Shown here one piece after another: positions 1-64,000 of a DNA stretch of 64,000 nucleotides; within the stretch, counting starts at the first letter, position 1, and every line of letters starts with the position of its first letter. Under the pieces are notes generated by a model, which was given only the letters and a program-made list of their open reading frames with translations, was not told the origin of the DNA and ran no database searches. The stretch is taken from assembly GCA_013177825.1 (NCBI GenBank), contig JABLXX010000001.1:520936-584935 (forward strand), written 5' to 3'. The position numbers were made by a program, and so were the translations under genes. This DNA is from Syntrophaceae bacterium. Its GTDB lineage: Bacteria; Desulfobacterota; Syntrophia; Syntrophales; PHBD01.

Positions 1-183
1 GGACAGGGCCACGGTGTAGGGAACACCGGGCGTGAGCCCGACCTTGAAGGCCCTGCTTTCGATGGACTCTTTTTTCGTCATGTGGACGCAGTTCTTCTCG
101 GCGTCGATGACGTAGTCCGTGGCCGGGGCGCTGGTGCAGAGCAGGAAGAAGATTGCAGCTGCCATCAGAAATCGCTTTGCCAA
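1..183 (-). CDS. Exported small protein, N-terminal fragment (cut by window edge)
   Basis: The first 61 codons of a gene that runs off the left end of the window. A TTG at 181-183 is the likely start because an AAAGGAGGG ribosome binding site sits five bases upstream; an in-frame ATG six codons later has no comparable site. The protein opens with a positively charged MAKRF segment and a hydrophobic stretch ending near CTSAPA, a typical Sec signal peptide or, less likely, a lipoprotein signal. The visible mature part (beginning TDYVIDAEKNCVHM) has no motif I recognise, so no function is given. Confidence 0.6.
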   Translation of the reverse strand, partial: MAKRFLMAAAIFFLLCTSAPATDYVIDAEKNCVHMTKKESIESRAFKVGLTPGVPYTVALS

Positions 184-216
184 GGGGTCCCTCCTTTAAA
201 GGATATCCTTGAAAAG

Positions 217-245
217 ATAACAGGTTACGGAGTTTGTCGGAGCAA
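217..245 (-). promoter_or_regulatory. Candidate sigma70 promoter for the edge gene
   Basis: On the minus strand TTGCTC (240-245) and TGTTAT (217-222) are separated by 17 bases and lie 34 bases upstream of the TTG-initiated exported protein. Spacing is ideal and box matches moderate. Confidence 0.35.
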
Positions 246-365
246 GAATGTAACAGATTGAAAGGGTCTGCACAAGATTGATTTTTGGATCAATAAATCG
301 TGAAGGAAGGACGAATGGTTGGATCGAAGAAACCCCTTTTCCCGGGGCAGGGGCGGCATGGAGAA

Positions 366-407
366 GGCTTCCCGCGGGATGCGGCGGGAAGCCCGGAGAT
401 TTTTTAT
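366..407. terminator. Hairpin terminator downstream of the small membrane protein
   Basis: A perfect 10-bp stem (GGCTTCCCGC at 366-375 with GCGGGAAGCC at 384-393, 8-base loop) lies just past the stop of the minus-strand gene. The T-run (401-405) follows it in the plus direction; in the minus direction the tail is T-poor, so it may act mainly as a 3' end hairpin there. Confidence 0.5.
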
Positions 408-682
408 TAACCGACCATGAGCCGGATGGCGTCCACGACGGGATTTGTAAAGAGGGCCACCAGCACGGTGTAAAGGGCGAAGGAACCGACCGCTTCCGTC
501 ATGTAGATCCGGGGGAAGCGCTGCTTGAGGGAAACGATGAACATTCCGCCCAGCACCAGGCACCCGAACTGGAAATACGGAAAATTGTCCTTTCCGGCTG
601 CGGCGTATTCGGCGAAGCCGAACGAGGCGGTCAGGCAGATCATGACTCCGACCAGGATGGCGATATGCAGGCTCTTTCTCAT
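407..682 (-). CDS. Small integral membrane protein of unknown function
   Basis: A 91-residue protein with an excellent ribosome binding site (AAGGAGG, six bases from the ATG). It begins MRKSLHIAILVGVMICLTA, a signal-peptide or signal-anchor segment (about residues 5-24), followed by two further hydrophobic stretches near residues 38-52 and 66-88. I do not recognise a family. It stands alone, with a hairpin after its stop and a 277-base gap upstream that separates it from the divergent phosphate-uptake genes. The strong translation signal and membrane pattern make it a likely real gene; the function is not inferable. Confidence 0.6.
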   Translation of the reverse strand: MRKSLHIAILVGVMICLTASFGFAEYAAAGKDNFPYFQFGCLVLGGMFIVSLKQRFPRIYMTEAVGSFALYTVLVALFTNPVVDAIRLMVG

Positions 683-959
683 TTTAAAACCTCCTTGGAT
701 AGTCTCTCGTATCCTTTGTCTTCATGGCATGGAAGGTTCATGCCAGAAAGATAAAACGTTGCAGTCAGATGGTTATCATGATGTAAGTACTGACGATATT
801 AAATGCCGGGTGTGCCTGGAGGGGTTCCCCGGATCGTGGACAGGGGATTCCCTGTTTAACGAAACGTTCAATGTGACGCTACCTGTTTACAAGACCCCCC
901 GGTTGTGGTAATCAGCATTCGCCCCGCAGGCCATCCAGGCCGGGAAGGAGTTGTAAGCC

Positions 960-1580
960 ATGATTTTCATTCCAAAAGAGGAGAAATTTTTCGATCATTT
1001 CGAGGATCTTGCGGACAAGATCGAAGAAGGCGGCCGTCTCTTCATGGAGATCGTGGACAACTACGATCACTCCGAGGGCAAGGTCGCCCGAATGAAGGAG
1101 ATCGAACACGAGGCGGACAAGATTACCCACCTGATCTACGAGAAGATGCACAAGACCTTCCTGACCCCGCTGGACCGGGAAGACATCTACGCCCTGGCCA
1201 ACAAGATGGACAGCATTCTCGATCTGATCGAGGCCGCGGCGGCGAGGATGTACCTCTACAAGGTCAAAAGCGCCTCGCGGGAGATCCGGGAGCTGGGCAT
1301 CATCGTCAACAACTCCATCGCCCTGGTGAAAATGATTGTCCACGCCCTTCGGAACAAGAAGAACGCCGAGATGATCATGAAGGCCTGCGTGGAGATCAAC
1401 ACCCTGGAAAACGAGGGGGATTACATCCTCCGGCAGGCCATGGCCCGTCTTTTCGAGAGCGAGGAAGACGTATTCGAGCTGATCAAATGGAAGGAGATTC
1501 TCGAGCGTGTCGAGGAGTCCATCGATACCTGCGAGGACGTTTCCAACATTGTGGAAGGCATCGTCCTGAAACATGGTTAG
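960..1580 (+). CDS. DUF47 (PhoU-like) phosphate transport accessory protein
   Basis: A 206-residue, almost entirely helical, acidic protein of the DUF47/TIGR00153 family, relatives of PhoU. The internal duplication typical of PhoU-like proteins is visible: EHEADKI near residues 49-55 and a second acidic NEGD motif near 145-150, which in PhoU-type proteins bind metal. Such proteins are routinely encoded with a Pit phosphate permease and are thought to modulate it in the cytoplasm. Here the downstream pit start overlaps this gene by eight bases, so the two are translationally linked. An AAGGAG site precedes the ATG. Full length for the family. Confidence 0.9.
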   Translation: MIFIPKEEKFFDHFEDLADKIEEGGRLFMEIVDNYDHSEGKVARMKEIEHEADKITHLIYEKMHKTFLTPLDREDIYALANKMDSILDLIEAAAARMYLYKVKSASREIRELGIIVNNSIALVKMIVHALRNKKNAEMIMKACVEINTLENEGDYILRQAMARLFESEEDVFELIKWKEILERVEESIDTCEDVSNIVEGIVLKHG

Positions 1581-2574
1581 CGCTTCGCTGGCGATGGTGA
1601 TTTTCATCATCCTCATCGCCCTCGTCTTCGATTTTATCAACGGCTTTCACGACGCCGCGAATTCCATCTCTTGTGTCGTTTCCACAAGAGTCCTCTCCCC
1701 CCGTTACGCCGTGTACTGGGCCGCCACGTTCAATTTCCTGGCGGCCTTCATGATCGGGGCTCCCGTCGCGAAGACCATCGGTACGGGCATCGTCAACCCC
1801 ATCATCATCAACAACACCCTCATCCTCTCCGCCCTGGCGGGGGCGATCATCTGGAACCTGATCACCTGGTGGTTCGGTCTTCCCAGCAGTTCCTCCCATG
1901 CCCTGATCGGTGGGCTGATCGGCGCCGGTGTGGTGAAGGGAGGAACGGCGTTTCTCGTCTGGGAGGGGATCATCAAGACGGCCAGCTTCATCGTCCTGTC
2001 GCCGATGATCGGACTGGTACTGGGGTTCGTTTACATGGCCCTGGTCCTCAATCTGACCAGGCGATTCTCCGCATCGAAAACGGACACGGTCTTCCGGAAG
2101 CTTCAGCTTGTCTCGGCGGCGGTCCACAGCCTCGGGCACGGGATGAACGACGCCCAGAAAACCATGGGCATCATCGCCATCGTCCTGTTCAGCAGCGGCT
2201 ACATGGGGGCGACGTTCCACATCCCCTTCTGGGTCGTCCTGACGTGCAACTTTACGATTGCCCTGGGGACCATGGCGGGGGGATGGAGGATCGTGAAGAC
2301 CATGGGCACGCGCATCACCAAGCTGCGCCCGATCGGCGGATTCTCCGCCGAGACGGCCGCCGCATCCTCCCTGATCGGTGCCACCATTTTCGGCATTCCC
2401 GTCAGTACGACCCATACGATCACGGGGGCCATCATGGGGGTCGGCGCCACGAGACGCCTCTCCGCGGTGCGGTGGGGTGTCGCCGGGAATATTCTCTGGG
2501 CCTGGATCCTGACGATTCCGGTCTCCGCCCTGATCTCCGCGGTTTTCTTCCTGTTCCTGGACCAGATCATTTAA
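1573..2574 (+). CDS. pit: Low-affinity inorganic phosphate transporter, Pit family
   Basis: A 333-residue multi-spanning inner-membrane protein of the PiT family, which imports phosphate (usually as a metal-phosphate complex) driven by protons or sodium. The two diagnostic repeats are present: GFHDAANSI near residues 24-32 in the N-terminal half, and a second motif HGMNDAQKT near 189-198, plus the C-terminal PVSTTHTITGAIMG segment. The start overlaps the DUF47 gene, forming a two-gene uptake unit. The length matches the short bacterial Pit form, which lacks the large central cytoplasmic loop. Confidence 0.92.
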   Translation: MVSASLAMVIFIILIALVFDFINGFHDAANSISCVVSTRVLSPRYAVYWAATFNFLAAFMIGAPVAKTIGTGIVNPIIINNTLILSALAGAIIWNLITWWFGLPSSSSHALIGGLIGAGVVKGGTAFLVWEGIIKTASFIVLSPMIGLVLGFVYMALVLNLTRRFSASKTDTVFRKLQLVSAAVHSLGHGMNDAQKTMGIIAIVLFSSGYMGATFHIPFWVVLTCNFTIALGTMAGGWRIVKTMGTRITKLRPIGGFSAETAAASSLIGATIFGIPVSTTHTITGAIMGVGATRRLSAVRWGVAGNILWAWILTIPVSALISAVFFLFLDQII

Positions 2575-2650
2575 CGGGTCCGGGGCCTGCCGCCTTCCGC
2601 CTTTCGGGAAGGCCCGCGATACGGCGAGCCGGGCGGGAGGGGGCGTCGGT

Positions 2651-4441
2651 TCAATCCGTTTCTTCCGCCCGTCCCTTTTTCCGGAGATGGCGGGACACAA
2701 GCAGGCCCGCCGCCGTGCCGATGACGATTCCGGCGAGGACGGTCCCGCGGATCTGCCTGCGGCGCTCGATCCGCTTCCTCTCGTTCCGTTCCCGGACGGA
2801 TTTTTCCAGAAACTGTTTCCAGTCCGGGATCTCCTCACGGGGCGGCAGGCTGTAGCAACGCTTCCAGAGCTCCAGGTAGTCCTTTTTTTCTTCATTCCAG
2901 CGGGCGTCGTCCCAGCCCAGTTCCTCCCGGCAGATCGATCCGACACGCTCCAGGATTTCCGCCCCGCCGTAGGGCAGGAGAAGCCCGATGCGGACGCGAC
3001 GGAGCAGGAGGTCGTCCAGGTGCACCACCCCTTCCGTCCGGCAGGCCCACCGCAACTCGGCCCACACGGTGTTCGTCCCGGGGATGATCGCCCGTTCTTC
3101 TTCCGCTGCACCGGAGATCAGAAGAGGCGCCGCCGCCCCGTAGCGGCCGATGAGCCTTCGCTGGACCTCTCCGTCGAGACCCGTCTCCTCCAGCATGTTC
3201 ATGGCAACGGGATTCAGAATCGGCGAATCCTCGATGGCATCCAGGCGGCGTGCCGCATCCCCCGGCAGGCGGGAGCGAATCGCCTGCAGCACGTCGTGGG
3301 CGATCAGGCGGAACGTGGTCAGCTTTCCCCCCGTCACCGTCACGAGCCCTTCCTCCTCCCAGACGACGTGGTCCCGGGACTCCTGCGACGGATCCGCCTT
3401 CCCCGTACCGATGACGGGGCGGACGCCGGCGAAGGAGGAGATGACGTCCTCCGGCTTCAGGTTCAGGCCGGGAAACTGGGCCTCCACGGCGGACATCAGG
3501 TATGCCGTTTCATCCGGCGAGATGGCCGGTTCCTCCTGGAGGTTTTCGAGATGGTCCACGTCGGTGGTTCCCACGAGGGTGATCCCCTCCCAGGGAAAAA
3601 TAAAAACCGGCCGGCCGTCGGCGGGATGGATGAAGCAGAGGGCCTGGGCCACCGGGATCCGCCAGGCGGGGAAAATCAGGTGGCTTCCCCGGAGCGGGCG
3701 CATCCGGGGCGGGGCGCCGACCCGGGACCGGAGGACGTCCGCCCAGGCTCCCGTGGCGTTCACGACGACCCGGGCCTGCACCTCCGCCCGGCGGTTCCCC
3801 GCCAAGTCCCGGATCACCGCCCCGACGACGGTCCTCCGCCCCGAGGACGGATCTTCCCGGAAGAGGAGTTCTTCCGCCGCCACGTAATTGAGCGCCTTGC
3901 CCCCGGCCTCCACGGCCTCGAGAAGGACCCGCAGGACCAGGCGGGCGTCGTCCGTCTGGGCGTCTCCGTAATAGAACCCCCCCTGGAGTCCTTCCCGGCT
4001 GATATGCGGCGCCAGCATCTGGAATTCCTCCGGCGGATGGTACGTGTGGTCCCAGCGCAGAGCCAGGAGATCGTAGATGGAAAGACCGATGCCGTACAGG
4101 AACCGTCCGGGTGAGTTCCCTTTATAGACGGAAAGGAGAAAGCCGAGGGGATCGACCAGTCCCGGTCCTTCCGCCATGAGTTCCTGCCGTTCCTGAACGG
4201 CGGCGCGCGTCAGCATCAGGTCCCCTTCCTTCAAGTACCGGAGCCCGCCGTGGACGAGCTTGGACGAACGGCTCGACGTCCCCCAGGCGAAGTCCCTCTG
4301 CTCCACCAGCAGGGCCTGCAGGCCCAGCCGGACCGCCTCCCGGAAAAGCCCGGCGCCGGTGATGCCGCCGCCCACGATCAGAATGTCCCAAGGCCGCCCA
4401 AGTTTCGACCAGACCCTTTCTCTCCCGGCAACTCCCTCCAT
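2651..4441 (-). CDS. glpD: FAD-dependent glycerol-3-phosphate dehydrogenase (GlpD type) with C-terminal membrane anchor
   Basis: A 596-residue flavoprotein that oxidises sn-glycerol-3-phosphate to dihydroxyacetone phosphate and passes electrons to the quinone pool. The FAD dinucleotide-binding motif LIVGGGITGAG is at residues 21-31 and the family signature SSKLVHGGLRYL at about 59-70; VTGGKLTTFR marks the end of the catalytic domain. The start chosen is the ATG at 4441, with GGGAGG seven bases upstream; an in-frame upstream ATG lacks a site. Odd: after the usual C-terminal helical domain there is a basic stretch and a hydrophobic segment (GTVLAGIVIGTAAGLLVS), probably a membrane tail absent from classical GlpD. 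It is last in a three-gene operon with an alkyl-DHAP-synthase-like oxidase. Confidence 0.9.
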   Translation of the reverse strand: MEGVAGRERVWSKLGRPWDILIVGGGITGAGLFREAVRLGLQALLVEQRDFAWGTSSRSSKLVHGGLRYLKEGDLMLTRAAVQERQELMAEGPGLVDPLGFLLSVYKGNSPGRFLYGIGLSIYDLLALRWDHTYHPPEEFQMLAPHISREGLQGGFYYGDAQTDDARLVLRVLLEAVEAGGKALNYVAAEELLFREDPSSGRRTVVGAVIRDLAGNRRAEVQARVVVNATGAWADVLRSRVGAPPRMRPLRGSHLIFPAWRIPVAQALCFIHPADGRPVFIFPWEGITLVGTTDVDHLENLQEEPAISPDETAYLMSAVEAQFPGLNLKPEDVISSFAGVRPVIGTGKADPSQESRDHVVWEEEGLVTVTGGKLTTFRLIAHDVLQAIRSRLPGDAARRLDAIEDSPILNPVAMNMLEETGLDGEVQRRLIGRYGAAAPLLISGAAEEERAIIPGTNTVWAELRWACRTEGVVHLDDLLLRRVRIGLLLPYGGAEILERVGSICREELGWDDARWNEEKKDYLELWKRCYSLPPREEIPDWKQFLEKSVRERNERKRIERRRQIRGTVLAGIVIGTAAGLLVSRHLRKKGRAEETD

Positions 4442-4511
4442 GATCCGTTCCTCCCTTCTTTGTCCGACCGCCGTTTCTCCGGCCGGCACCGGCGACGGTT
4501 CGGACTTCCGG

Positions 4512-6104
4512 TTACCCGGTCAGTTTGCCGGGATTCATGATCCCCGAGGGATCGAACCGGCGGCAGAGGTCACCCAGGACGGCCATCCCCAGGGCTCCTT
4601 TCTCCGCCGGCAGGTAGGGGGCATGGTCCACGCCCACGCCGTGCTGGTGGCTGATGGTTCCCCCCTGGGCGACGATGGCCCTGCTCGCCCCGTCCTTGAG
4701 GCGCCGCCAGCGGAGCAGGCTTTCCTCCGGTTCCTCCGCCAGACGGAACAGGCAGGTCGTGTAGAGGCTGGAGCCCCAGGGATAGAGGTGCGAGAGGTGG
4801 GTGAAGAAGTGGACCTTTTCCCCCGTTTCGGCAAGGGCCTCTCCCAGGGCCCGTTCGATCTCCCGGATCATCCCGGGGATGGACGACCACGGCACGGCCG
4901 TCTCCAGCGTATCCACAGCGTATCCCGCCTCCCACAGGGTGTTCCGCAGGTAAGGCATCCGGAAGCGGTTCCGGTGCCACTCCCTGCCGAAGGTCTTTCC
5001 TGCCGGTATGCCGCCGCAGCCGGCGGCGATTTCCAGGGCCTCCCTCCGGGCCGTCCTCGAGATCTGAGCTCCGCCGGAGACGGCGAAGAGGAGCATGCAC
5101 TTGTGCTTTGCCGCGCCCCGGACGGAGAGGTACCGTTCCAGCGCACCGATGAGAAACTCGTGACCCGCCAGGGCGAGGGTGGTCTCCGTCTCCCGGGCGG
5201 TGCTCAACCGCAGCATCGAGAGGGGGATGCCCGACCACAGCATCCGCCGGGCCGCCTCTCCGCCCCGGTCGAAGTCGGGGAAAAACAGGGCGTGGAATTC
5301 CTCGGTGCGGGGGATGGACGTCACGCGGACCACTGCCTCGGTGAGGATCCCGAAACGGCCTTCCGAGCCCAGGACGGCCTCCCGGAGGTCCGGTCCCGCG
5401 GCGGATGCCGGGAAGGGGGGCAGCTCGAGGGTTCCCGAGGGAGTCTCCATCCGGCCGCCGGCAAAGAGCCGCTCAATCCTCCCGTAACCGAGGGACTGCT
5501 GGCCGCTGGAGCGGGTGGCGATCCAGCCGCCGAGGGTGGAGTACTCGAAGGACTGGGGAAAGTGGCCGAGGGTGTATCCTCTCGACCGCAGTTGCGCCTC
5601 CAGGTCCGGTCCCGCCACCCCCGCCTCGAAAACGGCCTGGTGGCTCCGTTCGTCAAACAGGAGCAGTCGGTTCATCCGCGAGAGGTCCACTGTCAGGACG
5701 GGTTCTTCACCGGGGAGCGGGTTGACGTGGCCCGCGACGCTGGTGCCGCCGCCATAGGGAATCAGCCGCACCCGGTTGCGCTTCGCAAAGTCGAGCAGGT
5801 TCCGGACGTCTTCGGCGTTGAACGGCCGGGCGATGCCGTCGGGAAACGAATCGATCCGGCCGCTGCGGAGGGCGATCCAGTCCGGGAGGCTCTGACCGCG
5901 GGCATGCCGAAGCCGGTCCTCCGGGTCCGTCGAGACGAAGGGGTGCGGCGGAAGCCGGGAGGGCGGGACCCGGCGGAGTACGTCTTCCAGGGAGGCGTCG
6001 CGCGGGGGGGCCCCCGGGCCGATTGTCTTGTGCAGGAACTTCAGCGCCGATCCGGGCAGGGTGTAGCCTTCCGTGTCGTCTCCCCATCCGTTCCATCGTC
6101 TCAT
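4512..6104 (-). CDS. FAD-binding oxidase related to alkyldihydroxyacetonephosphate synthase
   Basis: A 530-residue protein of the VAO/PCMH flavoprotein superfamily. The FAD pyrophosphate-binding motif YGGGTSVAGHV is at residues 117-127 and a C-terminal HQHGVGVDHAPYL begins near residue 486; both resemble alkyl-DHAP synthase (AGPS), which swaps the acyl chain of acyl-DHAP for a fatty alcohol to make ether lipids. Clear AGGAGG site upstream of the ATG. It sits 70 bases upstream of glpD on the same strand, so both enzymes handle DHAP or G3P-derived substrates. The ether-lipid role is inferred; D-lactate or glycolate dehydrogenases of the same superfamily are the main alternatives, but the HQHG block favours the AGPS branch. 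Confidence 0.75.
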   Translation of the reverse strand: MRRWNGWGDDTEGYTLPGSALKFLHKTIGPGAPPRDASLEDVLRRVPPSRLPPHPFVSTDPEDRLRHARGQSLPDWIALRSGRIDSFPDGIARPFNAEDVRNLLDFAKRNRVRLIPYGGGTSVAGHVNPLPGEEPVLTVDLSRMNRLLLFDERSHQAVFEAGVAGPDLEAQLRSRGYTLGHFPQSFEYSTLGGWIATRSSGQQSLGYGRIERLFAGGRMETPSGTLELPPFPASAAGPDLREAVLGSEGRFGILTEAVVRVTSIPRTEEFHALFFPDFDRGGEAARRMLWSGIPLSMLRLSTARETETTLALAGHEFLIGALERYLSVRGAAKHKCMLLFAVSGGAQISRTARREALEIAAGCGGIPAGKTFGREWHRNRFRMPYLRNTLWEAGYAVDTLETAVPWSSIPGMIREIERALGEALAETGEKVHFFTHLSHLYPWGSSLYTTCLFRLAEEPEESLLRWRRLKDGASRAIVAQGGTISHQHGVGVDHAPYLPAEKGALGMAVLGDLCRRFDPSGIMNPGKLTG

Positions 6105-6138
6105 GGTGGTTCCTCCTGCCGTTTCAGCGGTTCTCCGG

Positions 6139-6762
6139 TTATAGGGGTTTTTTGATGGTCACCGGTACCTTGCAGAGTTCCTGGAAGGTCCGGGCGTCCG
6201 CCGCCGAACCGACGATATCGCCCCAGTGGATGGGGATGGCCGACTCCGGCTCGATGATGTTAACGGCCTTGGCCGCTTCTGCGGCGGTCATCGTGTAGGT
6301 GCCCCCGATCGGAAAGATGACCACGTCCGCCCGCACGGTTTCCATCTCCGGAATGACGTCGGTGTCGCCGGCATAGTAGATGCGCTTGCCCTCCACCGTG
6401 ACGACAAAGCCGATCCAGCCGTTCCTGCGGGAATGGAAGGCCTTGTGTGTGTGTGTGTGTGTGTTGTATGCGGGAACCGCTTCCACGGGGATGTCGTGGG
6501 CGGTGAGATTTTCTCCGGGCTTCAGGATCCGGACGTCGCCGGACAGCCGGGGCGCGGCGTCGGCGGTGGTGACGATGACCGTGTCGTCCTTCCGGATCCG
6601 CTTCACGTCCTCCGGGGACAGGTGGTCCCCGTGGCTGTGGCTGATCAGGATCAGATCCGCCTGGTCCTTTGTCCGGACTTTCCAGGGATCGATGTAGATG
6701 GTCTTTTCGCTCCGGATCAGGATGCTCGAATGGCCAAGCCAGAAGATCTTGTCGGTGATCAT
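6139..6762 (-). CDS. UPF0173-type metallo-beta-lactamase-fold hydrolase
   Basis: A 207-residue metallo-beta-lactamase-fold protein of the UPF0173 group. The metal-binding HSHGDH motif is at residues 42-47; later histidines and YAGDTD supply the remaining ligands. The start taken is the ATG at 6762, preceded by GGGAGG; an upstream in-frame ATG would add twelve residues without a site. Odd: residues 101-107 read THTHTHK because the coding strand carries a run of ten CA/TG dinucleotides (6444-6463), not expected in this family and able to change frame by slippage. It heads the operon with the AGPS-like oxidase 35 bases downstream. Its substrate is unknown. Confidence 0.85.
   Translation of the reverse strand: MITDKIFWLGHSSILIRSEKTIYIDPWKVRTKDQADLILISHSHGDHLSPEDVKRIRKDDTVIVTTADAAPRLSGDVRILKPGENLTAHDIPVEAVPAYNTHTHTHKAFHSRRNGWIGFVVTVEGKRIYYAGDTDVIPEMETVRADVVIFPIGGTYTMTAAEAAKAVNIIEPESAIPIHWGDIVGSAADARTFQELCKVPVTIKKPL
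6444..6463. repeat. (TG)10 dinucleotide tract inside the UPF0173 gene
   Basis: Ten uninterrupted TG units (CA on the coding strand) inside an open reading frame. Gain or loss of one or two units would shift the frame. Confidence 0.95.
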
Positions 6763-6804
6763 GACCCCTCCCGACAGTGTGTTTAAAAGCTTTTTCATTC
6801 CGGA

Positions 6805-6833
6805 TTATTACGACAGATCTTTTTTAACGTCAA
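6805..6833 (-). promoter_or_regulatory. Sigma70-type promoter for the UPF0173-oxidase-glpD operon
   Basis: On the minus strand TTGACG (6828-6833) and TAATAA (6805-6810) are 17 bases apart, about 43 bases upstream of the ATG at 6762. A second TTGACG lies farther upstream. Near-consensus boxes and ideal spacing. Confidence 0.6.
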
Positions 6834-6922
6834 ACGGTGGTGCCGTCAAGAGGTCTCGCGGAGCGGATGGATTTATGGTAATGGATCCGCATTCTTCACG
6901 ACCCGAAAGGAGGTCTGGGCAC

Positions 6923-7438
6923 ATGAAAGGGAAAAAGGCGCCGCTGGTGAGCGTCGTCATGGGAAGCGATTCCGACCTTCCCTTGATGGAGGAGGCGATG
7001 AAGGTTCTTCAGGACTTTCAGGTTCCCCACGAGATCTTCCTGACGTCGGCCCACCGGGCTCCGCAGCGGACTTCCGAATTTGCGGCGGGTGCCGCCGGAC
7101 GGGGAGTCCGCGTGATCATCGCCGGTGCCGGCGCGGCGGCCCATCTGGCCGGGGTGATCGCCTCCCAGACCCCGCTGCCCGTCATCGGGGTCCCCATCGA
7201 TGCCACCTCCCTGAAAGGTCTCGACGCCCTTCTCGCCACGGTCCAGATGCCCGGGGGGATTCCCGTGGCGACCATGGCCGTCGGCAAGGCGGGGGCGAAG
7301 AACGCCGCCCTCCTGGCCGTCCGGATCCTTGCCCTCACGGATGCCCGCCTGCAGAAACGCCTTGCAGTGTTCGTGGAGGGCATGGCGAAGGACGTGGAAA
7401 CCCGGCACAAGGGCATGCTGAAGAAGCTGAACACGTAA
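6923..7438 (+). CDS. purE: N5-carboxyaminoimidazole ribonucleotide mutase (PurE)
   Basis: A 171-residue soluble enzyme of de novo purine synthesis that interconverts N5-CAIR (or AIR plus CO2 in class II enzymes) and CAIR. The phosphate-binding GSDSDLP loop is at residues 14-20, the SAHRAP motif at 42-47, and AGAGAAAHLAG and VQMPGGIPVATMA follow. The sequence looks like class I, although no purK is adjacent. The ATG at 6923 has AAAGGAGGT upstream; an earlier in-frame start would add an unrelated N-terminus. Upstream is the divergent UPF0173 operon; 73 bases downstream is a TsaC-like gene on the same strand. Confidence 0.93.
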   Translation: MKGKKAPLVSVVMGSDSDLPLMEEAMKVLQDFQVPHEIFLTSAHRAPQRTSEFAAGAAGRGVRVIIAGAGAAAHLAGVIASQTPLPVIGVPIDATSLKGLDALLATVQMPGGIPVATMAVGKAGAKNAALLAVRILALTDARLQKRLAVFVEGMAKDVETRHKGMLKKLNT

Positions 7439-7511
7439 AGAGGCAGACAAGGCGACCGCGTTCGCTCCGAAAGAAGCGGAGCCGCGGAGCTTCCCACCGG
7501 AAGGAGCGGCC

Positions 7512-8153
7512 ATGGCCGAGCGGATCGAAATCCACCCAAGACAGCCCGATCGACGGAGCGTCGAGCGGATCGCCGATCTTCTCCGGCAGGGGGGAATTGT
7601 GGCCTACCCAACCGAGACGTTCTACGGTCTCGGGGCGGATGCCACGAATCACGACGCAGTGGACCGGATCTTCGCCGTCAAGGGGAGGGATTTCAAGAGC
7701 CCCGTCGGCCTGATCATCGGCCGAATCGAGGACCTGGACCCGCTGGTTGCGGAGATTCCGGCCGCGGGTCACAGGCTGATCGGCGCCTTCTGGCCGGGGG
7801 CGCTCACCCTGGTGTTTCGGGCGTCCGGGAGGGTCCTGCCGCGACTGACAGCGGGCACCGGAAAGATCGGAATCCGCCTGTCCGGCCTGCCGGCGGCCCG
7901 GTCCATCGCGGCCGCCCTCGGGGAACCCGTCACCGCCACCAGTGCCAACCGCTCCGGAGAAAAGGAATGCAATACGGCGAGTGAGGTCTTGGCGCAGCTC
8001 GATGATTCCATCGATGCCGTTGCGGATGGAGGTGCCACCGCCGGCGGGCTGGGATCGACCTTCGTGGACGTCTCCGGCGACGCCCCGGTCATCCTCCGGC
8101 AGGGGGCGATCGCCGAGGAGGACATCCGGCGGATTCTGGGAAAGATGTCGTAA
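7512..8153 (+). CDS. L-threonylcarbamoyladenylate synthase, Sua5/YciO/YrdC family
   Basis: A 213-residue YrdC-domain protein. It likely makes threonylcarbamoyl-AMP from threonine, bicarbonate and ATP, the first step of the t6A modification of ANN-decoding tRNAs. Visible features are AYPTETFYGLGADAT at about residues 31-45, KGRDFKSPVGLII at 58-70 and TSANRSG in the C-terminal half. It has the single-domain TsaC-like length and lacks the extra Sua5 domain. A GGAAGGAG site precedes the ATG. A strong terminator follows. YciO-type paralogues of uncertain function cannot be excluded. Confidence 0.85.
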   Translation: MAERIEIHPRQPDRRSVERIADLLRQGGIVAYPTETFYGLGADATNHDAVDRIFAVKGRDFKSPVGLIIGRIEDLDPLVAEIPAAGHRLIGAFWPGALTLVFRASGRVLPRLTAGTGKIGIRLSGLPAARSIAAALGEPVTATSANRSGEKECNTASEVLAQLDDSIDAVADGGATAGGLGSTFVDVSGDAPVILRQGAIAEEDIRRILGKMS

Positions 8154-8171
8154 TGATCCGGGACGTGATGA

Positions 8172-8209
8172 GGGGGGCGGATATCCAATCCGTCCCCCAT
8201 CCTTTTTTC
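8172..8209 (+). terminator. Rho-independent terminator after the TsaC-like gene
   Basis: An 11-bp GC-rich stem (8172-8182 with 8188-8198, one G-U pair, 5-base loop) followed by CATCCTTTTTTCT. It starts 19 bases after the stop codon. Its sequence is repeated in inverted orientation at 8594-8633. Confidence 0.85.
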
Positions 8210-8231
8210 TCTTTCTTTCTCTTCGCATCAT

Positions 8232-8545
8232 GGCGCGGGGGCTGCCACGGGGACTCCCGCCGTCGCGAAAACGTTTCCGCTCTTCGCCTTCTGAAACCGA
8301 AGAGTCTGGGGTCCGGAAACGTTTTCCAATTGCTCCTCTGGGAACCCCCGGTCGCGCCCCCGCGAACGTTGGTCGGGGAGTGGGACTTCCCGGAGCGCGA
8401 ATAGCGGCTTTTTCGGGGCACCCTGCCGTCGCAGCGCAGCGCCCGCAAAGTCATCTGTCTCTACGCCGCTAGGCGCGAGTTATGACTTTGCAGCGGAGCG
8501 AGACGCTGCAGGGTCGAAAAAACGCTTCTGAGCGCGAGGGAAGCC
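8232..8545. repeat. ~315-bp structured intergenic repeat, copy A
   Basis: A 314-bp element whose 5' 36 bases and 3' 219 bases recur at 53655-53971 (2 and 9 differences respectively). Between them lies a copy-specific 59-base block that forms a perfect 13-bp hairpin (8267-8279 with 8314-8326) with an inner 7-bp stem (8280-8286 with 8298-8304). Flanks pair around it (CGCGGGGGC 8234-8242 with 8356-8364). The 3' part folds as nested stems: 8421-8430 with 8502-8513 (2-base bulge), 8445-8454 with 8482-8491, and 8464-8467 with 8472-8475. I do not recognise it as a known RNA family. It occupies most of the 513-base gap between convergent genes. Confidence 0.85.
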
Positions 8546-8593
8546 CTGTCCCACATGCGAGCCCCCATCGGCGCCTGATTTCTGTAAAAAAAG

Positions 8594-8633
8594 GGAAAAA
8601 TAAAGGAGGGGACGGATGGGATATCCGCCCCCC
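8594..8633 (-). terminator. Terminator for the zinc-ribbon DUF3426-like gene
   Basis: Read on the minus strand, a GGGGGGCGGAT/ATCCGTCCCC stem (8608-8617 with 8623-8633) is followed by CTCCTTTATTTTTCCC. It lies 34 bases past the stop of the gene ending at 8667, and is almost the same sequence as the terminator at 8172-8209, inverted. Confidence 0.75.
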
Positions 8634-8666
8634 TTCGTTATCCGTATCCTTTTTTTCCAGCCCCTG

Positions 8667-9671
8667 CTATGGCAGCGCGCGCTCTGCGTCCAGTGGAATG
8701 ACCCCCGTCTTGATGATTCCCGTTTTGTCCACTCCGGCCTTGTCCAGGGCGAAGACGACCATGAACGGGATCGCCGCCCCCGGGGCCAGGCTGTCCTTGG
8801 GGGCGGGTGTGATCTGGGGGAAGGACAGGCGTTTCTGCAGGTCCTCTTCCGAGAGGCTCGCCAGCTCGGCGTCGGAGAGATGGTTCCCTGCATAGGAAAT
8901 GCGGCTTCGAATGATCCGGTCCGACGGGTCGTACAGTTTTCCCTGGATGCGGATCCGGGTCACCGTCTGGGAAGAAATGTTCTGGACGGTTCCCTCCAGG
9001 ATCATCAGATCGCCCAAAAAGACGTTGGCCATCATGCGGCGCCGGACCTGCTGGATCCGGATGTCGCCGGGGTTGACTTCCGCCTGCTGGATGTCCTTTC
9101 CGAACACGGTTTCCAGGGCGGGAACGGCGACAACGAGGTCCGAGACGACGGCCCGCCGCACGTCGGGATACAGAAAGAGGAAGGTGGTCCCGCCGATCAC
9201 CAGGATAAGAAGCACCGACAGGAAGATGAGAAGAAAGGAGGGGCGCCGCCGGGGGGCATCCGTCGCGGGAGGGACGGGCTCTTCCTCTTCCTCCTTTTCT
9301 TCCTCCGGGGACGGTCTGTCCAAGGCCCGGGGGGGATAGTCCTCGGGCATGCGCCGGGGCTCCGCCTCGCGAAGGGCCTCCCGGATCCGGTCCGCGGCCA
9401 TCATCACCGTGTCGCCCTGCCGGGGTGCATTGGAGGGAGGTTGACTTCCGGGCAGCAGGATCTTGAGGTCCGAGGCCTCGGAGAGTTCCGGAGGAGGAGC
9501 CGGCGGTTCCTCGATCGCCTCTTCCGGTTCGGGCCTGGCCGCTTCCCGCTGCGGGTTTTCCTGGAAAAAAACGGCTTTGCAGCTTGTGCACCGCACCCAG
9601 GCCCCGTCGGCTTCCATCAGGGTATCGTCAAAGCGGTATTTTGTGCCGCATGCTTCGCACCGGATGATCAT
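8667..9671 (-). CDS. Zinc-ribbon (MJ0042 type) membrane protein with DUF3426-like C-terminus
   Basis: A 334-residue protein with an N-terminal zinc ribbon (Cys5, Cys8, Cys28, Cys31), a long low-complexity acidic and proline-rich linker (about 38-140), one transmembrane helix (145-168) and a C-terminal domain of about 165 residues resembling DUF3426, predicted to lie outside the membrane. This architecture is common in Desulfobacterota and other proteobacteria, and its role is not established. A clear AAGGAGG site precedes the ATG. It follows hpt on the same strand by 55 bases and ends at its own terminator. Confidence 0.8.
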   Translation of the reverse strand: MIIRCEACGTKYRFDDTLMEADGAWVRCTSCKAVFFQENPQREAARPEPEEAIEEPPAPPPELSEASDLKILLPGSQPPSNAPRQGDTVMMAADRIREALREAEPRRMPEDYPPRALDRPSPEEEKEEEEEPVPPATDAPRRRPSFLLIFLSVLLILVIGGTTFLFLYPDVRRAVVSDLVVAVPALETVFGKDIQQAEVNPGDIRIQQVRRRMMANVFLGDLMILEGTVQNISSQTVTRIRIQGKLYDPSDRIIRSRISYAGNHLSDAELASLSEEDLQKRLSFPQITPAPKDSLAPGAAIPFMVVFALDKAGVDKTGIIKTGVIPLDAERALP

Positions 9672-9726
9672 GACTCCTCCTTGCCGCGTGGTTTTCTCCC
9701 GGTCTGCCGGAAGTCCGGACTTGCCT

Positions 9727-10257
9727 TCACTTTCCCGCGTTCAGGACGCAGACGTCGGGAAGAAAGCGGCCCTGTTCGTCGAAGTCGAGTCCGTAGCCGA
9801 TGACGAAACCATCGTCCATGGTGAACCCCACGAAATCCGCCTCGAAGGGAACCTTCCGGCGGAGCTTCTTGTCGAGGAAGGCGCAGACTTTCAGACTCCG
9901 GGGATTGCGGGCCCGCAGGTTCTCTACGAGGTAGGTCAGGGTGAGGCCCGTGTCGATGATGTCCTCGACAATGAGGACGTCCTTCCCGGTGATGTCGGTC
10001 TCGATGTCCTTGGTGAGTTCGATCCGGCCGGATGTTTCCGTGCCGGAGCCGTAGCTGGCAACGCGGATGAAGTCGATCCGGCAGGGAATGCGGAGGGCCC
10101 GGACAAGATCGGCCATGAACATGAAGGCCCCCTTCAGAACGCCGATGACGACGAGATTGCGGTCTTCGTAGGCCCTGGAGACCTCTTCCCCCAGTTCGAG
10201 AACCCTCTCCCGGATGGCTTCCCGGGAATAGAGGACCGATTTTCTCATGGCCTCCAT
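9727..10257 (-). CDS. hpt: Hypoxanthine phosphoribosyltransferase
   Basis: A 176-residue type I phosphoribosyltransferase that salvages hypoxanthine (and usually guanine) with PRPP to form IMP or GMP. The PRPP-binding motif VLIVEDIIDTGLTL spans residues 94-107, and LKGAFMFMADL (about 41-51) and the C-terminal VGFTMDDGFVIGYGLD block are typical. The ATG at 10257 is chosen because AAGGAGGG lies six bases upstream; the ATG two codons earlier abuts the ribosome binding site. It lies between the Cys-rich gene and the zinc-ribbon gene and near purU, so this strand carries several purine-related genes. Confidence 0.92.
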   Translation of the reverse strand: MEAMRKSVLYSREAIRERVLELGEEVSRAYEDRNLVVIGVLKGAFMFMADLVRALRIPCRIDFIRVASYGSGTETSGRIELTKDIETDITGKDVLIVEDIIDTGLTLTYLVENLRARNPRSLKVCAFLDKKLRRKVPFEADFVGFTMDDGFVIGYGLDFDEQGRFLPDVCVLNAGK

Positions 10258-10327
10258 CGCCATCCCTCCTTATGTTGCCGATTTTCCATATCTTATGTGC
10301 CCACCCCTGTCAACCCGAAATCCTTCC

Positions 10328-11143
10328 TCAGGCCGCGCCGCCAAAGGCCCGGGCGAAGGTCTCGATATGGGATTCGATGATCGCCTCCGCCTGCCGGAGG
10401 TCGTCCGCGGTCCGGAGCTCCGAGGAGAGGCTGAGAAAAATCCGGTCGAAGGGGGATCGCTCACATCCCAGGGCGTCGTAGTCGATGAAGGAGATCATGT
10501 ACTGGGAGCCGTCGAAGTAGTATTTCCCCAGCCGGTTTACGTCGGGAGAGCGGAAGGGCCAGTTCAGCTTGAGCTCGAAGTAGGCGAGGGCCTTCTCCCG
10601 GGTCGGCCCTTCCCGGAAGGCCTCCGGCGGGGGCATGCGGCCGACACGCTCGCTGATCAGGCGGAAATACTCTTTGGAGAAGTCGATGTCCGTCACGCAC
10701 AGGCCGAAGAGGTACCAGTCGTCCAGGAGGTCCACGAGGGCCCGCTGCTCCGCCGGGGCCAGGTAGGTGTAGCTGGGGCAGAAGTGGCCGTCGCAGAGCT
10801 CCCGGCCGTAGAAGGAGGCGTCCCGCAGGTCCCGCCCCTCGTTCTGCATCGGATGGAGGAGGCATCCCACCTGCGTTTCTTCCTCATTCAGGAAACCGAC
10901 GAACTCGCAGCAGTAGATGACCTCATAGCGCTTCGTCGGGTCTTCCTCCTGCAGAACGAGGCGCGAGAAGGTCTCCGGATCGAAGTCCGGACCGGCCAGG
11001 CGACGGTAGAGGGTGGTGCGGCGACGGAAGCGCCGGACGAGGGATTCCCGGGTGCTGTCGGCGTAGTTGTAGATGCCGCAGCAGGCCCCGCATGACTGGG
11101 CACCGGGCTGGCAGAGATGGACGAAATCGGGTCCCCGGTTCAT
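10328..11143 (-). CDS. Cysteine-rich protein of unknown function (CxxCC metal-binding type)
   Basis: A 271-residue protein with nine cysteines in patterns that suggest a metal site: Cys11, Cys18, Cys21, Cys22, then Cys78-Cys79, Cys94, Cys117 and Cys122. The CGACCGIYN start is reminiscent of YkgJ/CxxCxxCC zinc- or iron-chelating proteins, but the protein is longer and I cannot place it firmly. The C-terminal half is helical and Cys-poor. It starts 12 bases after purU ends, with a weak ribosome binding site, so it is probably cotranscribed with purU. Confidence 0.65.
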   Translation of the reverse strand: MNRGPDFVHLCQPGAQSCGACCGIYNYADSTRESLVRRFRRRTTLYRRLAGPDFDPETFSRLVLQEEDPTKRYEVIYCCEFVGFLNEEETQVGCLLHPMQNEGRDLRDASFYGRELCDGHFCPSYTYLAPAEQRALVDLLDDWYLFGLCVTDIDFSKEYFRLISERVGRMPPPEAFREGPTREKALAYFELKLNWPFRSPDVNRLGKYYFDGSQYMISFIDYDALGCERSPFDRIFLSLSSELRTADDLRQAEAIIESHIETFARAFGGAA

Positions 11144-11155
11144 GACGGACGGGGC

Positions 11156-12013
11156 CTATTCGAAGACGACTGTTTTCGAGCCGTAGGGGAGGATACGGTT
11201 CTCCAGGTGGAGGCGCACGGCCCGGGCGAGGACGATCCGCTCCAGGTCCTGGCTCTTGAGCTGGATGTCCTCCACGGAGTCGCGGTGGCTGATCTTGATG
11301 ACATCCTGGGCGATGATCGGCCCGTCGTCCAGCTTCTGTGTCACATAGTGGCTCGTGGCGCCGATGATCTTCACGCCCCGGTCGTAGGCCTGCTGGTAGG
11401 GCTTGGGGCCGGCGAAGGCGGGGAGGAAGGAGTGGTGGATGTTGATGATTCGGTTGGGATACTCACGGACGAATTTGCCACTTAGGATCTGCATGTATCG
11501 CGCCAGAACGATAACATCGATCTTCTCCTTCTTCAGGAGGGTGATCTCCTTCGCTTCCTGGCGACTCTTGGTCTCAGGCGTGATGGGGAAGCACTCGAAA
11601 CGAAGGCCGAAGGGCTCCACCAGGGACCGCAGCTCCTCATGGTTTCCGATGACCAGGGGGATCTCCGCCCGGAACTCCCCCATCCGGTGCCGCAGCATCA
11701 GGTCGTAGAGGCAATGCGGGTGGCGGGAGGCGAAGACGGCCATCCGGGGAACCGTATCCGTGAAGTGCAGGCTCCAGGTCATGTCGAACTTCCGGGCCGT
11801 GTGTTTAAATACGTCGCCGATCTCGTCCCGGGGGATGTTGAACCCGTCCAGTTCCCACTCGATGCGCATGAAGAAAATTTTCTTCCTGATGGACGTGTGC
11901 TGGGCGGCGTGGACGATGTTGCCGTTCTGCTGGAAGATGAAGTTGGAGATGTTTGCCACCAGCCCCTTCTGGTCGGGACAGGACAGGAGCAGGACGGCAT
12001 TGGGCCCGTTCAT
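11156..12013 (-). CDS. purU: Formyltetrahydrofolate deformylase
   Basis: A 285-residue enzyme that hydrolyses 10-formyl-THF to formate and THF, balancing the one-carbon pool and supplying formate. An N-terminal ACT domain (about residues 6-85) precedes a formyltransferase-fold domain with NIHHSFLPAF (191-200) and the catalytic aspartate in TQKLDDGPIIAQD (225-237). The ATG at 12013 has GAGGAG seven bases upstream. A near-consensus promoter lies about 50 bases before it. The Cys-rich gene follows immediately. Confidence 0.92.
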   Translation of the reverse strand: MNGPNAVLLLSCPDQKGLVANISNFIFQQNGNIVHAAQHTSIRKKIFFMRIEWELDGFNIPRDEIGDVFKHTARKFDMTWSLHFTDTVPRMAVFASRHPHCLYDLMLRHRMGEFRAEIPLVIGNHEELRSLVEPFGLRFECFPITPETKSRQEAKEITLLKKEKIDVIVLARYMQILSGKFVREYPNRIINIHHSFLPAFAGPKPYQQAYDRGVKIIGATSHYVTQKLDDGPIIAQDVIKISHRDSVEDIQLKSQDLERIVLARAVRLHLENRILPYGSKTVVFE

Positions 12014-12068
12014 GGTTCGTCTCCTCAAGGGGGCGGAATGAAAGGATAATGGAACGTCTTCCCGGGGC

Positions 12069-12097
12069 TATATAGGAGGAATGGAATTGCAGGTCAA
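12069..12097 (-). promoter_or_regulatory. Sigma70-type promoter for purU
   Basis: On the minus strand TTGACC (12092-12097) and TATATA (12069-12074) are separated by exactly 17 bases, in the gap between divergent purU and the plus-strand gene at 12202. Confidence 0.65.
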
Positions 12098-12201
12098 GGG
12101 CAAAGATGATAAGAGGACCCCTCCGGCTGATGTTGCCGGAGGCCCGGAAGGCCGGCATTCCTTAAGCGGGGAGCCGGCCCCGGAGCGCGCAGGGGAAGAA
12201 C

Positions 12202-12603
12202 ATGAGCAGGATCGTCGAGAACATTCATCTGTCCAACGGCCTTGTCTTGGAAGTGTGGGACCTGTCCCGGCCGATCGCGGCGGACACCACGAAGGTGGAA
12301 CTGTACATCCGGGTGAAGGTGCCCTTCGAGGAGTCTCATTTCGACGCCCCCGGACATTATGATCTCACCCGGCGGGTCTTCGGTCCCGAGGGAGTCTACG
12401 AATACAGGAAAGAGCGGACCTTTGTAAACAACGTCGACCGGGAGACCGTCTTCGCGGAACTCCTGAACGGTTTTCGGGCGGATGCCCTCCCGTACCTCGA
12501 ACGGCCCGACTTCCCCCGGCGGTTTTCCCTGAACCGGCATCGGGAGATCCTCCAGAATCCATGGAAGTACCCGGTGCGGCTGCCTGATGGAGGCACGACG
12601 TGA
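12202..12603 (+). CDS. Conserved-looking protein of unknown function
   Basis: A 133-residue protein with no signal peptide or membrane segment. It begins MSRIVENIHLSNGLVLEVWD and has a beta-rich N-terminal half with EVWDLSRPIAADTTKVEL, then an ERTFVNN motif and a basic C-terminus. I do not recognise the family. A purine-rich GGGGAAG site precedes the ATG. Its stop overlaps the GTG start of the next gene (GTGA), so the two are translationally coupled. Confidence 0.6.
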   Translation: MSRIVENIHLSNGLVLEVWDLSRPIAADTTKVELYIRVKVPFEESHFDAPGHYDLTRRVFGPEGVYEYRKERTFVNNVDRETVFAELLNGFRADALPYLERPDFPRRFSLNRHREILQNPWKYPVRLPDGGTT

Positions 12604-13391
12604 AGGCACTGCTGACGGACCTGGCAAATGAACAGGCGGCCTTGGACTGCCTGGTAGCGGACATACGAGATGACCAGTGGTCGGTCATGACCCCGTTTTC
12701 CGAGTGGACCGTACAGGACCAGGTCAGCCACCTGGCTTTCTTTGACGGTGCCGCGTTCCTGGCAATGACGGATCCGCAGGCCTTTCAGGCGCAGTCGGCG
12801 ACGTTTCCGGCGGACGAGACGGTCTTCGATGTCACCCTGGACAAGGGACGACGGATGGCGCCGGCGGATCTGCTGGCCTGGTGGCGCCGCGAGCGGGATT
12901 CCCTCCTGGGGGCTCTCGGCAGCCGGGAAGCAAAGGACCGGATCGAATGGTTCGGTCCCCCCATGAGCGTCCGGACCCTGGCCACGGCCCGCCTGATGGA
13001 GACCTGGGCCCACGGCCAGAACATCGTCGACGCCTTGGATCTCAAGCGTCCTGCCACGGCGAGGCTCCGGCACATCGCCCAACTGGGATACATCACCTTC
13101 GGCTGGAGTTTCTTCAACCGCCGCCTCGATCCTCCCGACAAGCTGATCCGGCTGGAACTCCTGGCCCCGGGAGGAGACACCTGGGCCTGGGGACCCGATG
13201 CGGCCGATGAGACCGTCCGGGGGCCGGCGGAGGATTTCTGTCTCGTCGTCACCCAGCGCCGCCATCCCTACGATACGGGACTCGAATGGAGCGGTCCCGC
13301 GACGGAGCAATGGCTCCTGTATGCCCAGGCCTTTGCGGGTCCGCCCACCTTCGGTCCCCGGCCGGGGCGGTTTCCGAGAACGAGGGAGTGA
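12600..13391 (+). CDS. TIGR03084-type protein (DinB/maleylpyruvate-isomerase-like fold)
   Basis: A 263-residue protein with an N-terminal DinB-like four-helix domain (QDQVSHLAFFDGAAF near 38-52, a possible metal-binding histidine, and a later METWAHGQ histidine). These features match the TIGR03084 branch of the mycothiol-dependent maleylpyruvate isomerase-like superfamily. It starts with GTG, which overlaps the stop of the upstream unknown gene. The substrate is unknown. The family is best known from actinobacteria; copies occur elsewhere. Confidence 0.7.
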   Translation: MKALLTDLANEQAALDCLVADIRDDQWSVMTPFSEWTVQDQVSHLAFFDGAAFLAMTDPQAFQAQSATFPADETVFDVTLDKGRRMAPADLLAWWRRERDSLLGALGSREAKDRIEWFGPPMSVRTLATARLMETWAHGQNIVDALDLKRPATARLRHIAQLGYITFGWSFFNRRLDPPDKLIRLELLAPGGDTWAWGPDAADETVRGPAEDFCLVVTQRRHPYDTGLEWSGPATEQWLLYAQAFAGPPTFGPRPGRFPRTRE

Positions 13392-13590
13392 CGGTCGAGA
13401 CCGGGCGGGGCCGTGAAGATTCTCTCCTGTCCGCCTGGCTTTCCTGGCAACCTGCTACCCACAAGATCGCCGATGCTTTCCTGAAACGGAGGGGTTGCCG
13501 GGTTTCCGGCGCCGCCGACGGGGGCGCCGGCACACTGTCCCGCGCGACGCCACGGTCCGCCGGGGAGCCGCGAAAGGCGGCCGCGGATTG
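13392..13590 (+). other. 199-base GC-rich leader before the radical SAM gene
   Basis: There is no convincing open reading frame with a ribosome binding site here. The stretch contains a perfect 6-bp stem (GGCGCC around 13508 and 13525) and other inverted segments. It could be an untranslated leader, or a remnant. I could not match it to a known riboswitch. Confidence 0.35.
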
Positions 13591-16062
13591 ATGAACTGGA
13601 AAGATCTGCTGGTATCCGTTGAGAAGCCCGGCCGGTACATCGGCGGCGAGGTGAATGCCCTGCGGAGAGACCCCGCCACCTGCCGGCTCCGGTTTGCCCT
13701 TGCCTTTCCCGATGCCTATGAAGTGGGCATGTCCCACCTGGGACTTCAGATCCTTTATTCCATCCTCGGCACCCGGTCCGACATCCTGGTGGAACGCTGT
13801 TTCGCTCCCTGGCCCGATATGGAACGTCTTTTGAGGGAGGCGGGCGTTCCCCTCTCTTCCCTCGAGTCCGGAATTCCCCTCCGGGACTTCGACGTCGTGG
13901 GCTTCTCCCTCCAGTACGAGCTATGCTACACAAACGTCCTCAACATGCTGGACCTGGGAGGCATTCCCCTCCGGGCCGCCGACCGGCGGGACGGAGATCC
14001 CCTCGTCGTTGCCGGCGGGCCCTGCGCCTTCAATCCGGCCCCCGTGTCGGCCTTCATCGACGCCTTTGCCGTCGGCGAGGGGGAGGAGGTCGTTTCGGAG
14101 ATCGCCGAGGCCGTTCTGGAGGGCCGGGAGCGGGGAGAGGGGCGCCGGGGCCTCCTGGAGCGCCTGGCCGCCCTGGAAGGCGTCTATGTTCCTGTCCTGC
14201 CCCGGGCGGGCCGTGTCCGGAAACGCGTCGTGGCGGACCTCAACCGGTGGAGCGCCCCCCGGCGGCCCGTGGTGCCCCTGGTGAAGGCCGTCCACGACCG
14301 GGTGAATCTGGAGATCGCCCGGGGATGCACCCGGGGCTGCCGCTTCTGCCAGGCCGGCATGGTCTGGCGGCCCGTCCGGGAGCGCAATCCGGCCCTGCTC
14401 ATGGACATGGCTGAGGAGATGCTCTGCGCCACCGGGCACGACGAGCTTTCGCTCCTGTCGCTCAGCTCCGGCGATTACAGCCGGATCGAGCCGCTCCTGG
14501 AAGGCCTGATGGCCCGCCACTACGACGACCGTGTAGCCTTGGCCCTGCCGTCGCTCCGCGTAGAGACCCTGACCGGGAACCTGATCGAGCAGATCCGGCG
14601 GGTCCGCAAGACGAGCTTCACCCTGGCTCCGGAGGCGGGGACCCAGCGCCTGCGGAACCGGATCAACAAGGGAAATGCGGAGGAGGATCTCCTCCGGACG
14701 GCCTCCCGGGTCTTCGAGGCGGGCTGGAGGTCTATGAAACTGTATTTCATGATCGGCCTTCCCGGAGAGACGCAGGAAGACCTGGAGGGGATCGCCGAAT
14801 TGGCGTACCGGACGCTGGGCGTGGCGGGAAAGCGGGGACAGGTGACGGTGAGCCTCTCCACGTTCGTGCCGAAGCCCCATACGCCCTTTCAGTGGGAAGC
14901 CCAGATGTCCCTGGAGGAGACCCTCGAGAAGCAGAAATTTTTCCGGGGGCGGATCCGAAACCGGAACCTGCCCGTCAAGTGGCACGATGCCCGGATGAGC
15001 CTCCTGGAGGGCGTCTTTTCCAGGGGGGACGAGCGCCTTGGCGACCTGCTGGAAGAGGCCTTCCGTCTGGGATGCCGGTTCGACGGCTGGTCGGACCGCT
15101 ACCGCTTTGACCTCTGGGAGGAGGCCCTTCGCCGGACGGGGATCGATCCGGCGGACTGCCTGCGTGAGCGGGGGAGCGGCGAGGTGCTGCCCTGGGACGG
15201 GATCGACGCCGGCGTGGAGAGGGAATTTCTCCTGGAGGAGCGGGAACGGGCCCGACGGGAAGAAGCCACGGCGGACTGCCGGACGGCGGGATGCACGAAC
15301 TGCGGCGCCTGCGACCATGATGTCATCCGGATTGTCGAGGCTGCGGAGGAAGCGCTTCCGGCATCGGGCCGACAGGAAGGGGAGCGGATGCCGGACGCCG
15401 CGATTCCCGTCTGCTACCGGATGACCTTTGCCAAGCGGGGGACCTCCCGGTTTCTCTCCCACTTGGAGCTGTCCTCGGCCCTCCTCCGGGCCATGAAGCA
15501 GGCGGGGCTGGCCTTCGTCTTCAGCGGCGGCTTCCACCCCCACCCAAAGGTCTCCTTTGCATCGGCCACCGCAGTCGGCATGGAAAGCACGGCCGAATAC
15601 CTGGAGGTTCAGGTTCAGGAGAAGGATCCGGTCCTGCCCTCCCTTCCGGACCGGATCAACGCCTTCCTGCCGGCGGGGCTGGAAATTACGGCGGCGGAGG
15701 AGATTCCTCCCTTTGGATGGTCCCTGGCGGAGCAGGTTTCGGGTTTCTCTTTCCGGATCGCCTTTCCCCGAGAGACCTCCCCGGAGGAATGGGACCGCCT
15801 GGCCGGCCGCGCCGGAGAGTTTCTGGCAGCGGAGTGCTTCCCCGTTACCCGGGAGGCGAAGGGCAAGGTCACGACCCGGGACGTGCGGCCCCTGGTGAGC
15901 CGGCTTCTGGTGGATCCGGCCGCTTTTGCCGTCGAGGCAGACGTGGCCATGGGGCCGGCGGGCTCCGTTCGTCCCCTGGAGATCCTCACGCAGGTCCTCG
16001 GCATCCCGAAAGCGGAAGCGGCCCGCCTGCCCGTCCTCAAGACGGAGACCTTCTTCCGGTGA
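13591..16062 (+). CDS. B12-binding-domain radical SAM protein fused to DUF2344 (TIGR03960/TIGR03936)
   Basis: An 823-residue fusion. The N-terminal region (about 1-200) resembles the B12-binding-like domain of the TIGR03960 family. A radical SAM core follows, with the [4Fe-4S] motif CTRGCRFC near residues 246-253. A cysteine cluster CRTAGCTNCGACD lies near 562-575, and the C-terminal DUF2344 domain (TIGR03936) starts near 606 with RMTFAKRGTSRFLSHLEL. The chemistry is uncharacterised. Neighbours fit: the gene is classically upstream of rplU-rpmA-obgE in this lineage, often with ribonuclease G. The ATG at 13591 is chosen because the family alignment begins at MNWKDLLVSVEKPGRYIGGE; its ribosome binding site is weak. 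Confidence 0.88.
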   Translation: MNWKDLLVSVEKPGRYIGGEVNALRRDPATCRLRFALAFPDAYEVGMSHLGLQILYSILGTRSDILVERCFAPWPDMERLLREAGVPLSSLESGIPLRDFDVVGFSLQYELCYTNVLNMLDLGGIPLRAADRRDGDPLVVAGGPCAFNPAPVSAFIDAFAVGEGEEVVSEIAEAVLEGRERGEGRRGLLERLAALEGVYVPVLPRAGRVRKRVVADLNRWSAPRRPVVPLVKAVHDRVNLEIARGCTRGCRFCQAGMVWRPVRERNPALLMDMAEEMLCATGHDELSLLSLSSGDYSRIEPLLEGLMARHYDDRVALALPSLRVETLTGNLIEQIRRVRKTSFTLAPEAGTQRLRNRINKGNAEEDLLRTASRVFEAGWRSMKLYFMIGLPGETQEDLEGIAELAYRTLGVAGKRGQVTVSLSTFVPKPHTPFQWEAQMSLEETLEKQKFFRGRIRNRNLPVKWHDARMSLLEGVFSRGDERLGDLLEEAFRLGCRFDGWSDRYRFDLWEEALRRTGIDPADCLRERGSGEVLPWDGIDAGVEREFLLEERERARREEATADCRTAGCTNCGACDHDVIRIVEAAEEALPASGRQEGERMPDAAIPVCYRMTFAKRGTSRFLSHLELSSALLRAMKQAGLAFVFSGGFHPHPKVSFASATAVGMESTAEYLEVQVQEKDPVLPSLPDRINAFLPAGLEITAAEEIPPFGWSLAEQVSGFSFRIAFPRETSPEEWDRLAGRAGEFLAAECFPVTREAKGKVTTRDVRPLVSRLLVDPAAFAVEADVAMGPAGSVRPLEILTQVLGIPKAEAARLPVLKTETFFR

Positions 16063-16159
16063 TTTGCCGATCCCCCCCGGCCGCGCCCCCGCGACTGGTC
16101 TGCCCGTACGGGACACGGGGGCTCCCGGGAGTGCGACGGCCGATGGATATATTTTTTGG

Positions 16160-16188
16160 TTGACAAACGGCGTCGAATTGCGTAGGTA
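16160..16188 (+). promoter_or_regulatory. Candidate promoter for rplU-rpmA
   Basis: A perfect TTGACA (16160-16165) is followed after 17 bases by TAGGTA (16183-16188), a weak -10, then a 39-base leader to the rplU ATG. An independent promoter here is usual for L21. Confidence 0.5.
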
Positions 16189-16227
16189 GCCTTTTCCAAT
16201 TTTTCTGACAGCGAAGGAATTTCTCTC

Positions 16228-16539
16228 ATGTACGCAGTCATCCAGACGGGTGGTAAGCAGCACCGGGTTTCCGAAGGCGATGTCCTGGCGGTCGAAAAGA
16301 TCGAGGGGCAGAAGGGAGACGCGGTGGTGTTCAGCGAGGTTCTCCTGGTTTCGAAGGATGAAGACGTCCGGATCGGCCAGCCTTTTGTTGAGGGCGCCAA
16401 GGTCGTCGGGGAGATCGTGGCCCAGGAGAAGGGCCCCAAGATCGTCGTCTTCAAAATGAAGAGACGCAAGGGATTCCGCAAGAAGACGGGACACCGGCAG
16501 CTCCTCACCCGAATGAAGATCAAAGAAATTTCTCTGTAA
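16228..16539 (+). CDS. rplU: 50S ribosomal protein L21
   Basis: A 103-residue protein with the L21 start [14 protein letters not shown] and the conserved C-terminal block [16 protein letters not shown]. It binds 23S rRNA in the large subunit. GAAGGA precedes the ATG. It is followed after 12 bases by rpmA, the usual pair. Confidence 0.97.
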
Positions 16540-16551
16540 ACGGAGGGCCCG

Positions 16552-16809
16552 ATGGCACACAAGAAAGGGCAGGGGAGTTCCCGGAACGGCCGGGACAGCA
16601 ATTCCCAGCGCCGGGGCGTGAAGGTCTTCGGCGGCCAGAAGATCACCGCCGGCTCCATCATCATTCGCCAGCTGGGAACGAAGATCCATCCGGGCAACAA
16701 CGTCGGCATGGGGAAGGACTACACCCTCTTCGCCAAGATCGACGGCGTCGTGGCGTTCGAGAAGCTCGACAAAACGCGCAAGAAGGTCAGCGTATACGCC
16801 GCCGCCTGA
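16552..16809 (+). CDS. rpmA: 50S ribosomal protein L27
   Basis: An 85-residue protein beginning [16 protein letters not shown], with [10 protein letters not shown] and [16 protein letters not shown], all L27 hallmarks. The N-terminus reaches toward the peptidyl transferase centre; no cleavable extension of the Firmicutes type is present. CGGAGG lies just upstream. A strong terminator lies 62 bases after the stop. Confidence 0.97.
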
Positions 16810-16871
16810 GGTGCGGGAATCCGGATCATCCGGAGAGCCGCAGCGACCGGATCGGCCAGTTATTTTACGGG

Positions 16872-16905
16872 AAGGCACTTTTTTACAAAAGTGCCTTTCT
16901 TTTTT
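16872..16905 (+). terminator. Rho-independent terminator after rpmA
   Basis: An 11-bp perfect stem (16872-16882 with 16887-16897), 4-base loop, and a TCTTTTTT tail. It separates the ribosomal-protein pair from obgE. Confidence 0.92.
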
Positions 16906-16910
16906 GGCGA

Positions 16911-16951
16911 GACCGTTGAAAAGCAGCTGCCTGCTGCGTTCCACTCGGTCC
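16911..16951 (+). repeat. Degenerate half copy of the palindromic intergenic repeat
   Basis: GTTGAAAA followed by a CTGCTGCGTT core matches one arm of the palindrome at 54002-54121 at roughly 70% by eye. It sits directly after the rpmA terminator and before obgE. Confidence 0.4.
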
Positions 16952-17014
16952 AATCTCCTCAACATATCCGATCATTCTTGAACAGCCTGGAAAGACGATT
17001 GTCGGCGGTCCGCC

Positions 17015-18031
17015 ATGAAATTCATCGACGAGGCAAAAATCTACGTTAAGGCCGGCGACGGCGGCCGGGGCTGCGTCAGCTTCCGCAGGGAGAAGTATGT
17101 TCCCCGGGGAGGCCCGGACGGCGGCGAAGGCGGCAAGGGCGGAGATGTAATCCTCGTGCCGACCGGCGCCCTGCAGACGCTCCTGGACCTGAAATACCGC
17201 CAGCACCATACGGCCGATCGGGGAGGGCACGGCGGCGGCAACAACCGGACGGGCAGGAACTCCCAGGACATCCGGATCCGCGTTCCCGTCGGCACCCTCG
17301 TCAAGGATGCCGAAACGGGCGAACTCCTGGCGGACCTGACAGAGGAGGGCCGGGAATTTGCCGTCGCCCGGGGCGGCATCGGGGGGAAAGGGAACGCCTT
17401 CTTCAAGACGTCCACCAACCAGGCGCCGCGATTTGCCCAGGAAGGCATGCCCGGCGAGGAGCGGACGATCCTCCTGGAACTGAAGCTTCTGGCCGACGTT
17501 GGGATCGTGGGGCTTCCCAACGTCGGGAAATCCACGTTCATCTCCCGTGTCTCCGCCGCCCGCCCCAAGATCGCCGACTACCCCTTCACGACGCTGGTTC
17601 CCAATCTCGGAGTCGTCCGCTACGGCGAGGAGAGATCCTTCGTTGTCGCCGACATCCCGGGCCTGATCCGCGGGGCCTCGGAGGGCCACGGGATGGGTAT
17701 CCAGTTTCTCCGCCACATCGAGCGGACCGCCGTTCTGCTCCACATCCTGGACATCTCCGGCGAGGCCGCCACATCCGGCTGGGAAAACTACGAAACGGTG
17801 AACACCGAACTGGAACAGTTCAATCCTTCTCTCATGGAGAAGCCCCAGGTGGTGGCCGTCAACAAGACGGATCTGACGGACGTCCGGGAGAGGCTGAAAA
17901 AAGAAATTGACACCTTTGCCGCGAAAGGGATAAAACTCCATACCTTTTCGGCAGTTACCGGAGAAGGGCTGCCGGCGGTCCTTCATGCCGTGGCGGCGGA
18001 ACTGGAAAAACAGAGAGAACGGATCCAATGA
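17015..18031 (+). CDS. obgE: Obg family GTPase
   Basis: A 338-residue GTPase involved in 50S assembly and stress control. The glycine-rich Obg domain (about 1-157, with GGDGGRGCVSFRREKYVPRG near 16-35) precedes the G domain with G1 GLPNVGKST at about 166-174, the DIPGLIRGASEGHG switch and NKTDL. It ends soon after the G domain, so there is no OCT extension. The ribosome binding site is weak. The stop overlaps the proB start (ATGA). Confidence 0.95.
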   Translation: MKFIDEAKIYVKAGDGGRGCVSFRREKYVPRGGPDGGEGGKGGDVILVPTGALQTLLDLKYRQHHTADRGGHGGGNNRTGRNSQDIRIRVPVGTLVKDAETGELLADLTEEGREFAVARGGIGGKGNAFFKTSTNQAPRFAQEGMPGEERTILLELKLLADVGIVGLPNVGKSTFISRVSAARPKIADYPFTTLVPNLGVVRYGEERSFVVADIPGLIRGASEGHGMGIQFLRHIERTAVLLHILDISGEAATSGWENYETVNTELEQFNPSLMEKPQVVAVNKTDLTDVRERLKKEIDTFAAKGIKLHTFSAVTGEGLPAVLHAVAAELEKQRERIQ

Positions 18032-19176
18032 ACACCATGAGGAAAGACGTCCTGGGCTCGGTGAAGCGGGTCGTCGTCAAGGTCGGGTCAGCCGTCGTGA
18101 CGGGCGAGGACGGCATCGACCGGGACATCATCGAACAGCTTGTCGGCGAGGTGGCCGGGCTGATCGCGAAAGGCTGCCAGGTGGTCATCGTCACCTCCGG
18201 CGCCATCGCCTCCGGAAAGCACCGCATGGGGATCACGACCCCCCTGAAGAGCATGCCCCAGAAGCAGGCGGCGGCGGCCATCGGCCAGGGGCGGCTGATG
18301 CGGGTCTACTCGAACGCCTTCGGCAGGCACGGCGTCTACGTGGGGCAGGTCCTCCTGACCATGAGCGACCTGACGGACCGCAAGCGGTTCATCAATGTCC
18401 GCAACACCCTGACCACCCTGATGGAATGGGGCGTCGTCCCCATCATCAACGAGAACGACACCGTCGCCGTGGACGAGATCAAGTTCGGCGACAACGACTC
18501 CCTGGCCGCCATGGTGGCCAACATCGTCGAGGCCCACCTCCTGGTCAACCTGACCAGCACGGAAGGGCTCTACGACCGGAATCCCGCCAAGTCCAAAAAG
18601 GCGAAGATCCTCCACCTCGTCGAGGAGATCACCGACGACATCCAGGCGGCGGCGACGGACGAGACCTCCGACGTGGGTACCGGTGGCATGCGGAGCAAGG
18701 TCCTGGCTGCCCGGCGGGTCACCGCCTTCGGAATCCCCTACATCATCGCCTCGGGCAAGCGGAAGGGCGTTCTGGCGGGCATCCTGGACGGGGAGGAGAT
18801 CGGCACCCTGTTCCTGCCCTCCAGCGAGCACCTCAACAGCCGCAAGTACTGGATCGCCTTCACCCTCCGCTCCCGGGGGAAACTCGTCCTCGACGACGGG
18901 GCGAAGAAGGCCCTGCTGGAGCAGGGGAAAAGCCTTTTGCCCTCGGGCATCCTGGACGTGGAAGGGGAATTCGGCGTCGGGGACCCGGTGATCTGCGTCG
19001 ATCAGCAGGGGACGCTGCTGGCCAAAGGCCTGGTAAACTTCAGCGCCCAGGACATCCGGAAGATCATGGGACTCAAGACCTCGAAGATCCAGCAGGTTCT
19101 GGGTTACAAGGACTACGACGAGGTCATCCACCGCGACAACATGGCCGTCTCGAAGGAGTCGCGCCGGACGCGGTAG
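18028..19176 (+). CDS. proB: Glutamate 5-kinase
   Basis: A 382-residue enzyme that phosphorylates glutamate, the first step of proline synthesis. The amino-acid kinase domain (about 11-262) contains VVKVGSAVVTG, VTSGAIASGKHRMG and NENDTVAVDEIKFGDND; a C-terminal PUA domain (about 280-370) is present, as in the long form. It overlaps obgE by four bases and is followed by a strong terminator. proA is not adjacent. Confidence 0.96.
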   Translation: MNTMRKDVLGSVKRVVVKVGSAVVTGEDGIDRDIIEQLVGEVAGLIAKGCQVVIVTSGAIASGKHRMGITTPLKSMPQKQAAAAIGQGRLMRVYSNAFGRHGVYVGQVLLTMSDLTDRKRFINVRNTLTTLMEWGVVPIINENDTVAVDEIKFGDNDSLAAMVANIVEAHLLVNLTSTEGLYDRNPAKSKKAKILHLVEEITDDIQAAATDETSDVGTGGMRSKVLAARRVTAFGIPYIIASGKRKGVLAGILDGEEIGTLFLPSSEHLNSRKYWIAFTLRSRGKLVLDDGAKKALLEQGKSLLPSGILDVEGEFGVGDPVICVDQQGTLLAKGLVNFSAQDIRKIMGLKTSKIQQVLGYKDYDEVIHRDNMAVSKESRRTR

Positions 19177-19200
19177 GATCGACGGCTCACGTCAAAAACA

Positions 19201-19236
19201 AAGGCCGCCATTTCCAGGATGGCGGCCTTCTTTTAT
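19201..19236 (+). terminator. Terminator after proB
   Basis: Perfect 11-bp stem AAGGCCGCCAT (19201-19211) with 19219-19229, 7-base loop, then CTTTTAT. It lies between convergent proB and the acyltransferase gene and may serve both directions, since an A-run precedes it. Confidence 0.9.
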
Positions 19237-19249
19237 CTCCGGATTCCCG

Positions 19250-20050
19250 TCAGATCAGATTGTTCCATCCAAAGCGCCCGTCGTCCCGTCTCTGGTTTTC
19301 CAGCATGCGCCGTTCGATGGCCAGGCGGGTATCCTCGAACTCCCGTGCACCGTCGTCGGCGGGGATGGAGATCGGCTGGTCCCAGCGGATCATGACCCTG
19401 CTGAAGGGCTTTGGAACGACCATGCGATCCCAGCTTTTGAGAACCCAGGCCCTGTTGACGGCGATGTAGACGGGGGTCACAGGCACGCCGGAGTGCCTGG
19501 CCAGGACGATCAGGCCCGGCTTGATGACGCCCGGGGGTCCCTTCGGGCCGTCGAGCACGTGAACGGCGAAGGGATGGATCTTCAGGTCGTCCACCATGGC
19601 GGCCAGGGCTTTCCTTCCGTTATGCGATGAGGAACCCCGGACAGGGCGGAATTTCAGGTGGCTGAACATATCGGCGATCAGATCCCCGTCGCGGCTCCCG
19701 CTGATCATGACGGCCGGCCGGTACAGGCCGAACCGGACCGCGTACCCGATGACGGAGATGATCCGCTGGTGCCAGATGGCGGCAAGCACCTTGCCTCCGT
19801 TCCGGAGATGTTCCCGGACCGTCTCCTCGTTTTCGGATTCGATCCGGATCGTCAGGAAGTACAGGCGGGCGATCCAGTAGGCGATGACCATCAGGTTGTG
19901 CTGCAGGGCGTACCGGGAGAACTTCTTGATGAATGTGGAGCGCGTCCCGGCCCGCGGGGAGCCGCTCCCGCGTTTCCGGTTCTTTTCCCCCCGGAGACCT
20001 CCCTCCCCCTTGCCGGGGAAGAAAATCTGCGGATAAAAGGCCATGTCCAT
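19250..20050 (-). CDS. DUF374 lysophospholipid acyltransferase-like protein
   Basis: A 266-residue protein of the DUF374 branch of the LPLAT superfamily, likely an inner-membrane acyltransferase acting on lipid A precursors or phospholipids. Visible motifs are LAAIWHQRII (the WHQ motif replacing HxxxxD), ISGSRDGDLIADMF, VLDGPKGPPGVIKPG and LARHSGVPVTPVYI. There are two possible ATGs, at 20050 and 20044, each near AAGGA; the longer form is given. It follows the RND operon by 131 bases on the same strand. Confidence 0.82.
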   Translation of the reverse strand: MDMAFYPQIFFPGKGEGGLRGEKNRKRGSGSPRAGTRSTFIKKFSRYALQHNLMVIAYWIARLYFLTIRIESENEETVREHLRNGGKVLAAIWHQRIISVIGYAVRFGLYRPAVMISGSRDGDLIADMFSHLKFRPVRGSSSHNGRKALAAMVDDLKIHPFAVHVLDGPKGPPGVIKPGLIVLARHSGVPVTPVYIAVNRAWVLKSWDRMVVPKPFSRVMIRWDQPISIPADDGAREFEDTRLAIERRMLENQRRDDGRFGWNNLI

Positions 20051-20181
20051 TCTTCCTTTGCTTTCCCGGGAACGGGACGGATCAACGCCAGCCGTCATCC
20101 GGGAGATCGCAGGTCCATGTCGGCGATTTCTTCCTGCCGCCGCTGCGATAACCGCCGCGGCGGAAACGTGGTGCCTGCCGC

Positions 20182-21588
20182 TCAGACGCCTCCGCCCAGA
20201 ACCTTGTAAAGGGTGACCAGGTTGGCGTACCGGGCCAGGCGCAGGGAGATCAGTCCCTGCTGTGCGCCGTAGAGGGAGCGCTGGGCATCGAGAACGCCCA
20301 GGTAGCTGTCGATTCCCTTTTCGTACCGGGCATTGGAGAGACGCGAGGCCTCCGCGAGCGCCTCGACCAGCGCCTCCTGGGCCTCGATCTGCTGCTCCAC
20401 GGTGCCCCGGACGACAAGGGCGTCGGCCGCTTCCCGGAACGCCGTCTGAATGGCTTTCTCGTACTGGGCCACCGCCATTTCCCGGACTACTTTCGTCACC
20501 TCGTAGGCCGACCACGTGCGGGCATCAAAGATCGGCAGCACGATCTGCGGCGCGAAGGTCCACGCGGCGGAGCCGGCCCGGAATAGCCCCGACAGCTCGG
20601 CGCTGGCCGTGCCGATGGTCGTGGAAAGGGAAATGCGGGGGAAGAACGCCGCCCGGGCGGCGCCGATGTTGGCATGGGCCGCCTTGAGCCGATGCTCCGC
20701 CGCCAGCACGTCCGGCCGCTTGAGGAGCGGGTCGGATGACAGGCCGGAGGCGATTTCCGCGGGGGGAGTGATACGGGTCAGCGACTCCGGCAGGAGCCCC
20801 GGCGGCAGGGGCGAACCGGCCAGGAGATGGAGGGCGTTTTCATCCTGCGCGACCAGTTGCGTGTACCGGGCGACGCTCCCCCGGGCCGCTTCCACCTGGC
20901 TCTGGGCCTGCCGGAGGGTCAGCGCGGAGACCAGTCCCACGTCGTGACGCTTCCGGACCAGGTTGTAGGTGGTCTCCTGCGCCTCCAGGGTCGCGGCGGC
21001 CAGTTTCAGGTTCTCCCGGTCCGCCGCCAGGGCGAAGTAGGCGTTGGCTACGGCGGAGACGAGCATGATCTGGGCGCTCCGGCGATCCTGGTCCGTGGCG
21101 AGGTACTGTTCCCATGCTTCGTCCTTCAGGCTCTGAAGGCGGCCGAAGAAGTCGATTTCCCAGGCGCTGACGCCGGCGGTGACGCTGTTTTTCCTGGAAA
21201 TGACATCCGTTCCGGAACTCGAGAGATCGGCCGGGATCCGTTCCCTGTAAACGCTGCCGGTTGCGTTGACCGATGGCAGGAGGGAGGCCCGCTGGACGCC
21301 GTAGAGCGCCTCCGCCTTTTCCACGTTCAGGATGGCGAGGCGGAGGTCGCGGTTGTTGGAGAGGGATGTCTCGATGACTTTCCGGAGGCGCTCATCGGTG
21401 ATGAACTCCCGCCACGGAAGCTCCGAAGCGGCCGGCGCGGGTGCAGCGGCCTTTGTTTCCTTGTAGGCCGCCCCGGCCGGCCAGTCCGCGGGAACGGGAG
21501 AGGCGGGCCTGGTGTATTCCGGGGCCAGCGTGCATCCACCGAGGAGTGCTGTCACCACGGCCAAGAGAAGAAAGGTCTTTCTGCTCAT
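20182..21588 (-). CDS. RND efflux outer-membrane lipoprotein, NodT/OprM family
   Basis: A 468-residue TolC-like channel lipoprotein. The signal peptide ends in the lipobox LLGGC with Cys19. Two OEP repeats follow, with motifs such as LPWREFITDERLRKVI, NNRDLRLAILNVEKAEA and, near the C-terminus, NARYEKGIDSYLGVLDAQR. It is the exit duct of a tripartite RND pump; the permease gene ends two bases upstream of its start, so the operon is adaptor-permease-channel. Confidence 0.93.
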   Translation of the reverse strand: MSRKTFLLLAVVTALLGGCTLAPEYTRPASPVPADWPAGAAYKETKAAAPAPAASELPWREFITDERLRKVIETSLSNNRDLRLAILNVEKAEALYGVQRASLLPSVNATGSVYRERIPADLSSSGTDVISRKNSVTAGVSAWEIDFFGRLQSLKDEAWEQYLATDQDRRSAQIMLVSAVANAYFALAADRENLKLAAATLEAQETTYNLVRKRHDVGLVSALTLRQAQSQVEAARGSVARYTQLVAQDENALHLLAGSPLPPGLLPESLTRITPPAEIASGLSSDPLLKRPDVLAAEHRLKAAHANIGAARAAFFPRISLSTTIGTASAELSGLFRAGSAAWTFAPQIVLPIFDARTWSAYEVTKVVREMAVAQYEKAIQTAFREAADALVVRGTVEQQIEAQEALVEALAEASRLSNARYEKGIDSYLGVLDAQRSLYGAQQGLISLRLARYANLVTLYKVLGGGV

Positions 21589-21589
21589 A

Positions 21590-24500
21590 TCAGCGATCCT
21601 CTGCCGGGCTTGTGTCCTCCGGCTTGACGGTTTCCTCTGTCTTGCTTTTTCCGAAGAGTTTTTCTTTCAGCGCCGGGAGAAATCGGCTTCCGCCGCCGGA
21701 TCCGGCTTTCTCGATCCTTCCACGCCTGCCGAAGACCCGCTCGACCAGGACATAGAAAAGGGGTGAGAAAATGACCACGAGCACCGTGGCGGTCACCATT
21801 CCTCCCAGCACGCCGGTTCCGATGGCGTTTTGCGCCCCCGCGCCGGCACCGGTGGTGATGGCCAGGGGCAGAACTCCGAAGCCGAAGGCCAGCGAGGTCA
21901 TGACGATCGGGCGGAAGCGGAGCTTCGCTCCCTCCATCGTGGCCTCGATCAGCCCCATGCCCTTTTCCAGTCCTCCCTTGGCGAACTGCACGATCAGGAT
22001 GGCGTTCTTGGTCGTGAGGCCCAGGGTGGTCAGGAGGCCGATCTGGAAATAGACGTCGTTGTTAAGCCCCCGCATGCTCGAGGCGATGACGCCGCCGATT
22101 ACACCCAGGGGTAGAACCAGCAGGATCGAAATGGGAATGGTCCAGCTCTCGTACAGCGCCGCCAGGCACAGGAAGATTACGAAGACCGAAAAGGCGTAGA
22201 GCAGGGGCGCCTGGGAACTCGACATCCGCTCCTGGTAGGAAAGCCCGGTCCAGTCGTAGCCGATTCCCTTGGGCAGTTTTGCCACCGCCTCTTCCATGGC
22301 CTGCATGGCCTCTCCCGAACTGATGTCCTGCTTCGGCTCGCCCCAGATGTTGATGGAGGGAAACCCGTTGAAACGCGACAGCTGGGGAGGACCGGAGGTC
22401 CAGCGGCCCGTGGCGAAAGACGAAAAGGGAACCATTTCTCCCCGTGTGTTCCGGACATAGAGTTTCCCCAGGTCGCTGGGCAGCATGCGGTGGGGGGCAT
22501 CTGCCTGAACGTACACCCGCTTGACCCGGCCGTCCTTGATGAAGTCGTTGGCATAGGCACCGCCGAAGGCCGCCGAGATCGTGCTGTGGATGGAAGAGAT
22601 GGGAGCACCCATGGCGCCGGCCTTTCCCCAGTCCACGTCGACCCGGTATTCGGGCACGTCCGGGATGCTGTTGGGCCGGACAGAGGTGAGCCTCCTGTCC
22701 TCGGCCGTAATCCCGAGAAGCTGGTTCTGCGCCTCGATCAGGGCAGCGTGCCCGAGGCCGCCGCGGTCCAGCAGCTGGAAATCGACACCCCTGGCCATGC
22801 CCAGTTCAGACACGGCGGGCGGTGCGAAGATGAACACCATGGCGTTGCGGATGCCTGCGAGGGCGCCCATGGCCCTTCCCGCAACGGCCTTCGCCTTCAG
22901 GTCTTTCCGGTCGCGGAGCTCCCAGTCCTTCAGCTTGATGAACACCATGCCGTTGTTCTGAGACCTTCCGGAAAAACCGATCCCGTTGATGCCCATCGTC
23001 GAGGCCACCGCCTCCTTCTCGTTTTCCTGGAAATAGCGCTCGATCCGCCTCGTGACCTGCTCGGTCTGCTCCAGCGTGGAGCCCGTCGGCATGATCACCT
23101 GGGCAAGGAGGATCCCCTGGTCTTCGTCGGGAAGATAGCCCGTGGGCATCCGGAGGTACAGGAATCCCATGCAGACCACGATCGCCATGAAAATGGCCAG
23201 GTAGCGCCGTTTCCGGGTCAGGGACCGGCCGACCAGCTTCGTGTAGAGGTCCCGGACATGGAAGAACCAGCGGTCGAAACGGCGAAAGAAGGGACGGAGG
23301 AAGGGAATCGCGTTGTCGCCCGGTTCGTGTCCCGCCTCCACCGGCTTGAGGAGAGACGCGCAGAGCACCGGCGTGAGGATCAGGGCCACCACGACCGACA
23401 GGAGCATGGAGGAGATGATGGTCACGGAGAACTGGCGATAAATGATGCCGGTGGAGCCGGGGAAAAAGGCCATGGGGCCGAACACCGCCGAAAGGACGAG
23501 TCCGATGCCGATCAGGGCGCTGGTGATCTGCTCCATCGATTTGGCGGTGGCCTCCCGGGGCGAAATGCCTTCCTCGCTCATGATCCGCTCCACGTTCTCC
23601 ACGACCACGATGGCGTCGTCTACGAGCAGGCCGATGGCCAGTACCATGGCGAACATGGTCAGCATGTTGATGGAGAAACCGAAGAGCCCCAGCACGGCGA
23701 ACGTTCCCAGGATCACGACGGGCACGGCGATGGTCGGGATCAGGGTGGCCCGCATGTTGCCCAGGAAGAGCCACATGACCAGGAAGACCAGGAAGATCGC
23801 CTCGAAGAGGGTCTTCACCACTTCATTGATGGCTACCCGGATGAAGGGGGTGGTGTCGTGGGGATAGACGATCGTGATCCCCGCGGGGAAGAACCGGCTC
23901 ATCTCCGCCATTTTCGCCCGGACGCCGTTGGCCGTATCCAACGCATTGGCGCCGGCGGCCTGCCGGATGGCGATGCCCGCGGAGGGCTTCCCGTTGAAGG
24001 CGCCCGCGATGTCGTAGGCCTCGGTCCCCAGCTCCGTCCGGCCCACGTCCCGGATGCGAACCATGGAGCCGTCCGGGTTGATTCGGATGGGGATGGCGGC
24101 GAACTCCTCGGGGGTCTTGAGCATGTTCTGGACGACGATGGAGGCGTTCATGCGCTGGCCCTTCACAGCCGGGGCCCCGCCGAACTGCCCGGCGGAGACC
24201 TCGACGTTGTAGGTCTTGAGCGCCGCGACCACCTCCGCCATCGTCAGGCTGTAATCCCGGAGCTTGTTGGGATCGACCCAGACGCGCATGGCGTAGCCGC
24301 TGCCGAAGATCTGAACCTCGCCCACGCCGGGCACCCGCGCCAGGACCTTCTCCAGGTTGGAGACGGCGAAGTCTCTCAGGTCGTTGCCGTCCATGCTTCC
24401 GTCTTCCGAGATCAGTCCCACGACCATCAGGTAGTTCCGGGTGGACTTGCTGACCTGGACCCCCTGATTCTTGACCACGTCGGGCAGGCTGGACATGGCG

Positions 24501-24841
24501 AGCTGGAGCTTGTTCTGCACCTGGGCCCAGGCGAGATCCGGGTCGGTTCCCGCCTCGAAGGTCAGCTCAATTCGGGAGGAGCCCGAGGAATCGCTGGTGG
24601 CGGACATGTAGAGCAGCTTCTCGAAGCCCGTCATCTTCTGCTCGATGATCTGGGTGACGCTGTTCTCCACGGTCTCCGCCGAGGCCCCGGGATAATAGGC
24701 GCTGATGGCGATGGAGGGCGGCGCGATGAGGGGGTACTGGGAGATGGGCAGGTTGTAGATCGCAAGCCCCCCCGCCGCCATGATGATGATGGCGATGACC
24801 CATGCAAAGACCGGACGATCCAGGAAGAATTTCGACAGCAT
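21590..24841 (-). CDS. RND multidrug efflux permease, HAE1 (AcrB) family
   Basis: A 1083-residue inner-membrane proton antiporter. It begins MLSKFFLDRPVFAWVIAIII (first membrane helix), has two large periplasmic loops and twelve predicted helices; the transmembrane-4 proton-relay pair is present in AIGLLVDDAIVVVEN. It should work as a trimer with the adaptor encoded upstream and the OprM-type channel encoded downstream. The length is slightly above AcrB because of a charged C-terminal tail. Export substrates cannot be read from the sequence. Confidence 0.95.
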   Translation of the reverse strand: MLSKFFLDRPVFAWVIAIIIMAAGGLAIYNLPISQYPLIAPPSIAISAYYPGASAETVENSVTQIIEQKMTGFEKLLYMSATSDSSGSSRIELTFEAGTDPDLAWAQVQNKLQLAMSSLPDVVKNQGVQVSKSTRNYLMVVGLISEDGSMDGNDLRDFAVSNLEKVLARVPGVGEVQIFGSGYAMRVWVDPNKLRDYSLTMAEVVAALKTYNVEVSAGQFGGAPAVKGQRMNASIVVQNMLKTPEEFAAIPIRINPDGSMVRIRDVGRTELGTEAYDIAGAFNGKPSAGIAIRQAAGANALDTANGVRAKMAEMSRFFPAGITIVYPHDTTPFIRVAINEVVKTLFEAIFLVFLVMWLFLGNMRATLIPTIAVPVVILGTFAVLGLFGFSINMLTMFAMVLAIGLLVDDAIVVVENVERIMSEEGISPREATAKSMEQITSALIGIGLVLSAVFGPMAFFPGSTGIIYRQFSVTIISSMLLSVVVALILTPVLCASLLKPVEAGHEPGDNAIPFLRPFFRRFDRWFFHVRDLYTKLVGRSLTRKRRYLAIFMAIVVCMGFLYLRMPTGYLPDEDQGILLAQVIMPTGSTLEQTEQVTRRIERYFQENEKEAVASTMGINGIGFSGRSQNNGMVFIKLKDWELRDRKDLKAKAVAGRAMGALAGIRNAMVFIFAPPAVSELGMARGVDFQLLDRGGLGHAALIEAQNQLLGITAEDRRLTSVRPNSIPDVPEYRVDVDWGKAGAMGAPISSIHSTISAAFGGAYANDFIKDGRVKRVYVQADAPHRMLPSDLGKLYVRNTRGEMVPFSSFATGRWTSGPPQLSRFNGFPSINIWGEPKQDISSGEAMQAMEEAVAKLPKGIGYDWTGLSYQERMSSSQAPLLYAFSVFVIFLCLAALYESWTIPISILLVLPLGVIGGVIASSMRGLNNDVYFQIGLLTTLGLTTKNAILIVQFAKGGLEKGMGLIEATMEGAKLRFRPIVMTSLAFGFGVLPLAITTGAGAGAQNAIGTGVLGGMVTATVLVVIFSPLFYVLVERVFGRRGRIEKAGSGGGSRFLPALKEKLFGKSKTEETVKPEDTSPAEDR

Positions 24842-24847
24842 CGCCGA

Positions 24848-26062
24848 TCACCGCCCGTTCTTTGCTGCCGGCTGCGTGGTTGTGCCTTTCGCTGCTCCGG
24901 TACTTTTTTCTTCCTCGGCGACAAAAGGGACGGCCTTTACGGTGGCGCCGGGCCTTGCCTTCTGCATGCCCTCGACAATCACCTTCTCGCCCGCCGCGAG
25001 GCCGGAGACGACGAGCCACTGGCTGCCGATGGCGCGATCCAGCGTGAGTGCGCGCTGCTGAACCTTGCCCTGGTCGTCTACGATCAGCGTCAGGGGATTC
25101 CCCTTTGGATCGCGGGACACGGACTGCTGGGGAATCAGGATGGCCTGCTTGTGGACGCCTTCCTGCACCACCGCCCGGACGTACATGCCCGGCAGAAGAA
25201 CGCCCTTCGGATTGGGAAAGACCGCCCGGAGGGTCACCGAACCGGTCGTTGGATCGACGGTGATGTCGCGGAACGTCAAGATTCCTTCCATAGAATAGAC
25301 TGTGCCGTCGTCCAGGATGAGCCGCACCCGCTTCTGGCCCGCTCCGTTCTGGTCAAGGCGGCCTGCCTCCGCGCTGCGCCGCAGCCGCAGGAGTTCCGTC
25401 GTGGACTGGGGAACGTCCACGTACATGGGGTCCAGCCGCTGAATCACGGCCAGGGGCGCGGGCTGATACGCAGAAACGAGGGCGCCCTCGGTGACGCTCG
25501 ATCGTCCGATGCGGCCCGAGATGGGCGCCGTGACGGAGGTGTATTTCAGGTTGATCCGGGCGTTTTCGACCGTGGCTTTCCAATACTGGACGTCCGCCTC
25601 TGCCTGTTTCAGTGCGGCCGTTGCGTCGTCATAGTCCTGCTTGCTGACCGCCCTGTCGGCCAGCAGTTCCTGTACACGCCCGGCCCTCAACTGGATCGCC
25701 GGCAGGTTGGCCTCGGAGCGGGCCAGGGCGGCCCGGGCATTGTCAAACGCAGCCTGATAGGGGGCCGGATCGATCTGGTAGAGAACCTGACCGGCCTTGA
25801 CATCGGAGCCTTCCGTGAACAGGCGCTTCTGGATGATGCCGCCCACCTGGGGACGCACCTCGGCGACCTTGTCGGCGGATGTCCGACCGGCCAGCTCCGT
25901 CGTGGTGGCCACCGCCTGAGGCTGAATGGTAATGACGGCGACCTCCGGCGGTCCGCCTCTCTGCGGTCCCCCTGCCGTCTGCTGTCCGCAGCCGGCAGTG
26001 ATCAGTATGCACAGGAAAATCACGGCGGCGGCCATACGCCCTGTTCTTTCGAAAATCTGCAT
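24848..26062 (-). CDS. RND efflux periplasmic adaptor lipoprotein (AcrA family)
   Basis: A 404-residue membrane-fusion protein. The lipobox LITAGC places the lipid anchor at Cys25. RPQVGGIIQKRLFTEGSDVKAGQVLYQID-like lipoyl half-motifs, a coiled-coil hairpin and beta-barrel domain with APISGRIGRSSVTEGALV follow. The ATG at 26062 has GAGGTG four bases upstream; an earlier ATG would precede the signal peptide. A 16-base inverted-repeat operator at 26156-26171 lies about 94 bases upstream. Confidence 0.93.
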   Translation of the reverse strand: MQIFERTGRMAAAVIFLCILITAGCGQQTAGGPQRGGPPEVAVITIQPQAVATTTELAGRTSADKVAEVRPQVGGIIQKRLFTEGSDVKAGQVLYQIDPAPYQAAFDNARAALARSEANLPAIQLRAGRVQELLADRAVSKQDYDDATAALKQAEADVQYWKATVENARINLKYTSVTAPISGRIGRSSVTEGALVSAYQPAPLAVIQRLDPMYVDVPQSTTELLRLRRSAEAGRLDQNGAGQKRVRLILDDGTVYSMEGILTFRDITVDPTTGSVTLRAVFPNPKGVLLPGMYVRAVVQEGVHKQAILIPQQSVSRDPKGNPLTLIVDDQGKVQQRALTLDRAIGSQWLVVSGLAAGEKVIVEGMQKARPGATVKAVPFVAEEEKSTGAAKGTTTQPAAKNGR

Positions 26063-26155
26063 GCCACACCTCGATGTCGTTGCCTGCAAGTCGTTCACTG
26101 CCCGCTACCGGGCACGGTATTCGCTTCTGAGGAACCTTCCGGAAACATATTCACG

Positions 26156-26171
26156 GAATGAATGTTCATTC
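26156..26171. promoter_or_regulatory. TetR-type operator upstream of the RND operon
   Basis: GAATGAA, two bases, TTCATTC: a perfect 7-2-7 inverted repeat between the TetR gene and the adaptor gene. The same site with one mismatch recurs at 26828-26843 before the regulator gene, so both are inferred targets of the encoded TetR protein. Confidence 0.7.
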
Positions 26172-26223
26172 TTCGCACCATGGAAGCGCGGGGAAGATCT
26201 CCGCCCGCCCGTGCCTGCTTTTG

Positions 26224-26799
26224 TTACCTTTTCAACGCGTCCCAGCAGGCCTCTGCGGTTCTTTCGGTCAGGTCTTCGTCCATTTCGATGAATCCGTTGA
26301 GCTGATCCTGGATCAGGCCGAACAGGGGACCGAAGGCCAGGGAAAACAAAACCATGATGGGTAGGTCCTTCAGGATCTGCTGTTCGACTCCCTCCTCGAA
26401 AAGGTCCCGGATGGGATCCTGTCCTTCCGGCTTGTTCAGGAGCCTGTCCCGGTGCTGGGCCACGCCGTAGGGGGAGTTATGATACTGTTCCATGTATCGG
26501 AAATGGAGGGGATTGGCGGCCATGTACCGGAGCAGCACTTTCCACAAATGAAAAAACCGCTCCCGGGCCGGTCTGCCGGTCGGGTGACCCGCCAGGAGGG
26601 CTGCCATGATATTCCCTTTCAGCTCATCGAAGAGTTGCCGGATCAGGGCTTCCTTCGTCTCGAAATAGCGGTAGATTGTCCCCGCCCCCACCCCCGCCTT
26701 TTCGGCGATCATGGCCATGGGCGCCCCGTGGAAACCGCGCTCGGCGATCAACTCCAGGGCGGCTTCAAGAATTTCGTCTCGTTTGGTGGGTGCTTTCAA
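26224..26799 (-). CDS. TetR/AcrR family transcriptional repressor
   Basis: A 191-residue regulator with an N-terminal helix-turn-helix (about 24-46: GAPMAMIAEKAGVGAGTIYRYF) and a helical ligand-binding domain. The start used is a TTG at 26799, with AAGGAG ten bases upstream. An in-frame GTG at 26841 would lengthen it by 14 residues but lies inside the inverted-repeat operator, making it a less likely start. It lies upstream of and in line with the RND operon, so it probably represses both itself and the pump. Confidence 0.88.
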   Translation of the reverse strand: MKAPTKRDEILEAALELIAERGFHGAPMAMIAEKAGVGAGTIYRYFETKEALIRQLFDELKGNIMAALLAGHPTGRPARERFFHLWKVLLRYMAANPLHFRYMEQYHNSPYGVAQHRDRLLNKPEGQDPIRDLFEEGVEQQILKDLPIMVLFSLAFGPLFGLIQDQLNGFIEMDEDLTERTAEACWDALKR

Positions 26800-26827
26800 A
26801 CGCCGGGTGCTCCTTGCCGGTGGTGCG

Positions 26828-26843
26828 GAATGAACGTTCACTC
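26828..26843. promoter_or_regulatory. TetR-type operator in front of the regulator gene
   Basis: GAATGAA, two bases, TTCACTC: the same 7-2-7 repeat as at 26156 with one arm mismatch. It lies 29 bases upstream of the TTG start of the regulator, consistent with autoregulation. Confidence 0.65.
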
Positions 26844-26945
26844 CGTTTAAAGGGGCACGGCTATAAAGTCAAGGTTTTTTTGTCAGGGATTTGAAAAGGA
26901 ACCCTCAGTGCAGAAGATTTCGACCTCTCCGGCAGCGGCGAGTCT

Positions 26946-27527
26946 TCACGGTGCCGCCAGCTTCATGCCCAGGGCCCGGGCCTCCTTCATCGTCTTTTCG
27001 TCGGCCCGGATCTTCCCGGCCTCCATGGCGCTGCCGTAGACCATACCGACGAGGTCGGCCTCCACGTAGGCATAGGCGTCCTGGAAGGCCCGGAAGGCGT
27101 TGACGGCGCCGGAATCGAAGGGGTCTTCCCCACCGTAGGCCATGGCCACGGCGATCCGCTTTCCCCGGAAGGGGTCCTTCCCGTAGGCGGGCAGGGCGAA
27201 GCAGCGGTCCATCCAGAGCTTCGTCTGGGCGGTCATGGTGAACCAGTAGACGGGACTGGCGATGACCCAGGCATCGGCGGCCAGAAGCTTGGGGTAGATG
27301 GCCTGCATGTCGTCGTCGATGGCGCAGCGCTTCGCGTTCTTCTTCTGGCAGGCCATGCAGCCCCGGCAGGGGGAGATCCGGAGGTCGTGGAGGTACACCG
27401 TCTCCACCTTCGCCCCCTTCGACGCGGCCCCCCGGGCGATCTCCCCGGCAAGGATCGCCGTGTTTCCCTTCTTCCGGGGGCTTCCCAGAAGCACCAGCAC
27501 CTTCTTTCCCGTTTTTTCGGACTTCAT
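26946..27527 (-). CDS. Flavodoxin-family NAD(P)H-dependent FMN reductase with Cys motif
   Basis: A 193-residue flavodoxin-fold protein. The FMN phosphate loop GSPRKKGNTAIL lies at about residues 15-26, and a CRGCMACQKKNAKRC cluster near 54-68 is characteristic of iron-sulfur flavoprotein-like members of this group. SPVYWFTMTAQTKLWMDR is the flavin-contacting region. Electron donor and acceptor are unknown. It lies between the acyl-CoA ligase and TetR genes on the same strand, 147 bases upstream of the TetR start. Confidence 0.82.
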   Translation of the reverse strand: MKSEKTGKKVLVLLGSPRKKGNTAILAGEIARGAASKGAKVETVYLHDLRISPCRGCMACQKKNAKRCAIDDDMQAIYPKLLAADAWVIASPVYWFTMTAQTKLWMDRCFALPAYGKDPFRGKRIAVAMAYGGEDPFDSGAVNAFRAFQDAYAYVEADLVGMVYGSAMEAGKIRADEKTMKEARALGMKLAAP

Positions 27528-27614
27528 CCGGTTTTCTCCCTTTCTTCTGTATTCAGCCTGTTTCCGGGGCGGCCTATTGCCCCGTCTCCCGGCTGCCGGT
27601 CCGTCCCGCGGAGG

Positions 27615-29135
27615 TCATTCCTCCCCGGATGCCGTCCGCTTGCGCAGTTCCCGGCGCAGGATCTTGCCCATGGGATTGCGCGGCAGTCGTTCGACGACGG
27701 TCACGCGGAGGGGCCACTTGTGGCGGGAGAGATGATCCCGGCAGTGCCGGAGAAGGGCTTTTTCCTCGACGGTCGCACCCTCCCTGAGCTCCACGTACGC
27801 GACGGCCTCTTCCCCGACGACCGGATCGGGCATGCCGACGGCCGCTACGTCCCGGACGGCCGCGTGCCGGTGGAGGACCTCTTCGATGTCGCGAGGGTAG
27901 ATGTTGAAGCCTCCGCGGATGATCAGGTCTTTCTTCCGCTCCACGATGTAAAGGTAGCCGTCCCCGTCCATCCGCGCCATGTCTCCCGTGTACAGCCAGC
28001 CCTCCTGGAAGGTCCGGGCGGTTTCTTCGGGAAGATTCAGGTAACCGGCCGCGACGCTGGGACCCCGGACGATCAGCTCCCCCACCTCTCCGGCGGCGAC
28101 GTCTTGATCCCGGTCGTCGACGATCCTCACTTCCACGGAGGGGATCGGCTGGCCGACGGAGTCCGGCTTGACGGGGCGGCCCTGGTAGTTGGTGCTGACC
28201 GCCGGCGCTGCCTCCGAGAGCCCGTAGGCGGGATACACGGTGCAGCGGAAGGTCTCCTCGAAGCGCCGGAGCGCCGGGAGGGGAAAGGGGGCCGATCCGG
28301 CGAGGCACTTTCTCAGCGACGAGAGGTCGTACTTCGCCGCCTCCGGGCTGCCCAGCATCATCATGAACATGGCCGGAACCCCAGGGAAATCGGTCACCCG
28401 GTGCCTCTCGATCAGGGCGAAGGCCTCCTCCGCATGAAATCGCCGCATCAGGACGTGGAGATTCCCGTATTGATAGGCCTTGTTCATGGTCGTGATCCCG
28501 AAGGAGTGGGACAGGGGCAGGGCCACGAGCGTCACATCCGACGCCTTCGTTCCGTGGGCACGGGCCGCATTGACCGCGTTGGCATACAGATTGGCGTGGG
28601 TCAGCATCACGCCTTTGGGGTTCCACGTCGTCCCGGCCGTGTAGAGAATGACGGCAAGGTCCGTCTCCCGGAGGTCCGGCTTTCCGTCGTTTTCCGGGTC
28701 CGCCGCGGCGAGGGATCGGAAGGAGATCGCTCCGGGTGGAGGGGTGTCACCGGTGAGGATGCGGTGTTTCAGGGAGCCGGCGGAGTTAACAAGCGCCTTG
28801 TGCACGTTCAGGATTTCCGGGCTCGTGATGAGGCCTTTGGCTGCGCAGTCCTTCAGGATGTGCCCCAGTTCCGTCGCCCCGACGGACGGGATGACGGGGA
28901 CGATGACGGCGCCGCACCGCAGGATTCCCTGGTAGCCGATGATGACCTCGGGGCAGTTGGGAAGAAGCACCGCCACCCGGTCGCCCCTGCCGATGCCGAG
29001 CCTTTTCAGGCCGGAGGCCAGCCGGTTGGCATCCCGGAGAATTCCCGCGCTGGTGAAGGTTTCTTCCTCGAAGACCAGGAAGGGGTATTCGCCGAAACGG
29101 CTGAGATTGTCGTCTGCAAGTGTGACGAGGTTCAT
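27615..29135 (-). CDS. Acyl-CoA synthetase / AMP-dependent ligase with altered P-loop
   Basis: A 506-residue member of the ANL adenylating superfamily, probably a medium- or long-chain fatty acid CoA ligase. The ATP-binding loop reads YTAGTTWNPKGVMLTH where the family almost always has SGTTGxPKG: a tryptophan replaces the conserved glycine. Other motifs are intact: YGLSEAAP, YTGDMARMDGDGYLYIVERKKD, and a C-terminal lysine in NPMGKILRREL. The ATG at 29135 has AAGGA upstream; an ATG at 29180 overlaps the stop of the preceding gene (ATGA) and would add 15 residues. Confidence 0.85.
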   Translation of the reverse strand: MNLVTLADDNLSRFGEYPFLVFEEETFTSAGILRDANRLASGLKRLGIGRGDRVAVLLPNCPEVIIGYQGILRCGAVIVPVIPSVGATELGHILKDCAAKGLITSPEILNVHKALVNSAGSLKHRILTGDTPPPGAISFRSLAAADPENDGKPDLRETDLAVILYTAGTTWNPKGVMLTHANLYANAVNAARAHGTKASDVTLVALPLSHSFGITTMNKAYQYGNLHVLMRRFHAEEAFALIERHRVTDFPGVPAMFMMMLGSPEAAKYDLSSLRKCLAGSAPFPLPALRRFEETFRCTVYPAYGLSEAAPAVSTNYQGRPVKPDSVGQPIPSVEVRIVDDRDQDVAAGEVGELIVRGPSVAAGYLNLPEETARTFQEGWLYTGDMARMDGDGYLYIVERKKDLIIRGGFNIYPRDIEEVLHRHAAVRDVAAVGMPDPVVGEEAVAYVELREGATVEEKALLRHCRDHLSRHKWPLRVTVVERLPRNPMGKILRRELRKRTASGEE

Positions 29136-29176
29136 GTTCCTTGATTTCTCCGGTCTTTGCAAATCGTGGCCGCCGC

Positions 29177-30217
29177 TCATGTTTTCTTCAGCCGGTCATA
29201 GACCTTGCAGGCGTCCTTGATTCCCAGGGTGCAGGCCATTCGGGCGTCCTCCATGGATTTCGCCGCTTCCCCCTTGCGATAGTAGCAGCGGCCCCGGTTG
29301 TAATAAGCCCAGCCGTTATTCGGCCTGAGCTCGATGGCCTTCGTGAGGGAGACGATGGCCTCGTCGTTCCGGTTGTTTCTGCTGTGGATCCAGCCGAGCC
29401 AGTTGTGGGCGTCGGCGTTTCGGGGATTCAGAGCCACCGCCCGGTTGAGATCCTCCACGGCGCGCACTTCCTGGTTCTGTCTCGCCAGGGTCCGTCCCCG
29501 CAGGTAATGGGCCTTGTCATTCGTCGGATCCGCATCGATGGCCCGGCTGAAGGCGGCGACGGCCTTATCCAGCCGGTTCTGCTTCAGGTGCATCAGGCCC
29601 TCCTGGATGGGTTCCGCGACGGCGGGCCGGACGGCGATGAGGGGGGTGTCGCCGGGGAGGGAGGGTTTGCCGGTGACGGGGATGTCGCCGGTGACGGGCA
29701 TGCGGCCGGACCGCTCCGCTCCGGGCGTTTCCATGACGAGGGGGTGTATTTTCCCCTGATTGTCCTCATAGGAAGCAGTCAGGATTTTCCAGGCACCGCG
29801 CTGTTTTGTCAGGGTCGCCTGTGCCTTGACGGTGCCTTTCGTCCCCTCCACGAGGAAGGTCATGGTGGCCCGTCCCTGCTGTCCGGACGTGCTGATGCTG
29901 ACGGGGAACCAGGGCTTCACCTCCCGGACCTCTCCCACCACCTCCCGGATCTGCGGATTCTGTTTCAGGTAGGTCTCGCAGAGCCGGAAGGGATCCGACT
30001 CGCGGATAAAATCATAGGCTGCGGAGATGACCAGGATGATCCCGATGATGAGGAGGAACGGCAGCGCTCTCCATCCCCCGCCCTTGGGCTTGACCGGCTC
30101 GTAGGAACCGGGCGGTTTCGGCGGCGGCGGAGGAGGGGACGGAGACGGAGACGGCTGGGAGCGCGCGCCGGTGGAAGGTTGCTCTTTCCTTTTCCTGAAG
30201 ATTTTCATCGTTTTCAT
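29177..30217 (-). CDS. Membrane protein with Coa1-like domain and TPR repeats
   Basis: A 346-residue protein. A proline-rich cytoplasmic N-terminus (about 12-45) precedes one transmembrane helix (LPFLLIIGIILVISAAYDF). The following region (about 75-150) resembles the cytochrome oxidase assembly factor 1 (Coa1) domain. A linker leads to at least four TPR units (about 205-340: LKQNRLDKAVAAFSRAIDADP and successors). GTG at the ORF start overlaps the ribosome binding site, so the ATG at 30217, eight bases from AAGGAGG, is used. Function unknown; possibly membrane-complex assembly. Confidence 0.72.
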   Translation of the reverse strand: MKTMKIFRKRKEQPSTGARSQPSPSPSPPPPPPKPPGSYEPVKPKGGGWRALPFLLIIGIILVISAAYDFIRESDPFRLCETYLKQNPQIREVVGEVREVKPWFPVSISTSGQQGRATMTFLVEGTKGTVKAQATLTKQRGAWKILTASYEDNQGKIHPLVMETPGAERSGRMPVTGDIPVTGKPSLPGDTPLIAVRPAVAEPIQEGLMHLKQNRLDKAVAAFSRAIDADPTNDKAHYLRGRTLARQNQEVRAVEDLNRAVALNPRNADAHNWLGWIHSRNNRNDEAIVSLTKAIELRPNNGWAYYNRGRCYYRKGEAAKSMEDARMACTLGIKDACKVYDRLKKT

Positions 30218-30249
30218 GGCCGGCACCTCCTTGCTTTGCGGGGGAGGAC

Positions 30250-30834
30250 TCAGAGCAGAAAGTCGGGGCGGACCCGGTCCCGCCCGTCAAACCGGATTCC
30301 CTCCTGCTCCAGCAGATCCCTTTTCAGGGCCGGGCCGCCGCCGAAGCCGCCCAGGCTGCCGTCGGAGCGGACGACCCGGTGGCAGGGGATGGCAAGGGGG
30401 AAGGGATTGGAGGCCATCACGGAGCCGACGGCCCGGGCCGCTCCGGAATGGCCCGCGGCGGCCGCCAGGGACCCGTAGGTCCTCACCCTTCCCCGGGGTA
30501 TCCGTCCCGTTTCCAGGAGGACCCGGCGCCGGAAGGGAACCAGAGAATCCATCTCCAGTTCCTCGATTGGGACGAGGGCGGCCTCCCCGCAGAGGAGGCG
30601 GTGGAGGACCTTTTCCATTTTCCCGTTCGACCCGTCCTTCGATGGCAGCGCCCCGGGGAAGTCCAGGATGATCCGACGGGACAGCTCGTGGCGGCGGGTG
30701 GGGAGGTAGATGCGGACGATGCTGCCCGATCCGCCGGTCCCCCGGACCACCGCTGCGAAGCCCAGATCCGAGGGCAGCAGGTGATACCGCCGGATCTTCG
30801 CCGTTTCTCCGTGTGATCCGTTTGCCTCCTTCAT
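30250..30834 (-). CDS. ogt: Methylated-DNA--protein-cysteine methyltransferase
   Basis: A 194-residue suicide enzyme that removes alkyl groups from O6-guanine. The acceptor cysteine is Cys151 in AIPCHRVV, preceded by the helix-turn-helix region RVRTYGSLAAAAGHSGAARAVG and followed by GGFGGGPALKRDLLEQEG. The N-terminal half is poorly conserved, as usual. A GGGAGGG site lies four bases before the ATG. It is part of a continuous minus-strand array with mntP and uvrC, so two DNA-repair genes neighbour each other. Confidence 0.93.
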   Translation of the reverse strand: MKEANGSHGETAKIRRYHLLPSDLGFAAVVRGTGGSGSIVRIYLPTRRHELSRRIILDFPGALPSKDGSNGKMEKVLHRLLCGEAALVPIEELEMDSLVPFRRRVLLETGRIPRGRVRTYGSLAAAAGHSGAARAVGSVMASNPFPLAIPCHRVVRSDGSLGGFGGGPALKRDLLEQEGIRFDGRDRVRPDFLL

Positions 30835-30852
30835 GGAACCCTCCCGGAGCGG

Positions 30853-31416
30853 TCACATCATGTGTTCAACGAGGATCTGGACGCCGATGCCGATCAGGAT
30901 CAGCCCGCCCAGCAACTCCACCTTCCGGCCGAAAAGGGACGCCAGCCGGCGTCCGGCCAGCATGCCCGCCATGGTCATGACGAAGGCGACAACGCCGATG
31001 ACGACGCTCGGATACAGGATGGGCGTCTTGAGCAGGGCCATGGTCATCCCCACCGCCAGGGCGTCGATGCTGGTGGCCACCGAGAGCATCAGGAGCGTCC
31101 AGCCCCGCGTCGGGTCTTCCCGGTTTCCGCCCGTCTTTCCGTCCCCGGCGAGGGATTCATGGATCATCCTGACGCCCACGAAGAGCAGGAGCCCGAAGGC
31201 CACCCAGTGGTCGTACTCGGAGATGCGCTCGACGACGGTGCTTCCCGCCAGCCAGCCGAGGAGCGGCATGAAAAACTGGAAGGCCCCGAAGGAAACGGAA
31301 AGCCGGAGAACGGGGCCGGGGGAAACGCGTCCCCGGACGGCACCGATGCCGATGGCCACGGAGAAAGCGTCCATGCCGAGCCCCACGGCGATGATCAGGA
31401 TGGAAAGAAAACTCAT
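30853..31416 (-). CDS. mntP: Putative manganese efflux pump MntP
   Basis: A 187-residue inner-membrane protein of the DUF204 family with six hydrophobic helices. It begins MSFLSILIIAVGLGMDAFSV, and its second half repeats the pattern with SIDALAVGMTMALL; the membrane aspartates in these two motifs are characteristic. MntP exports Mn(II) in E. coli. The ATG overlaps the uvrC stop (ATGA). No mntP riboswitch is evident, as the gene has no leader. Confidence 0.9.
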   Translation of the reverse strand: MSFLSILIIAVGLGMDAFSVAIGIGAVRGRVSPGPVLRLSVSFGAFQFFMPLLGWLAGSTVVERISEYDHWVAFGLLLFVGVRMIHESLAGDGKTGGNREDPTRGWTLLMLSVATSIDALAVGMTMALLKTPILYPSVVIGVVAFVMTMAGMLAGRRLASLFGRKVELLGGLILIGIGVQILVEHMM

Positions 31417-33248
31417 GAACCGGCCGGGCCGCCCGGCGATTCCCGGAAGAAGGCGGCGATCCTCTCTGCGGTTTTCTTACCAATCCCGCCGGCCTTTTGC
31501 AAGGTCGGGACGTCGGCCTTGCGAACGGCGGCCGCGGAGCCCAGTGCCTTAAGCAGGGCCTCGCGGCGCCCGGGGCCGACGCCGGGGATCTTGTCCAAGG
31601 CGGAGGTAAGATCGTTTTTTGCCTTCCGTTGATGGAGGTAGGCCTGGGCGAAACGGTGGGCCTCGTCGCGGACCTGCTGAAGAAGGTGCAGGAGCGGCGG
31701 CCAGCGGGACGGGTCGAGGGCGTCCTTGCGTCCGGGAAGAAATACCCGGTCTCCCCGGGGCTCCCTGCCTCCGGGCGGGTGCTCCCGGGATTCCTTGGCC
31801 AGGGCGACCACCTCCACGTCCTTCACACCTGTGTCGCGGAGGGCCGACAGGGCCACCCGCAGGTGTCCCTTTCCACCGTCCACAACGATCAGGTCGGGCG
31901 GCTCTTCGCTTCCCGAGAGGCGGCGCCGGAGAACCTCGTACATCATCCCGTAGTCGTCAATGCCCTCCACCGTCCGGACCCGGTAGCGGCGATACCGTCC
32001 CCGGTCGGGCCGCCCCTCCCGGAAGGCGACCTTGGAGCCGACGGCGACTTCCGCCCCGAGGCTGGCGATGTCGAAGCACTCGATCCGCTCCGGGATCCTG
32101 TTCAGGGACAGCTTTTCCGCCGCGAGTTCCAGAGCCCGCCGCGGATCCGACCCGGGAGCGCGCGCAACCTGGAGGGCATTCCGGACGGCCATCTCCACCA
32201 GCTTTCGCGGCTCCCCCCGCCGGGGAACGGAAAGCGCGACCCTTCGTCCGCTCCGGTCGCTCAGCCATTCGGCGACGACCTCCCGGTCCGGGATGTCGAC
32301 GGGCAGGAGGATTTCCGGTGGAATGAGGACTTCACCGTCGTAGTAGCGCTTCAGAAGGGCCGAGAGGATCTCCTCCCGGTCGAGGGCGAGTCGGATCGGA
32401 GGAAAAAGAAGCTGCCCCGTGACCTTGCCCTTGCGGACGAAGAGAACGCAGGCCCGGGTCAGATGTTCTTCCCCGTGGATGCCGAAGACGTCCCGGTCGC
32501 GATGCGTCATGGAAAGGACGTGCTGCTTCTCCAGGACCCGCTCGATCGCCCCGATGCGGTCGCGGAGCAGGGCCGCCTCCTCGAACCGGAGGGCCTCCGC
32601 GGCTTTTTCCATCCGGCGGCGGAGGTCCCCCAGGAGGACCCGCTCCCGCCCCTCGAGGAAGGCCAGGCTGTCCGACACGAGGGCGGCGTAGGGACCCGCC
32701 TCGATGAGGCCCGTGCAGGGGGCGGAGCAGCGGCGGATCTGGTACTCCAGGCAGGGCCTGCGCCGGCCGCGGAAGTCCGTGTCCCGGCAGGTCCGGAGAG
32801 GGAACAGGCCATGGAGGAAGGAGAGGGTCTCCCGGGCCGAGGCGCTCGACGGGAAGGGGCCGAAATAGCGGGCGCCGTCCTTCCGCGGGCGCCGCACGAG
32901 CTGGTAGCGCGGGAATGGCTCCCGCATGTCGAGGCGGATGTGGAAGTAGGCCTTGTCGTCCCGGAAATCGACGTTGTAGCGGGGGCGGTGCTCCTTGATG
33001 AGGGTGTTTTCGAGGAGGAGGGCTTCCTTTTCCGTCGCCGTGACGATGAACTCCACGTCTTCGAGGCGGCCGACGAGGAAGGGGATCATGAACCGCCCGT
33101 CCGTTCCGCCGGCGTAACTCTTGAGGCGGCTGCGGAGATCCTTGGCCTTGCCGACGTAGAGAACCTCTCCCTCGCGGCCCTTCATCAGGTAGACGCCGGG
33201 TCCCCGGGGGGCGCTGTCCACGATGGCGTCGAGGGCGGACCGGTCCAC
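31413..33248 (-). CDS. uvrC: Excinuclease ABC subunit C
   Basis: A 611-residue nucleotide-excision-repair nuclease. The N-terminal GIY-YIG domain carries GPGVYLMKGREGEVLYVGKA (about 15-34), followed by a UvrB-binding UVR motif near residues 205-240, the RNase H-like 5' incision domain and two C-terminal helix-hairpin-helix motifs (IPGVGPGRREALLKAL and KAGGIGKKTAERIA). GTG at 33248 is the start, adjacent to the recO stop with GGGGGA upstream; the longer frame overlaps recO and is not used. Confidence 0.95.
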   Translation of the reverse strand: MDRSALDAIVDSAPRGPGVYLMKGREGEVLYVGKAKDLRSRLKSYAGGTDGRFMIPFLVGRLEDVEFIVTATEKEALLLENTLIKEHRPRYNVDFRDDKAYFHIRLDMREPFPRYQLVRRPRKDGARYFGPFPSSASARETLSFLHGLFPLRTCRDTDFRGRRRPCLEYQIRRCSAPCTGLIEAGPYAALVSDSLAFLEGRERVLLGDLRRRMEKAAEALRFEEAALLRDRIGAIERVLEKQHVLSMTHRDRDVFGIHGEEHLTRACVLFVRKGKVTGQLLFPPIRLALDREEILSALLKRYYDGEVLIPPEILLPVDIPDREVVAEWLSDRSGRRVALSVPRRGEPRKLVEMAVRNALQVARAPGSDPRRALELAAEKLSLNRIPERIECFDIASLGAEVAVGSKVAFREGRPDRGRYRRYRVRTVEGIDDYGMMYEVLRRRLSGSEEPPDLIVVDGGKGHLRVALSALRDTGVKDVEVVALAKESREHPPGGREPRGDRVFLPGRKDALDPSRWPPLLHLLQQVRDEAHRFAQAYLHQRKAKNDLTSALDKIPGVGPGRREALLKALGSAAAVRKADVPTLQKAGGIGKKTAERIAAFFRESPGGPAGS

Positions 33249-33250
33249 GG

Positions 33251-34024
33251 CTATTCCCCCAGGCGCCGTACGGCGCGCAGAACCTGGAGCGACTTGATCT
33301 CCCGTCCCAGAAGGTGCCGGATGAAGCGGGCCGTCAACGCCCGGCTTTCTTCCGCCGCCTGGCGGGTGAAGCCGATCCGTCCGATCCGTTCGAGCTCCAC
33401 GTCCTTTCCCAGGAGAAGGGTTTTCAGGGTTCCCGCCGTAACGGTTACGGCGTCGGGGTCTTCGGTCCCGCAGGCCCCGCACCGGACTCCGCCCTGCCGT
33501 GGATCGAAACGCCAGGTCCCGTTGCCTGCCTCGCACCGGCAGGCGGTGCACCGGTCCAGGACGGGCTCGAACCCGGCGGCCTTCAGGAGGCGGATCTCGA
33601 AAAACCGGAGATGATCCTCCGTCAGGGCGGGCTCCCGGTCGAGCAGGTGAAGGAAATCCCGGACGAGGCCGTAGAGAGAATCATTCGGCTTCCCTTCCAC
33701 GGAGAAATGGTCGGCGAGATCGACGACGCAGGACGCGAGAAGCGTCTTTTCCAGGTCCCCCCGGAGGGCCTCGTGGTGGTCCACGGGCTCGCTCATCTCG
33801 ATCAGGGCGAGGGAGTCCCGGGAGCGGCGGGAGAAGAGGATCCGGACCCGCGAGAAGGGCTCCAGGGCGTTGGCGAATCGTTTCCGGCTCTTCCGGGCCC
33901 CCTTGGCGATTCCCCGGACCTTGCCGAAGTCTTCGGTCAGGAAGGTGACGATGCGGTCCGAGTCCCCGTAGTCCAGCGTCCGGAGGACGAAGGCCTCGGC
34001 CTTAAGGGGCGTTCTCGAGCTCAC
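33251..34024 (-). CDS. recO: DNA repair protein RecO
   Basis: A 257-residue protein of the RecFOR pathway that loads RecA on SSB-coated gaps. The N-terminal OB-fold ([20 protein letters not shown], about 7-26) and a C-terminal zinc site (CTAC ... CGAC near 150-175) are visible. The start is a GTG at 34024, overlapping the end of pyrC by 23 bases; a GGGAGG lies further upstream than usual. Confidence 0.93.
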   Translation of the reverse strand: MSSRTPLKAEAFVLRTLDYGDSDRIVTFLTEDFGKVRGIAKGARKSRKRFANALEPFSRVRILFSRRSRDSLALIEMSEPVDHHEALRGDLEKTLLASCVVDLADHFSVEGKPNDSLYGLVRDFLHLLDREPALTEDHLRFFEIRLLKAAGFEPVLDRCTACRCEAGNGTWRFDPRQGGVRCGACGTEDPDAVTVTAGTLKTLLLGKDVELERIGRIGFTRQAAEESRALTARFIRHLLGREIKSLQVLRAVRRLGE

Positions 34025-35315
34025 GGTATACGACCTGACCTCCCACGATGGTCATCACCGCCCGGCCCTTCATGGGCATGTCCTGGAACGGCGTGTTCCG
34101 GCTCCGGGAGCGGAAAGAGCCGCTGTCCACCGTCCAGAAACGGTTCAGGTCCAGCACGGTGATGTCCGCGTCGGACCCGGGCTTCAGGGTGCCTCCGGGG
34201 ACGCGGAGGATCTGCGCCGGCCGGACGCTCATCCGGACAACCAGTTCCGGCAGCGAGAGGATTCCCTTGTGGACCAGCTTCAGGGTGAGGCCCAGGGACG
34301 TCTCGAGGCCCACCATGCCGAAGGCTGCCAGGTCGAACTCGACGGCCTTGTCGGTGAGGGCGTGGGGGGCGTGGTCGCTGGCGACGGCGTCGATGGTCCC
34401 GTCCCGCAGGGCCTCGCGGACCGCTTCCATGTCGGCGGTGGAGCGGAGCGGCGGGTTGACCTTCAGGTTCGTATCGTAGTCCTTGAGGGCCTCGTCGGTG
34501 AGGGTGAAGTAGTGGGGGGCCGTCTCCGCCGTCACGGTGACGCCCCGCGCCTTGGCCTCGCGGATGAGGCGGACGGACCCGGCGGTGGTGACGTGGCAGA
34601 TGTGGACGGACGCGCGGGTGTACTCGGCCAGCAGGATGTCCCGCGCGATCATGGTCTCCTCCGCCGCCGCGGGGATTCCCCGGAGCCCGAGCTCCGTCGA
34701 GACGAGGCTCTCGTTCATCACACCGCCCGCCGACAGGGTCGGATCCTCGCTGTGGGACAGGACGGGCATGTCCAGGGAATGGGCGTATTCCAGGGCGCGG
34801 CGCATGACGGTGCCGTTCGTGACCGGACGGCCGTCGTCGGAGAAAGCTGCCGCTCCGGCCTCCTTCAGGTCCCAGAATTCCGAAAGGATCTTTCCCTCCA
34901 GGTTCCGGGTGATCGACGCCACCGGATAGACGCGGGCCTTTCCGCAGGCCGCGGCCTTGCGGAGGATGAACTCCGTCACGGAGCGGTTGTCGTTGACGGG
35001 ATCGGTGTTGGCCATGCAGGCCACGGCGGTGAAGCCGCCCGCCACGGCGGCCTCGCAGCCCGTCGCTATGGTTTCTTTGTATTCGAAGCCGGGTTCCCGG
35101 AGGTGGACGTGCATGTCGATGAGCCCGGGGACCACCACGAGTCCTTTCATGTCCAGGACGGTCGCGCCGCTGTCGGCTTTCCTGTTTTTGCCGGCGGGGG
35201 AGGGGATGTTCCGGGCGATCCGGGCCACCTTGCCGTTCCGGATGAGGATATCCAGGGGGCCGTCGATGTCCTGGGAGGGATCGACGAGCCGGCCGTTTTT
35301 GAGGAGAAGGGTCAT
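34002..35315 (-). CDS. pyrC: Dihydroorotase
   Basis: A 437-residue type I dihydroorotase (PyrC/PyrX-like, amidohydrolase superfamily) that cyclises carbamoyl aspartate. The zinc ligands [10 protein letters not shown] lie near 57-66, EDPTLS and the later ASDHAPH block (near 305-311) complete the active site. The ATG overlaps the stop of pyrB (ATGA), so both are translated together; type I enzymes often complex with aspartate transcarbamoylase. Confidence 0.95.
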
Positions 35316-36235
35316 TGTTTTCCCCCTGTCAGGAGGTAGAGGAGGGCCATCCGCACGGCCACCCCGTTGGTTACCTGTTCCAGGATCACCGACGACGGGC
35401 CGTCGGCGATCTCCGGGGCGATTTCCACCCCCCGGTTGATGGGTCCGGGGTGCATGACCAGGACGTCCGGGCCGGCCAGGTCGAGGTGCCGCCGGCTCAG
35501 GCAGTAGTGCTGGGCGTATTCCCGGAGGGAGGGGAAGAAGTTCTGCTGCTGCCGCTCCAGCTGGATGCGCAGCATCATGATCACGTCCACCCCCGAGACG
35601 GCCTCCTCGAGGGACGTCCGGACCTCCACGCCCATGCCCTCGATGTCCCGGGGCATCATCGTGGCGGGTCCGGCTACCGTCACCTGCGCTCCCATTTTCT
35701 GGAGGCCGTAGATGTTGGAGCGGGCCACCCGGCTGTGGGCGATGTCCCCGACAATAGCCACCTTCAGGCCCGTTATGGTGCCTTTCTTCGCTCGGATCGT
35801 CATGAGGTCCAGGAGTGCCTGGGTCGGATGCTCGTTGGACCCGTCGCCGGCGTTGATGACGGACTGCCGCACCATCCGGGCCAGCATGTGAGGCGCCCCG
35901 GAGGCACTGTGCCGGATCACGATCACATCGGGATTCATGGCCTCCAGGTTCTTCGCCGTGTCGATCAGGGTTTCCCCCTTCACGACGCTGCTCGTGGAGG
36001 CGGAGATGTTGATGGTGTCGGCGCTCAATCGCTTCCCGGCGATCTCAAAGGATGTCCGGGTGCGCGTGCTGGCCTCGTAAAAGAGGTTGATGATCGTCTT
36101 GCCGCGCAGCGTCGGCACTTTTTTGATCTCCCGGGAGGACACCTCCACGAAGGACTCCGCCGTGTCGAGGATGATCGCGATCTCCTCGACCGGAAGGTCC
36201 TTGATGCCCAGGATATCTTTTTTCTGCAGGATCAT
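35312..36235 (-). CDS. pyrB: Aspartate carbamoyltransferase catalytic subunit
   Basis: A 307-residue enzyme of pyrimidine synthesis. The carbamoyl-phosphate motif STRTRTSFE is near residues 54-62, HPTQALLDL near 134, and HPGPINRG near the C-terminus. The ATG at 36235 has GAGG upstream; the longer frame into the upstream gene is not used. No pyrI regulatory chain is present. It follows pyrR, from which control is inferred. Confidence 0.95.
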
Positions 36236-36293
36236 AAGCGGGCCTCGCTTGGTCTGTCTGGTATGTCCGCCGGTGTTGTGGCCGGTTCCATGC

Positions 36294-36890
<597 letters not shown>

Positions 36891-36932
36891 TCACGTCATC
36901 CTGTATTTGCAGAGCGGTTTTTTCATAACGTT

Positions 36933-36965
36933 CCTTTTTCAATCTCGCCGGATCAAGTTAAAAGG
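36933..36965 (-). promoter_or_regulatory. PyrR-binding anti-antiterminator hairpin
   Basis: Minus-strand CCTTTTAACTT, then GATCCGGCGAGATT, then GAAAAAGG. The middle matches the PyrR-binding loop consensus ARUCCNGNGAGGYU at 12 of 14 positions, closed by a CCTTTT/AAAAGG stem. It lies about 45 bases before the attenuator terminator. Confidence 0.85.
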
Positions 36966-36986
36966 ACCGGTCCTTTTCGAAGCAAT

Positions 36987-37016
36987 ACGATAGTCCAGCA
37001 GGCCGTGGCCTGTCAA
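36987..37016 (-). promoter_or_regulatory. Promoter for the pyr operon
   Basis: Minus-strand TTGACA (37011-37016) and TATCGT (36987-36992), 18-base spacer. Transcription would begin near 36980 and include the complete PyrR leader. Confidence 0.65.
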
Positions 37017-37076
37017 GAACAAACTGCCCGATTCCCGGTGCGGGCGGTTGCCGCTTCTCATTTCCCGGATCTGTGG

Positions 37077-37082
37077 TATAAG
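37077..37082 (+). promoter_or_regulatory. Possible extended -10 promoter for trkA-trkH
   Basis: TGG followed by TATAAG, an extended -10, about 38 bases before the trkA GTG. No good -35 is seen. Confidence 0.35.
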
Positions 37083-37119
37083 GTCTCCCGGAGAAAAGCC
37101 GGGAGGGGCGGAGTCGAAC

Positions 37120-38481
37120 GTGAAGATCATCATTGTCGGGGCCGGCGAGGTCGGCTATCACATCGCGAAAAAGCTGTCGGAAGAGAGGCAGGACGTGGTG
37201 CTGATCGACAAGGATCCGGGAAAGATCCGGCGGATCGGCGAGAATCTGGACGTCCAGTCCTTCCAGGGATCCGGCACCAGTCCCCAGGTGCTGCGGGAAT
37301 CGGGGATCGCGGATGCGGACATGCTGGTCGCGGCCACCGACAGTGACGAGGTGAACCTGATCTCGTGCCTCCTGGCGCGGAGCCTCAACCGCCACATGCT
37401 CAAGGTCGCCCGGGTAAAGAACGAGGAATATCTCCGGGAGACGGATCTTTTCCAGAAGGAGCTGCTGGGAGTCGACCTGATCATCAATCCCCAATCCATG
37501 ATGGTGGAGACGATCCTCAGCCTCATGAAGATTCCGGGGGCTGCCGAAGCCGTCGATTTCGTCGGCGGCAAGGTCAAGCTGATCGGCTTTTTTGTGACCG
37601 GCGAATCTCCCTTTTCGGGACAGAAGTTGAGCGCTATCCGGGGATTCGAGGGCAGCGCCCTGGTGGCGGCCATCGTCCGGGGGCACCGGATCCTGATTCC
37701 CAGCGGCGGTGATACGATCCAGCCCCACGACCTGGTCTACATGGCGGTCCGGGCGGATCACCTCGACGCCACCCTCGAACGTCTCAACCTGAAAGCCGGA
37801 CCCGTGAAAAACGTCTTCATCGTCGGCGGTGGGGAAACGGGATACGCCGTGGCCCGGGCTCTCGACGGCCGGGGCCTGAACGTCCGGATCCTGGACCACG
37901 ACGGGGACCGCTGCAAGCAGATGGCGGCGAGCCTGGACAAGGTCATGGTCATCCGGGGGGACGGGACGGACCGGGATCTTCTCCGGGAAGAAAATGCCGG
38001 CGCCTCGGACCTCGTCATCGCCGTCACGGGCGACGAGGAGAGCAACGTCTTCATTTCCCTGCTGGCCAAGGGGCTCGGCGCCCGCCGCACGATCACCCGG
38101 GTGAGCAAGCTCAGCTACATGCCGGTCGTTTCCGCCATGGGTCTCGATACGGTCCTGAATCCGAGGATGTCCGCGGTTCGGGCCATCCTTCAGTACATCC
38201 GCCGGGGGCGGATCCTGTCGGTCACCCCGCTCCGGGAGGAGCAGGCCGAGGCCATCGAGGCGGAGGCCCTGGAGACGTCGGACATCGTCCGGGCGCCCCT
38301 CTCCCGGGTGAAGTTTCCCCGGGGGGCGATCCTGGGGGCCATTGTGCGGGGGGAGGAGATCATCATTCCCCGGGGGAACACGGTCGTCATGCCCAAGGAC
38401 CGGCTCATCATCTTCGCCATGCAGGACGTCTTCGACCGGCTGGAGAAGCTCCTGACGGTGAAGCTGGAGTATTTTGAATGA
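37120..38481 (+). CDS. trkA: Trk potassium uptake regulatory subunit TrkA
   Basis: A 453-residue peripheral membrane protein with two tandem KTN/RCK-N domains, each opening with a Rossmann motif (IIIVGAGEVGYHIA at 3-16, VFIVGGGETGYAVA near 232-245) that binds NAD(H) or ATP, and two TrkA-C domains. It gates the TrkH channel. The GTG at 37120, with GGAG six bases upstream, places the Rossmann motif at the N-terminus as in homologues; earlier in-frame codons have no site. Its stop overlaps trkH (ATGA). Confidence 0.95.
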   Translation: MKIIIVGAGEVGYHIAKKLSEERQDVVLIDKDPGKIRRIGENLDVQSFQGSGTSPQVLRESGIADADMLVAATDSDEVNLISCLLARSLNRHMLKVARVKNEEYLRETDLFQKELLGVDLIINPQSMMVETILSLMKIPGAAEAVDFVGGKVKLIGFFVTGESPFSGQKLSAIRGFEGSALVAAIVRGHRILIPSGGDTIQPHDLVYMAVRADHLDATLERLNLKAGPVKNVFIVGGGETGYAVARALDGRGLNVRILDHDGDRCKQMAASLDKVMVIRGDGTDRDLLREENAGASDLVIAVTGDEESNVFISLLAKGLGARRTITRVSKLSYMPVVSAMGLDTVLNPRMSAVRAILQYIRRGRILSVTPLREEQAEAIEAEALETSDIVRAPLSRVKFPRGAILGAIVRGEEIIIPRGNTVVMPKDRLIIFAMQDVFDRLEKLLTVKLEYFE

Positions 38482-39929
38482 ACGGGCGGCTCATTGCCCA
38501 CCTGCTTTCGATCCTGGTTCTCGTCCTGGGTCTGTGCATGGTCCTGCCTGTCCTGGTCTCCCTCTGGTACGGGGAGGCATGTGCCCGGCCGCTGTTTCTC
38601 GCGGCAATCCTCACCGGATGCCTGGGCCTCGTCATGAGGGCCGCCTCGGGGCAGCCCGCGGACCGGTACCTGAGCCACCGGGACGGTGTCGCCATCGTCA
38701 CGGGAGGCTGGGTGCTTGCCGGCCTGGTGGCGACCCTGCCTTACCTCCTGACGGGCGCCATCCCGGATTTTACGGACGCCTACTTCGAGTGCATTTCCGG
38801 CTTCACCACCACGGGATCCAGCATTTTCAGCGCCGTCGAGGAGCTGCCCAGGGGCGTCCTCTTCTGGCGTAGCCTCACCCAGTGGCTCGGGGGCATGGGG
38901 ATCATCGTCCTGTCCATTGCGATCCTCCCCTTCCTTGGAATCGGGGGAATGCAGCTCTACAAGGCGGAGACGCCGAGCCCCGTGGTGGACAAACTGACGC
39001 CGAGGATCTCGGACACCGCCAAGGTCCTCTGGAAAGTGTATGTCCTCCTGACGCTGGTGCAGATCATCCTGCTCCTCTTCGGCGGCATGTCCCTCTTCGA
39101 CGCCGTCTGCCACACCTTCACGACGATGCCCACGGGCGGGTTCTCCACGAGAAATGCCAGCATCGCCGCCTACAACAGCCTCTACATCGAGATCGTGGTG
39201 ATCGTGTTCATGGTCCTGGCGGGGATGAACTTCGCCCTCCATTACAAGCTCCTCCGGGGCGACTTCCGGTCGGTCCGGAAGGACCCGGAGATCCGGGTCT
39301 ATCTCCTCATCTTCGCGGGCCTTACGCTCCTGGTGGCGGCAAACCTCTACGGCGGCCGGACGTACCCGTCGGCGCCGGAGGCCCTGCGTTACGCCTCCTT
39401 CCAGGTGGCCTCGATCCTGACGACGACGGGCTACGCCACGGCGGACTTCAAGCAGTGGCCGGCCTTTTCCCAAATTGTGCTGCTCCTGTGCATGTTCCTC
39501 GGCAGCATGGCCGGGTCCACCGGGGGCGGCATCAAGACCCTGCGCCTGCTCCTGCTCGTCAAGCACGCCTACCTCGAGATCCTCCGCGTGATCCATCCCC
39601 ATGCCATGACGATTGTGAAACTCGGGAAGACGCCTGTCTCCCAGGGCGTCCTCCGCAGCGTCTGGGGCTTTTTCATCCTCTTCATCGGCATCTACGTCCT
39701 GGCGACGATGGTCATGAGCGCCCTGGGGGTCGATTTCATGACCGCCGTTTCCTCCGTGGCCACCTGCCTGGGGAATGTGGGACCCGGGCTGGGCGCCGTC
39801 GGGCCGACGGAGCATTTCGGCCACATGCCGGTTGTGGGGAAGTGGGTTCTCATCGCCTGCATGCTCCTGGGGAGGCTGGAGATTTACACGGTGCTGGTAT
39901 TCCTGATGCCCCGCTTCTGGAAGGACTGA
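38478..39929 (+). CDS. trkH: Trk potassium transporter subunit TrkH
   Basis: A 483-residue channel-like K+ transporter of the SKT superfamily. The four pore-loop motifs are visible, for example ISGFTTTGSSIF, FTTMPTGGFSTRNAS, ILTTTGYATADF and VATCLGNVGPGLG, whose glycines form the selectivity filter. About ten membrane helices. It is translationally coupled to trkA. A half palindromic repeat begins two bases after the stop. Confidence 0.95.
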   Translation: MNGRLIAHLLSILVLVLGLCMVLPVLVSLWYGEACARPLFLAAILTGCLGLVMRAASGQPADRYLSHRDGVAIVTGGWVLAGLVATLPYLLTGAIPDFTDAYFECISGFTTTGSSIFSAVEELPRGVLFWRSLTQWLGGMGIIVLSIAILPFLGIGGMQLYKAETPSPVVDKLTPRISDTAKVLWKVYVLLTLVQIILLLFGGMSLFDAVCHTFTTMPTGGFSTRNASIAAYNSLYIEIVVIVFMVLAGMNFALHYKLLRGDFRSVRKDPEIRVYLLIFAGLTLLVAANLYGGRTYPSAPEALRYASFQVASILTTTGYATADFKQWPAFSQIVLLLCMFLGSMAGSTGGGIKTLRLLLLVKHAYLEILRVIHPHAMTIVKLGKTPVSQGVLRSVWGFFILFIGIYVLATMVMSALGVDFMTAVSSVATCLGNVGPGLGAVGPTEHFGHMPVVGKWVLIACMLLGRLEIYTVLVFLMPRFWKD

Positions 39930-39931
39930 CG

Positions 39932-39988
39932 GGCTGCTGAAAACGGCCGTCTGCTTTGTTCCCCTCATCCCGCACCGCTCGACGTACG
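39932..39988 (+). repeat. Half copy of the palindromic intergenic repeat
   Basis: Matches one arm of the 54002-54121 palindrome at about 85% over 57 bases, from GGCTGCTGAAAA to CTCGACGTACG, ending where the palindrome centre would be. It starts immediately after the trkH stop. Confidence 0.75.
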
Positions 39989-40029
39989 AAAAACCCTTCC
40001 TTCTCCTGTTGCCAAGTGCGATCTTCCGG

Positions 40030-40063
40030 GGCGCTGGGGGCTGCCACGGGGATTCCCGCCGTC
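40030..40063 (+). repeat. 5' fragment of the ~315-bp structured repeat (copy C)
   Basis: The first 34 bases of the element (GGCGCTGGGGGCTGCC onward) are present; the match ends one base before the stop codon of the DUF523 gene at 40065. Three or four differences to copies A and B. Confidence 0.75.
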
Positions 40064-40064
40064 T

Positions 40065-41018
40065 TCAGGCGTGGTTGCGGAGCTTCAGCTCTTGCGGGTG
40101 GGGGTTCAGGTAGACTTGGTCTTTCAGGTAGGGCTCGTCGAACTTCCGGACGTAGTGGCGGATCAGGGTGACCGGGACGATCAGCGGGATCTCGCCCCGC
40201 CGGTAATCTCCGATGACCTCCTGCAGCTCCTGCCGCTCGGCGGCGGAGAGCTGTTTTTTGAAATAGCCCGCCATGTGCTGGAGGACGTTGGCGTTCTTGG
40301 CCGGCGTGGCCTTGAGCCGGAGGGCCTCCATCATGAGCTTTTCGTACCGGGCGTAAAGCTCGTCCGCCGGGATCGTTCCGGCCATCGCCACCAGCTTCCC
40401 CATCTCGCGGTAGTGCTTTTCGCTGTGGGCGAGGAGGAAAAGCTTGTGGGTCGAGTGGAAACGCACCAGGCTCGACGGCGTCCGGCCCGATTCGTTCAGC
40501 TCCTGCCAGCGCCTGCAGGCGAAGATCCGCTCGATGAAGTTTTCCCGGAGGAGCGGGTCCTGGAGGCGCCCCTCTTCCTCCACCGGCAGGAGAGGAAAGC
40601 GCTCCATGAAGATCCGGGCAAAGATGCCCGAGCCTTTCCGGATGGTCCGCCCGTCTCCCTCGTCATGGACATTCACCCGCTCCATGCCGCTGGAGGGGGA
40701 CCTGCTCTTGAAGACGAATCCGCAGAGTCCTTCCTTCTCCAGTTCGGCCACGCGGCGGTCGGCCCAGGCCTCCATTCGGCCGGTGAGATCCCGCCTTGAG
40801 CGGGTGGTGACCAGGCGGGGCCTCGCCGGGTCGCCCTCCAGGTGCATCGACTCCCGGGGAACCCCCAGCCCGCATTCCACCTCGGGGCAGACGGGAACGT
40901 ACTCCACATAGGCTCCAAGGGTGTCCCGCAGGTAGCGGTCCAGCTTGTGGCCGCCGTCGAAGCGGACGTTCTCTCCGAGGAGGCAGGAGCTGATACCGAG
41001 GCGGATTCTGTCCATCAT
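40065..41018 (-). CDS. DUF523 and DUF1722 fusion protein
   Basis: A 317-residue protein. The N-terminal DUF523 domain has GISSCLLGENVRFDGGHK at 8-25 and VCPEVECGLGVPRESM near 43-58; the C-terminal DUF1722 domain (about 195-310) includes HSTHKLFLLAHSEKHYREMG and AGYFKKQLSAAERQEL. The pairing is common in bacteria, and its function is not established, although relatives occur near photolyase and thiol-metabolism genes. Its start overlaps the stop of a 60-residue ORF (ATGA). Confidence 0.85.
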   Translation of the reverse strand: MMDRIRLGISSCLLGENVRFDGGHKLDRYLRDTLGAYVEYVPVCPEVECGLGVPRESMHLEGDPARPRLVTTRSRRDLTGRMEAWADRRVAELEKEGLCGFVFKSRSPSSGMERVNVHDEGDGRTIRKGSGIFARIFMERFPLLPVEEEGRLQDPLLRENFIERIFACRRWQELNESGRTPSSLVRFHSTHKLFLLAHSEKHYREMGKLVAMAGTIPADELYARYEKLMMEALRLKATPAKNANVLQHMAGYFKKQLSAAERQELQEVIGDYRRGEIPLIVPVTLIRHYVRKFDEPYLKDQVYLNPHPQELKLRNHA

Positions 41019-41197
41019 TCGTTCCTCCCGGTTCCGCTTCCGGCGGTTTCCTGCTCCCGCCGACGGACCGTATCCGGGCAGCGGCCCGCGGCCAGGGCTG
41101 CCTTGGCCCCGGCGCCCGCCGCCACGACAATCTGCTTCATCGCCTCCATCGCCTCGGAAAGCTGCTGTCTGGTGTGATCCTCCATCCGTTCCGGCAT
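41015..41197 (-). CDS. Small hypothetical protein (60 aa)
   Basis: Begins MPERMEDHTRQQLSEAMEAM, with an AAGGGG site before the ATG and a fourth-base overlap of its stop with the DUF523 start. Alanine-rich central helix, basic C-terminus, one cysteine. No family recognised. Translation coupling and strand continuity with rpiA, whose stop lies 24 bases upstream, support a real gene. Confidence 0.5.
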   Translation of the reverse strand: MPERMEDHTRQQLSEAMEAMKQIVVAAGAGAKAALAAGRCPDTVRRREQETAGSGTGRNE

Positions 41198-41220
41198 GAA
41201 TCCCCTTCGGAGCCCGGCTG

Positions 41221-41916
41221 TCAGGATGTTTTCAGGTGCCGGACGCCAGCCTTCCCGGCGGCGACCACTTCCGAGACGGCGTCCAGGAACAGGCCGTGCT
41301 CCACGATGCCGGCCCGCGATTCGAGGACCCGGACCAGCTCCCGGAGGGCCATGATGGGGCCGAATCGGCAGTCCATGATCAGGTTACCCTGGTCGGTCTT
41401 GAAGAGGCTCTTGTCGGCGTTGCGCCGGAGGGTGACCTTGGCGCCCATGGATTCCAGGAAGTCCAGCTGGGTCCGCCACCCGAAGGGGATTACCTCCAGC
41501 GGGACACTCCGTTTCGTCCCCAGCATGGGGGAAAGTTTCGATTCGTCCACGACGATGACAACCCGCCGGCTGGCCTGGGCGACGATCTTCTCCCGCAGAA
41601 GGGCTCCTCCTCCGCCTTTGATGAGATTCAGGCTCGGGTCCACCTCGTCGGCCCCGTCGATGGTCAGGTCGATGGAGGGCCGGGCGTCCAGCGTCGTCAC
41701 CGGCACGCCGTACCGGAGAGCCTCCTCCTCCGCCTGGAACGAGCAGGGTATGCCCGTGATGTCCCGGATCCTGCCTGCATTCAGCCGCTCCGCGATCAGC
41801 TTCACGGCGTGGATGGCCGTGCTTCCATGCCCCAGCCCCACCACCATCCCCGATTCGACAAAATCCACGGCGAACGCCGTGGCTTGCCTCTTCCATTCCG
41901 CGGTGTCTGTCGTCAT
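41221..41916 (-). CDS. rpiA: Ribose-5-phosphate isomerase A
   Basis: A 231-residue enzyme interconverting ribose-5-phosphate and ribulose-5-phosphate in the pentose phosphate pathway. The phosphate loop GLGHGSTAI is at residues 27-35, DGADEVDPSLN near 82-92 contains the catalytic aspartate, and KGGGGALLREKIVA near 93-107 the catalytic lysine and glutamate. AAGGAGGGT precedes the ATG at 41916. The start overlaps the methyltransferase stop. Confidence 0.95.
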   Translation of the reverse strand: MTTDTAEWKRQATAFAVDFVESGMVVGLGHGSTAIHAVKLIAERLNAGRIRDITGIPCSFQAEEEALRYGVPVTTLDARPSIDLTIDGADEVDPSLNLIKGGGGALLREKIVAQASRRVVIVVDESKLSPMLGTKRSVPLEVIPFGWRTQLDFLESMGAKVTLRRNADKSLFKTDQGNLIMDCRFGPIMALRELVRVLESRAGIVEHGLFLDAVSEVVAAGKAGVRHLKTS

Positions 41917-42578
41917 GGCATACCCTCCTTGTCCCCTGGTTTTCTTCCGGTCACGAGGAATACCGTAAACTCCCGGATATCGCCCCCTTTCGCCTCCTTC
42001 CGGATCCGGGTTGCCGTCAGGGTCCGAACGGATGCAAATCCCGCTGCCGCGGTGTCTCCGGCCAGCGAAGAGCGGTCGAAGCCGAAATGGAAAACGCCCT
42101 GGTCGTCGCTGTGGAAGCGTCCCCCCTCCGCATCGAGGTCCGCCAGGGCGATCCGCCCCCCGGGATGGAGGGCGGCGTGAACCCGCCGGAGGAGCGCGGG
42201 GATGTCCCGGATGTGATGAAGGGTCATGTTGCTTACGACCAGGTGGTAGGGACCGTCCGGTAAGGGGTCGGCTTCGAGATCCGCCAGCCGGGTCTTTACA
42301 TTCGTCCATCCTATCCGTTCGATCTTGCCGTTCAGGACGTCAAGCATGCCGCGGGATCCGTCCACGGCGGTCAGCGTCCCGACCTTCGGCGCCAGGATGA
42401 GCGTGAGCAGTCCCGTACCGCACCCGAGATCGAGGCAGTCCATCCGCCCGTTCGGCGAAATTTCCCGCATAATCGTTTCGGCCACGTCCCCGGCAAGGCG
42501 GACCCGTTCCGGCTTCTCGTCCCAGAACGAGGCGGCCCGGTCGAAATTGCGACGCGGTGTCTCGTCAGATTCGGCCAT
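41913..42578 (-). CDS. Class I SAM-dependent methyltransferase
   Basis: A 221-residue protein with the SAM-binding motif LDLGCGTG at residues 49-56 and post-motif ADLDAEGG near 150. The N-terminus RNFDRAASFWDEKPERVRLA and the HLVVSNMTLHHI segment resemble UbiE/small-molecule methyltransferases; the substrate is unknown. A GGGAG site lies six bases before the ATG at 42578. It overlaps rpiA by four bases. Confidence 0.85.
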   Translation of the reverse strand: MAESDETPRRNFDRAASFWDEKPERVRLAGDVAETIMREISPNGRMDCLDLGCGTGLLTLILAPKVGTLTAVDGSRGMLDVLNGKIERIGWTNVKTRLADLEADPLPDGPYHLVVSNMTLHHIRDIPALLRRVHAALHPGGRIALADLDAEGGRFHSDDQGVFHFGFDRSSLAGDTAAAGFASVRTLTATRIRKEAKGGDIREFTVFLVTGRKPGDKEGMP

Positions 42579-42691
42579 GGAATTCTCCCGGCATTCGATC
42601 GAGGGTTGCTTGAGGGATGCTGCGACTATGGCACACTTTTCGGGGCGTGAAAAGAGTCCGGTCGCCCCGGGCGGCGGCGGACCCGCCGGCG

Positions 42692-45600
42692 TCAGGCCGG
42701 GAGCGACCCCGCGGATGGAGGCGTGCCGCCGTTTTCGGCCGGTCGGCCCTTCCCGCGTTTCAGCCATTGTCCCAGGCGGTCGAAGCAGACGTAGAAAACG
42801 GGGGTCACGTAGAGGGTCAGCATCTGGGAGAACAGGAGCCCCCCAACGACGGAGACGCCCATGGACATCCGGGCGTCGCCCCCGGCGCCGATGCCCAGCG
42901 CGATGGGGAGGGTGCCGAAGAGGGCCGCCATGGTGGTCATCATGATGGGGCGGAAGCGGATCACGCAGGCCTTGTGGATGGCGCTCCGGGCGTCCAGTTT
43001 CTCTTCCTCTTCCGCCACGACGGCGAAATCGACCATCATGATGCCGTTCTTCTTCACCAGCCCCACGAGCATGATGATTCCGACAAAGGCATAGAGGTCC
43101 AGCTCCAGGCGGAACAGGAGCAGGGAAACGAGGGCCCCGAAGGCTGCCAGTGGCAGGGCCGAGAGGATGGTGACGGGGTGGATGAAGCTCTCGTAGAGGA
43201 TTCCCAGGACCACGTAGATGATAAAAATGGTGACGAAGAGGAGGAAACCGAGGCTGCCGAATGATTTCTGAAACTCCTCCGAGGCTCCTTCAAACTGGGC
43301 CGTGACAGTCTGGGGCAACACTTCGGCGGAGACGTTCCGGATCTGGGCCATGGCCTGGTCGATGGAGTAGCCCTGCCTGAGGTTGAAGGAGATCGTGGCC
43401 GAGGGAAGCTGTCCCGAGTGGCTCACCGTCAGCGGCACCAGCTTTTCCTCCAGGCGGGCGAAGGACTCCAGGGGAACGAGCTTGTCGCGGGAGGATTTGA
43501 TGTAGACCAGGGAAAGGACGGACGGATCTTCCCGGAAAGCCGGTTCCAGCTCCAGGATCACGTTGTACTCGTTGCTCGTGCTGTAGATGGTGGAAACCTG
43601 GCGGGACCCGAAGGACGTGTAGAGACCGTCCTGGATCTGAGAGGCCGTGAGGCCCAGAGATGACGCCTTGTCCCGGTCGATGACGATCCGGATGCGGGGA
43701 CTCTGGATGTTGAGGTCCGAGTTCACGTCCACGAGGGACGGGAGGCCGGCCATCTTCACCTCGAGGGCCAGGGCCGCCCGGTAGAGGTCCTCCAGGGAGT
43801 TGCTCTGGAGGGTGTACTGCCAGGCGGCGGTGGAAGACCGACCCCCGATGGGAATGGGGGGCGGGTTGTAGGGGAAGGCGACGAGGCCGGGGATGCTGTT
43901 GAGCTTCGGCCGGAGTTCATTGATGATGTCGGTCACGTTCTCCTTCCTCTTCGAGCCCGGTATCAGGGTGACGAGGGAGAACCCCGTGTTCGACCCCTCC
44001 TCGCTGCCGGCGACGGACAGGAGCCCGCGCAGATCCGGGTGAGCCTGGAGGATCCGGTTCACCTGGTCCTGGTGCTCCACCATGTAGTCGAAGGAGGACC
44101 GATCGGCAGCCTTCGTGAAGACGAGGAAGTGGTCCTGATCCTGGGAGGGAACGAAGCCCTTGGGAATCCAGAAGAACAGGAGGACCGAGAGGACGAGGAT
44201 GCCCCCCGTCAGGGCCAGCGTGGCCCGCGGGTGGTTGAGGGGAACCCAGAGGGTCCGGCCATAGAAGTCGGCGGCCCGCCGAAAGAATCGTTCCGATGCC
44301 TCCTGGAAGCGTCCTCGCTTGCCTTTCCCGTACCCCCGGAGCAGGTAACTGCAGAGCATCGGGGTCAGGGTGAGGGAGATGAACCCGGAGACGAGAATGG
44401 CCACGCCGATGCTGACGGCGAACTCCCGGAACAGGCGGCCGATGATCCCGCCCATGAAGAGGATCGGAATGAAGACGACTACCAGGGAGATGGTCATGGA
44501 GAGAATCGTGAAGCCGATCTCCCGCGAGCCCGTGAGGGCCGCCTGCATAGCGTCCTCCCCTTCCTCCATCTTGCGGACGATGTTCTCCATCATGACGACG
44601 GCGTCGTCGACGACAAACCCGACCGACAGGGTCAGGGCCATGAGAGACAGGTTGTTGAGGCTGAATCCCAGGAGGTCCATGACGGCGAAGGTGGCCACCA
44701 GGGAGAGGGGCACGGCGAGCCCCGGGATGATGGTCGGCAGCAGGGACCCGAGAAACAGGAAAATCACCGCGACGACCAGGAAAATGGTCAGAACCAGGGT
44801 GAACTGGACATCCTCGATGGATTCCCGGATGTAGTCCGCCTGGTTGTAGAGCAGCATGAACTCTACGGCCTCGGGGATCATCTTCTGGAGCTGGGGGATC
44901 TTCTCCTTCATGTCGGCGGCGATCCGCACCGTGTTCTGGCCGGGCTGCTTGCTCACGGCCAGGATGATGGCATTGTATTCCTTGTCTTTCGTCAGAAACC
45001 AGAGCTTCGTCTTCTCGAACTCGATCCCGTCCTCTGCATGCCCGATGTCCTCGATGCGAAGGGGAATGCCGTTCTTGCTGGACACGACGAGGCGGTTGTA
45101 GGACCGGGCGTCGGGAAGCTGGCCCGTCGATTCCATCGTGTAGGACTGGAAGGACCCGTCGAGGGTCCCGCCGGGCCGGCTGACGTTACCCTGCTTGATG
45201 GCGTCCGTCACCTCGTTGAGGCCGACGCCCCGGGCCGCCAGCTTCCGCGGGTCCAGCCGGACCCGGACGGCCTTCTTCTGGGCCCCCATGACCTTGACCT
45301 GCGCCACGCCGTCCACGGTGGACAGGGTGCCGCTGACGAAATCCTCCGCCAGGTCCTGTACGTCCGGCATGGGCATGGTCCGGGAGGTCATGACGAAGTA
45401 CATGATGGGCTGGTCGGCCGGGTTCGTCTTTGCGTACGACGGAGGCGAGGGCATGTCGGTGGGGAGGAGATAGCGGGCGGCGGAGATGGCCGTGTTCACG
45501 TCCTGCGCTGCAGCGTCGATGTTGCGCTCCAGGGAGAACTGGAGGGTGATGGTCGTGCTGCCTGTCCGGTTCGTGGAGGACATGGACTGGAGCCCGGCGA

Positions 45601-45820
45601 TCTTCGTGAACTCCTTCTCCAGCGGTGTAGCCACGGTGGAGGCCATGATCTCGGGACTGGCGCCGGTGAGGCTGGCATAAACCTGGATGGTCGGGAAGTC
45701 GACGTTGGGCAGGTTGTTGACGGGGAGATGCCGGTAGCTGTGGATCCCGAAGAAAAGGATGCTCACCATGACCAGGATGGTCATGACGGGCCGGCGGATC
45801 CAGATTGCGGAGAGGTTCAT
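42692..45820 (-). CDS. RND efflux permease, HAE1 family (second system)
   Basis: A 1042-residue inner-membrane RND transporter beginning MNLSAIWIRRPVMTILVM. It has VGFVVDDAVVMMEN, the transmembrane-4 proton-relay motif, and resembles MdtB/MdtC-type permeases. Twelve predicted helices, two large periplasmic loops. It is third in an operon of channel, adaptor and permease, the reverse of the gene order in the pump at 20-26 kb. Only one permease gene is present, so it is probably a homotrimer. Confidence 0.94.
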   Translation of the reverse strand: MNLSAIWIRRPVMTILVMVSILFFGIHSYRHLPVNNLPNVDFPTIQVYASLTGASPEIMASTVATPLEKEFTKIAGLQSMSSTNRTGSTTITLQFSLERNIDAAAQDVNTAISAARYLLPTDMPSPPSYAKTNPADQPIMYFVMTSRTMPMPDVQDLAEDFVSGTLSTVDGVAQVKVMGAQKKAVRVRLDPRKLAARGVGLNEVTDAIKQGNVSRPGGTLDGSFQSYTMESTGQLPDARSYNRLVVSSKNGIPLRIEDIGHAEDGIEFEKTKLWFLTKDKEYNAIILAVSKQPGQNTVRIAADMKEKIPQLQKMIPEAVEFMLLYNQADYIRESIEDVQFTLVLTIFLVVAVIFLFLGSLLPTIIPGLAVPLSLVATFAVMDLLGFSLNNLSLMALTLSVGFVVDDAVVMMENIVRKMEEGEDAMQAALTGSREIGFTILSMTISLVVVFIPILFMGGIIGRLFREFAVSIGVAILVSGFISLTLTPMLCSYLLRGYGKGKRGRFQEASERFFRRAADFYGRTLWVPLNHPRATLALTGGILVLSVLLFFWIPKGFVPSQDQDHFLVFTKAADRSSFDYMVEHQDQVNRILQAHPDLRGLLSVAGSEEGSNTGFSLVTLIPGSKRKENVTDIINELRPKLNSIPGLVAFPYNPPPIPIGGRSSTAAWQYTLQSNSLEDLYRAALALEVKMAGLPSLVDVNSDLNIQSPRIRIVIDRDKASSLGLTASQIQDGLYTSFGSRQVSTIYSTSNEYNVILELEPAFREDPSVLSLVYIKSSRDKLVPLESFARLEEKLVPLTVSHSGQLPSATISFNLRQGYSIDQAMAQIRNVSAEVLPQTVTAQFEGASEEFQKSFGSLGFLLFVTIFIIYVVLGILYESFIHPVTILSALPLAAFGALVSLLLFRLELDLYAFVGIIMLVGLVKKNGIMMVDFAVVAEEEEKLDARSAIHKACVIRFRPIMMTTMAALFGTLPIALGIGAGGDARMSMGVSVVGGLLFSQMLTLYVTPVFYVCFDRLGQWLKRGKGRPAENGGTPPSAGSLPA

Positions 45821-45830
45821 CGTCCTGCCT

Positions 45831-46952
45831 TCAGGGCTTTCCGGCGGTCGCCTTTTTGACCTCTTTGATCTCCACGGGGAACCCCTCCCGGAGTTTCAGG
45901 TGGCCGTCGGTGACGACCGTCTCCCCGGGCTCCACGCCCTTGGCCAGGACCGTTTCCGGCCCCACGACGCGGTCCACCGTCACGGGGCGCTGGGCCACCG
46001 TCTTGTCCTGTTTGATTACGAAAACATAGTGGCCTTCCTGGCTCTTCTGGACGGCGGGAGACGGCACCACCAGGGCGTTTTTCTGGATCGTGATCTCCAG
46101 GGCCGCGTTGGCGAACTGTCCCGGCCACAGGAATCCGTCCGGATTGACGAACTCCGCCTTGAGGCGGATCATGCCGGAATCGGGATCGACGGTGTTGTCG
46201 ACGAAGACGAGGACCCCTTCCCGGGCATCTTTTTCCTTCCCCGGCAGGGTGGTCGTCACTTTCAGGGACGACTGCCGCATCTGCCGGCGGACGTCGGTCA
46301 ACTGGTTCTCCGGGATGGAAAAACGGACATAGACGGGGCGGATCTGGTTGACCGTGGTGAGCGTGCCGGTGTTGGCCGTGACGACGGCCCCGGGGTTGAC
46401 ACCGTAGCTTCCCGTCTTGCCTGCGATGGGGGCCCGGATGGAGCAGTACTGGAGGTTCAGGCGGGCCTTCTCGACGGCTGCCCGGTTGTCGCGGACGGTC
46501 TGGGACTGGGTGGCTTCCGTTGTCTGGTAACGGTCGTAATCGGACCGGGACACGGCGCCTTTCTCCAGGAGGAAGGCGTAGCGCCGGGCCTCCGCCCGGG
46601 AGTTTGCGAACTGGGCCTCCTCCTTGGCCAGCCGGGCCTCTGCCTGCCGCAGCTCCTCGCGGTAGGGGGCGGGATCGAGGCTGAACAGAAGATCTCCCTT
46701 CCGGACCTCCTGGCCTTCCCGGAAATGGACGGCCGCGACCTGTCCGGTCACCTGGGGGACCACCGTCACCGTGCGGTATGCCTCCACGACCCCGACGGCC
46801 TGAATCTGGACGGGCATGTCTTTGCGGACCGCCTCGCCGGCCGCAACGGGGACCGCAGGCGGTGCATGCTGTGCCTCTTTCCCGCCGCATCCGGCGGCAG
46901 AGAGGACGGTGACCAGCAACAAGACGATCCGGAAGAGGGCATTTTTCTTCAT
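45831..46952 (-). CDS. RND efflux periplasmic adaptor (second system)
   Basis: A 373-residue membrane-fusion lipoprotein: lipobox LSAAGC with Cys22, lipoyl halves (VTGQVAAVHFREGQEVRKGD near 70-89 and IRAPIAGKTGSYGVNPGAVV), a coiled-coil hairpin and a beta-barrel domain. Its ATG overlaps the stop of the TolC-like gene (ATGA), and the permease starts 10 bases downstream of its stop. Confidence 0.93.
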   Translation of the reverse strand: MKKNALFRIVLLLVTVLSAAGCGGKEAQHAPPAVPVAAGEAVRKDMPVQIQAVGVVEAYRTVTVVPQVTGQVAAVHFREGQEVRKGDLLFSLDPAPYREELRQAEARLAKEEAQFANSRAEARRYAFLLEKGAVSRSDYDRYQTTEATQSQTVRDNRAAVEKARLNLQYCSIRAPIAGKTGSYGVNPGAVVTANTGTLTTVNQIRPVYVRFSIPENQLTDVRRQMRQSSLKVTTTLPGKEKDAREGVLVFVDNTVDPDSGMIRLKAEFVNPDGFLWPGQFANAALEITIQKNALVVPSPAVQKSQEGHYVFVIKQDKTVAQRPVTVDRVVGPETVLAKGVEPGETVVTDGHLKLREGFPVEIKEVKKATAGKP

Positions 46953-48265
46953 TGTTTCATCCCCATGGCCTTCTCGATGGCCGACCGGGCCTTCCGGTAG
47001 TCGTAGAGGGCCTGGATGTGTTTCAGTTTCGCGTCGCTGTAACCCACCGTGGCGTCGGTGACTTCCACGGGGGTGCTGAGCCCCGCCGAGTACTTGAGCG
47101 TGACGATCTCCAGGTTTTCCTCCGCCTGCCGGGTTGCCAGGGCGGCGTCGGTGATGGTCCGCTCGGCCTTCCCGAGGTTCAGGTAGGCCTTCTGGATCTC
47201 CGTGCGAACCTCCAGCCGCTTGGCATCCAGTTGCGCCTGGAGCTTGTTCCGCTTCGCCAGGGCCTCCCGGATGCGGTTCTGTGTGGCCAGGCCCTCGAAG
47301 AAATTGACCGATACCGACACGCCGGCGTTCCAGCCACGAGAGAGGGGTCTCTCGCTCCCTTCGTAGGAGTAGGCCGCTTTCCCGCTGAGGCTGGGAAGGT
47401 ATTCCTTGCGGGCCAGATCGATCCCGCGCTCCTCCATCTCGATCTGCGACGCCAGGGATTTCAGATCCTCCCGCGCCTCGAGGGCCCTTGCCAGGGCGTC
47501 GGCGAGGACGACATCGTAGCGCAGGAAGGCCAGGTTGTCCTCGATCCGGTAGGGCGGGGGGGAGGGAAGGCCCATGACCTGGTTCAGGCTGACCCGGGCC
47601 AGCATCTCGTCGTTTTCCGCGGTTGTCAGCTCCAGCCGGGCGTTGCTCAGGTCCACTTCCGCCTTGGTCACGTCGTAGCGGGACTTGGTTCCGGCCTCGA
47701 AATAGGTCTTTGCCTGGCGGAGATGCGATTCGAACCGTCCGACCTTTTCCGTCTGCACGTCCCGGTTGCGGGAGGTCCGGAGAAGGTCGTAATAGGCCTC
47801 CCGGACGGAATGGATCACGGAAACCCGCCGGTCTTCCAGGTCATGCAGGGATGCCTCACGGGACAGGTCCTTGATCCGGACGTTCGTTTCCCGTTTCCCG
47901 AAATCGTAGATGTTCTGGGTGAGGGTGGCGGCGGCGCTGTAATAGCTGTAGGAATCCGGGGGGATCTGGGTGTAGGCGTCGGCGGTGTTTTTGTCGTTCG
48001 GGTTGAAGCGCGTGTAGCCCCCGGTCACGTCAAGCTTGGGGAAGTATTCCTTCCTTGCCTGCGCCGCCTGGGCTGCCCGGGCCTCCACTTCGTATGCGTA
48101 GGCCGCCAGGTCCGGGTGCCTCTTCAGGGCGATCTCGATGCAGCGGGAGAGGGAAAGGGTCTCGCCCTCCCGGATGGACGGCGTTTCCGCCCATGCGGGC
48201 ATGCCCATGAGGAGAAAAAGCAGGGCGATCAGGAGCAGTGTGGACCGGATGTGGGTTGGACTCAT
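46949..48265 (-). CDS. TolC-family outer membrane efflux protein
   Basis: A 438-residue outer-membrane channel. A cleavable signal peptide (about 1-26, ending AWAETP) is followed by LSLSRCIEIALKRHPDLAAY, the first OEP repeat, and TLTQNIYDFGKRETNV and VNFFEGLATQNR beta-barrel segments. No lipobox cysteine, unlike the channel of the first pump. First gene of the second RND operon; GGAG lies six bases before the ATG. Confidence 0.93.
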   Translation of the reverse strand: MSPTHIRSTLLLIALLFLLMGMPAWAETPSIREGETLSLSRCIEIALKRHPDLAAYAYEVEARAAQAAQARKEYFPKLDVTGGYTRFNPNDKNTADAYTQIPPDSYSYYSAAATLTQNIYDFGKRETNVRIKDLSREASLHDLEDRRVSVIHSVREAYYDLLRTSRNRDVQTEKVGRFESHLRQAKTYFEAGTKSRYDVTKAEVDLSNARLELTTAENDEMLARVSLNQVMGLPSPPPYRIEDNLAFLRYDVVLADALARALEAREDLKSLASQIEMEERGIDLARKEYLPSLSGKAAYSYEGSERPLSRGWNAGVSVSVNFFEGLATQNRIREALAKRNKLQAQLDAKRLEVRTEIQKAYLNLGKAERTITDAALATRQAEENLEIVTLKYSAGLSTPVEVTDATVGYSDAKLKHIQALYDYRKARSAIEKAMGMKQ

Positions 48266-48329
48266 GGAGCGCTCCGTATTTTTCGGACCCGCTGCGGGGA
48301 ACGGCCTGGATATGGCAGGGACGGGCCAC

Positions 48330-48356
48330 CATATACAACTTTCGCCGGTCGATCAA
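48330..48356 (-). promoter_or_regulatory. Possible promoter for the second RND operon
   Basis: Minus-strand TTGATC (48351-48356) and TATATG (48330-48335) with a short 15-base spacer, 64 bases before the TolC-like ATG and just past the lepB stop. Confidence 0.3.
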
Positions 48357-48375
48357 GAAGCGCCCGATCCCCTTC

Positions 48376-48987
48376 TCAGTGGAGCAGCATGCCCAGCCGG
48401 TCCCAGCGGACCCAGGTGTCGTCCCGGTCCCAGGACCAGTAGATGACGAAGGCCTTGCCCATGACGTCCTTGAGATCGACGAAGCCCCAGAAGCGGCTGT
48501 CGTAGCTCTGGTCGCGGTTGTCGCCCATTACGAAGATCGCGCCCCTGGGAACGGTGACGGGACCGAAGTTGTCCCGGGGCTGGATGGACGCTGGGAAGAT
48601 GACGCCGTCCACATGGATCCCATGGCCGTCGTCCTGGGGCTTACCGTTCAGGAAGACCTTCTTGTTGCGGACCTCCACGGTATCCCCTTCGACGGCGATC
48701 ACCCGCTTGATGAAGTCCTTGGAGCGGTCTTCCGGGTAGATGAAGACAACGATGTCGCCCCGCTTCGGATTCCCGATGGGAATCAAGGTCTTGCGAACGA
48801 AGGGGATCTTGACGCCGTAGAGAAACTTGTTCACCAGGATGTGGTCCCCGATCTGGAGGGTCGGCTTCATGGATCCCGAGGGGATCTTGAAGGCCTGCAC
48901 GATAAAAGTGCGGATGAACAGGGCGATGAGAATGGCGATGATGATCGCTTCTGCGTATTCCTGAATTTTGGATTTTGGTTTCGACAT
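48376..48987 (-). CDS. lepB: Signal peptidase I
   Basis: A 203-residue membrane-anchored protease that removes Sec and Tat signal peptides. One N-terminal helix (about 12-31) precedes the box PSGSMKPT with the catalytic Ser39; the catalytic lysine is Lys94 in DFIKRVIAVEGD, and GDNRDQSYDSR forms box E. It follows secD-secF and the DUF456 gene on the same strand, so export and processing genes are clustered. Confidence 0.95.
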   Translation of the reverse strand: MSKPKSKIQEYAEAIIIAILIALFIRTFIVQAFKIPSGSMKPTLQIGDHILVNKFLYGVKIPFVRKTLIPIGNPKRGDIVVFIYPEDRSKDFIKRVIAVEGDTVEVRNKKVFLNGKPQDDGHGIHVDGVIFPASIQPRDNFGPVTVPRGAIFVMGDNRDQSYDSRFWGFVDLKDVMGKAFVIYWSWDRDDTWVRWDRLGMLLH

Positions 48988-48995
48988 GATTCCCG

Positions 48996-49508
48996 CTACG
49001 AATAAATGTTGATGAGGGTCACGACGATCATGACCACGGCGGTGCCCGCCTTGGCGAGGATGACCGCGAGTCCTCCCAGGAGAGATCCCAGGCCGGCCCG
49101 TAGCGCCGGCCGGATCTTCCGCTGCCGCATCATCTCCACGGCAAAAACGCCGGCAAATCCGCCGGCGAAGGCTCCCAGGACCGTTCCCAGGCCGAACAGA
49201 AACGGGGTGAAGAGGAACATGCCCGCGACACTGCCGAGGGCAGCCGCCCAGGCGCCCTTCCTGGAAGCCCCGAATCGGGCCGCGCCGGCGGCACGCAGGG
49301 CGAAATCGAGCACTTCCGCCAGGGCCGCCAGAAATACCAGGACCAGGAGGACTTTCCAGCCCAGGGTCGCAAATCCCGTTGCTGCGGCGTACACCAGGGC
49401 CGCCGCAAGGATCAGGAACTGACCGGGCAGGCCGAGGAGGGTGGCCAGGAGTCCCGCCAGGGAGACGGCGATGAGAAGAAAAAGGCCGGCCGATTCCAGA
49501 AAGGACAA
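48996..49508 (-). CDS. DUF456 membrane protein
   Basis: A 170-residue, strongly hydrophobic protein with four to five membrane helices and glycine-rich loops (GAFAGGFAGVFAVEMM), matching the DUF456 family. The function is unknown. It lies one base after secF and eight bases before lepB on the same strand, so it may be cotranscribed with the Sec genes. Confidence 0.75.
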   Translation of the reverse strand: MSFLESAGLFLLIAVSLAGLLATLLGLPGQFLILAAALVYAAATGFATLGWKVLLVLVFLAALAEVLDFALRAAGAARFGASRKGAWAAALGSVAGMFLFTPFLFGLGTVLGAFAGGFAGVFAVEMMRQRKIRPALRAGLGSLLGGLAVILAKAGTAVVMIVVTLINIYS

Positions 49509-49509
49509 G

Positions 49510-50421
49510 TTACTTCTTCCTCTTCATCGTTGACGGGCGGAACCTTTCCCAGGCAAGCACGATGGAACTGGCGATGAAAATGGATGAGTAGGTTCCAATC
49601 ACGATGCCGACAATGAGCGTAAAGGCAAAGTCGTGGATCACCGCTCCTCCCAGGAAGAAGAGCGCCACCAGGACGATGAGGACCGTCAGGGCGGTCAGGA
49701 TCGTCCGGCTCAATGTTTCGTTCACGCTGGTATTGATCAGCGTGGCCAGGTCCTGCTTGATATTCTTCCGGACGTTTTCCCGGATCCGGTCGAAGACGAC
49801 GATGGTGTCGTTGATGGAGTACCCGATGATCGTGAGCAGGGCCGCCACGATGGTGAGGTCGAACTCCTTGCCCATGATCGACAGGGCCCCGACGGTGATG
49901 ATCGTGTCGTGCACCAGGGCGAGGATCCCTCCCACGCCGTAACGGAACTCGAACCGGAAGGCAATGTAAATGAGCATGCCGACCCAGGAGAAGAAGATCG
50001 CCAAAAGCGCCTTCTTTGTCAGGTCTTTTCCCACCTTGGGTCCCACGAACTCGACCCGGCGGATGTCGAAGGTCCCCGCCCCGAGGGCCGCTGTCAGGGC
50101 TTCCTGGATCTTTTCGCTGGTGCCCTTGATGTCGGTGGATGTTTCGGCGACGCGCACCACCACTTCATTCTCGCCATACTGCTGGATGATGCTCCCCTCC
50201 AGCCCGATGGGCTTGAAGGCCGCCCGGATCTTCTCCGGCGCCGGTTCCTGCTGGAACTTGATCTGGATGATCGTCCCCCCGGCGAAGTCGATGCCGTAAT
50301 TGAGCCCGCCGTGCCAGATGACCGAGGCGATGCTGATTACGATCAGCGCCAGGGATATGCCGAAGGCGATTTTCATCTTGCCGACGAAATCGAAGTTGGT
50401 TCCCGCTTTGATCAGTTCCAT
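49510..50421 (-). CDS. secF: Protein translocase subunit SecF
   Basis: A 303-residue, six-helix inner-membrane protein. NYGIDFAGGTIIQIKF (about 34-50) and the P1 periplasmic domain, then GYSINDTIVVFDRIREN near 208-224, the conserved transmembrane-4 segment. With SecD and YajC it uses proton motive force to aid late steps of protein export. Located 52 bases after secD. Confidence 0.95.
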   Translation of the reverse strand: MELIKAGTNFDFVGKMKIAFGISLALIVISIASVIWHGGLNYGIDFAGGTIIQIKFQQEPAPEKIRAAFKPIGLEGSIIQQYGENEVVVRVAETSTDIKGTSEKIQEALTAALGAGTFDIRRVEFVGPKVGKDLTKKALLAIFFSWVGMLIYIAFRFEFRYGVGGILALVHDTIITVGALSIMGKEFDLTIVAALLTIIGYSINDTIVVFDRIRENVRKNIKQDLATLINTSVNETLSRTILTALTVLIVLVALFFLGGAVIHDFAFTLIVGIVIGTYSSIFIASSIVLAWERFRPSTMKRKK

Positions 50422-50473
50422 GCGGTGCTCCTCAATGCAGAAAAGTGCGGCCGGGGCGCTAGCAGGCCCGGAT

Positions 50474-52072
50474 TCATACGCTGATCCTGGAAATTTTCCG
50501 GTTCCAGACGAAGTGGTCGAAGACGATCCGGGTCACGAAGACGGCGGTGAACATGCTCGCGATGATACCGATGGTGAGCGTTACGGCGAACCCCTTCACG
50601 GGACCGGTCCCGAAGCCGAACAGGAACAGGGCGGCGATGAGGGTCGTCACGTTCGAGTCGAGGATTGTCAGAAAGGCTTTTCCATAGCCCGCCTCGACGG
50701 CCATCTTGGGCGTCTTCCCGTTCCGCAGTTCCTCGCGGATCCGCTCGAAGATGAGCACGTTGGCGTCCACGGCCATGCCGATCACGAGAACGATTCCGGC
50801 GATGCCCGGCAGGGTCAGCGTGGCCTTGAAGGCCGCCAGGGTTCCCATGAGGAGGATGATATTGAGGATGACGGCGCTGTTGGCGATGACGCCGGACCAC
50901 TTGTAGTAGATGCCCATGAACAGGATCACGAGCAGGCCGCCGATGGCGACGGACCAGAGCCCCTTGTTGATGGAATCCTGGCCCATGGAGGGTCCCACGG
51001 TCCGCTCTTCGAGGATGACGACCGGCGCCGGCAGGGCGCCCGCCCGGAGGACGATGGCCAGGTCCTTGGCCTCGTCCATGGTGAAGGTCCCCGTGATCTG
51101 GGCATTGCCTCCGGAGATCTTTTCCTGGATCACCGGCGCCGAATGGACGACGCCGTCCAGCACGATGGCGAGCCGCTTCTTCACGTTTTCCCCGGTGATC
51201 CGCTCGAACTCGGTGGCGCCCTGGCTGTTGAACTTGATCGCCACATAGGGCTCGCCGAAGCGGTCGCTGATCTTGACCTGGGCGTTTTCCAGCGCTCCGC
51301 CGGTCATGAGGGTCTTGCTCCTGACGAGGTAGGGAACCTCGACGCGGCGTCCCGATTCCGGCTCCACCTTGTAACCGTGAGCCAGGACGCTCCCCTCGGG
51401 GACGCTGCCCCGGAGGGCCTCATCGAGGGAATGCTCCTCATCGAGAAGCTTGAATTCCAGGAGCGCCGTCTTGCCGATCAGGTTTTTCGCCCTGGCGGGG
51501 TCCTGGATGCCGGGCAACTGGACGACGATCCGGTCGTCCCCCTGGGGCATGATTTCCGGCTCGGAGATGCCGAACTGATCCACGCGGTTGCGGATCGTCT
51601 CCAGGCTCTGCTCGACGACGAACTTCTTCATCTCCGCCGCCCGCTTGTCCCTGATCTTCAGGGTCACCAGATCGCGCCCTTCCCGGGTCTCCGACTTGGC
51701 CACCTCCATGTCGGGGTAGCTGTCCTTCAGGATCTTGTCGAAGGCCCCCCGGGAGGCGGGATCGGGTAACTCCAGGCTGATGACCGCCTTCGCCCGCTCG
51801 ATGTTGCGGAAGCGGACGCGCTTGTCCATCAGGGTCTCCTTCAGGTCATTGGCGATGCGTTCCGCCGTGCCTTCCAGGGCCTTTTCGGTATCCACCTCCA
51901 GTACCAGGTGCATCCCTCCCTGCAGGTCCAGCCCCAGGTGGATCCGGTCCGAAGGCAGGTTTTTCTTCCAGAACTCGGGAAGGTCCGGGACCAGGGTCGG
52001 TGTCAGGTAAAACAGCGCCCCCAGGCAGATGAGAACGGTAATGGCAACACGGATGCGGATGCTCTTGATCAT
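50474..52072 (-). CDS. secD: Protein translocase subunit SecD
   Basis: A 532-residue inner-membrane protein: N-terminal helix, LGLDLQGGMHLVLEVD (about 46-61), a large periplasmic region with P1 head and base, and six helices ending in GMAVDANVLIFERIREEL, the membrane motif. Start at 52072, 13 bases after the yajC stop. Standard gene order yajC-secD-secF. Confidence 0.95.
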   Translation of the reverse strand: MIKSIRIRVAITVLICLGALFYLTPTLVPDLPEFWKKNLPSDRIHLGLDLQGGMHLVLEVDTEKALEGTAERIANDLKETLMDKRVRFRNIERAKAVISLELPDPASRGAFDKILKDSYPDMEVAKSETREGRDLVTLKIRDKRAAEMKKFVVEQSLETIRNRVDQFGISEPEIMPQGDDRIVVQLPGIQDPARAKNLIGKTALLEFKLLDEEHSLDEALRGSVPEGSVLAHGYKVEPESGRRVEVPYLVRSKTLMTGGALENAQVKISDRFGEPYVAIKFNSQGATEFERITGENVKKRLAIVLDGVVHSAPVIQEKISGGNAQITGTFTMDEAKDLAIVLRAGALPAPVVILEERTVGPSMGQDSINKGLWSVAIGGLLVILFMGIYYKWSGVIANSAVILNIILLMGTLAAFKATLTLPGIAGIVLVIGMAVDANVLIFERIREELRNGKTPKMAVEAGYGKAFLTILDSNVTTLIAALFLFGFGTGPVKGFAVTLTIGIIASMFTAVFVTRIVFDHFVWNRKISRISV

Positions 52073-52085
52073 GGCAAACCCCTGA

Positions 52086-52415
52086 TTATTCCTTTGTTTC
52101 CTTCCCAGCCTTCTGGATGACGGCGGTGATGAAGGTCTTGCCCACCTTGACCCTCACCTTCTCGGCGATCTCCAGGGTTATCACGTTGTCCGCGATGGCG
52201 GTCACTTTCCCCTGGATTCCCCCGGAGGTGATGACGAGGTCTCCATGGGTCAGGTTGGCCAGCATGTCCTTGTGTTCCTTCTGCTGTTTCATCTGGGGCC
52301 GGATGAGCAGGAAATAGAAGATGGCGAACAGGACGCCCATCATGATGAAGAAGCTCCAGTCCCCGCCTCCGCTTCCGCCTCCGGGCAATCCCATGGCATA
52401 TGCGTTTTCGATCAC
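52086..52415 (-). CDS. yajC: Preprotein translocase subunit YajC
   Basis: A 109-residue single-span protein: a glycine-rich N-terminus, one helix (IMMGVLFAIFYFLLIRPQ, about 21-38) and a small C-terminal domain with LTHGDLVITSGGIQGKV. It is an accessory part of the SecDF complex. It follows tgt on the same strand. Confidence 0.93.
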   Translation of the reverse strand: MIENAYAMGLPGGGSGGGDWSFFIMMGVLFAIFYFLLIRPQMKQQKEHKDMLANLTHGDLVITSGGIQGKVTAIADNVITLEIAEKVRVKVGKTFITAVIQKAGKETKE

Positions 52416-52433
52416 GAAAATATCCTCCCTGAT

Positions 52434-53597
<1,164 letters not shown>

Positions 53598-53611
53598 TCA
53601 ATCTGCTTTTC

Positions 53612-53624
53612 CCGTAATTTACGG
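53612..53624. promoter_or_regulatory. 13-base palindrome upstream of tgt
   Basis: CCGTAA, T, TTACGG: a perfect 6-1-6 inverted repeat 24 bases before the tgt ATG. It could be an operator; there is only one copy and no regulator nearby. Confidence 0.3.
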
Positions 53625-53654
53625 CTACGACGCCGCAGCATACTTTTCTTCCAG

Positions 53655-53971
53655 GGCGCGGGGGCTGCCACGGGGGCTTCCGCCGTCGCGGCCTTTTTTC
53701 CCGCGATTTGTCGTCGACGGCCAGGAAGGCTGGAGGGATGGGAAAAAAGTCCCAATTGCTCCTCTGGGAACCCCCGGTCACGCCCCCGCGAACGTCGGTC
53801 GGGGAGTGGGGCTTCCCGGAGCGCGAATAGCGGCTTTTTCGGGGCACCCTGCCGTCGCAGCGCAGCGGCCGCAAAGTCATCTGTCTCTACGCCGTCCGGC
53901 GCGAGTTATGACTTTGCAGTGGAGCGAGACGATGCAGGGTCGAAAAAACGCTTCTGAGCGCGAGGGAAGCC
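53655..53971. repeat. ~315-bp structured intergenic repeat, copy B
   Basis: Matches copy A (8232-8545) in the first 36 and last 219 bases (2 and 9 differences). The intervening 62 bases differ from copy A but form a perfect 10-bp hairpin at the same place (53693-53702 with 53740-53749). Paired segments kept in both copies: CGCGGGGGC 53657-53665 with 53782-53790; 53847-53856 with 53928-53939 (2-base bulge); 53871-53880 with 53908-53917; CGCC/GGCG around the variable loop GTCC at 53894-53897. Confidence 0.85.
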
Positions 53972-54001
53972 TCTCTCACACGTATTTCCATGAATCAACC
54001 C

Positions 54002-54121
54002 GGCTGTTCAAAAAGGGTTGAATGCAAGGCGCCCGAAATCCCGGTCCGCGAGGCGTACCAAGTGGTACGTCGAGCGGAGCGGGATGAGGGCAACGCAGCA
54101 GACGCCCTTTTTCAACAGCCG
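54002..54121. repeat. Palindromic intergenic repeat, full copy
   Basis: A 120-base imperfect palindrome centred at 54061-54062: outer arms GGCTGTT.AAAAAGGG pair with the 3' end, and the centre is CGTACC, AAGT, GGTACG. Half copies lie at 39932-39988 and, more degenerate, at 16911-16951. It lies 30 bases after repeat copy B and seven bases before the queA stop. No transposase is present; it resembles REP or MITE-like elements. Confidence 0.8.
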
Positions 54122-54128
54122 TTCACAG

Positions 54129-55169
54129 TTACAGGATCAGCATCGCATCCCCATAACTATAAAACCGGAATCCATCCTCCACGGCCCGGCGGTAGGCCTC
54201 CTTCATCCGCTCCGTTCCGGCGAAGGCGCAGACCAGGACGAAAAGGGACGACCGGGGGAGGTGAAAGTTCGTCACCATGGCCCCGGCGCAGCGGAACCGG
54301 TGTCCGGGTCGGATGAACAGGTCTGTGTATCCCTCCCCGGCGGCCACTCGCCCGTTCTCGTCGGCCAGGGTCTCCAGAACCCGGGTGGAGGTCGTCCCGA
54401 CGGCCACCACGCGCCGGGCTTGGTTGATCAGGCGGGCCGCCTCGCCGGTCAGCTCGTAATGCTCCGCGTCCAGGCGGGTGTTTTCCACCGGACCCTCCGG
54501 AAGGGGCTGGAAAGTGCCGTATCCCACATGGAGCGTCAGGCGCGCGGTGAGGATATCCCGCTTTTCCAGATCTGCAAAAATCGCCGGAGTGAAGTGGAGC
54601 CCCGCCGTGGGAGCCGCCACGGAGCCGGGCGCCCGGGCATACACCGTCTGGTAGCGCTCGCGGTCTGCCGGAGTACTCGAATCTCCGGCAACGCGTCGGA
54701 TGTATGGTGGCAGGGGAGGCCGTCCATGGCGATCCAGGTAGGCGTCGAAGGTGTCTGTGGTTTGAAATGCAAGGAGCCACTTTTTGTCCGAAATGCGTTC
54801 CCGGATCTCCGCCTCGGCGCCCTCGGGGAGTAGAATCCGGTCGCCCGGCCGGAGTCGGCGGGCCGGCCGCAGGAGGGCCTCCCAGGTTCGCCTCTCCGGG
54901 TCTACTCCCGCCGGAAGCGGGAGAAGCAGGATCTCCACGGCGCCCCCGGTTTCCCGCCGTCCGTTCAGCCGTGCCGGGATGACCCGCGAGTCGTTGACGA
55001 CCAGGACATCTCCCGGTTGCAGGAGGTCCGGAAGATCGGCGAAAACACGCTCCTCCGACCCGTCCCGGCCCCGCCGGACCACCAGCAGGCGCGACCGGTC
55101 GCGCTCCGCCGCCGGCTCCTGGGCGATCCGCTCGGGGGGAAGGCAATAGTCGAAGGCCGACGGGTCCAT
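54129..55169 (-). CDS. queA: S-adenosylmethionine:tRNA ribosyltransferase-isomerase
   Basis: A 346-residue enzyme that converts preQ1 in tRNA to epoxyqueuosine, the step after tgt. It starts with FDYCLPPERIAQEPA, followed by LVVNDSRVIPARL and AAPTAGLHFT, all QueA motifs. It lies upstream of tgt on the same strand, but about 540 bases of repeats separate the two, so they may be transcribed separately. Confidence 0.95.
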   Translation of the reverse strand: MDPSAFDYCLPPERIAQEPAAERDRSRLLVVRRGRDGSEERVFADLPDLLQPGDVLVVNDSRVIPARLNGRRETGGAVEILLLPLPAGVDPERRTWEALLRPARRLRPGDRILLPEGAEAEIRERISDKKWLLAFQTTDTFDAYLDRHGRPPLPPYIRRVAGDSSTPADRERYQTVYARAPGSVAAPTAGLHFTPAIFADLEKRDILTARLTLHVGYGTFQPLPEGPVENTRLDAEHYELTGEAARLINQARRVVAVGTTSTRVLETLADENGRVAAGEGYTDLFIRPGHRFRCAGAMVTNFHLPRSSLFVLVCAFAGTERMKEAYRRAVEDGFRFYSYGDAMLIL

Positions 55170-55170
55170 C

Positions 55171-55374
55171 CTACCGCCTGCCGAAGTAGACCAGGAGCAG
55201 CCCCGTAACGATGGCCCCCAGGCCGAGGATCCGGAGCGTCCGGTCGGGAACTTCCAGGAGCTTGACCAGGTACTGCTTGACCTGCGCCGGGAAGGCGAAA
55301 TAGGGCAAACCCTCGATGATGAAGATCAGTCCGAGGACGCAGAGGAAGAATTCCAGCCCGTTTGTCTGTTCCAT
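55171..55374 (-). CDS. DUF2065 small membrane protein
   Basis: A 67-residue protein with two membrane helices (about 8-27 and 48-64) and the DUF2065 pattern GLEFFLCVLGLIFIIEGLPY with LRILGLGAIVTGLLLVY. Function unknown. It ends one base before queA begins on the same strand. Confidence 0.75.
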   Translation of the reverse strand: MEQTNGLEFFLCVLGLIFIIEGLPYFAFPAQVKQYLVKLLEVPDRTLRILGLGAIVTGLLLVYFGRR

Positions 55375-55458
55375 AAGCCGTTATGCCTCGATGCGGGACG
55401 ACCGGAGCGGCTCCGCCGTGCACGCGTACAGGTTCACCCGATTGCGAACCGGCCCCCC

Positions 55459-55887
55459 TCACGGGAGAAAGCCGATCCTCCTCAGGACCCGCAGGGTGTT
55501 TCGCGACACGGGCAGGGCTTCCAGCTCGTCGGGCGACAGCCAGCGGGCGTCCGCGGCATCGTCGGCGCTCTGCACCCGGCCGGAGACATACTCCGCCGCC
55601 ACGTCCACGATGACGTAGTGGAAGCGGATCCGTCCCGCCTGGTCGCGTTCGAAGAAATCAAACGTATAGACCGGTTCGCCGGCCCGAATGACGATGCCCG
55701 TTTCCTCCAGGATCTCCCGTTCGGCGCCTTCCTGAATTGTCTCGCCCAGTTCCAGGGATCCGCCGGGAATGGCCCAGAGGCCGCGGCTGGGCTCGATGCC
55801 CCGTTGGACGAGGAGAACCCTGCCCTCCCGGATGACGATGGCCCCCACGCCGACCCGGGGCCGATCGGGGTATTCCCGCCCGCTCAT
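55459..55887 (-). CDS. NUDIX hydrolase
   Basis: A 142-residue protein with the Nudix box GSLELGETIQEG ... REILEETG near residues 42-64, including the REILEE core, consistent with hydrolysis of a nucleoside-diphosphate derivative such as ADP-ribose or 8-oxo-dGTP. The substrate is not certain. The ATG at 55887 has GGAGGT upstream and overlaps the stop of the NRDE gene (ATGA). Confidence 0.88.
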   Translation of the reverse strand: MSGREYPDRPRVGVGAIVIREGRVLLVQRGIEPSRGLWAIPGGSLELGETIQEGAEREILEETGIVIRAGEPVYTFDFFERDQAGRIRFHYVIVDVAAEYVSGRVQSADDAADARWLSPDELEALPVSRNTLRVLRRIGFLP

Positions 55888-56657
55888 GGCGACACCTCCG
55901 CGGAAAACGCGAACCGGGCCGTCATCCAGGGTTCGGGAGCGCCCTGGAAGGAGCGCTCGATGAACGTGACCCCGCCGCGGCGGTTGATCATCAGGATGGT
56001 GGAAGAGCGCGTGCCGTACGTCGGGCTCGCGATGAACAGCGGGGACAGGATCCGCTCCCAGTCGAGGCCGATCCCCGTCTCGGGAAGATCCCCGTCGGGG
56101 GCCCGTTCCATGTCCGTGAGAAGCCCGAACAATGCCTCCGGGTCCGGTTCGGGATTTTGCGCCAGGAGGAGGCGGAAGGCCTCCCGGCCCCGGCGGATCT
56201 TGGGCCAGGGCGTGTCCAGGATGGCGTTGGAGAGGCCGTGGATGCCCGGGGAAACGGGACCCGACGGCCCCCTGCTGGATAGATAGTAGAGGGAGGCAGA
56301 ATCGCCCGCGAAGAAATTGAAAGGATTGTAGTCCCGCGCCCGGGGGGTGAGTTTGTTCACGTACTCCGCCGGCCGCTCCGGGCCGGTCAGGAAGTTCCGG
56401 ACCAGCCATCCCCGGGAAGGCGTCCCGGGCCGGATGGACGCCGGGTCCCGAAAATTCGTCAGCGCCGCCCAGCGGCCCCGGCGGGTGATGCCCAGCCAGG
56501 TACCACCGTCCTGCAGGTCACGCCCGCCCAGGATGTCGGGCCGGTCTTCCCAGAAGTCAGCCGCCGCCGTCGGCCGCTCGTAGAACTCGTCCCGGTTGGC
56601 CGCCAGGATCAGCGGGTATTCGGGGTGGGCCTGCCAGGCCAGGAGGATCAGGCACAT
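55884..56657 (-). CDS. NRDE-motif (TANGO2/DUF833 family) protein
   Basis: A 257-residue protein starting MCLILLAWQAHPEYPLILAA and carrying the family NRDE at residues 21-24. NRDE/TANGO2 proteins are Ntn-hydrolase-like; the eukaryotic member influences heme or lipid handling, and the bacterial role is unclear. Cys2 follows the initiator methionine and could become the N-terminal nucleophile. One base separates it from the upstream sir2 gene. Confidence 0.88.
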   Translation of the reverse strand: MCLILLAWQAHPEYPLILAANRDEFYERPTAAADFWEDRPDILGGRDLQDGGTWLGITRRGRWAALTNFRDPASIRPGTPSRGWLVRNFLTGPERPAEYVNKLTPRARDYNPFNFFAGDSASLYYLSSRGPSGPVSPGIHGLSNAILDTPWPKIRRGREAFRLLLAQNPEPDPEALFGLLTDMERAPDGDLPETGIGLDWERILSPLFIASPTYGTRSSTILMINRRGGVTFIERSFQGAPEPWMTARFAFSAEVSP

Positions 56658-56658
56658 G

Positions 56659-57441
56659 TCAGGACAGCCTGCCCCGGACGCCCGCGAGGATCTTCTCCAT
56701 CGCGTCGCCCGCGCCGGCCCGGATGATCAGGTCCGCATCCGTGTCGTAGGGGGTGGATGTCATGTTGATGATGATGAGCCTGGCGCCGGCTTCCTTGGCA
56801 TAGGCGGGCATGTAGGCGGCGGGATAGACGACCAGGGAGGAGCCGATGACGATGAAGAGGTCGCAGCTCCGGGCGTGCAGGGTGGCGTCCCGCAGGACCT
56901 CCGGGGGAAGCATCTCGCCGAAGAAGATCACGTCGGGCTTCAGGATGCCGCGGCACTTTTCGCAGCACGGCACGTCGTGACCGGACATGGACTGCCACAG
57001 GATCGACTCCAGGGCGTAGCGCTCGCTGCAGTCGAGGCACTTCACCCAGGCCATGTTGCCGTGCAGCTCGTAGACCCGCTCGGGGTTGTTCCCCGCCTTC
57101 TGGTGCAGGTTGTCCACGTTCTGGGTGATGACGGCCCGCAGCCGCCCCATCCGCTCCAACTCCGCCACGGCCAGGTGTGCCCGGTTCGGCTCGGCGGCGG
57201 TGAACAGGCCGCTCTCCAGGAGAAACCGCCACTGCTTCCGCCGGGTCTCTGGGCTGGAGAGGAACTTGTCGATGGTGAAGTCCTCGGGATCGAACCTGGT
57301 CCAGATGCCCCCGGGACTCCGGAAGTCGGGGATGCCGGATTCGGTGCTCACGCCGGCGCCGGTGAAAACGACGAGGCTGGTCGACCGGGCGATCATTCCG
57401 GCCGCGGCGTCGATCTGCTTTTCCAGGTTCGTCTCCGTCAT
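56659..57441 (-). CDS. Sir2-family NAD-dependent protein deacylase
   Basis: A 260-residue sirtuin. The NAD-binding [15 protein letters not shown] is at residues 28-42, TQNVDNLH at 106-113, the catalytic His is His127 in ELHGN, and the zinc site is formed by Cys135, Cys138, Cys160 (or 159) and Cys163. It deacylates lysines and makes nicotinamide and O-acyl-ADP-ribose. It heads an operon with the NRDE and NUDIX genes, the latter a possible O-acetyl-ADP-ribose hydrolase by context only. Confidence 0.93.
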
Positions 57442-57647
57442 GCCTGTTTCATACCCCCTCTGGAAGTCGTTCCTCTGTAAGGAGAAAGGAGGGCGATGTC
57501 AACGGGAAAGACACTTCGGGAGTGGCCGGATCGGTCCCGTTCCGGGGTTTTGGCGGCCCCGTCCGTACTTTTTGTTTGTCTTTGGCCCCCGATTTGGTTA
57601 AGGATAATCGCTCCGCTCAGGATAGTGGCTCTCCGGCAGAGGAAACC

Positions 57648-58718
57648 ATGGCAAGACGCAGGATCAAACGGTCGGCCAAGTCCGGCCTCCCCCCCGGAAC
57701 GCTCGTACACATCGGCGAACGCCGCGCGGAAGAGTCGCGGATCACCCTGCTCCGATATGAAGGGGAACATTTCGAAGAACGCGCCGTTTCGGTCAACCAG
57801 ATCGTTCGCCCGCCCCGGGATCAGGCAGGGGTTGTCTGGTACCATGTGGCGGGAATCCACGACGTAGCGGTCCTCGAACGTCTGGGAGAGGTCTTCGGTC
57901 TCCACCCCCTGATCCTGGAGGACATACTCAACACGGAGCAGCGCCCCAAGATCGACGAGGGGGATGAATATGTCTTTCTCGTCCTGAAGGGATTCGTCAT
58001 TGGAGAGAAATCCGGCGACGAGCTGATTTCCGAGCAGATCAGCCTCGTTCTTGGACCGAACTGGGTCCTGTCCCTCCAGGAACGGGAGGGGAACCGCTTC
58101 AGTGCCGTCCGGGACCGGATCGCGTCCTGTCAGGGGCGGATCTGCCGCCACGGCGCCGACTACCTGGCCTATGCCCTCCTGGATCAGCTGGTGGACGGAT
58201 ACTTCACGATCCTGGAGCAGATGCGGGAGCGGATCGGGGACGTGGAGGATGCGGTCCTGCAACACCCCGTCCCGGAGACGCTTCACGCCCTTCAGAAGCT
58301 GAAGCGGGAAGAGGCGTTCCTCCGGAAATCCGTCTGGCCCCTGCGGGAAGTCGTGAACCGCCTGGACAGGATGGAATCGAACCTGATCCGGCCGTCCATG
58401 CGGATCTACCTCCGGGATGTGTACGATCACGTGATCCAGGTCAACGACGCCATCGAGAACGACCGGGACATGCTCTCGGGCATGCTCGACATCTACCTGT
58501 CGAGCATCAACAACCGGATGAACGAGGTCATGAAGGTGCTGGCGGTCATCGCCACCATCTTCATGCCCATGACGTTCCTGGCCGGCGTGTACGGCATGAA
58601 CTTCAAGCATTTCCCGGAGATCGAGCTGGCCTGGGGCTATCCGTACCTGTTCTGGGGGCTGATCGTGGGAATGGGCCTGTCGATGTTCGTGTACTTCAAG
58701 AGAAAAAAATGGATGTAA
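57648..58718 (+). CDS. corA: CorA-type magnesium/cobalt transporter
   Basis: A 356-residue divalent cation channel. A long cytoplasmic N-terminal domain precedes two C-terminal helices; the pore signature YGMN (GMN at 316-318) lies after the first helix in TFLAGVYGMN. The start at 57648 has AGAGGA four bases upstream. The upstream gap (206 bases) is shared with the divergent sir2 operon. A rubrerythrin-like gene follows 33 bases downstream. Confidence 0.94.
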   Translation: MARRRIKRSAKSGLPPGTLVHIGERRAEESRITLLRYEGEHFEERAVSVNQIVRPPRDQAGVVWYHVAGIHDVAVLERLGEVFGLHPLILEDILNTEQRPKIDEGDEYVFLVLKGFVIGEKSGDELISEQISLVLGPNWVLSLQEREGNRFSAVRDRIASCQGRICRHGADYLAYALLDQLVDGYFTILEQMRERIGDVEDAVLQHPVPETLHALQKLKREEAFLRKSVWPLREVVNRLDRMESNLIRPSMRIYLRDVYDHVIQVNDAIENDRDMLSGMLDIYLSSINNRMNEVMKVLAVIATIFMPMTFLAGVYGMNFKHFPEIELAWGYPYLFWGLIVGMGLSMFVYFKRKKWM

Positions 58719-58751
58719 GATAACGAAAACAGAATCGAGGAGGTATTTGCA

Positions 58752-59237
58752 ATGGGAAGCCTGTTTGACGCCACCGACATCGTCCAGTTCGCCGTCCGCA
58801 TCGAGGAGAACGGCGCGAACTTCTACCGGTTCGCCGTGCAGCTCATGAAGGACGACGATGCGAAGAAGATTTTCGAGAAACTTGCAGACGAAGAGGTGAA
58901 GCACGGGAAAACCTTTTCCCGGATTTTCGCCGCCATGGAGAAGAGTCCGCCGCCGCCGGAGCTGTTCGAGGGGGAATACGGCGCGTACCTGCGGAATTAC
59001 GTGGACAATGCCGTCATCTTCAAGAAGGACGTCCTCGACAAAGAAATGGCCCTCGTGAAGGACACCGTCTCGGCGCTGGATTTCGGAATCCGCCGGGAAC
59101 TCGACTCCATCACCTACTACCATGAGATCAAGCAGCTCCTGGGAGCCGGAAATTTCGACGCGGTGGACAAGATCATCGCCGAGGAGCGGAAGCACTTCTG
59201 CATCCTGACGGACCTGAAGGCGAAGTACTCGAAGTAA
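58752..59237 (+). CDS. Rubrerythrin/ferritin-like diiron protein
   Basis: A 161-residue four-helix protein with a diiron pattern: Glu18-Glu19, Glu47-Glu48 and His51 in EEVKHG in the first half, and Glu115 with HE and EERKHF (141-146) in the second. It lacks the C-terminal rubredoxin domain of classical rubrerythrin. A role in peroxide reduction or iron handling is inferred. AGGAGG lies upstream of the ATG. A large hairpin follows its stop. Confidence 0.85.
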   Translation: MGSLFDATDIVQFAVRIEENGANFYRFAVQLMKDDDAKKIFEKLADEEVKHGKTFSRIFAAMEKSPPPPELFEGEYGAYLRNYVDNAVIFKKDVLDKEMALVKDTVSALDFGIRRELDSITYYHEIKQLLGAGNFDAVDKIIAEERKHFCILTDLKAKYSK

Positions 59238-59243
59238 ATTCGG

Positions 59244-59280
59244 CATGGATGCCCGGAGCGAGCCGTTTCGGGCATCCATG
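59244..59280 (+). terminator. Perfect 12-bp hairpin after the rubrerythrin-like gene
   Basis: CATGGATGCCCG (59244-59255) pairs with 59269-59280 around a 13-base loop. There is no U-tract, so it may be a 3' end stabiliser or a Rho-assisted terminator rather than an intrinsic one. Confidence 0.4.
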
Positions 59281-59313
59281 TGTAGGAAAAAGGAAGGGGG
59301 AGAGATTGAATTC

Positions 59314-59994
59314 ATGGCCACAATGAACCTGACAAAGGAAGGATCCGTTTACGTCCTCACCCTGACGAACGGAGTGGAACAGAACACCATGACCCTGGAC
59401 TGGACCGCCGAATTCCAGGCCGCCCTGGACGAAGTCGCGGCGGCCGAGGGAAACGCGGCCTTGATGGTCACGAGCGACGACCCGAAATTCTGGAGCAACG
59501 GGATCAACCTGCCCTGGCTCCTCGCCCAGCCCAAGGACTGCTTCCCGAAGCTGGCGAAGCAGCTCGACGACCTGTTCGTGCGGATCGCCCTCTTGGACAT
59601 GCCCACGGTGGCCTGCCTCGTGGGGCACACCTTCGCCGGGGCGGCCGTCATGTCCACCTGCTTCGACTTCCGCCTCATGCGGGAGGACCGGGGCTTCTTC
59701 TGCTTTTCCGAGGTGGACGTCCGGGTCCCCTTCACGCCCCTGATGCACGAGATGATTTCCACCCTGGCGGATTACCCCAGCCTGCGGGAGCTGATGCTGA
59801 CGGGGAAGCGGATCGCCGGGCCCGAGGCCCTGGCCATGAAGGTCGTCTCGGCGATCTACACGGGCGACGTCCTGCCGGCGAAGGCCATGGAACTTGCTGA
59901 TTTCCTGTCCAAGAAGGACCGGGCGACCTACACCTCCATCAAGCGGGGTCTCCGGAAGGGGCTCGTCGCCATGGTGGAGGCGCAGAAGAAATAG
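59314..59994 (+). CDS. Enoyl-CoA hydratase/isomerase family protein
   Basis: A 226-residue crotonase-fold protein, short for the family. SNGINLPWLL, GHTFAGAAVMSTCFDFRLM (oxyanion-hole region, near 105-122) and FFCFSEVDVRVPFTP resemble eukaryotic and plant delta3,delta2-enoyl-CoA isomerases. A role in fatty acid degradation fits syntrophic or sulfate-reducing lifestyles, but the exact reaction is not settled. The ATG at 59314 follows GGGGGAG at long spacing; an ATG three codons later is possible. Confidence 0.82.
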   Translation: MATMNLTKEGSVYVLTLTNGVEQNTMTLDWTAEFQAALDEVAAAEGNAALMVTSDDPKFWSNGINLPWLLAQPKDCFPKLAKQLDDLFVRIALLDMPTVACLVGHTFAGAAVMSTCFDFRLMREDRGFFCFSEVDVRVPFTPLMHEMISTLADYPSLRELMLTGKRIAGPEALAMKVVSAIYTGDVLPAKAMELADFLSKKDRATYTSIKRGLRKGLVAMVEAQKK

Positions 59995-60067
59995 ACACGG
60001 CCCCGGGGAGGGATTTCGGATCGATCCACGGGAGTACGGACCCTGCGGCAAAGGACGGGTGAACGAC

Positions 60068-61411
60068 ATGGCGAGCCGGACGAACGACGACCACGTTTTC
60101 TACCGGAGCCCCGCGAAGTTCTATCCCACGGTGGAGCGGGGCGAGGGCGTCTACCTCTGGGACAGCGACGGGAAACGGTACCTCGACGGCTCCGGCGGAG
60201 CCGTGGTGGCCTCCATCGGCCACGGCATCCGGGAGATTGCCGCGGCCGCGGCGGTCCAGATGGAGAAGGTCACCTTCGTCCACGGCAGCCAGTTCACGAG
60301 CCGTCCCGCCATGGATCTGGCAGAGCGGCTGGTCGGGATGGCATCCCCCAGGCTGGAGCGGGTCTACTACTGCTCCATCGGCTCCGAGGCGGTGGAGACG
60401 GCCGTCAAAATGGTCCGGCAGTACCAGGTGGACCGGGGGAAGCCCTCGAAATACAAGGTCATCTCCCGCTGGACCAGCTTCCACGGCAACTCCCTGGGCG
60501 CCCTGTCCCTGGGGGGCCACACGGGACGGCGGAAGTATTACCTGCCCCTGTTCCCCCACACGCCCCACATCCCCCCGGCCTACTGCTACCGGTGCCCCTG
60601 GGGCCGGGAGCCCGACTCGTGCTCCCTGGAATGCGCCGACGAGCTGGAGCGGGCCATCCTGTACGAGGGACCGGACGCCGTGTCGGCCTTCATCGCCGAG
60701 CCCGTTGTCGGGGCCACCGCGGGCTGCCTCGTACCGAAGGACGGCTATTTTCAGAGAATCCGGGAAATCTGCGACCGCTACGACGTGCTCCTGATCGCCG
60801 ACGAGGTCATGACCGGGGTCGGCCGGACGGGGCGGAACTTCGCCCTCGAACACTGGGGCGTCGTCCCGGACCTGATCGTCTGCGCCAAGGGGCTCTCGGC
60901 GGGCTACCATCCCGTCAACGTGGTCATTGCCAAGGGAGAGATCCACCGGGTCATCCGGGAGGCCACGGGGACCTTCGTCCACGGCCACACCTATAGCCAG
61001 AACCCCCTGGGATGCGCCGTCGCCCTGGCGGTCCTCGACTACATGGACGCCCACGGCCTGGTGAAGCGATCCGCCGTCCTGGGGGCGTATCTCCTCGAAA
61101 AGCTCCAGGTTCTCCGCCGGCACCCCATGGTCGGGGACATCCGGGGTCTGGGACTCTTCGCCGGGGTGGAACTGGTGAAGGACCGGGAGACGAAGGAGAC
61201 CTTCGCGCCGGCGCAGAAGGTCAACGCTCTCGTCGGGAGCCGGGCCTTCGCGAAGGGCCTCATCACCTATCCCGGTGGAGGCGGTGCCGACGGCGTCCGC
61301 GGCGACCACATCCTCCTGGCTCCGCCCTTCATCATCACGGAGGCCCAGATCGACGACCTGGTCGCCGTGCTCGACGAGGCGATCGGCGAGGTGGCGGCGG
61401 AACTGAAATAG
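60068..61411 (+). CDS. Class III aminotransferase (PLP-dependent)
   Basis: A 447-residue fold-type I enzyme. YLDGSGGAVVASIGHG near residues 38-53, SEAVETAVKM near 107-116, LLIADEVMTGVGRTG and the PLP-binding Lys274 in DLIVCAKGLSAG are visible. Related to beta-alanine/omega-amino acid:pyruvate and diaminobutyrate-type aminotransferases; the amine donor is unknown. The ATG at 60068 is used; a GTG at 60059 with AAAGGA four bases upstream is an equally good start. Follows the enoyl-CoA gene by 73 bases. Confidence 0.88.
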   Translation: MASRTNDDHVFYRSPAKFYPTVERGEGVYLWDSDGKRYLDGSGGAVVASIGHGIREIAAAAAVQMEKVTFVHGSQFTSRPAMDLAERLVGMASPRLERVYYCSIGSEAVETAVKMVRQYQVDRGKPSKYKVISRWTSFHGNSLGALSLGGHTGRRKYYLPLFPHTPHIPPAYCYRCPWGREPDSCSLECADELERAILYEGPDAVSAFIAEPVVGATAGCLVPKDGYFQRIREICDRYDVLLIADEVMTGVGRTGRNFALEHWGVVPDLIVCAKGLSAGYHPVNVVIAKGEIHRVIREATGTFVHGHTYSQNPLGCAVALAVLDYMDAHGLVKRSAVLGAYLLEKLQVLRRHPMVGDIRGLGLFAGVELVKDRETKETFAPAQKVNALVGSRAFAKGLITYPGGGGADGVRGDHILLAPPFIITEAQIDDLVAVLDEAIGEVAAELK

Positions 61412-61431
61412 ATCCTGCGGGATCTCCAGGT

Positions 61432-62034
61432 TCAGGAATTTCCGCCCGCAGCTCCGTCCGTCACTTTCTCGTAGGCGATCTGCCGGCCCCGGCGGGCATA
61501 AGCGTCTTCCAGGATTTCCTCCCTGCTCCGGAACATGTCCGTTTCCGGAATCCCCAGTCTCTCCAGCATGCGCCGCTCTGTCTCCTGTTGCGGTTCGATG
61601 GATCCGTCCGCCAGGATGTGCAGTACTTCGACGCCCCGTTTCCGGAGGTGACGGCCCACGAGAACGGTCCGGTGACAGTCCAGGGGATCCTTCTCCGCGC
61701 ACAGCAGGACAACGCGATACGTTTCGATTCCCTTCAGGACACGTTCGATGCCTTGCCGGAATGGTTCATCCCGGGCCAGCCGGTCGAAGCGAACCTTGCC
61801 GTTCGTGTAGTGTTCCGGGTTTTCGCTCCGCGCCCCAAGCTCACGGCCAAGGAAGGCATACGCGATTCCTGCCCCCTTCAATTTCGGCTGAAGCTCGCTC
61901 CTGCTGAAATGGGGAGAATGGCGGCTGTAAGGTTGGGACCGGACGTCCGCAACGGCGTCAATGCCGTGGTTTTGAAGCAATCGGAGAAATTCCGCCCATG
62001 AGTGGTTCGAATGGCCGATGGTGTAAACCTGCAT
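61432..62034 (-). CDS. DUF488 family protein
   Basis: A 200-residue protein with the DUF488 signature: TIGHSNHSWAEFLRLL at the start, DVRSQPYSRH near 33-42 and VLLCAEKDPLDCHRTVL (about 108-124), the conserved CxE...CHR block. Function unknown; some members occur in defence or DNA-related settings, none here. Convergent with the aminotransferase gene, 20 bases apart. Confidence 0.85.
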   Translation of the reverse strand: MQVYTIGHSNHSWAEFLRLLQNHGIDAVADVRSQPYSRHSPHFSRSELQPKLKGAGIAYAFLGRELGARSENPEHYTNGKVRFDRLARDEPFRQGIERVLKGIETYRVVLLCAEKDPLDCHRTVLVGRHLRKRGVEVLHILADGSIEPQQETERRMLERLGIPETDMFRSREEILEDAYARRGRQIAYEKVTDGAAGGNS

Positions 62035-62149
62035 GATCGCCTGGCTAGCTCCTCTAATCGAAGGTCTGCCAGGCGAAATCGGGCGCTGCCTGCTTGGCGG
62101 AAGGGGATTCCGGAGAGGTTTTCATGTGCGGACTTCCCTGGTCGCTACT

Positions 62150-62929
62150 TCATTTCATGAGAAGCATCTCGTCCCACTTGCTGTAGAGAAAACGGATAAA
62201 ATCGTACTCGAACGGGAAGCCGCTCTCATAATACCGGAACGGTACCCGATGCCGCGCGTCGACGGCCTCCAGCGCGGATGTGCCGGCGAGAACGATTTCT
62301 CCGTGATCGACGCCCTTGAGGGGGTCGATCACGCTGATCAGCGCATAGCGGATGCCGGCGTCCACCGCGGATCCGCCGGCGCTGCGCAGGTTGTTGGGAC
62401 CCAGCACCGGCAGGACCAGGTAGGGACCGGAATCGACGTTCCAGTGGCCCAGGGTCTGTCCGAAACCCTCGTTTTGCTTCGCCAGGCCCATCGGTGTGGC
62501 CGGGTCGAGCAGGCCGCCGATGCCGATGGTGCTGTTGGCCAGGAAGCGGCCGAACGTGATCAGGAACTTCTTCCCTTTCAGCTGGAAGGCGCTGTTGTAG
62601 AGCGTGCGGAACTCTCCGATGTTGCCGAAAAAGTTGGAAATCCCTTTCCGGGCGAAGGTGGGGACGACAAACTCGTAACCCCGCACGACGGGGAGAAAGA
62701 AGTATTTATCGAACCGGTAATTGAAGTTGTACATGCTGCGGTTGAAGCCCTCCCAGGGATCCGCAATGTCGGCGATCCGCTCGTCGTCACTGAATTCGGC
62801 GACCGTGTGCCTGGCAGGCTCCTCGGGAGGCAGCGCCGAGGTCCTTGTCACGGCGCACCCGGAAAGGAACAGGACCAGGTACAGGGCGACGACGAAAAAC
62901 GGGCATGTGCGAGAAAGGAGAAACGTCAT
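62150..62929 (-). CDS. MlaA (VacJ) family lipoprotein
   Basis: A 259-residue outer-membrane lipoprotein: lipobox FLSGC with Cys25, then DPWEGFNRSMYNFNYRFDKY and the MlaA core with NTTVGIGG-like NSTIGIGGLLDPA and GPYLVLPVLGP. MlaA removes phospholipids from the outer leaflet of the outer membrane with OmpC-type porins and the Mla pathway. No mlaB-F genes lie in the window. The upstream hydrolase gene ends 10 bases before it, so they are probably cotranscribed. Confidence 0.92.
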   Translation of the reverse strand: MTFLLSRTCPFFVVALYLVLFLSGCAVTRTSALPPEEPARHTVAEFSDDERIADIADPWEGFNRSMYNFNYRFDKYFFLPVVRGYEFVVPTFARKGISNFFGNIGEFRTLYNSAFQLKGKKFLITFGRFLANSTIGIGGLLDPATPMGLAKQNEGFGQTLGHWNVDSGPYLVLPVLGPNNLRSAGGSAVDAGIRYALISVIDPLKGVDHGEIVLAGTSALEAVDARHRVPFRYYESGFPFEYDFIRFLYSKWDEMLLMK

Positions 62930-62939
62930 GCGGTACGCC

Positions 62940-64000
62940 TCATTCCTGTTTGAAGAAGCCGATGAAGTCGGCCATGTTGTCCCGGTATTCCAGGTTGCCC
63001 ATGTGGCCCCCTCGGGGATAGATCCTGGCCCGCTCGCCGAACAGCCCGCGGAGGTAGTCGACCTCCTCCTTCGTCAGGATGAAGTCGTCTTCGTTCGTCA
63101 TCGCCCCGAACTTGGGGGACGCTTTCAGGTACCCTTCGATGCTCCTGAGGCCAAGGGAAGCGATGTACGCGGCCCGGTCAAGACCCGGCCGCTTCTTCCG
63201 GATATAGGGATAGAAGTATTCATCGAAATAGGTGAGGAAACTCAGATGGACGGACACCCGGAAATAGTCGCCAAGCGGGTCGGTGGCACCGAGGACCCGG
63301 TTTTTCGGCACGACGTAGCCGCTGTTGGTCATGACGTCCGAGGAAAAGACCATTCCGGCCAGGGAGATCCGGAAGGAAAGACCGATCAGGCCTCCGCTTT
63401 CATCGCGGGAGAAAAGATGGGCCTTGTAGACCGCGTAGAGGAAATTGTCGTCGATGTCGACGTAATCGCCCCTGCGGTAGAAATCGATGACTTTGGCGAG
63501 CATCCGGTTGAAATAGACTCCGATCTTCCGTGATCCTCCGGGTATTCTCTCCAGCAGTCCCTCGATGCGGTTTACGGAGTTGAAGAGGTTCACCGCCGGA
63601 TTGACCAGAAGGACCTTGCGAAAGTTGAAAACCTTCCTCTCTTCGTCCAGCCGGGCCACGAAAGCGGCATGGGTCCCGCCCAGGCTGTATCCGCAGAGGT
63701 GGAATTCGGACACCTCGACGTCCGCCTTCACCCTGTCCCAGGCGAGTTCCATTGCCCGGTGGAGATCCTCCGCGTCTTCCGTCAGATCGCCGGGGACGTG
63801 GCTTCGAGAGGCATTGATGATAAAGTTCGGGTGGGTCGGAGACGGCAGCGTAATGACATGATAGCCTGCTTTGTAGAGCGCCGCCATCATCGCCAACGCC
63901 TTCTGCGACTGGTCGTCGGCGCCGGTCCCGGCGATCAGGAAAACCAGGGGCGCCTTCCTGTCCTGGTAGGCCAGCGTGCAGCGGAGCCCTTCATCGTAAA
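62940..64000 (-). CDS. Alpha/beta-hydrolase fold protein (5' end beyond the window)
   Basis: At least 353 residues of a gene whose beginning lies past the right edge. APLVFLIAGTGADDQ gives the oxyanion strand, CGYSLGGTHA the nucleophile elbow (GYSLG), and a C-terminal GGHMGNLEYR supplies the likely catalytic histidine. In-frame internal ATGs near 63887-63890 are not the start because sequence similarity to the fold extends upstream without a stop. Located directly upstream of the MlaA-like lipoprotein; a lipase or lipid-metabolism role is inferred only from the neighbour. Confidence 0.82.
   Translation of the reverse strand, partial: YDEGLRCTLAYQDRKAPLVFLIAGTGADDQSQKALAMMAALYKAGYHVITLPSPTHPNFIINASRSHVPGDLTEDAEDLHRAMELAWDRVKADVEVSEFHLCGYSLGGTHAAFVARLDEERKVFNFRKVLLVNPAVNLFNSVNRIEGLLERIPGGSRKIGVYFNRMLAKVIDFYRRGDYVDIDDNFLYAVYKAHLFSRDESGGLIGLSFRISLAGMVFSSDVMTNSGYVVPKNRVLGATDPLGDYFRVSVHLSFLTYFDEYFYPYIRKKRPGLDRAAYIASLGLRSIEGYLKASPKFGAMTNEDDFILTKEEVDYLRGLFGERARIYPRGGHMGNLEYRDNMADFIGFFKQE

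Follow-up and report, generated by a model that had tools for sequence, protein, structure and literature searches.

The repeat of about 315 bp at positions 8232–8545 of the window (the whole 64,000-nucleotide stretch of DNA that was analyzed) is a composite of two modules, A and B, of which module B is an older unit. The core of module B is present in many copies, with a patchy distribution, in bacteria of at least three phyla, and its fold is conserved over that range, with compensated stems and fixed loops. We put at about even the chance that the repeat belongs to a family of non-autonomous interspersed elements, so far unnamed and extending across phyla, whose defining part is the folded core of B and which are spread or recognized as a folded strand and kept by recombination. 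A broader proposal, to which we give slightly less than even chances, is that dispersed repeats in Desulfobacterota, Bacillota and Bacteroidota make up a single unnamed structural family whose stems drift under pairing and whose two internal loops are fixed, implying a widespread protein that reads the fold and moves or uses it. In bacteria, interspersed repeats seldom reach beyond a genus or family and are as a rule recognized by their sequence; a repeat that is instead defined by its structure, with freely compensated stems and constant loops, and that reaches at least three phyla suggests a new recognizer.

The window contains two full copies with both modules on the forward strand, copy 1 at 8232–8545, closed by the outer stem CGCGGGGGC/GCCCCCGCG, and copy 2 at 53655–53971, between tgt (52434–53594) and queA (54129–55169), both encoded on the minus strand. 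An earlier note on this DNA had pointed to their near identity, and its counts hold: 8327–8545 and 53753–53971 differ at exactly 9 of 219 positions, the first 36 bases of both copies differ at 2, and the 34-base fragment at 40030–40063 (forward strand; 94% identity, E 2e-8) is a piece of module A, from its 5' arm, and sits at the 3' end of a DUF1722 gene (40065–41018, minus strand). All the stems that it named are present as well: the outer stem, 8268–8278/8315–8325, GCAAAGTCAT/ATGACTTTGC, and CGCC/GGCG with a variable tetraloop. The fold z-scores of the two full copies are −4.0 and −4.1, and none of the dinucleotide-preserving shuffles was equally stable. The note had taken the repeat for a single unit of about 315 bp occurring in three places; modules A and B are in fact separable, and a search of the genome (4.24 Mb, 25 contigs) found about 50 matching places (51 by blast, about 22 of them full-length).

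Alignment of 21 copies showed that module A (8232–8368, forward strand) consists of a constant 5' arm (8232–8267) and a 3' arm that frame a hairpin. The stem of this hairpin (8268–8278/8315–8325) varies in sequence between copies with its pairing kept: it is AAAACGTTTCC/GGAAACGTTTT in copy 1 and, still paired, TTTTTTCCC/GGGAAAAAA, AGAATTTTCC/GGAAAATTCT or CATTTTTCC/GGAAAAATG in others. Module A was also found without B in the genome search. At five loci (L071, L072, L073, L074 and L079) its inner hairpin is about 150 bp above the usual length, and for this reason the interior of A looks like an insertion place for other palindromes. Module B (8369–8545, forward strand) is a long imperfect hairpin and is the portion common to other families and phyla; it measures about 170–200 bp, and the composite about 450–490 bp. 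The B core of copy 1 (8398–8530, forward strand), which represents this copy in the covariance model R1 built on B cores, scored 121.8 bits in the genome search (G000:C1:529333–529465). It includes a stem of variable sequence (8445–8491, forward strand) with the arms GCAAAGTCAT (8445–8454) and ATGACTTTGC (8482–8491), inside which lie the inner loop CTGTCTCTA/CGAGTT and the apical CGCC-GCTA-GGCG. The family form of CTGTCTCTA is CTGTYTGAG, and both window copies depart from the family in this one loop, having CTGTCTCTA instead of CTGTCTGAG.

Used alone as a DNA query, B matched in 14 of 60 relatives. A search pattern that specified chiefly loop bases and hardly constrained the stem was applied to data with one genome per species and returned 52 stretches, mostly from Syntrophales and other Deltaproteobacteria, with further matches in a termite-gut Peptococcaceae, in Lutispora saccharofermentans and in Flavilitoribacter nigricans. 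The 52 cores were aligned for R1, which detected B in 86 of 149 genomes of the order (assigned to Syntrophales by record titles), often in at least 20 copies, with a patchy distribution in which many complete genomes have none, and in 31 of 297 genomes of a phylum sample. The model also found 36 places in Lutispora, 9 in the termite-gut Peptococcaceae MAG and 1 in Flavilitoribacter; within the class of Lutispora, 4 of 196 genomes were positive. Copy number is very uneven among related genomes. In Flavilitoribacter, the one copy is separated by about 0.8 kb from a candidate phage-type tyrosine integrase gene (L153 6920–8002).

The loop-based pattern left the stem almost free, so pairing in the stem is an independent test of the fold. 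Among 32 unique pairs of arms picked by loop sequence alone, stem pairing was 8.1, compared with 5.2 ± 0.32 when arms were exchanged, and 0 of 2000 shuffles reached the observed value. In the B alignment 94.6% of cells pair and 16 of 28 pairs have changed on both sides; the covariation score is 0.319, versus 0.127 for shuffled and 0.04–0.08 for slid alignments. Covariation, which the earlier note had proposed as a check, is therefore strong. Stem positions switch among A-U, G-C, C-G and U-A, with no G-U intermediates at the freely varying ones, and the loops AGCGNCCGC, TGTYTGAG, CGAGTT and GCAGCGNAGCGA scarcely vary. The constancy of the first three is partly due to selection, as all three are in the search pattern; loop neighbors outside the pattern, such as GCAGCG and GGTCG, are also largely constant.

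At many loci the repeated unit is longer still: a pyrimidine-rich tract on its left side and a purine-rich tract on its right side each lead to a palindrome, in most cases CGGATTTSAAATCCG, and the two palindromes form a pair. Next to copy 1, a terminator scan found a left terminator-like palindrome (GGGGGGCGGATATCCAATCCGTCCCCC, then a T-rich tract; 8172–8198, forward strand), which is the terminator of the upstream Sua5/YrdC gene (7512–8153) and the left border of the exchangeable unit; the pyrimidine-rich tract with GCATCRTGGCGC that follows (8199–8231, forward strand) is common to several copies in the oriented flanks of 21. On the other side, a purine-rich tract complementary to it (8586–8606, forward strand) leads to a right terminator-like palindrome (8607–8633, minus strand) that serves the convergent DUF3426 gene (8667–9671, minus strand). 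The two terminators face inward and form inverted repeats (8166–8230 matches 8634–8586, 84%), and with terminators on both sides gene transcripts should mostly end before copy 1, within which a scan found no sigma-70-like promoter. Copy 1 sits between convergent genes, Sua5/YrdC and DUF3426, a position taken by 10 of the 19 full copies that could be classified with a rough coding-bias method; copy 2 lies within the queA-tgt gene pair and is without flanking palindromes. The palindrome consensus CGGATTTSAAATCCG occurs at 30 sites genome-wide, and because it is used at places without the element it is not by itself a transposon end. Terminator-like palindromes of this form are reused at many gene ends in the genome, and the two palindromes that flank one copy are sometimes the same rare variant (CGGATATCC at L001, GGATTTCGAATCC at L015).

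Comparison with a sister species (G001) revealed what happens to copies in place. Since most repeat sites occur in both genomes, the comparison gives no evidence of recent transposition, and it yielded no clean empty site bearing a target duplication. The region of copy 2 (53633–54063) is missing in G001; this gap also takes half of a neighboring repeat, for which reason the absence may be a deletion. Copies have been exchanged, and orthologues are therefore usually no closer than paralogues: at 10 of 12 loci, some paralogue outranks the B copy of the orthologous site. In our genome, L009 matches L013 almost base for base between the palindromes, and its G001 orthologue is of another subtype; the L013 copy has overwritten L009 as far as the palindromes. 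Module B is reversed with both flanks aligned at two locus pairs (L005/L255 and L022/L226, the reversed B being truncated at L226), where in G001 module A flanks B on either side, in inverted order, and with one flank assembled at three loci (L008, L014 and L018), some of which may be larger rearrangements because the G001 assembly breaks inside repeats. In these reversals B is bounded by inverted repeats, formed either by copies of A or by palindromes. In L001 versus L083, the outer palindromes of a locus have changed along with its stem arms. Shared sites whose contents have been exchanged and reversed between species constitute a natural experiment on the evolution of palindromic repeats after insertion.

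At the two loci where orthologues are preserved (L012 and L013), the element diverges by 1.0 and 1.3%, compared with 17–27% at the third codon positions beside them, and B at L012 is identical between the two species. With all loci taken together, interspecies divergence of B is about 7%, which does not exceed its divergence inside a single genome and compares with those 17–27% at third codon positions. Copying among loci of one genome would not, by itself, be expected to keep two species similar, and B as a family therefore appears to be under constraint: it may have a host function, or poorly folded copies may fail to spread. An alternative is transfer between the two species. The low divergence, above all the identical B at L012, would also be expected of a host function.

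Several searches were directed at a partner, a carrier or a known family. No mobility gene recurs near 87 loci, and neighboring genes were dismissed as a source of partners, as only transporter-like and other ordinary families recur beside copies. The terminator palindromes were considered as ends of a 3.2-kb autonomous element (C5:310774–313985) and rejected, since ordinary-looking genes lie inside and the palindrome is a general terminator. A phage or plasmid carrier was likewise set aside: one core copy used as query had no match in plasmids and phages, and the pattern had 1 match in 2.9 million viral contigs. A literature search for the B loop sequence gave no match in a relevant context. 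With R1 the family has become searchable, and a partner protein can be sought by co-occurrence.

The ERIC/IRU and RU-type elements of enterobacteria are long imperfect intergenic palindromes with complementary changes in their arms. B too is a long imperfect palindrome with complementary substitutions, a likeness in working and not one of membership: one full copy had no match in 5,426 E. coli genomes (sensitive blastn, E 0.01), and B spans at least three phyla. In integron attC sites the stems vary, the fold is kept and recognition is of single-stranded DNA. The stems of B likewise vary in sequence under a kept fold; unlike attC sites, however, copies of the repeat are dispersed singly and not in cassette arrays, and the R box RYYYAAC/GTTRRRY is absent in the aligned cores, where the three bases before AAC are not all pyrimidines (for example GGCAAC, GAAAAC). 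The repeat resembles a MITE in being short, non-coding, multi-copy and patchy and in having inverted repeats, but its internal loops are constant. The search turned up neither a target duplication nor a parental insertion sequence; no transposase gene recurred near the 87 loci, though a distant parent may exist, and the sole site found without the element, looked at for a MITE-type target-site duplication, is also without half of an adjacent repeat. Multicopy palindromic families with intergenic, non-random positions have been described in a deltaproteobacterium, Geobacter bemidjiensis (PMC2996986), and by this description they resemble the repeat.

REP elements are palindromes of 20–50 nt with a conserved tetranucleotide, usually GTAG, in front, and TnpA_REP acts on them as folded single strands (PMC8266576). 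The repeat shares with the REP/BIME/REPIN and TnpA_REP (RAYT) system its many palindromic intergenic copies, a presumed recognition as folded strands, and paired inverted units; it differs in being larger, in having no Y1 gene in its own genome, and in having fixed inner loops instead of a fixed tetranucleotide at the foot. That these are REP-type elements moved by a Y1 HUH transposase is very improbable and was already disfavored. GTAG before the hairpin is not among the conserved columns of the 52 aligned cores, and a Y1 HUH (PF01797) gene is absent in the genome itself, in the sister and in four further B-rich genomes, but is found in 9 of 11 B-free genomes; over 30 genomes its presence shows no link with the abundance of B, and this partner was rejected. 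The repeat works like REP or ERIC elements but does not qualify as a member of either group. A B copy and a Y1 transposase gene are about 0.6 kb apart in one case (G311:C448:9388–9516 and 10159–10488), the sole such close pair noticed, which may be chance.

The model that we favor is as follows. In this genus B is joined to module A, itself palindromic, and terminator palindromes often stand on either side of the pair. B probably spread as a folded single strand, with DNA likelier than RNA, and would still be recognized in that form, its constant loops being read by a putative recombinase or binding protein. Copies in place would be overwritten and flipped by homologous recombination or by template switching between inverted repeats, and gene ends, above all those between convergent genes, may best tolerate this. 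Of the two possibilities raised in the earlier note, a mobile non-autonomous element and a structured regulator made of RNA or DNA, the multi-copy, patchy and intergenic spread fits the first. We lean weakly toward DNA on circumstantial points, namely that copy 1 has a terminator on either side, that orientation to genes is not kept, and that G-U pairs are not clearly enriched, the last of these being a weak point. The opposite reading, in which B is transcribed, whether into a small RNA or as an element at the 3' end of messages, and binds a protein through its constant GA/GA-type inner loop, is rather unlikely. It would account for the strong covariation, the fixed loops and the constraint on B, and the inner loop TGTYTGAG/CGAGTT may resemble a kink-turn with a longer bulge. 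On the forward strand, G-U cells slightly exceed A-C cells (32 to 14, 46 to 20 and 22 to 10), but by pair types this excess nearly vanishes (36 to 28). As the earlier note had supposed in seeing no known RNA motif, the window has no Rfam match at the gathering score, weak matches for copy 1 and seven relatives lying far below threshold; this, together with the missing promoter and flanking terminators of copy 1, the varying orientation relative to genes and the many complete relatives without B, argues against an RNA.

The position of 10 of 19 classifiable copies between convergent genes, the inward terminator pair at copy 1 with similar palindromes at many others, and the keeping of most sites between species despite turnover of their contents are consistent with a BIME-like host DNA element, a cruciform or hairpin bound between convergent genes that serves chromosome structure or transcription insulation. 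We regard this as improbable given the very uneven copy number between related genomes and given copy 2, which sits within the queA-tgt pair, has no palindromes at its sides and does not occur in the sister species. Compensated stems might instead arise when template switching corrects imperfect palindromes, without selection on the fold; the joint change of stem arms and outer palindromes within a locus (L001 versus L083; flank pairs) and the lack of G-U intermediates speak for this, which we nevertheless hold to be quite improbable, as it leaves unexplained the loop neighbors that are constant across phyla and the low divergence of the whole of B.

A second palindromic repeat family, of about 119 bp (GGCTGTTCAAAAAGG...TTTTTCAACAGCC), is present in the window at 54002–54120 and 39932–39987. 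It has many copies in the sister genome, and sequence related to it is seemingly nested within the module A hairpin of some copies.

Follow-up and report, generated by a model that had tools for sequence, protein, structure and literature searches.

REPINs require a RAYT transposase, and integron attC sites combine conserved arms carrying unpaired positions with a variable terminal hairpin. REP families are divided into subfamilies with alternative complementary stem residues, they form mosaics, and some of them lie inside longer palindromes (PMC3733652). Template switching, which produces simultaneous double changes, keeps stems perfect (PMC8794818). The repeat described here lies in a window of 64,000 nucleotides from a Syntrophaceae bacterium (GCA_013177825.1, contig JABLXX010000001.1, positions 520,936 to 584,935). 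The initial annotation had described two copies, A and B, in which conserved flanks enclose a block of unrelated sequence that nevertheless forms a hairpin in both, and had considered a functional hairpin module, a recognition tag or a cassette insertion site. This two-copy view was true to the observation but too narrow, as the real unit is larger and consists of two modules, named here M1 and M2; at copy A, the unit also includes two flanking inverted terminator hairpins, named here T. The features are listed below in window coordinates.

8172–8198, plus strand: left T hairpin, terminator-like with a T run; 11-bp stem with 8 G-C pairs
8231–8365, plus strand: M1 copy A, nested palindrome of ~135 bp (alignment of 34 own-genome copies; covariance model; z −5.0)
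8267–8326, plus strand: M1 tip hairpin block of copy A, family GAAAACG (z −4.6; family relatives all inside M1)
8372–8560, plus strand: M2 copy A, palindromic repeat of greater age that is present across the order
8607–8633, minus strand: right T hairpin, also terminator-like; its stem is nearly that of 8172–8198, with which it forms an inverted pair
53654–53791, plus strand: M1 copy B (z −2.6)
53690–53752, plus strand: M1 tip hairpin block of copy B, family GGAC/GGCC
53798–53981, plus strand: M2 copy B

The flanks around the block are highly conserved between the two copies. In copy A, the hairpin was found as annotated, with a 13-bp edge stem and an inner 7-bp stem within the 60 bases of the block (−17.5 kcal/mol), and none of 200 shuffled sequences was equally stable. 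The 10-bp stem of copy B (53693–53702 with 53740–53749) is also present, and up to the block edges (63 bases) there are 12 pairs and one C·T mismatch, but taken alone this block did not differ significantly from shuffled sequence (z −1.5; 14 of 200 shuffles equally stable), and the case for a hairpin therefore depends on the whole M1 family. The two blocks have diverged, although they are not wholly unrelated as first thought, since a stem core of CCGC and TTTCC..GGAAA is common to both; they are members of diverging tip families. Fragments of M1 without the rest of the module, a left arm and a right arm, lie at 40030–40063 and 16074–16094 of the window.

M1 is a palindromic module of ~135 bp with the variable block at its tip. 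It is a gene-less, intergenic repeat that also occurs without M2. A search of the own genome for the repeat gave 50 BLAST matches, and a covariance model built from the left part of the repeat matched 41 times in the own genome and 42 times in HGW-Deltaproteobacteria-19, the sole congener sampled. A few of these matches are weak or represent the other strand of a palindrome already counted. M1 is thus present in about 40 copies per genome in two genomes of one genus; the assembly of the relative is fragmented, with several copies at the ends of contigs. Among the 60 relatives searched, only two genomes of one genus were positive, and no M1 was found outside it. A virus origin was rejected, as an exact arm pattern had no match among viral contigs.

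M1 is predicted to fold into a three-helix rod, in which the outer GCGCGGGGGC arms are followed by a middle helix and, at the end, by a tip stem of ~12 bp with a loop of ~35 nt. In the arms it is the sequence that is conserved, down to a C·A mismatch of the middle helix that is kept in most of 67 copies. The tip stem, on the other hand, is conserved mainly as structure, a variable triplet and its complement being set in a constant GGA...TTTTCC frame (GGA-NNN-TTTTCC paired with GGAAAA-N'N'N'-TCC), and nine perfect stems were counted by eye in the stem list. When blocks without an insert from the two genomes were folded against shuffled sequences, 52 of 64 had a z below −2 (median −3.2). The tip stem contains 168 double-changed cells as opposed to 55 ± 8 after shuffling, a value not reached in any of 500 shuffles, and it also lies well above all slid controls. 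Shuffling does not remove the relatedness of the copies and the slid controls keep it, but the alignment was fitted to the structure; an unfitted alignment of the 34 own-genome copies gave the same result. Across 67 distinct copies, 97% of the tip pairs are standard, with changes on both sides at six tip pairs. In nearly every copy, structure is conserved and sequence replaced, as the initial annotation proposed, and compensatory changes support this. The two outcomes that it named as refuting apply in part. Non-pairing blocks do exist, as the edge stem is mostly lost where the loop carries a ~107-bp insert, and one deletion derivative has likewise lost most of it. A single shared hairpin that is merely mutated describes the copies within a family, but there are several families.

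The loop insert is a separate palindromic repeat, named here P (GGCTGTTCAAAAAGG...CCTTTTTCAACAGCC), and is carried by five M1 copies of the own genome and two of the relative. The similar edges of these inserts suggest one event copied along with the host M1. P also adjoins copy B at 54001–54125 of the window, and at this locus the relative has only the right half of P left.

M1 resembles the mosaic repeats of the REP and BIME type, including the REPs tagged with GTAG or CGTC (PMC3733652), in being an intergenic, many-copy palindrome with alternative complementary stem residues and a mosaic arrangement. It differs from them in size, ~135 bp as opposed to 20–40 bp, and in its ~12-bp tip stem with a ~35-nt loop, so that M1 falls outside the strict GTAG/CGTC definition of a REP. 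The GTAG tag was not seen in M1; most copies have a CGTC motif two bases ahead of the tip stem, without the other features of CGTC REPs. In the broad sense, the arrangement is a BIME-like mosaic, as many intergenic palindromic modules occur in varying order and orientation, and M1 looks like a new branch of REP-type repeats. Like REPINs, it is palindromic, dispersed and gene-less, but a search with the Y1_Tnp profile for the RAYT/Y1 transposase gave no match in either M1-bearing genome, while 45 of 60 relatives were positive. RAYT was consequently rejected as the mobiliser of M1. Two M2 copies in other genera share contigs with Y1 genes, but do not flank them.

M2 is a separate palindromic module of ~190 bp. 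It is older than M1 and occurs across the order, its core being present in other genera where M1 was not found. Double changes were observed in 17 of 29 predicted pairs across the order, which shows that M2 follows the same principle as the M1 tip, changed letters with kept pairing, at a greater age. In one other genus (G051; L057, L070), a hairpin GGGGACAGATTTCAAATCTGTCCCC in the style of the T hairpins directly abuts the M2 core. In another (G029), a first look gave 177 candidates for a ~55-bp part of M2 only (query 262–320 of the copy A repeat), which suggests a putative amplified sub-repeat.

At copy A and many other loci, M1 and M2 are enclosed by two inverted terminator-like hairpins with the core CGGATTTSAAATCCG or a variant of it. 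This core was found at 30 sites of the own genome and at none in the reversed control, and the hairpins are often paired ~350–460 bp apart around M1-M2. They also occur singly without M1, and the pair at copy A carries a variant of the core. Their outer arms differ from site to site, with complementarity kept. On contig 5, two T hairpins enclose a stretch of 3.2 kb, which was considered as an autonomous parent and rejected, as its reading frames did not appear transposase-like by eye.

The 58 distinct tips fall into three large families, followed by a number of small ones. The families are common to many copies and were seen only within M1; the tips of copies A and B, searched in the own genome, gave no good match beyond M1 copies, and the eleven further matches of the copy B tip (83–90% identity) all lie within M1. 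The idea of the tip as a mobile tag with sites of its own was rejected on these grounds. Orthologous loci of the two genomes were identified by their flanks. Copy A and its ortholog are only 46% identical in the tip, as opposed to 94% in M2, 87–92% in the arms and 80–82% in the flanks, and the locus pair L011/L125 shows the same pattern. Replacement of the block, which the initial annotation could not distinguish from drift on two copies, is supported by these loci, where the M1 family has changed while the flanks and M2 stayed. At other pairs the family was kept (L013/L113, 98%; L015/L124, 95%; L030/L127, 100%), and at L021/L120, L025/L122 and L153/L134 the orientation of the module is reversed relative to conserved flanks. 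Tip and arm alleles are mostly linked, with some recombinants, and the exchanged unit is therefore usually M1 or more and not the tip alone; these conversion tracts are based on two genomes. At one locus, where the relative has T-M1-M2-T, the own genome has just one T hairpin, an empty/filled pair that could equally have arisen by insertion or by excision. Between orthologous loci, M1 or the whole composite thus differs in family, orientation or presence. Of the features of a MITE, terminal inverted repeats and a target-site duplication, inverted T hairpins flank many composites, and no clear target-site duplication was found. Copy B was rejected as an insertion absent from the relative, where half of the neighbouring palindrome remains; it is apparently missing there by deletion. 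At L012/L123, L016/L129 and L019/L144, only one of the flanks could be matched, and the element lies in reverse orientation to that flank. This would be expected if M1 and M2 copies were rearrangement breakpoints, a reading limited by the contig ends of the relative.

We consider it probable, at roughly 60%, that M1 is a non-autonomous mosaic repeat of the REP/BIME kind, with a tip that is maintained as DNA structure and with modules that are swapped through recombination. M1 would be a mobile or formerly mobile DNA repeat, in which the arms would carry a sequence signal and the tip would only have to fold into a hairpin when the DNA is single-stranded or cruciform. Judging from their distribution, the copies may have spread from few masters, and dispersed copies may overwrite or flip one another by recombination, in which case the copy-specific tips would be subfamily markers and not tags. 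The hairpin in nearly all uninterrupted copies, the covariation and the nine perfect stems, the lack of a clear G·T excess, the conserved arms and mismatch, the family switches, flips and empty/filled pair at orthologous loci, the restriction to one genus among the relatives searched and the precedents in REP families speak for such a repeat; against it, no mobiliser and no clear target-site duplication were found.

The main rival is template switching, or quasipalindrome correction, which could yield covariation without any function. The tip hairpin would then be functionless, its complementarity restored by copying, and the tips would be neutral variants of an old inserted palindrome. We regard this as possible, though doubtful. 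Double changes and perfect stems are what template switching is known to give (PMC8794818), and the tip agrees with hairpins maintained in this way in its compensatory changes and in the rarity of G·T intermediates (9 of 803 cells). However, the unpaired positions of the middle helix, such as the C·A mismatch, are conserved and persist uncorrected, the two ends of the stem, GGA and TTTTCC, stay constant around a variable middle, and inverted loops, sought as a footprint of template switching, gave nothing convincing among 58 tips.

An unlikely explanation is that M1 and M2 act as RNA, either as a small RNA, as a stabiliser of mRNA 3' ends or as part of a bidirectional terminator region. The folds are stable, terminator-like hairpins flank the composites, and copy A lies between convergent genes. 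If a transcript were selected, G·T mismatches should outnumber A·C mismatches on its strand. The counts were 9 and 6 in the tip and 3 and 10 in the outer helix, without a clear excess of G·T, and there is thus no sign of selection on a transcript; this points away from RNA, to a DNA-level structure or a mutational mechanism that rewrites one arm from the other. Moreover, all orientations with respect to the genes are found among the copies (gene orientations by a heuristic), copies are flipped at orthologous loci, and no Rfam family scored above the gathering score in the window, the matches at copy A being weak and below threshold. The two terminator-like hairpins of copy A, recognised by pattern match only, face inward from both flanks, and read-through into M1 should therefore be low. 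Since they could shield copy A from read-through, a transcriptional role of these hairpins is also conceivable.

Returning to the mosaic repeat, we see only a slim chance that M1 is still active, moved or exchanged by some enzyme that reads the arms and requires a tip hairpin whose mid-stem sequence is free, and with the variable triplet serving as a compatibility code for exchange partners. Weakest of all, and scarcely credible, is the reading as a site of cassette insertion or a recognition tag, in the manner of attC or a labelled target, which the conserved arms with unpaired positions, the variable terminal hairpin and the five own-genome inserts at the same place in the loop recall, but M1 copies are dispersed single sites, no integron integrase exceeded the curated cut-off, no gene cassettes or arrays were seen, the insert is another palindromic repeat, the swapped tract is approximately the whole of M1 or more with tip and arm alleles mostly linked, and the tips belong to a few graded families common to many loci instead of being unique. 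The block forms the apical hairpin of M1, and neither the tag nor the insertion site of the initial annotation was borne out.

M1 is a natural case in which the letters of a hairpin are replaced and the hairpin is kept, in about 70 copies, in two genomes and with comparable orthologous loci. It adds a REP/BIME-like mosaic from a lineage that the REP survey (PMC3733652) does not name. It makes testable whether compensatory change in palindromic DNA arises from selection or from template switching during replication, and how palindromic repeats persist without a Y1 transposase.
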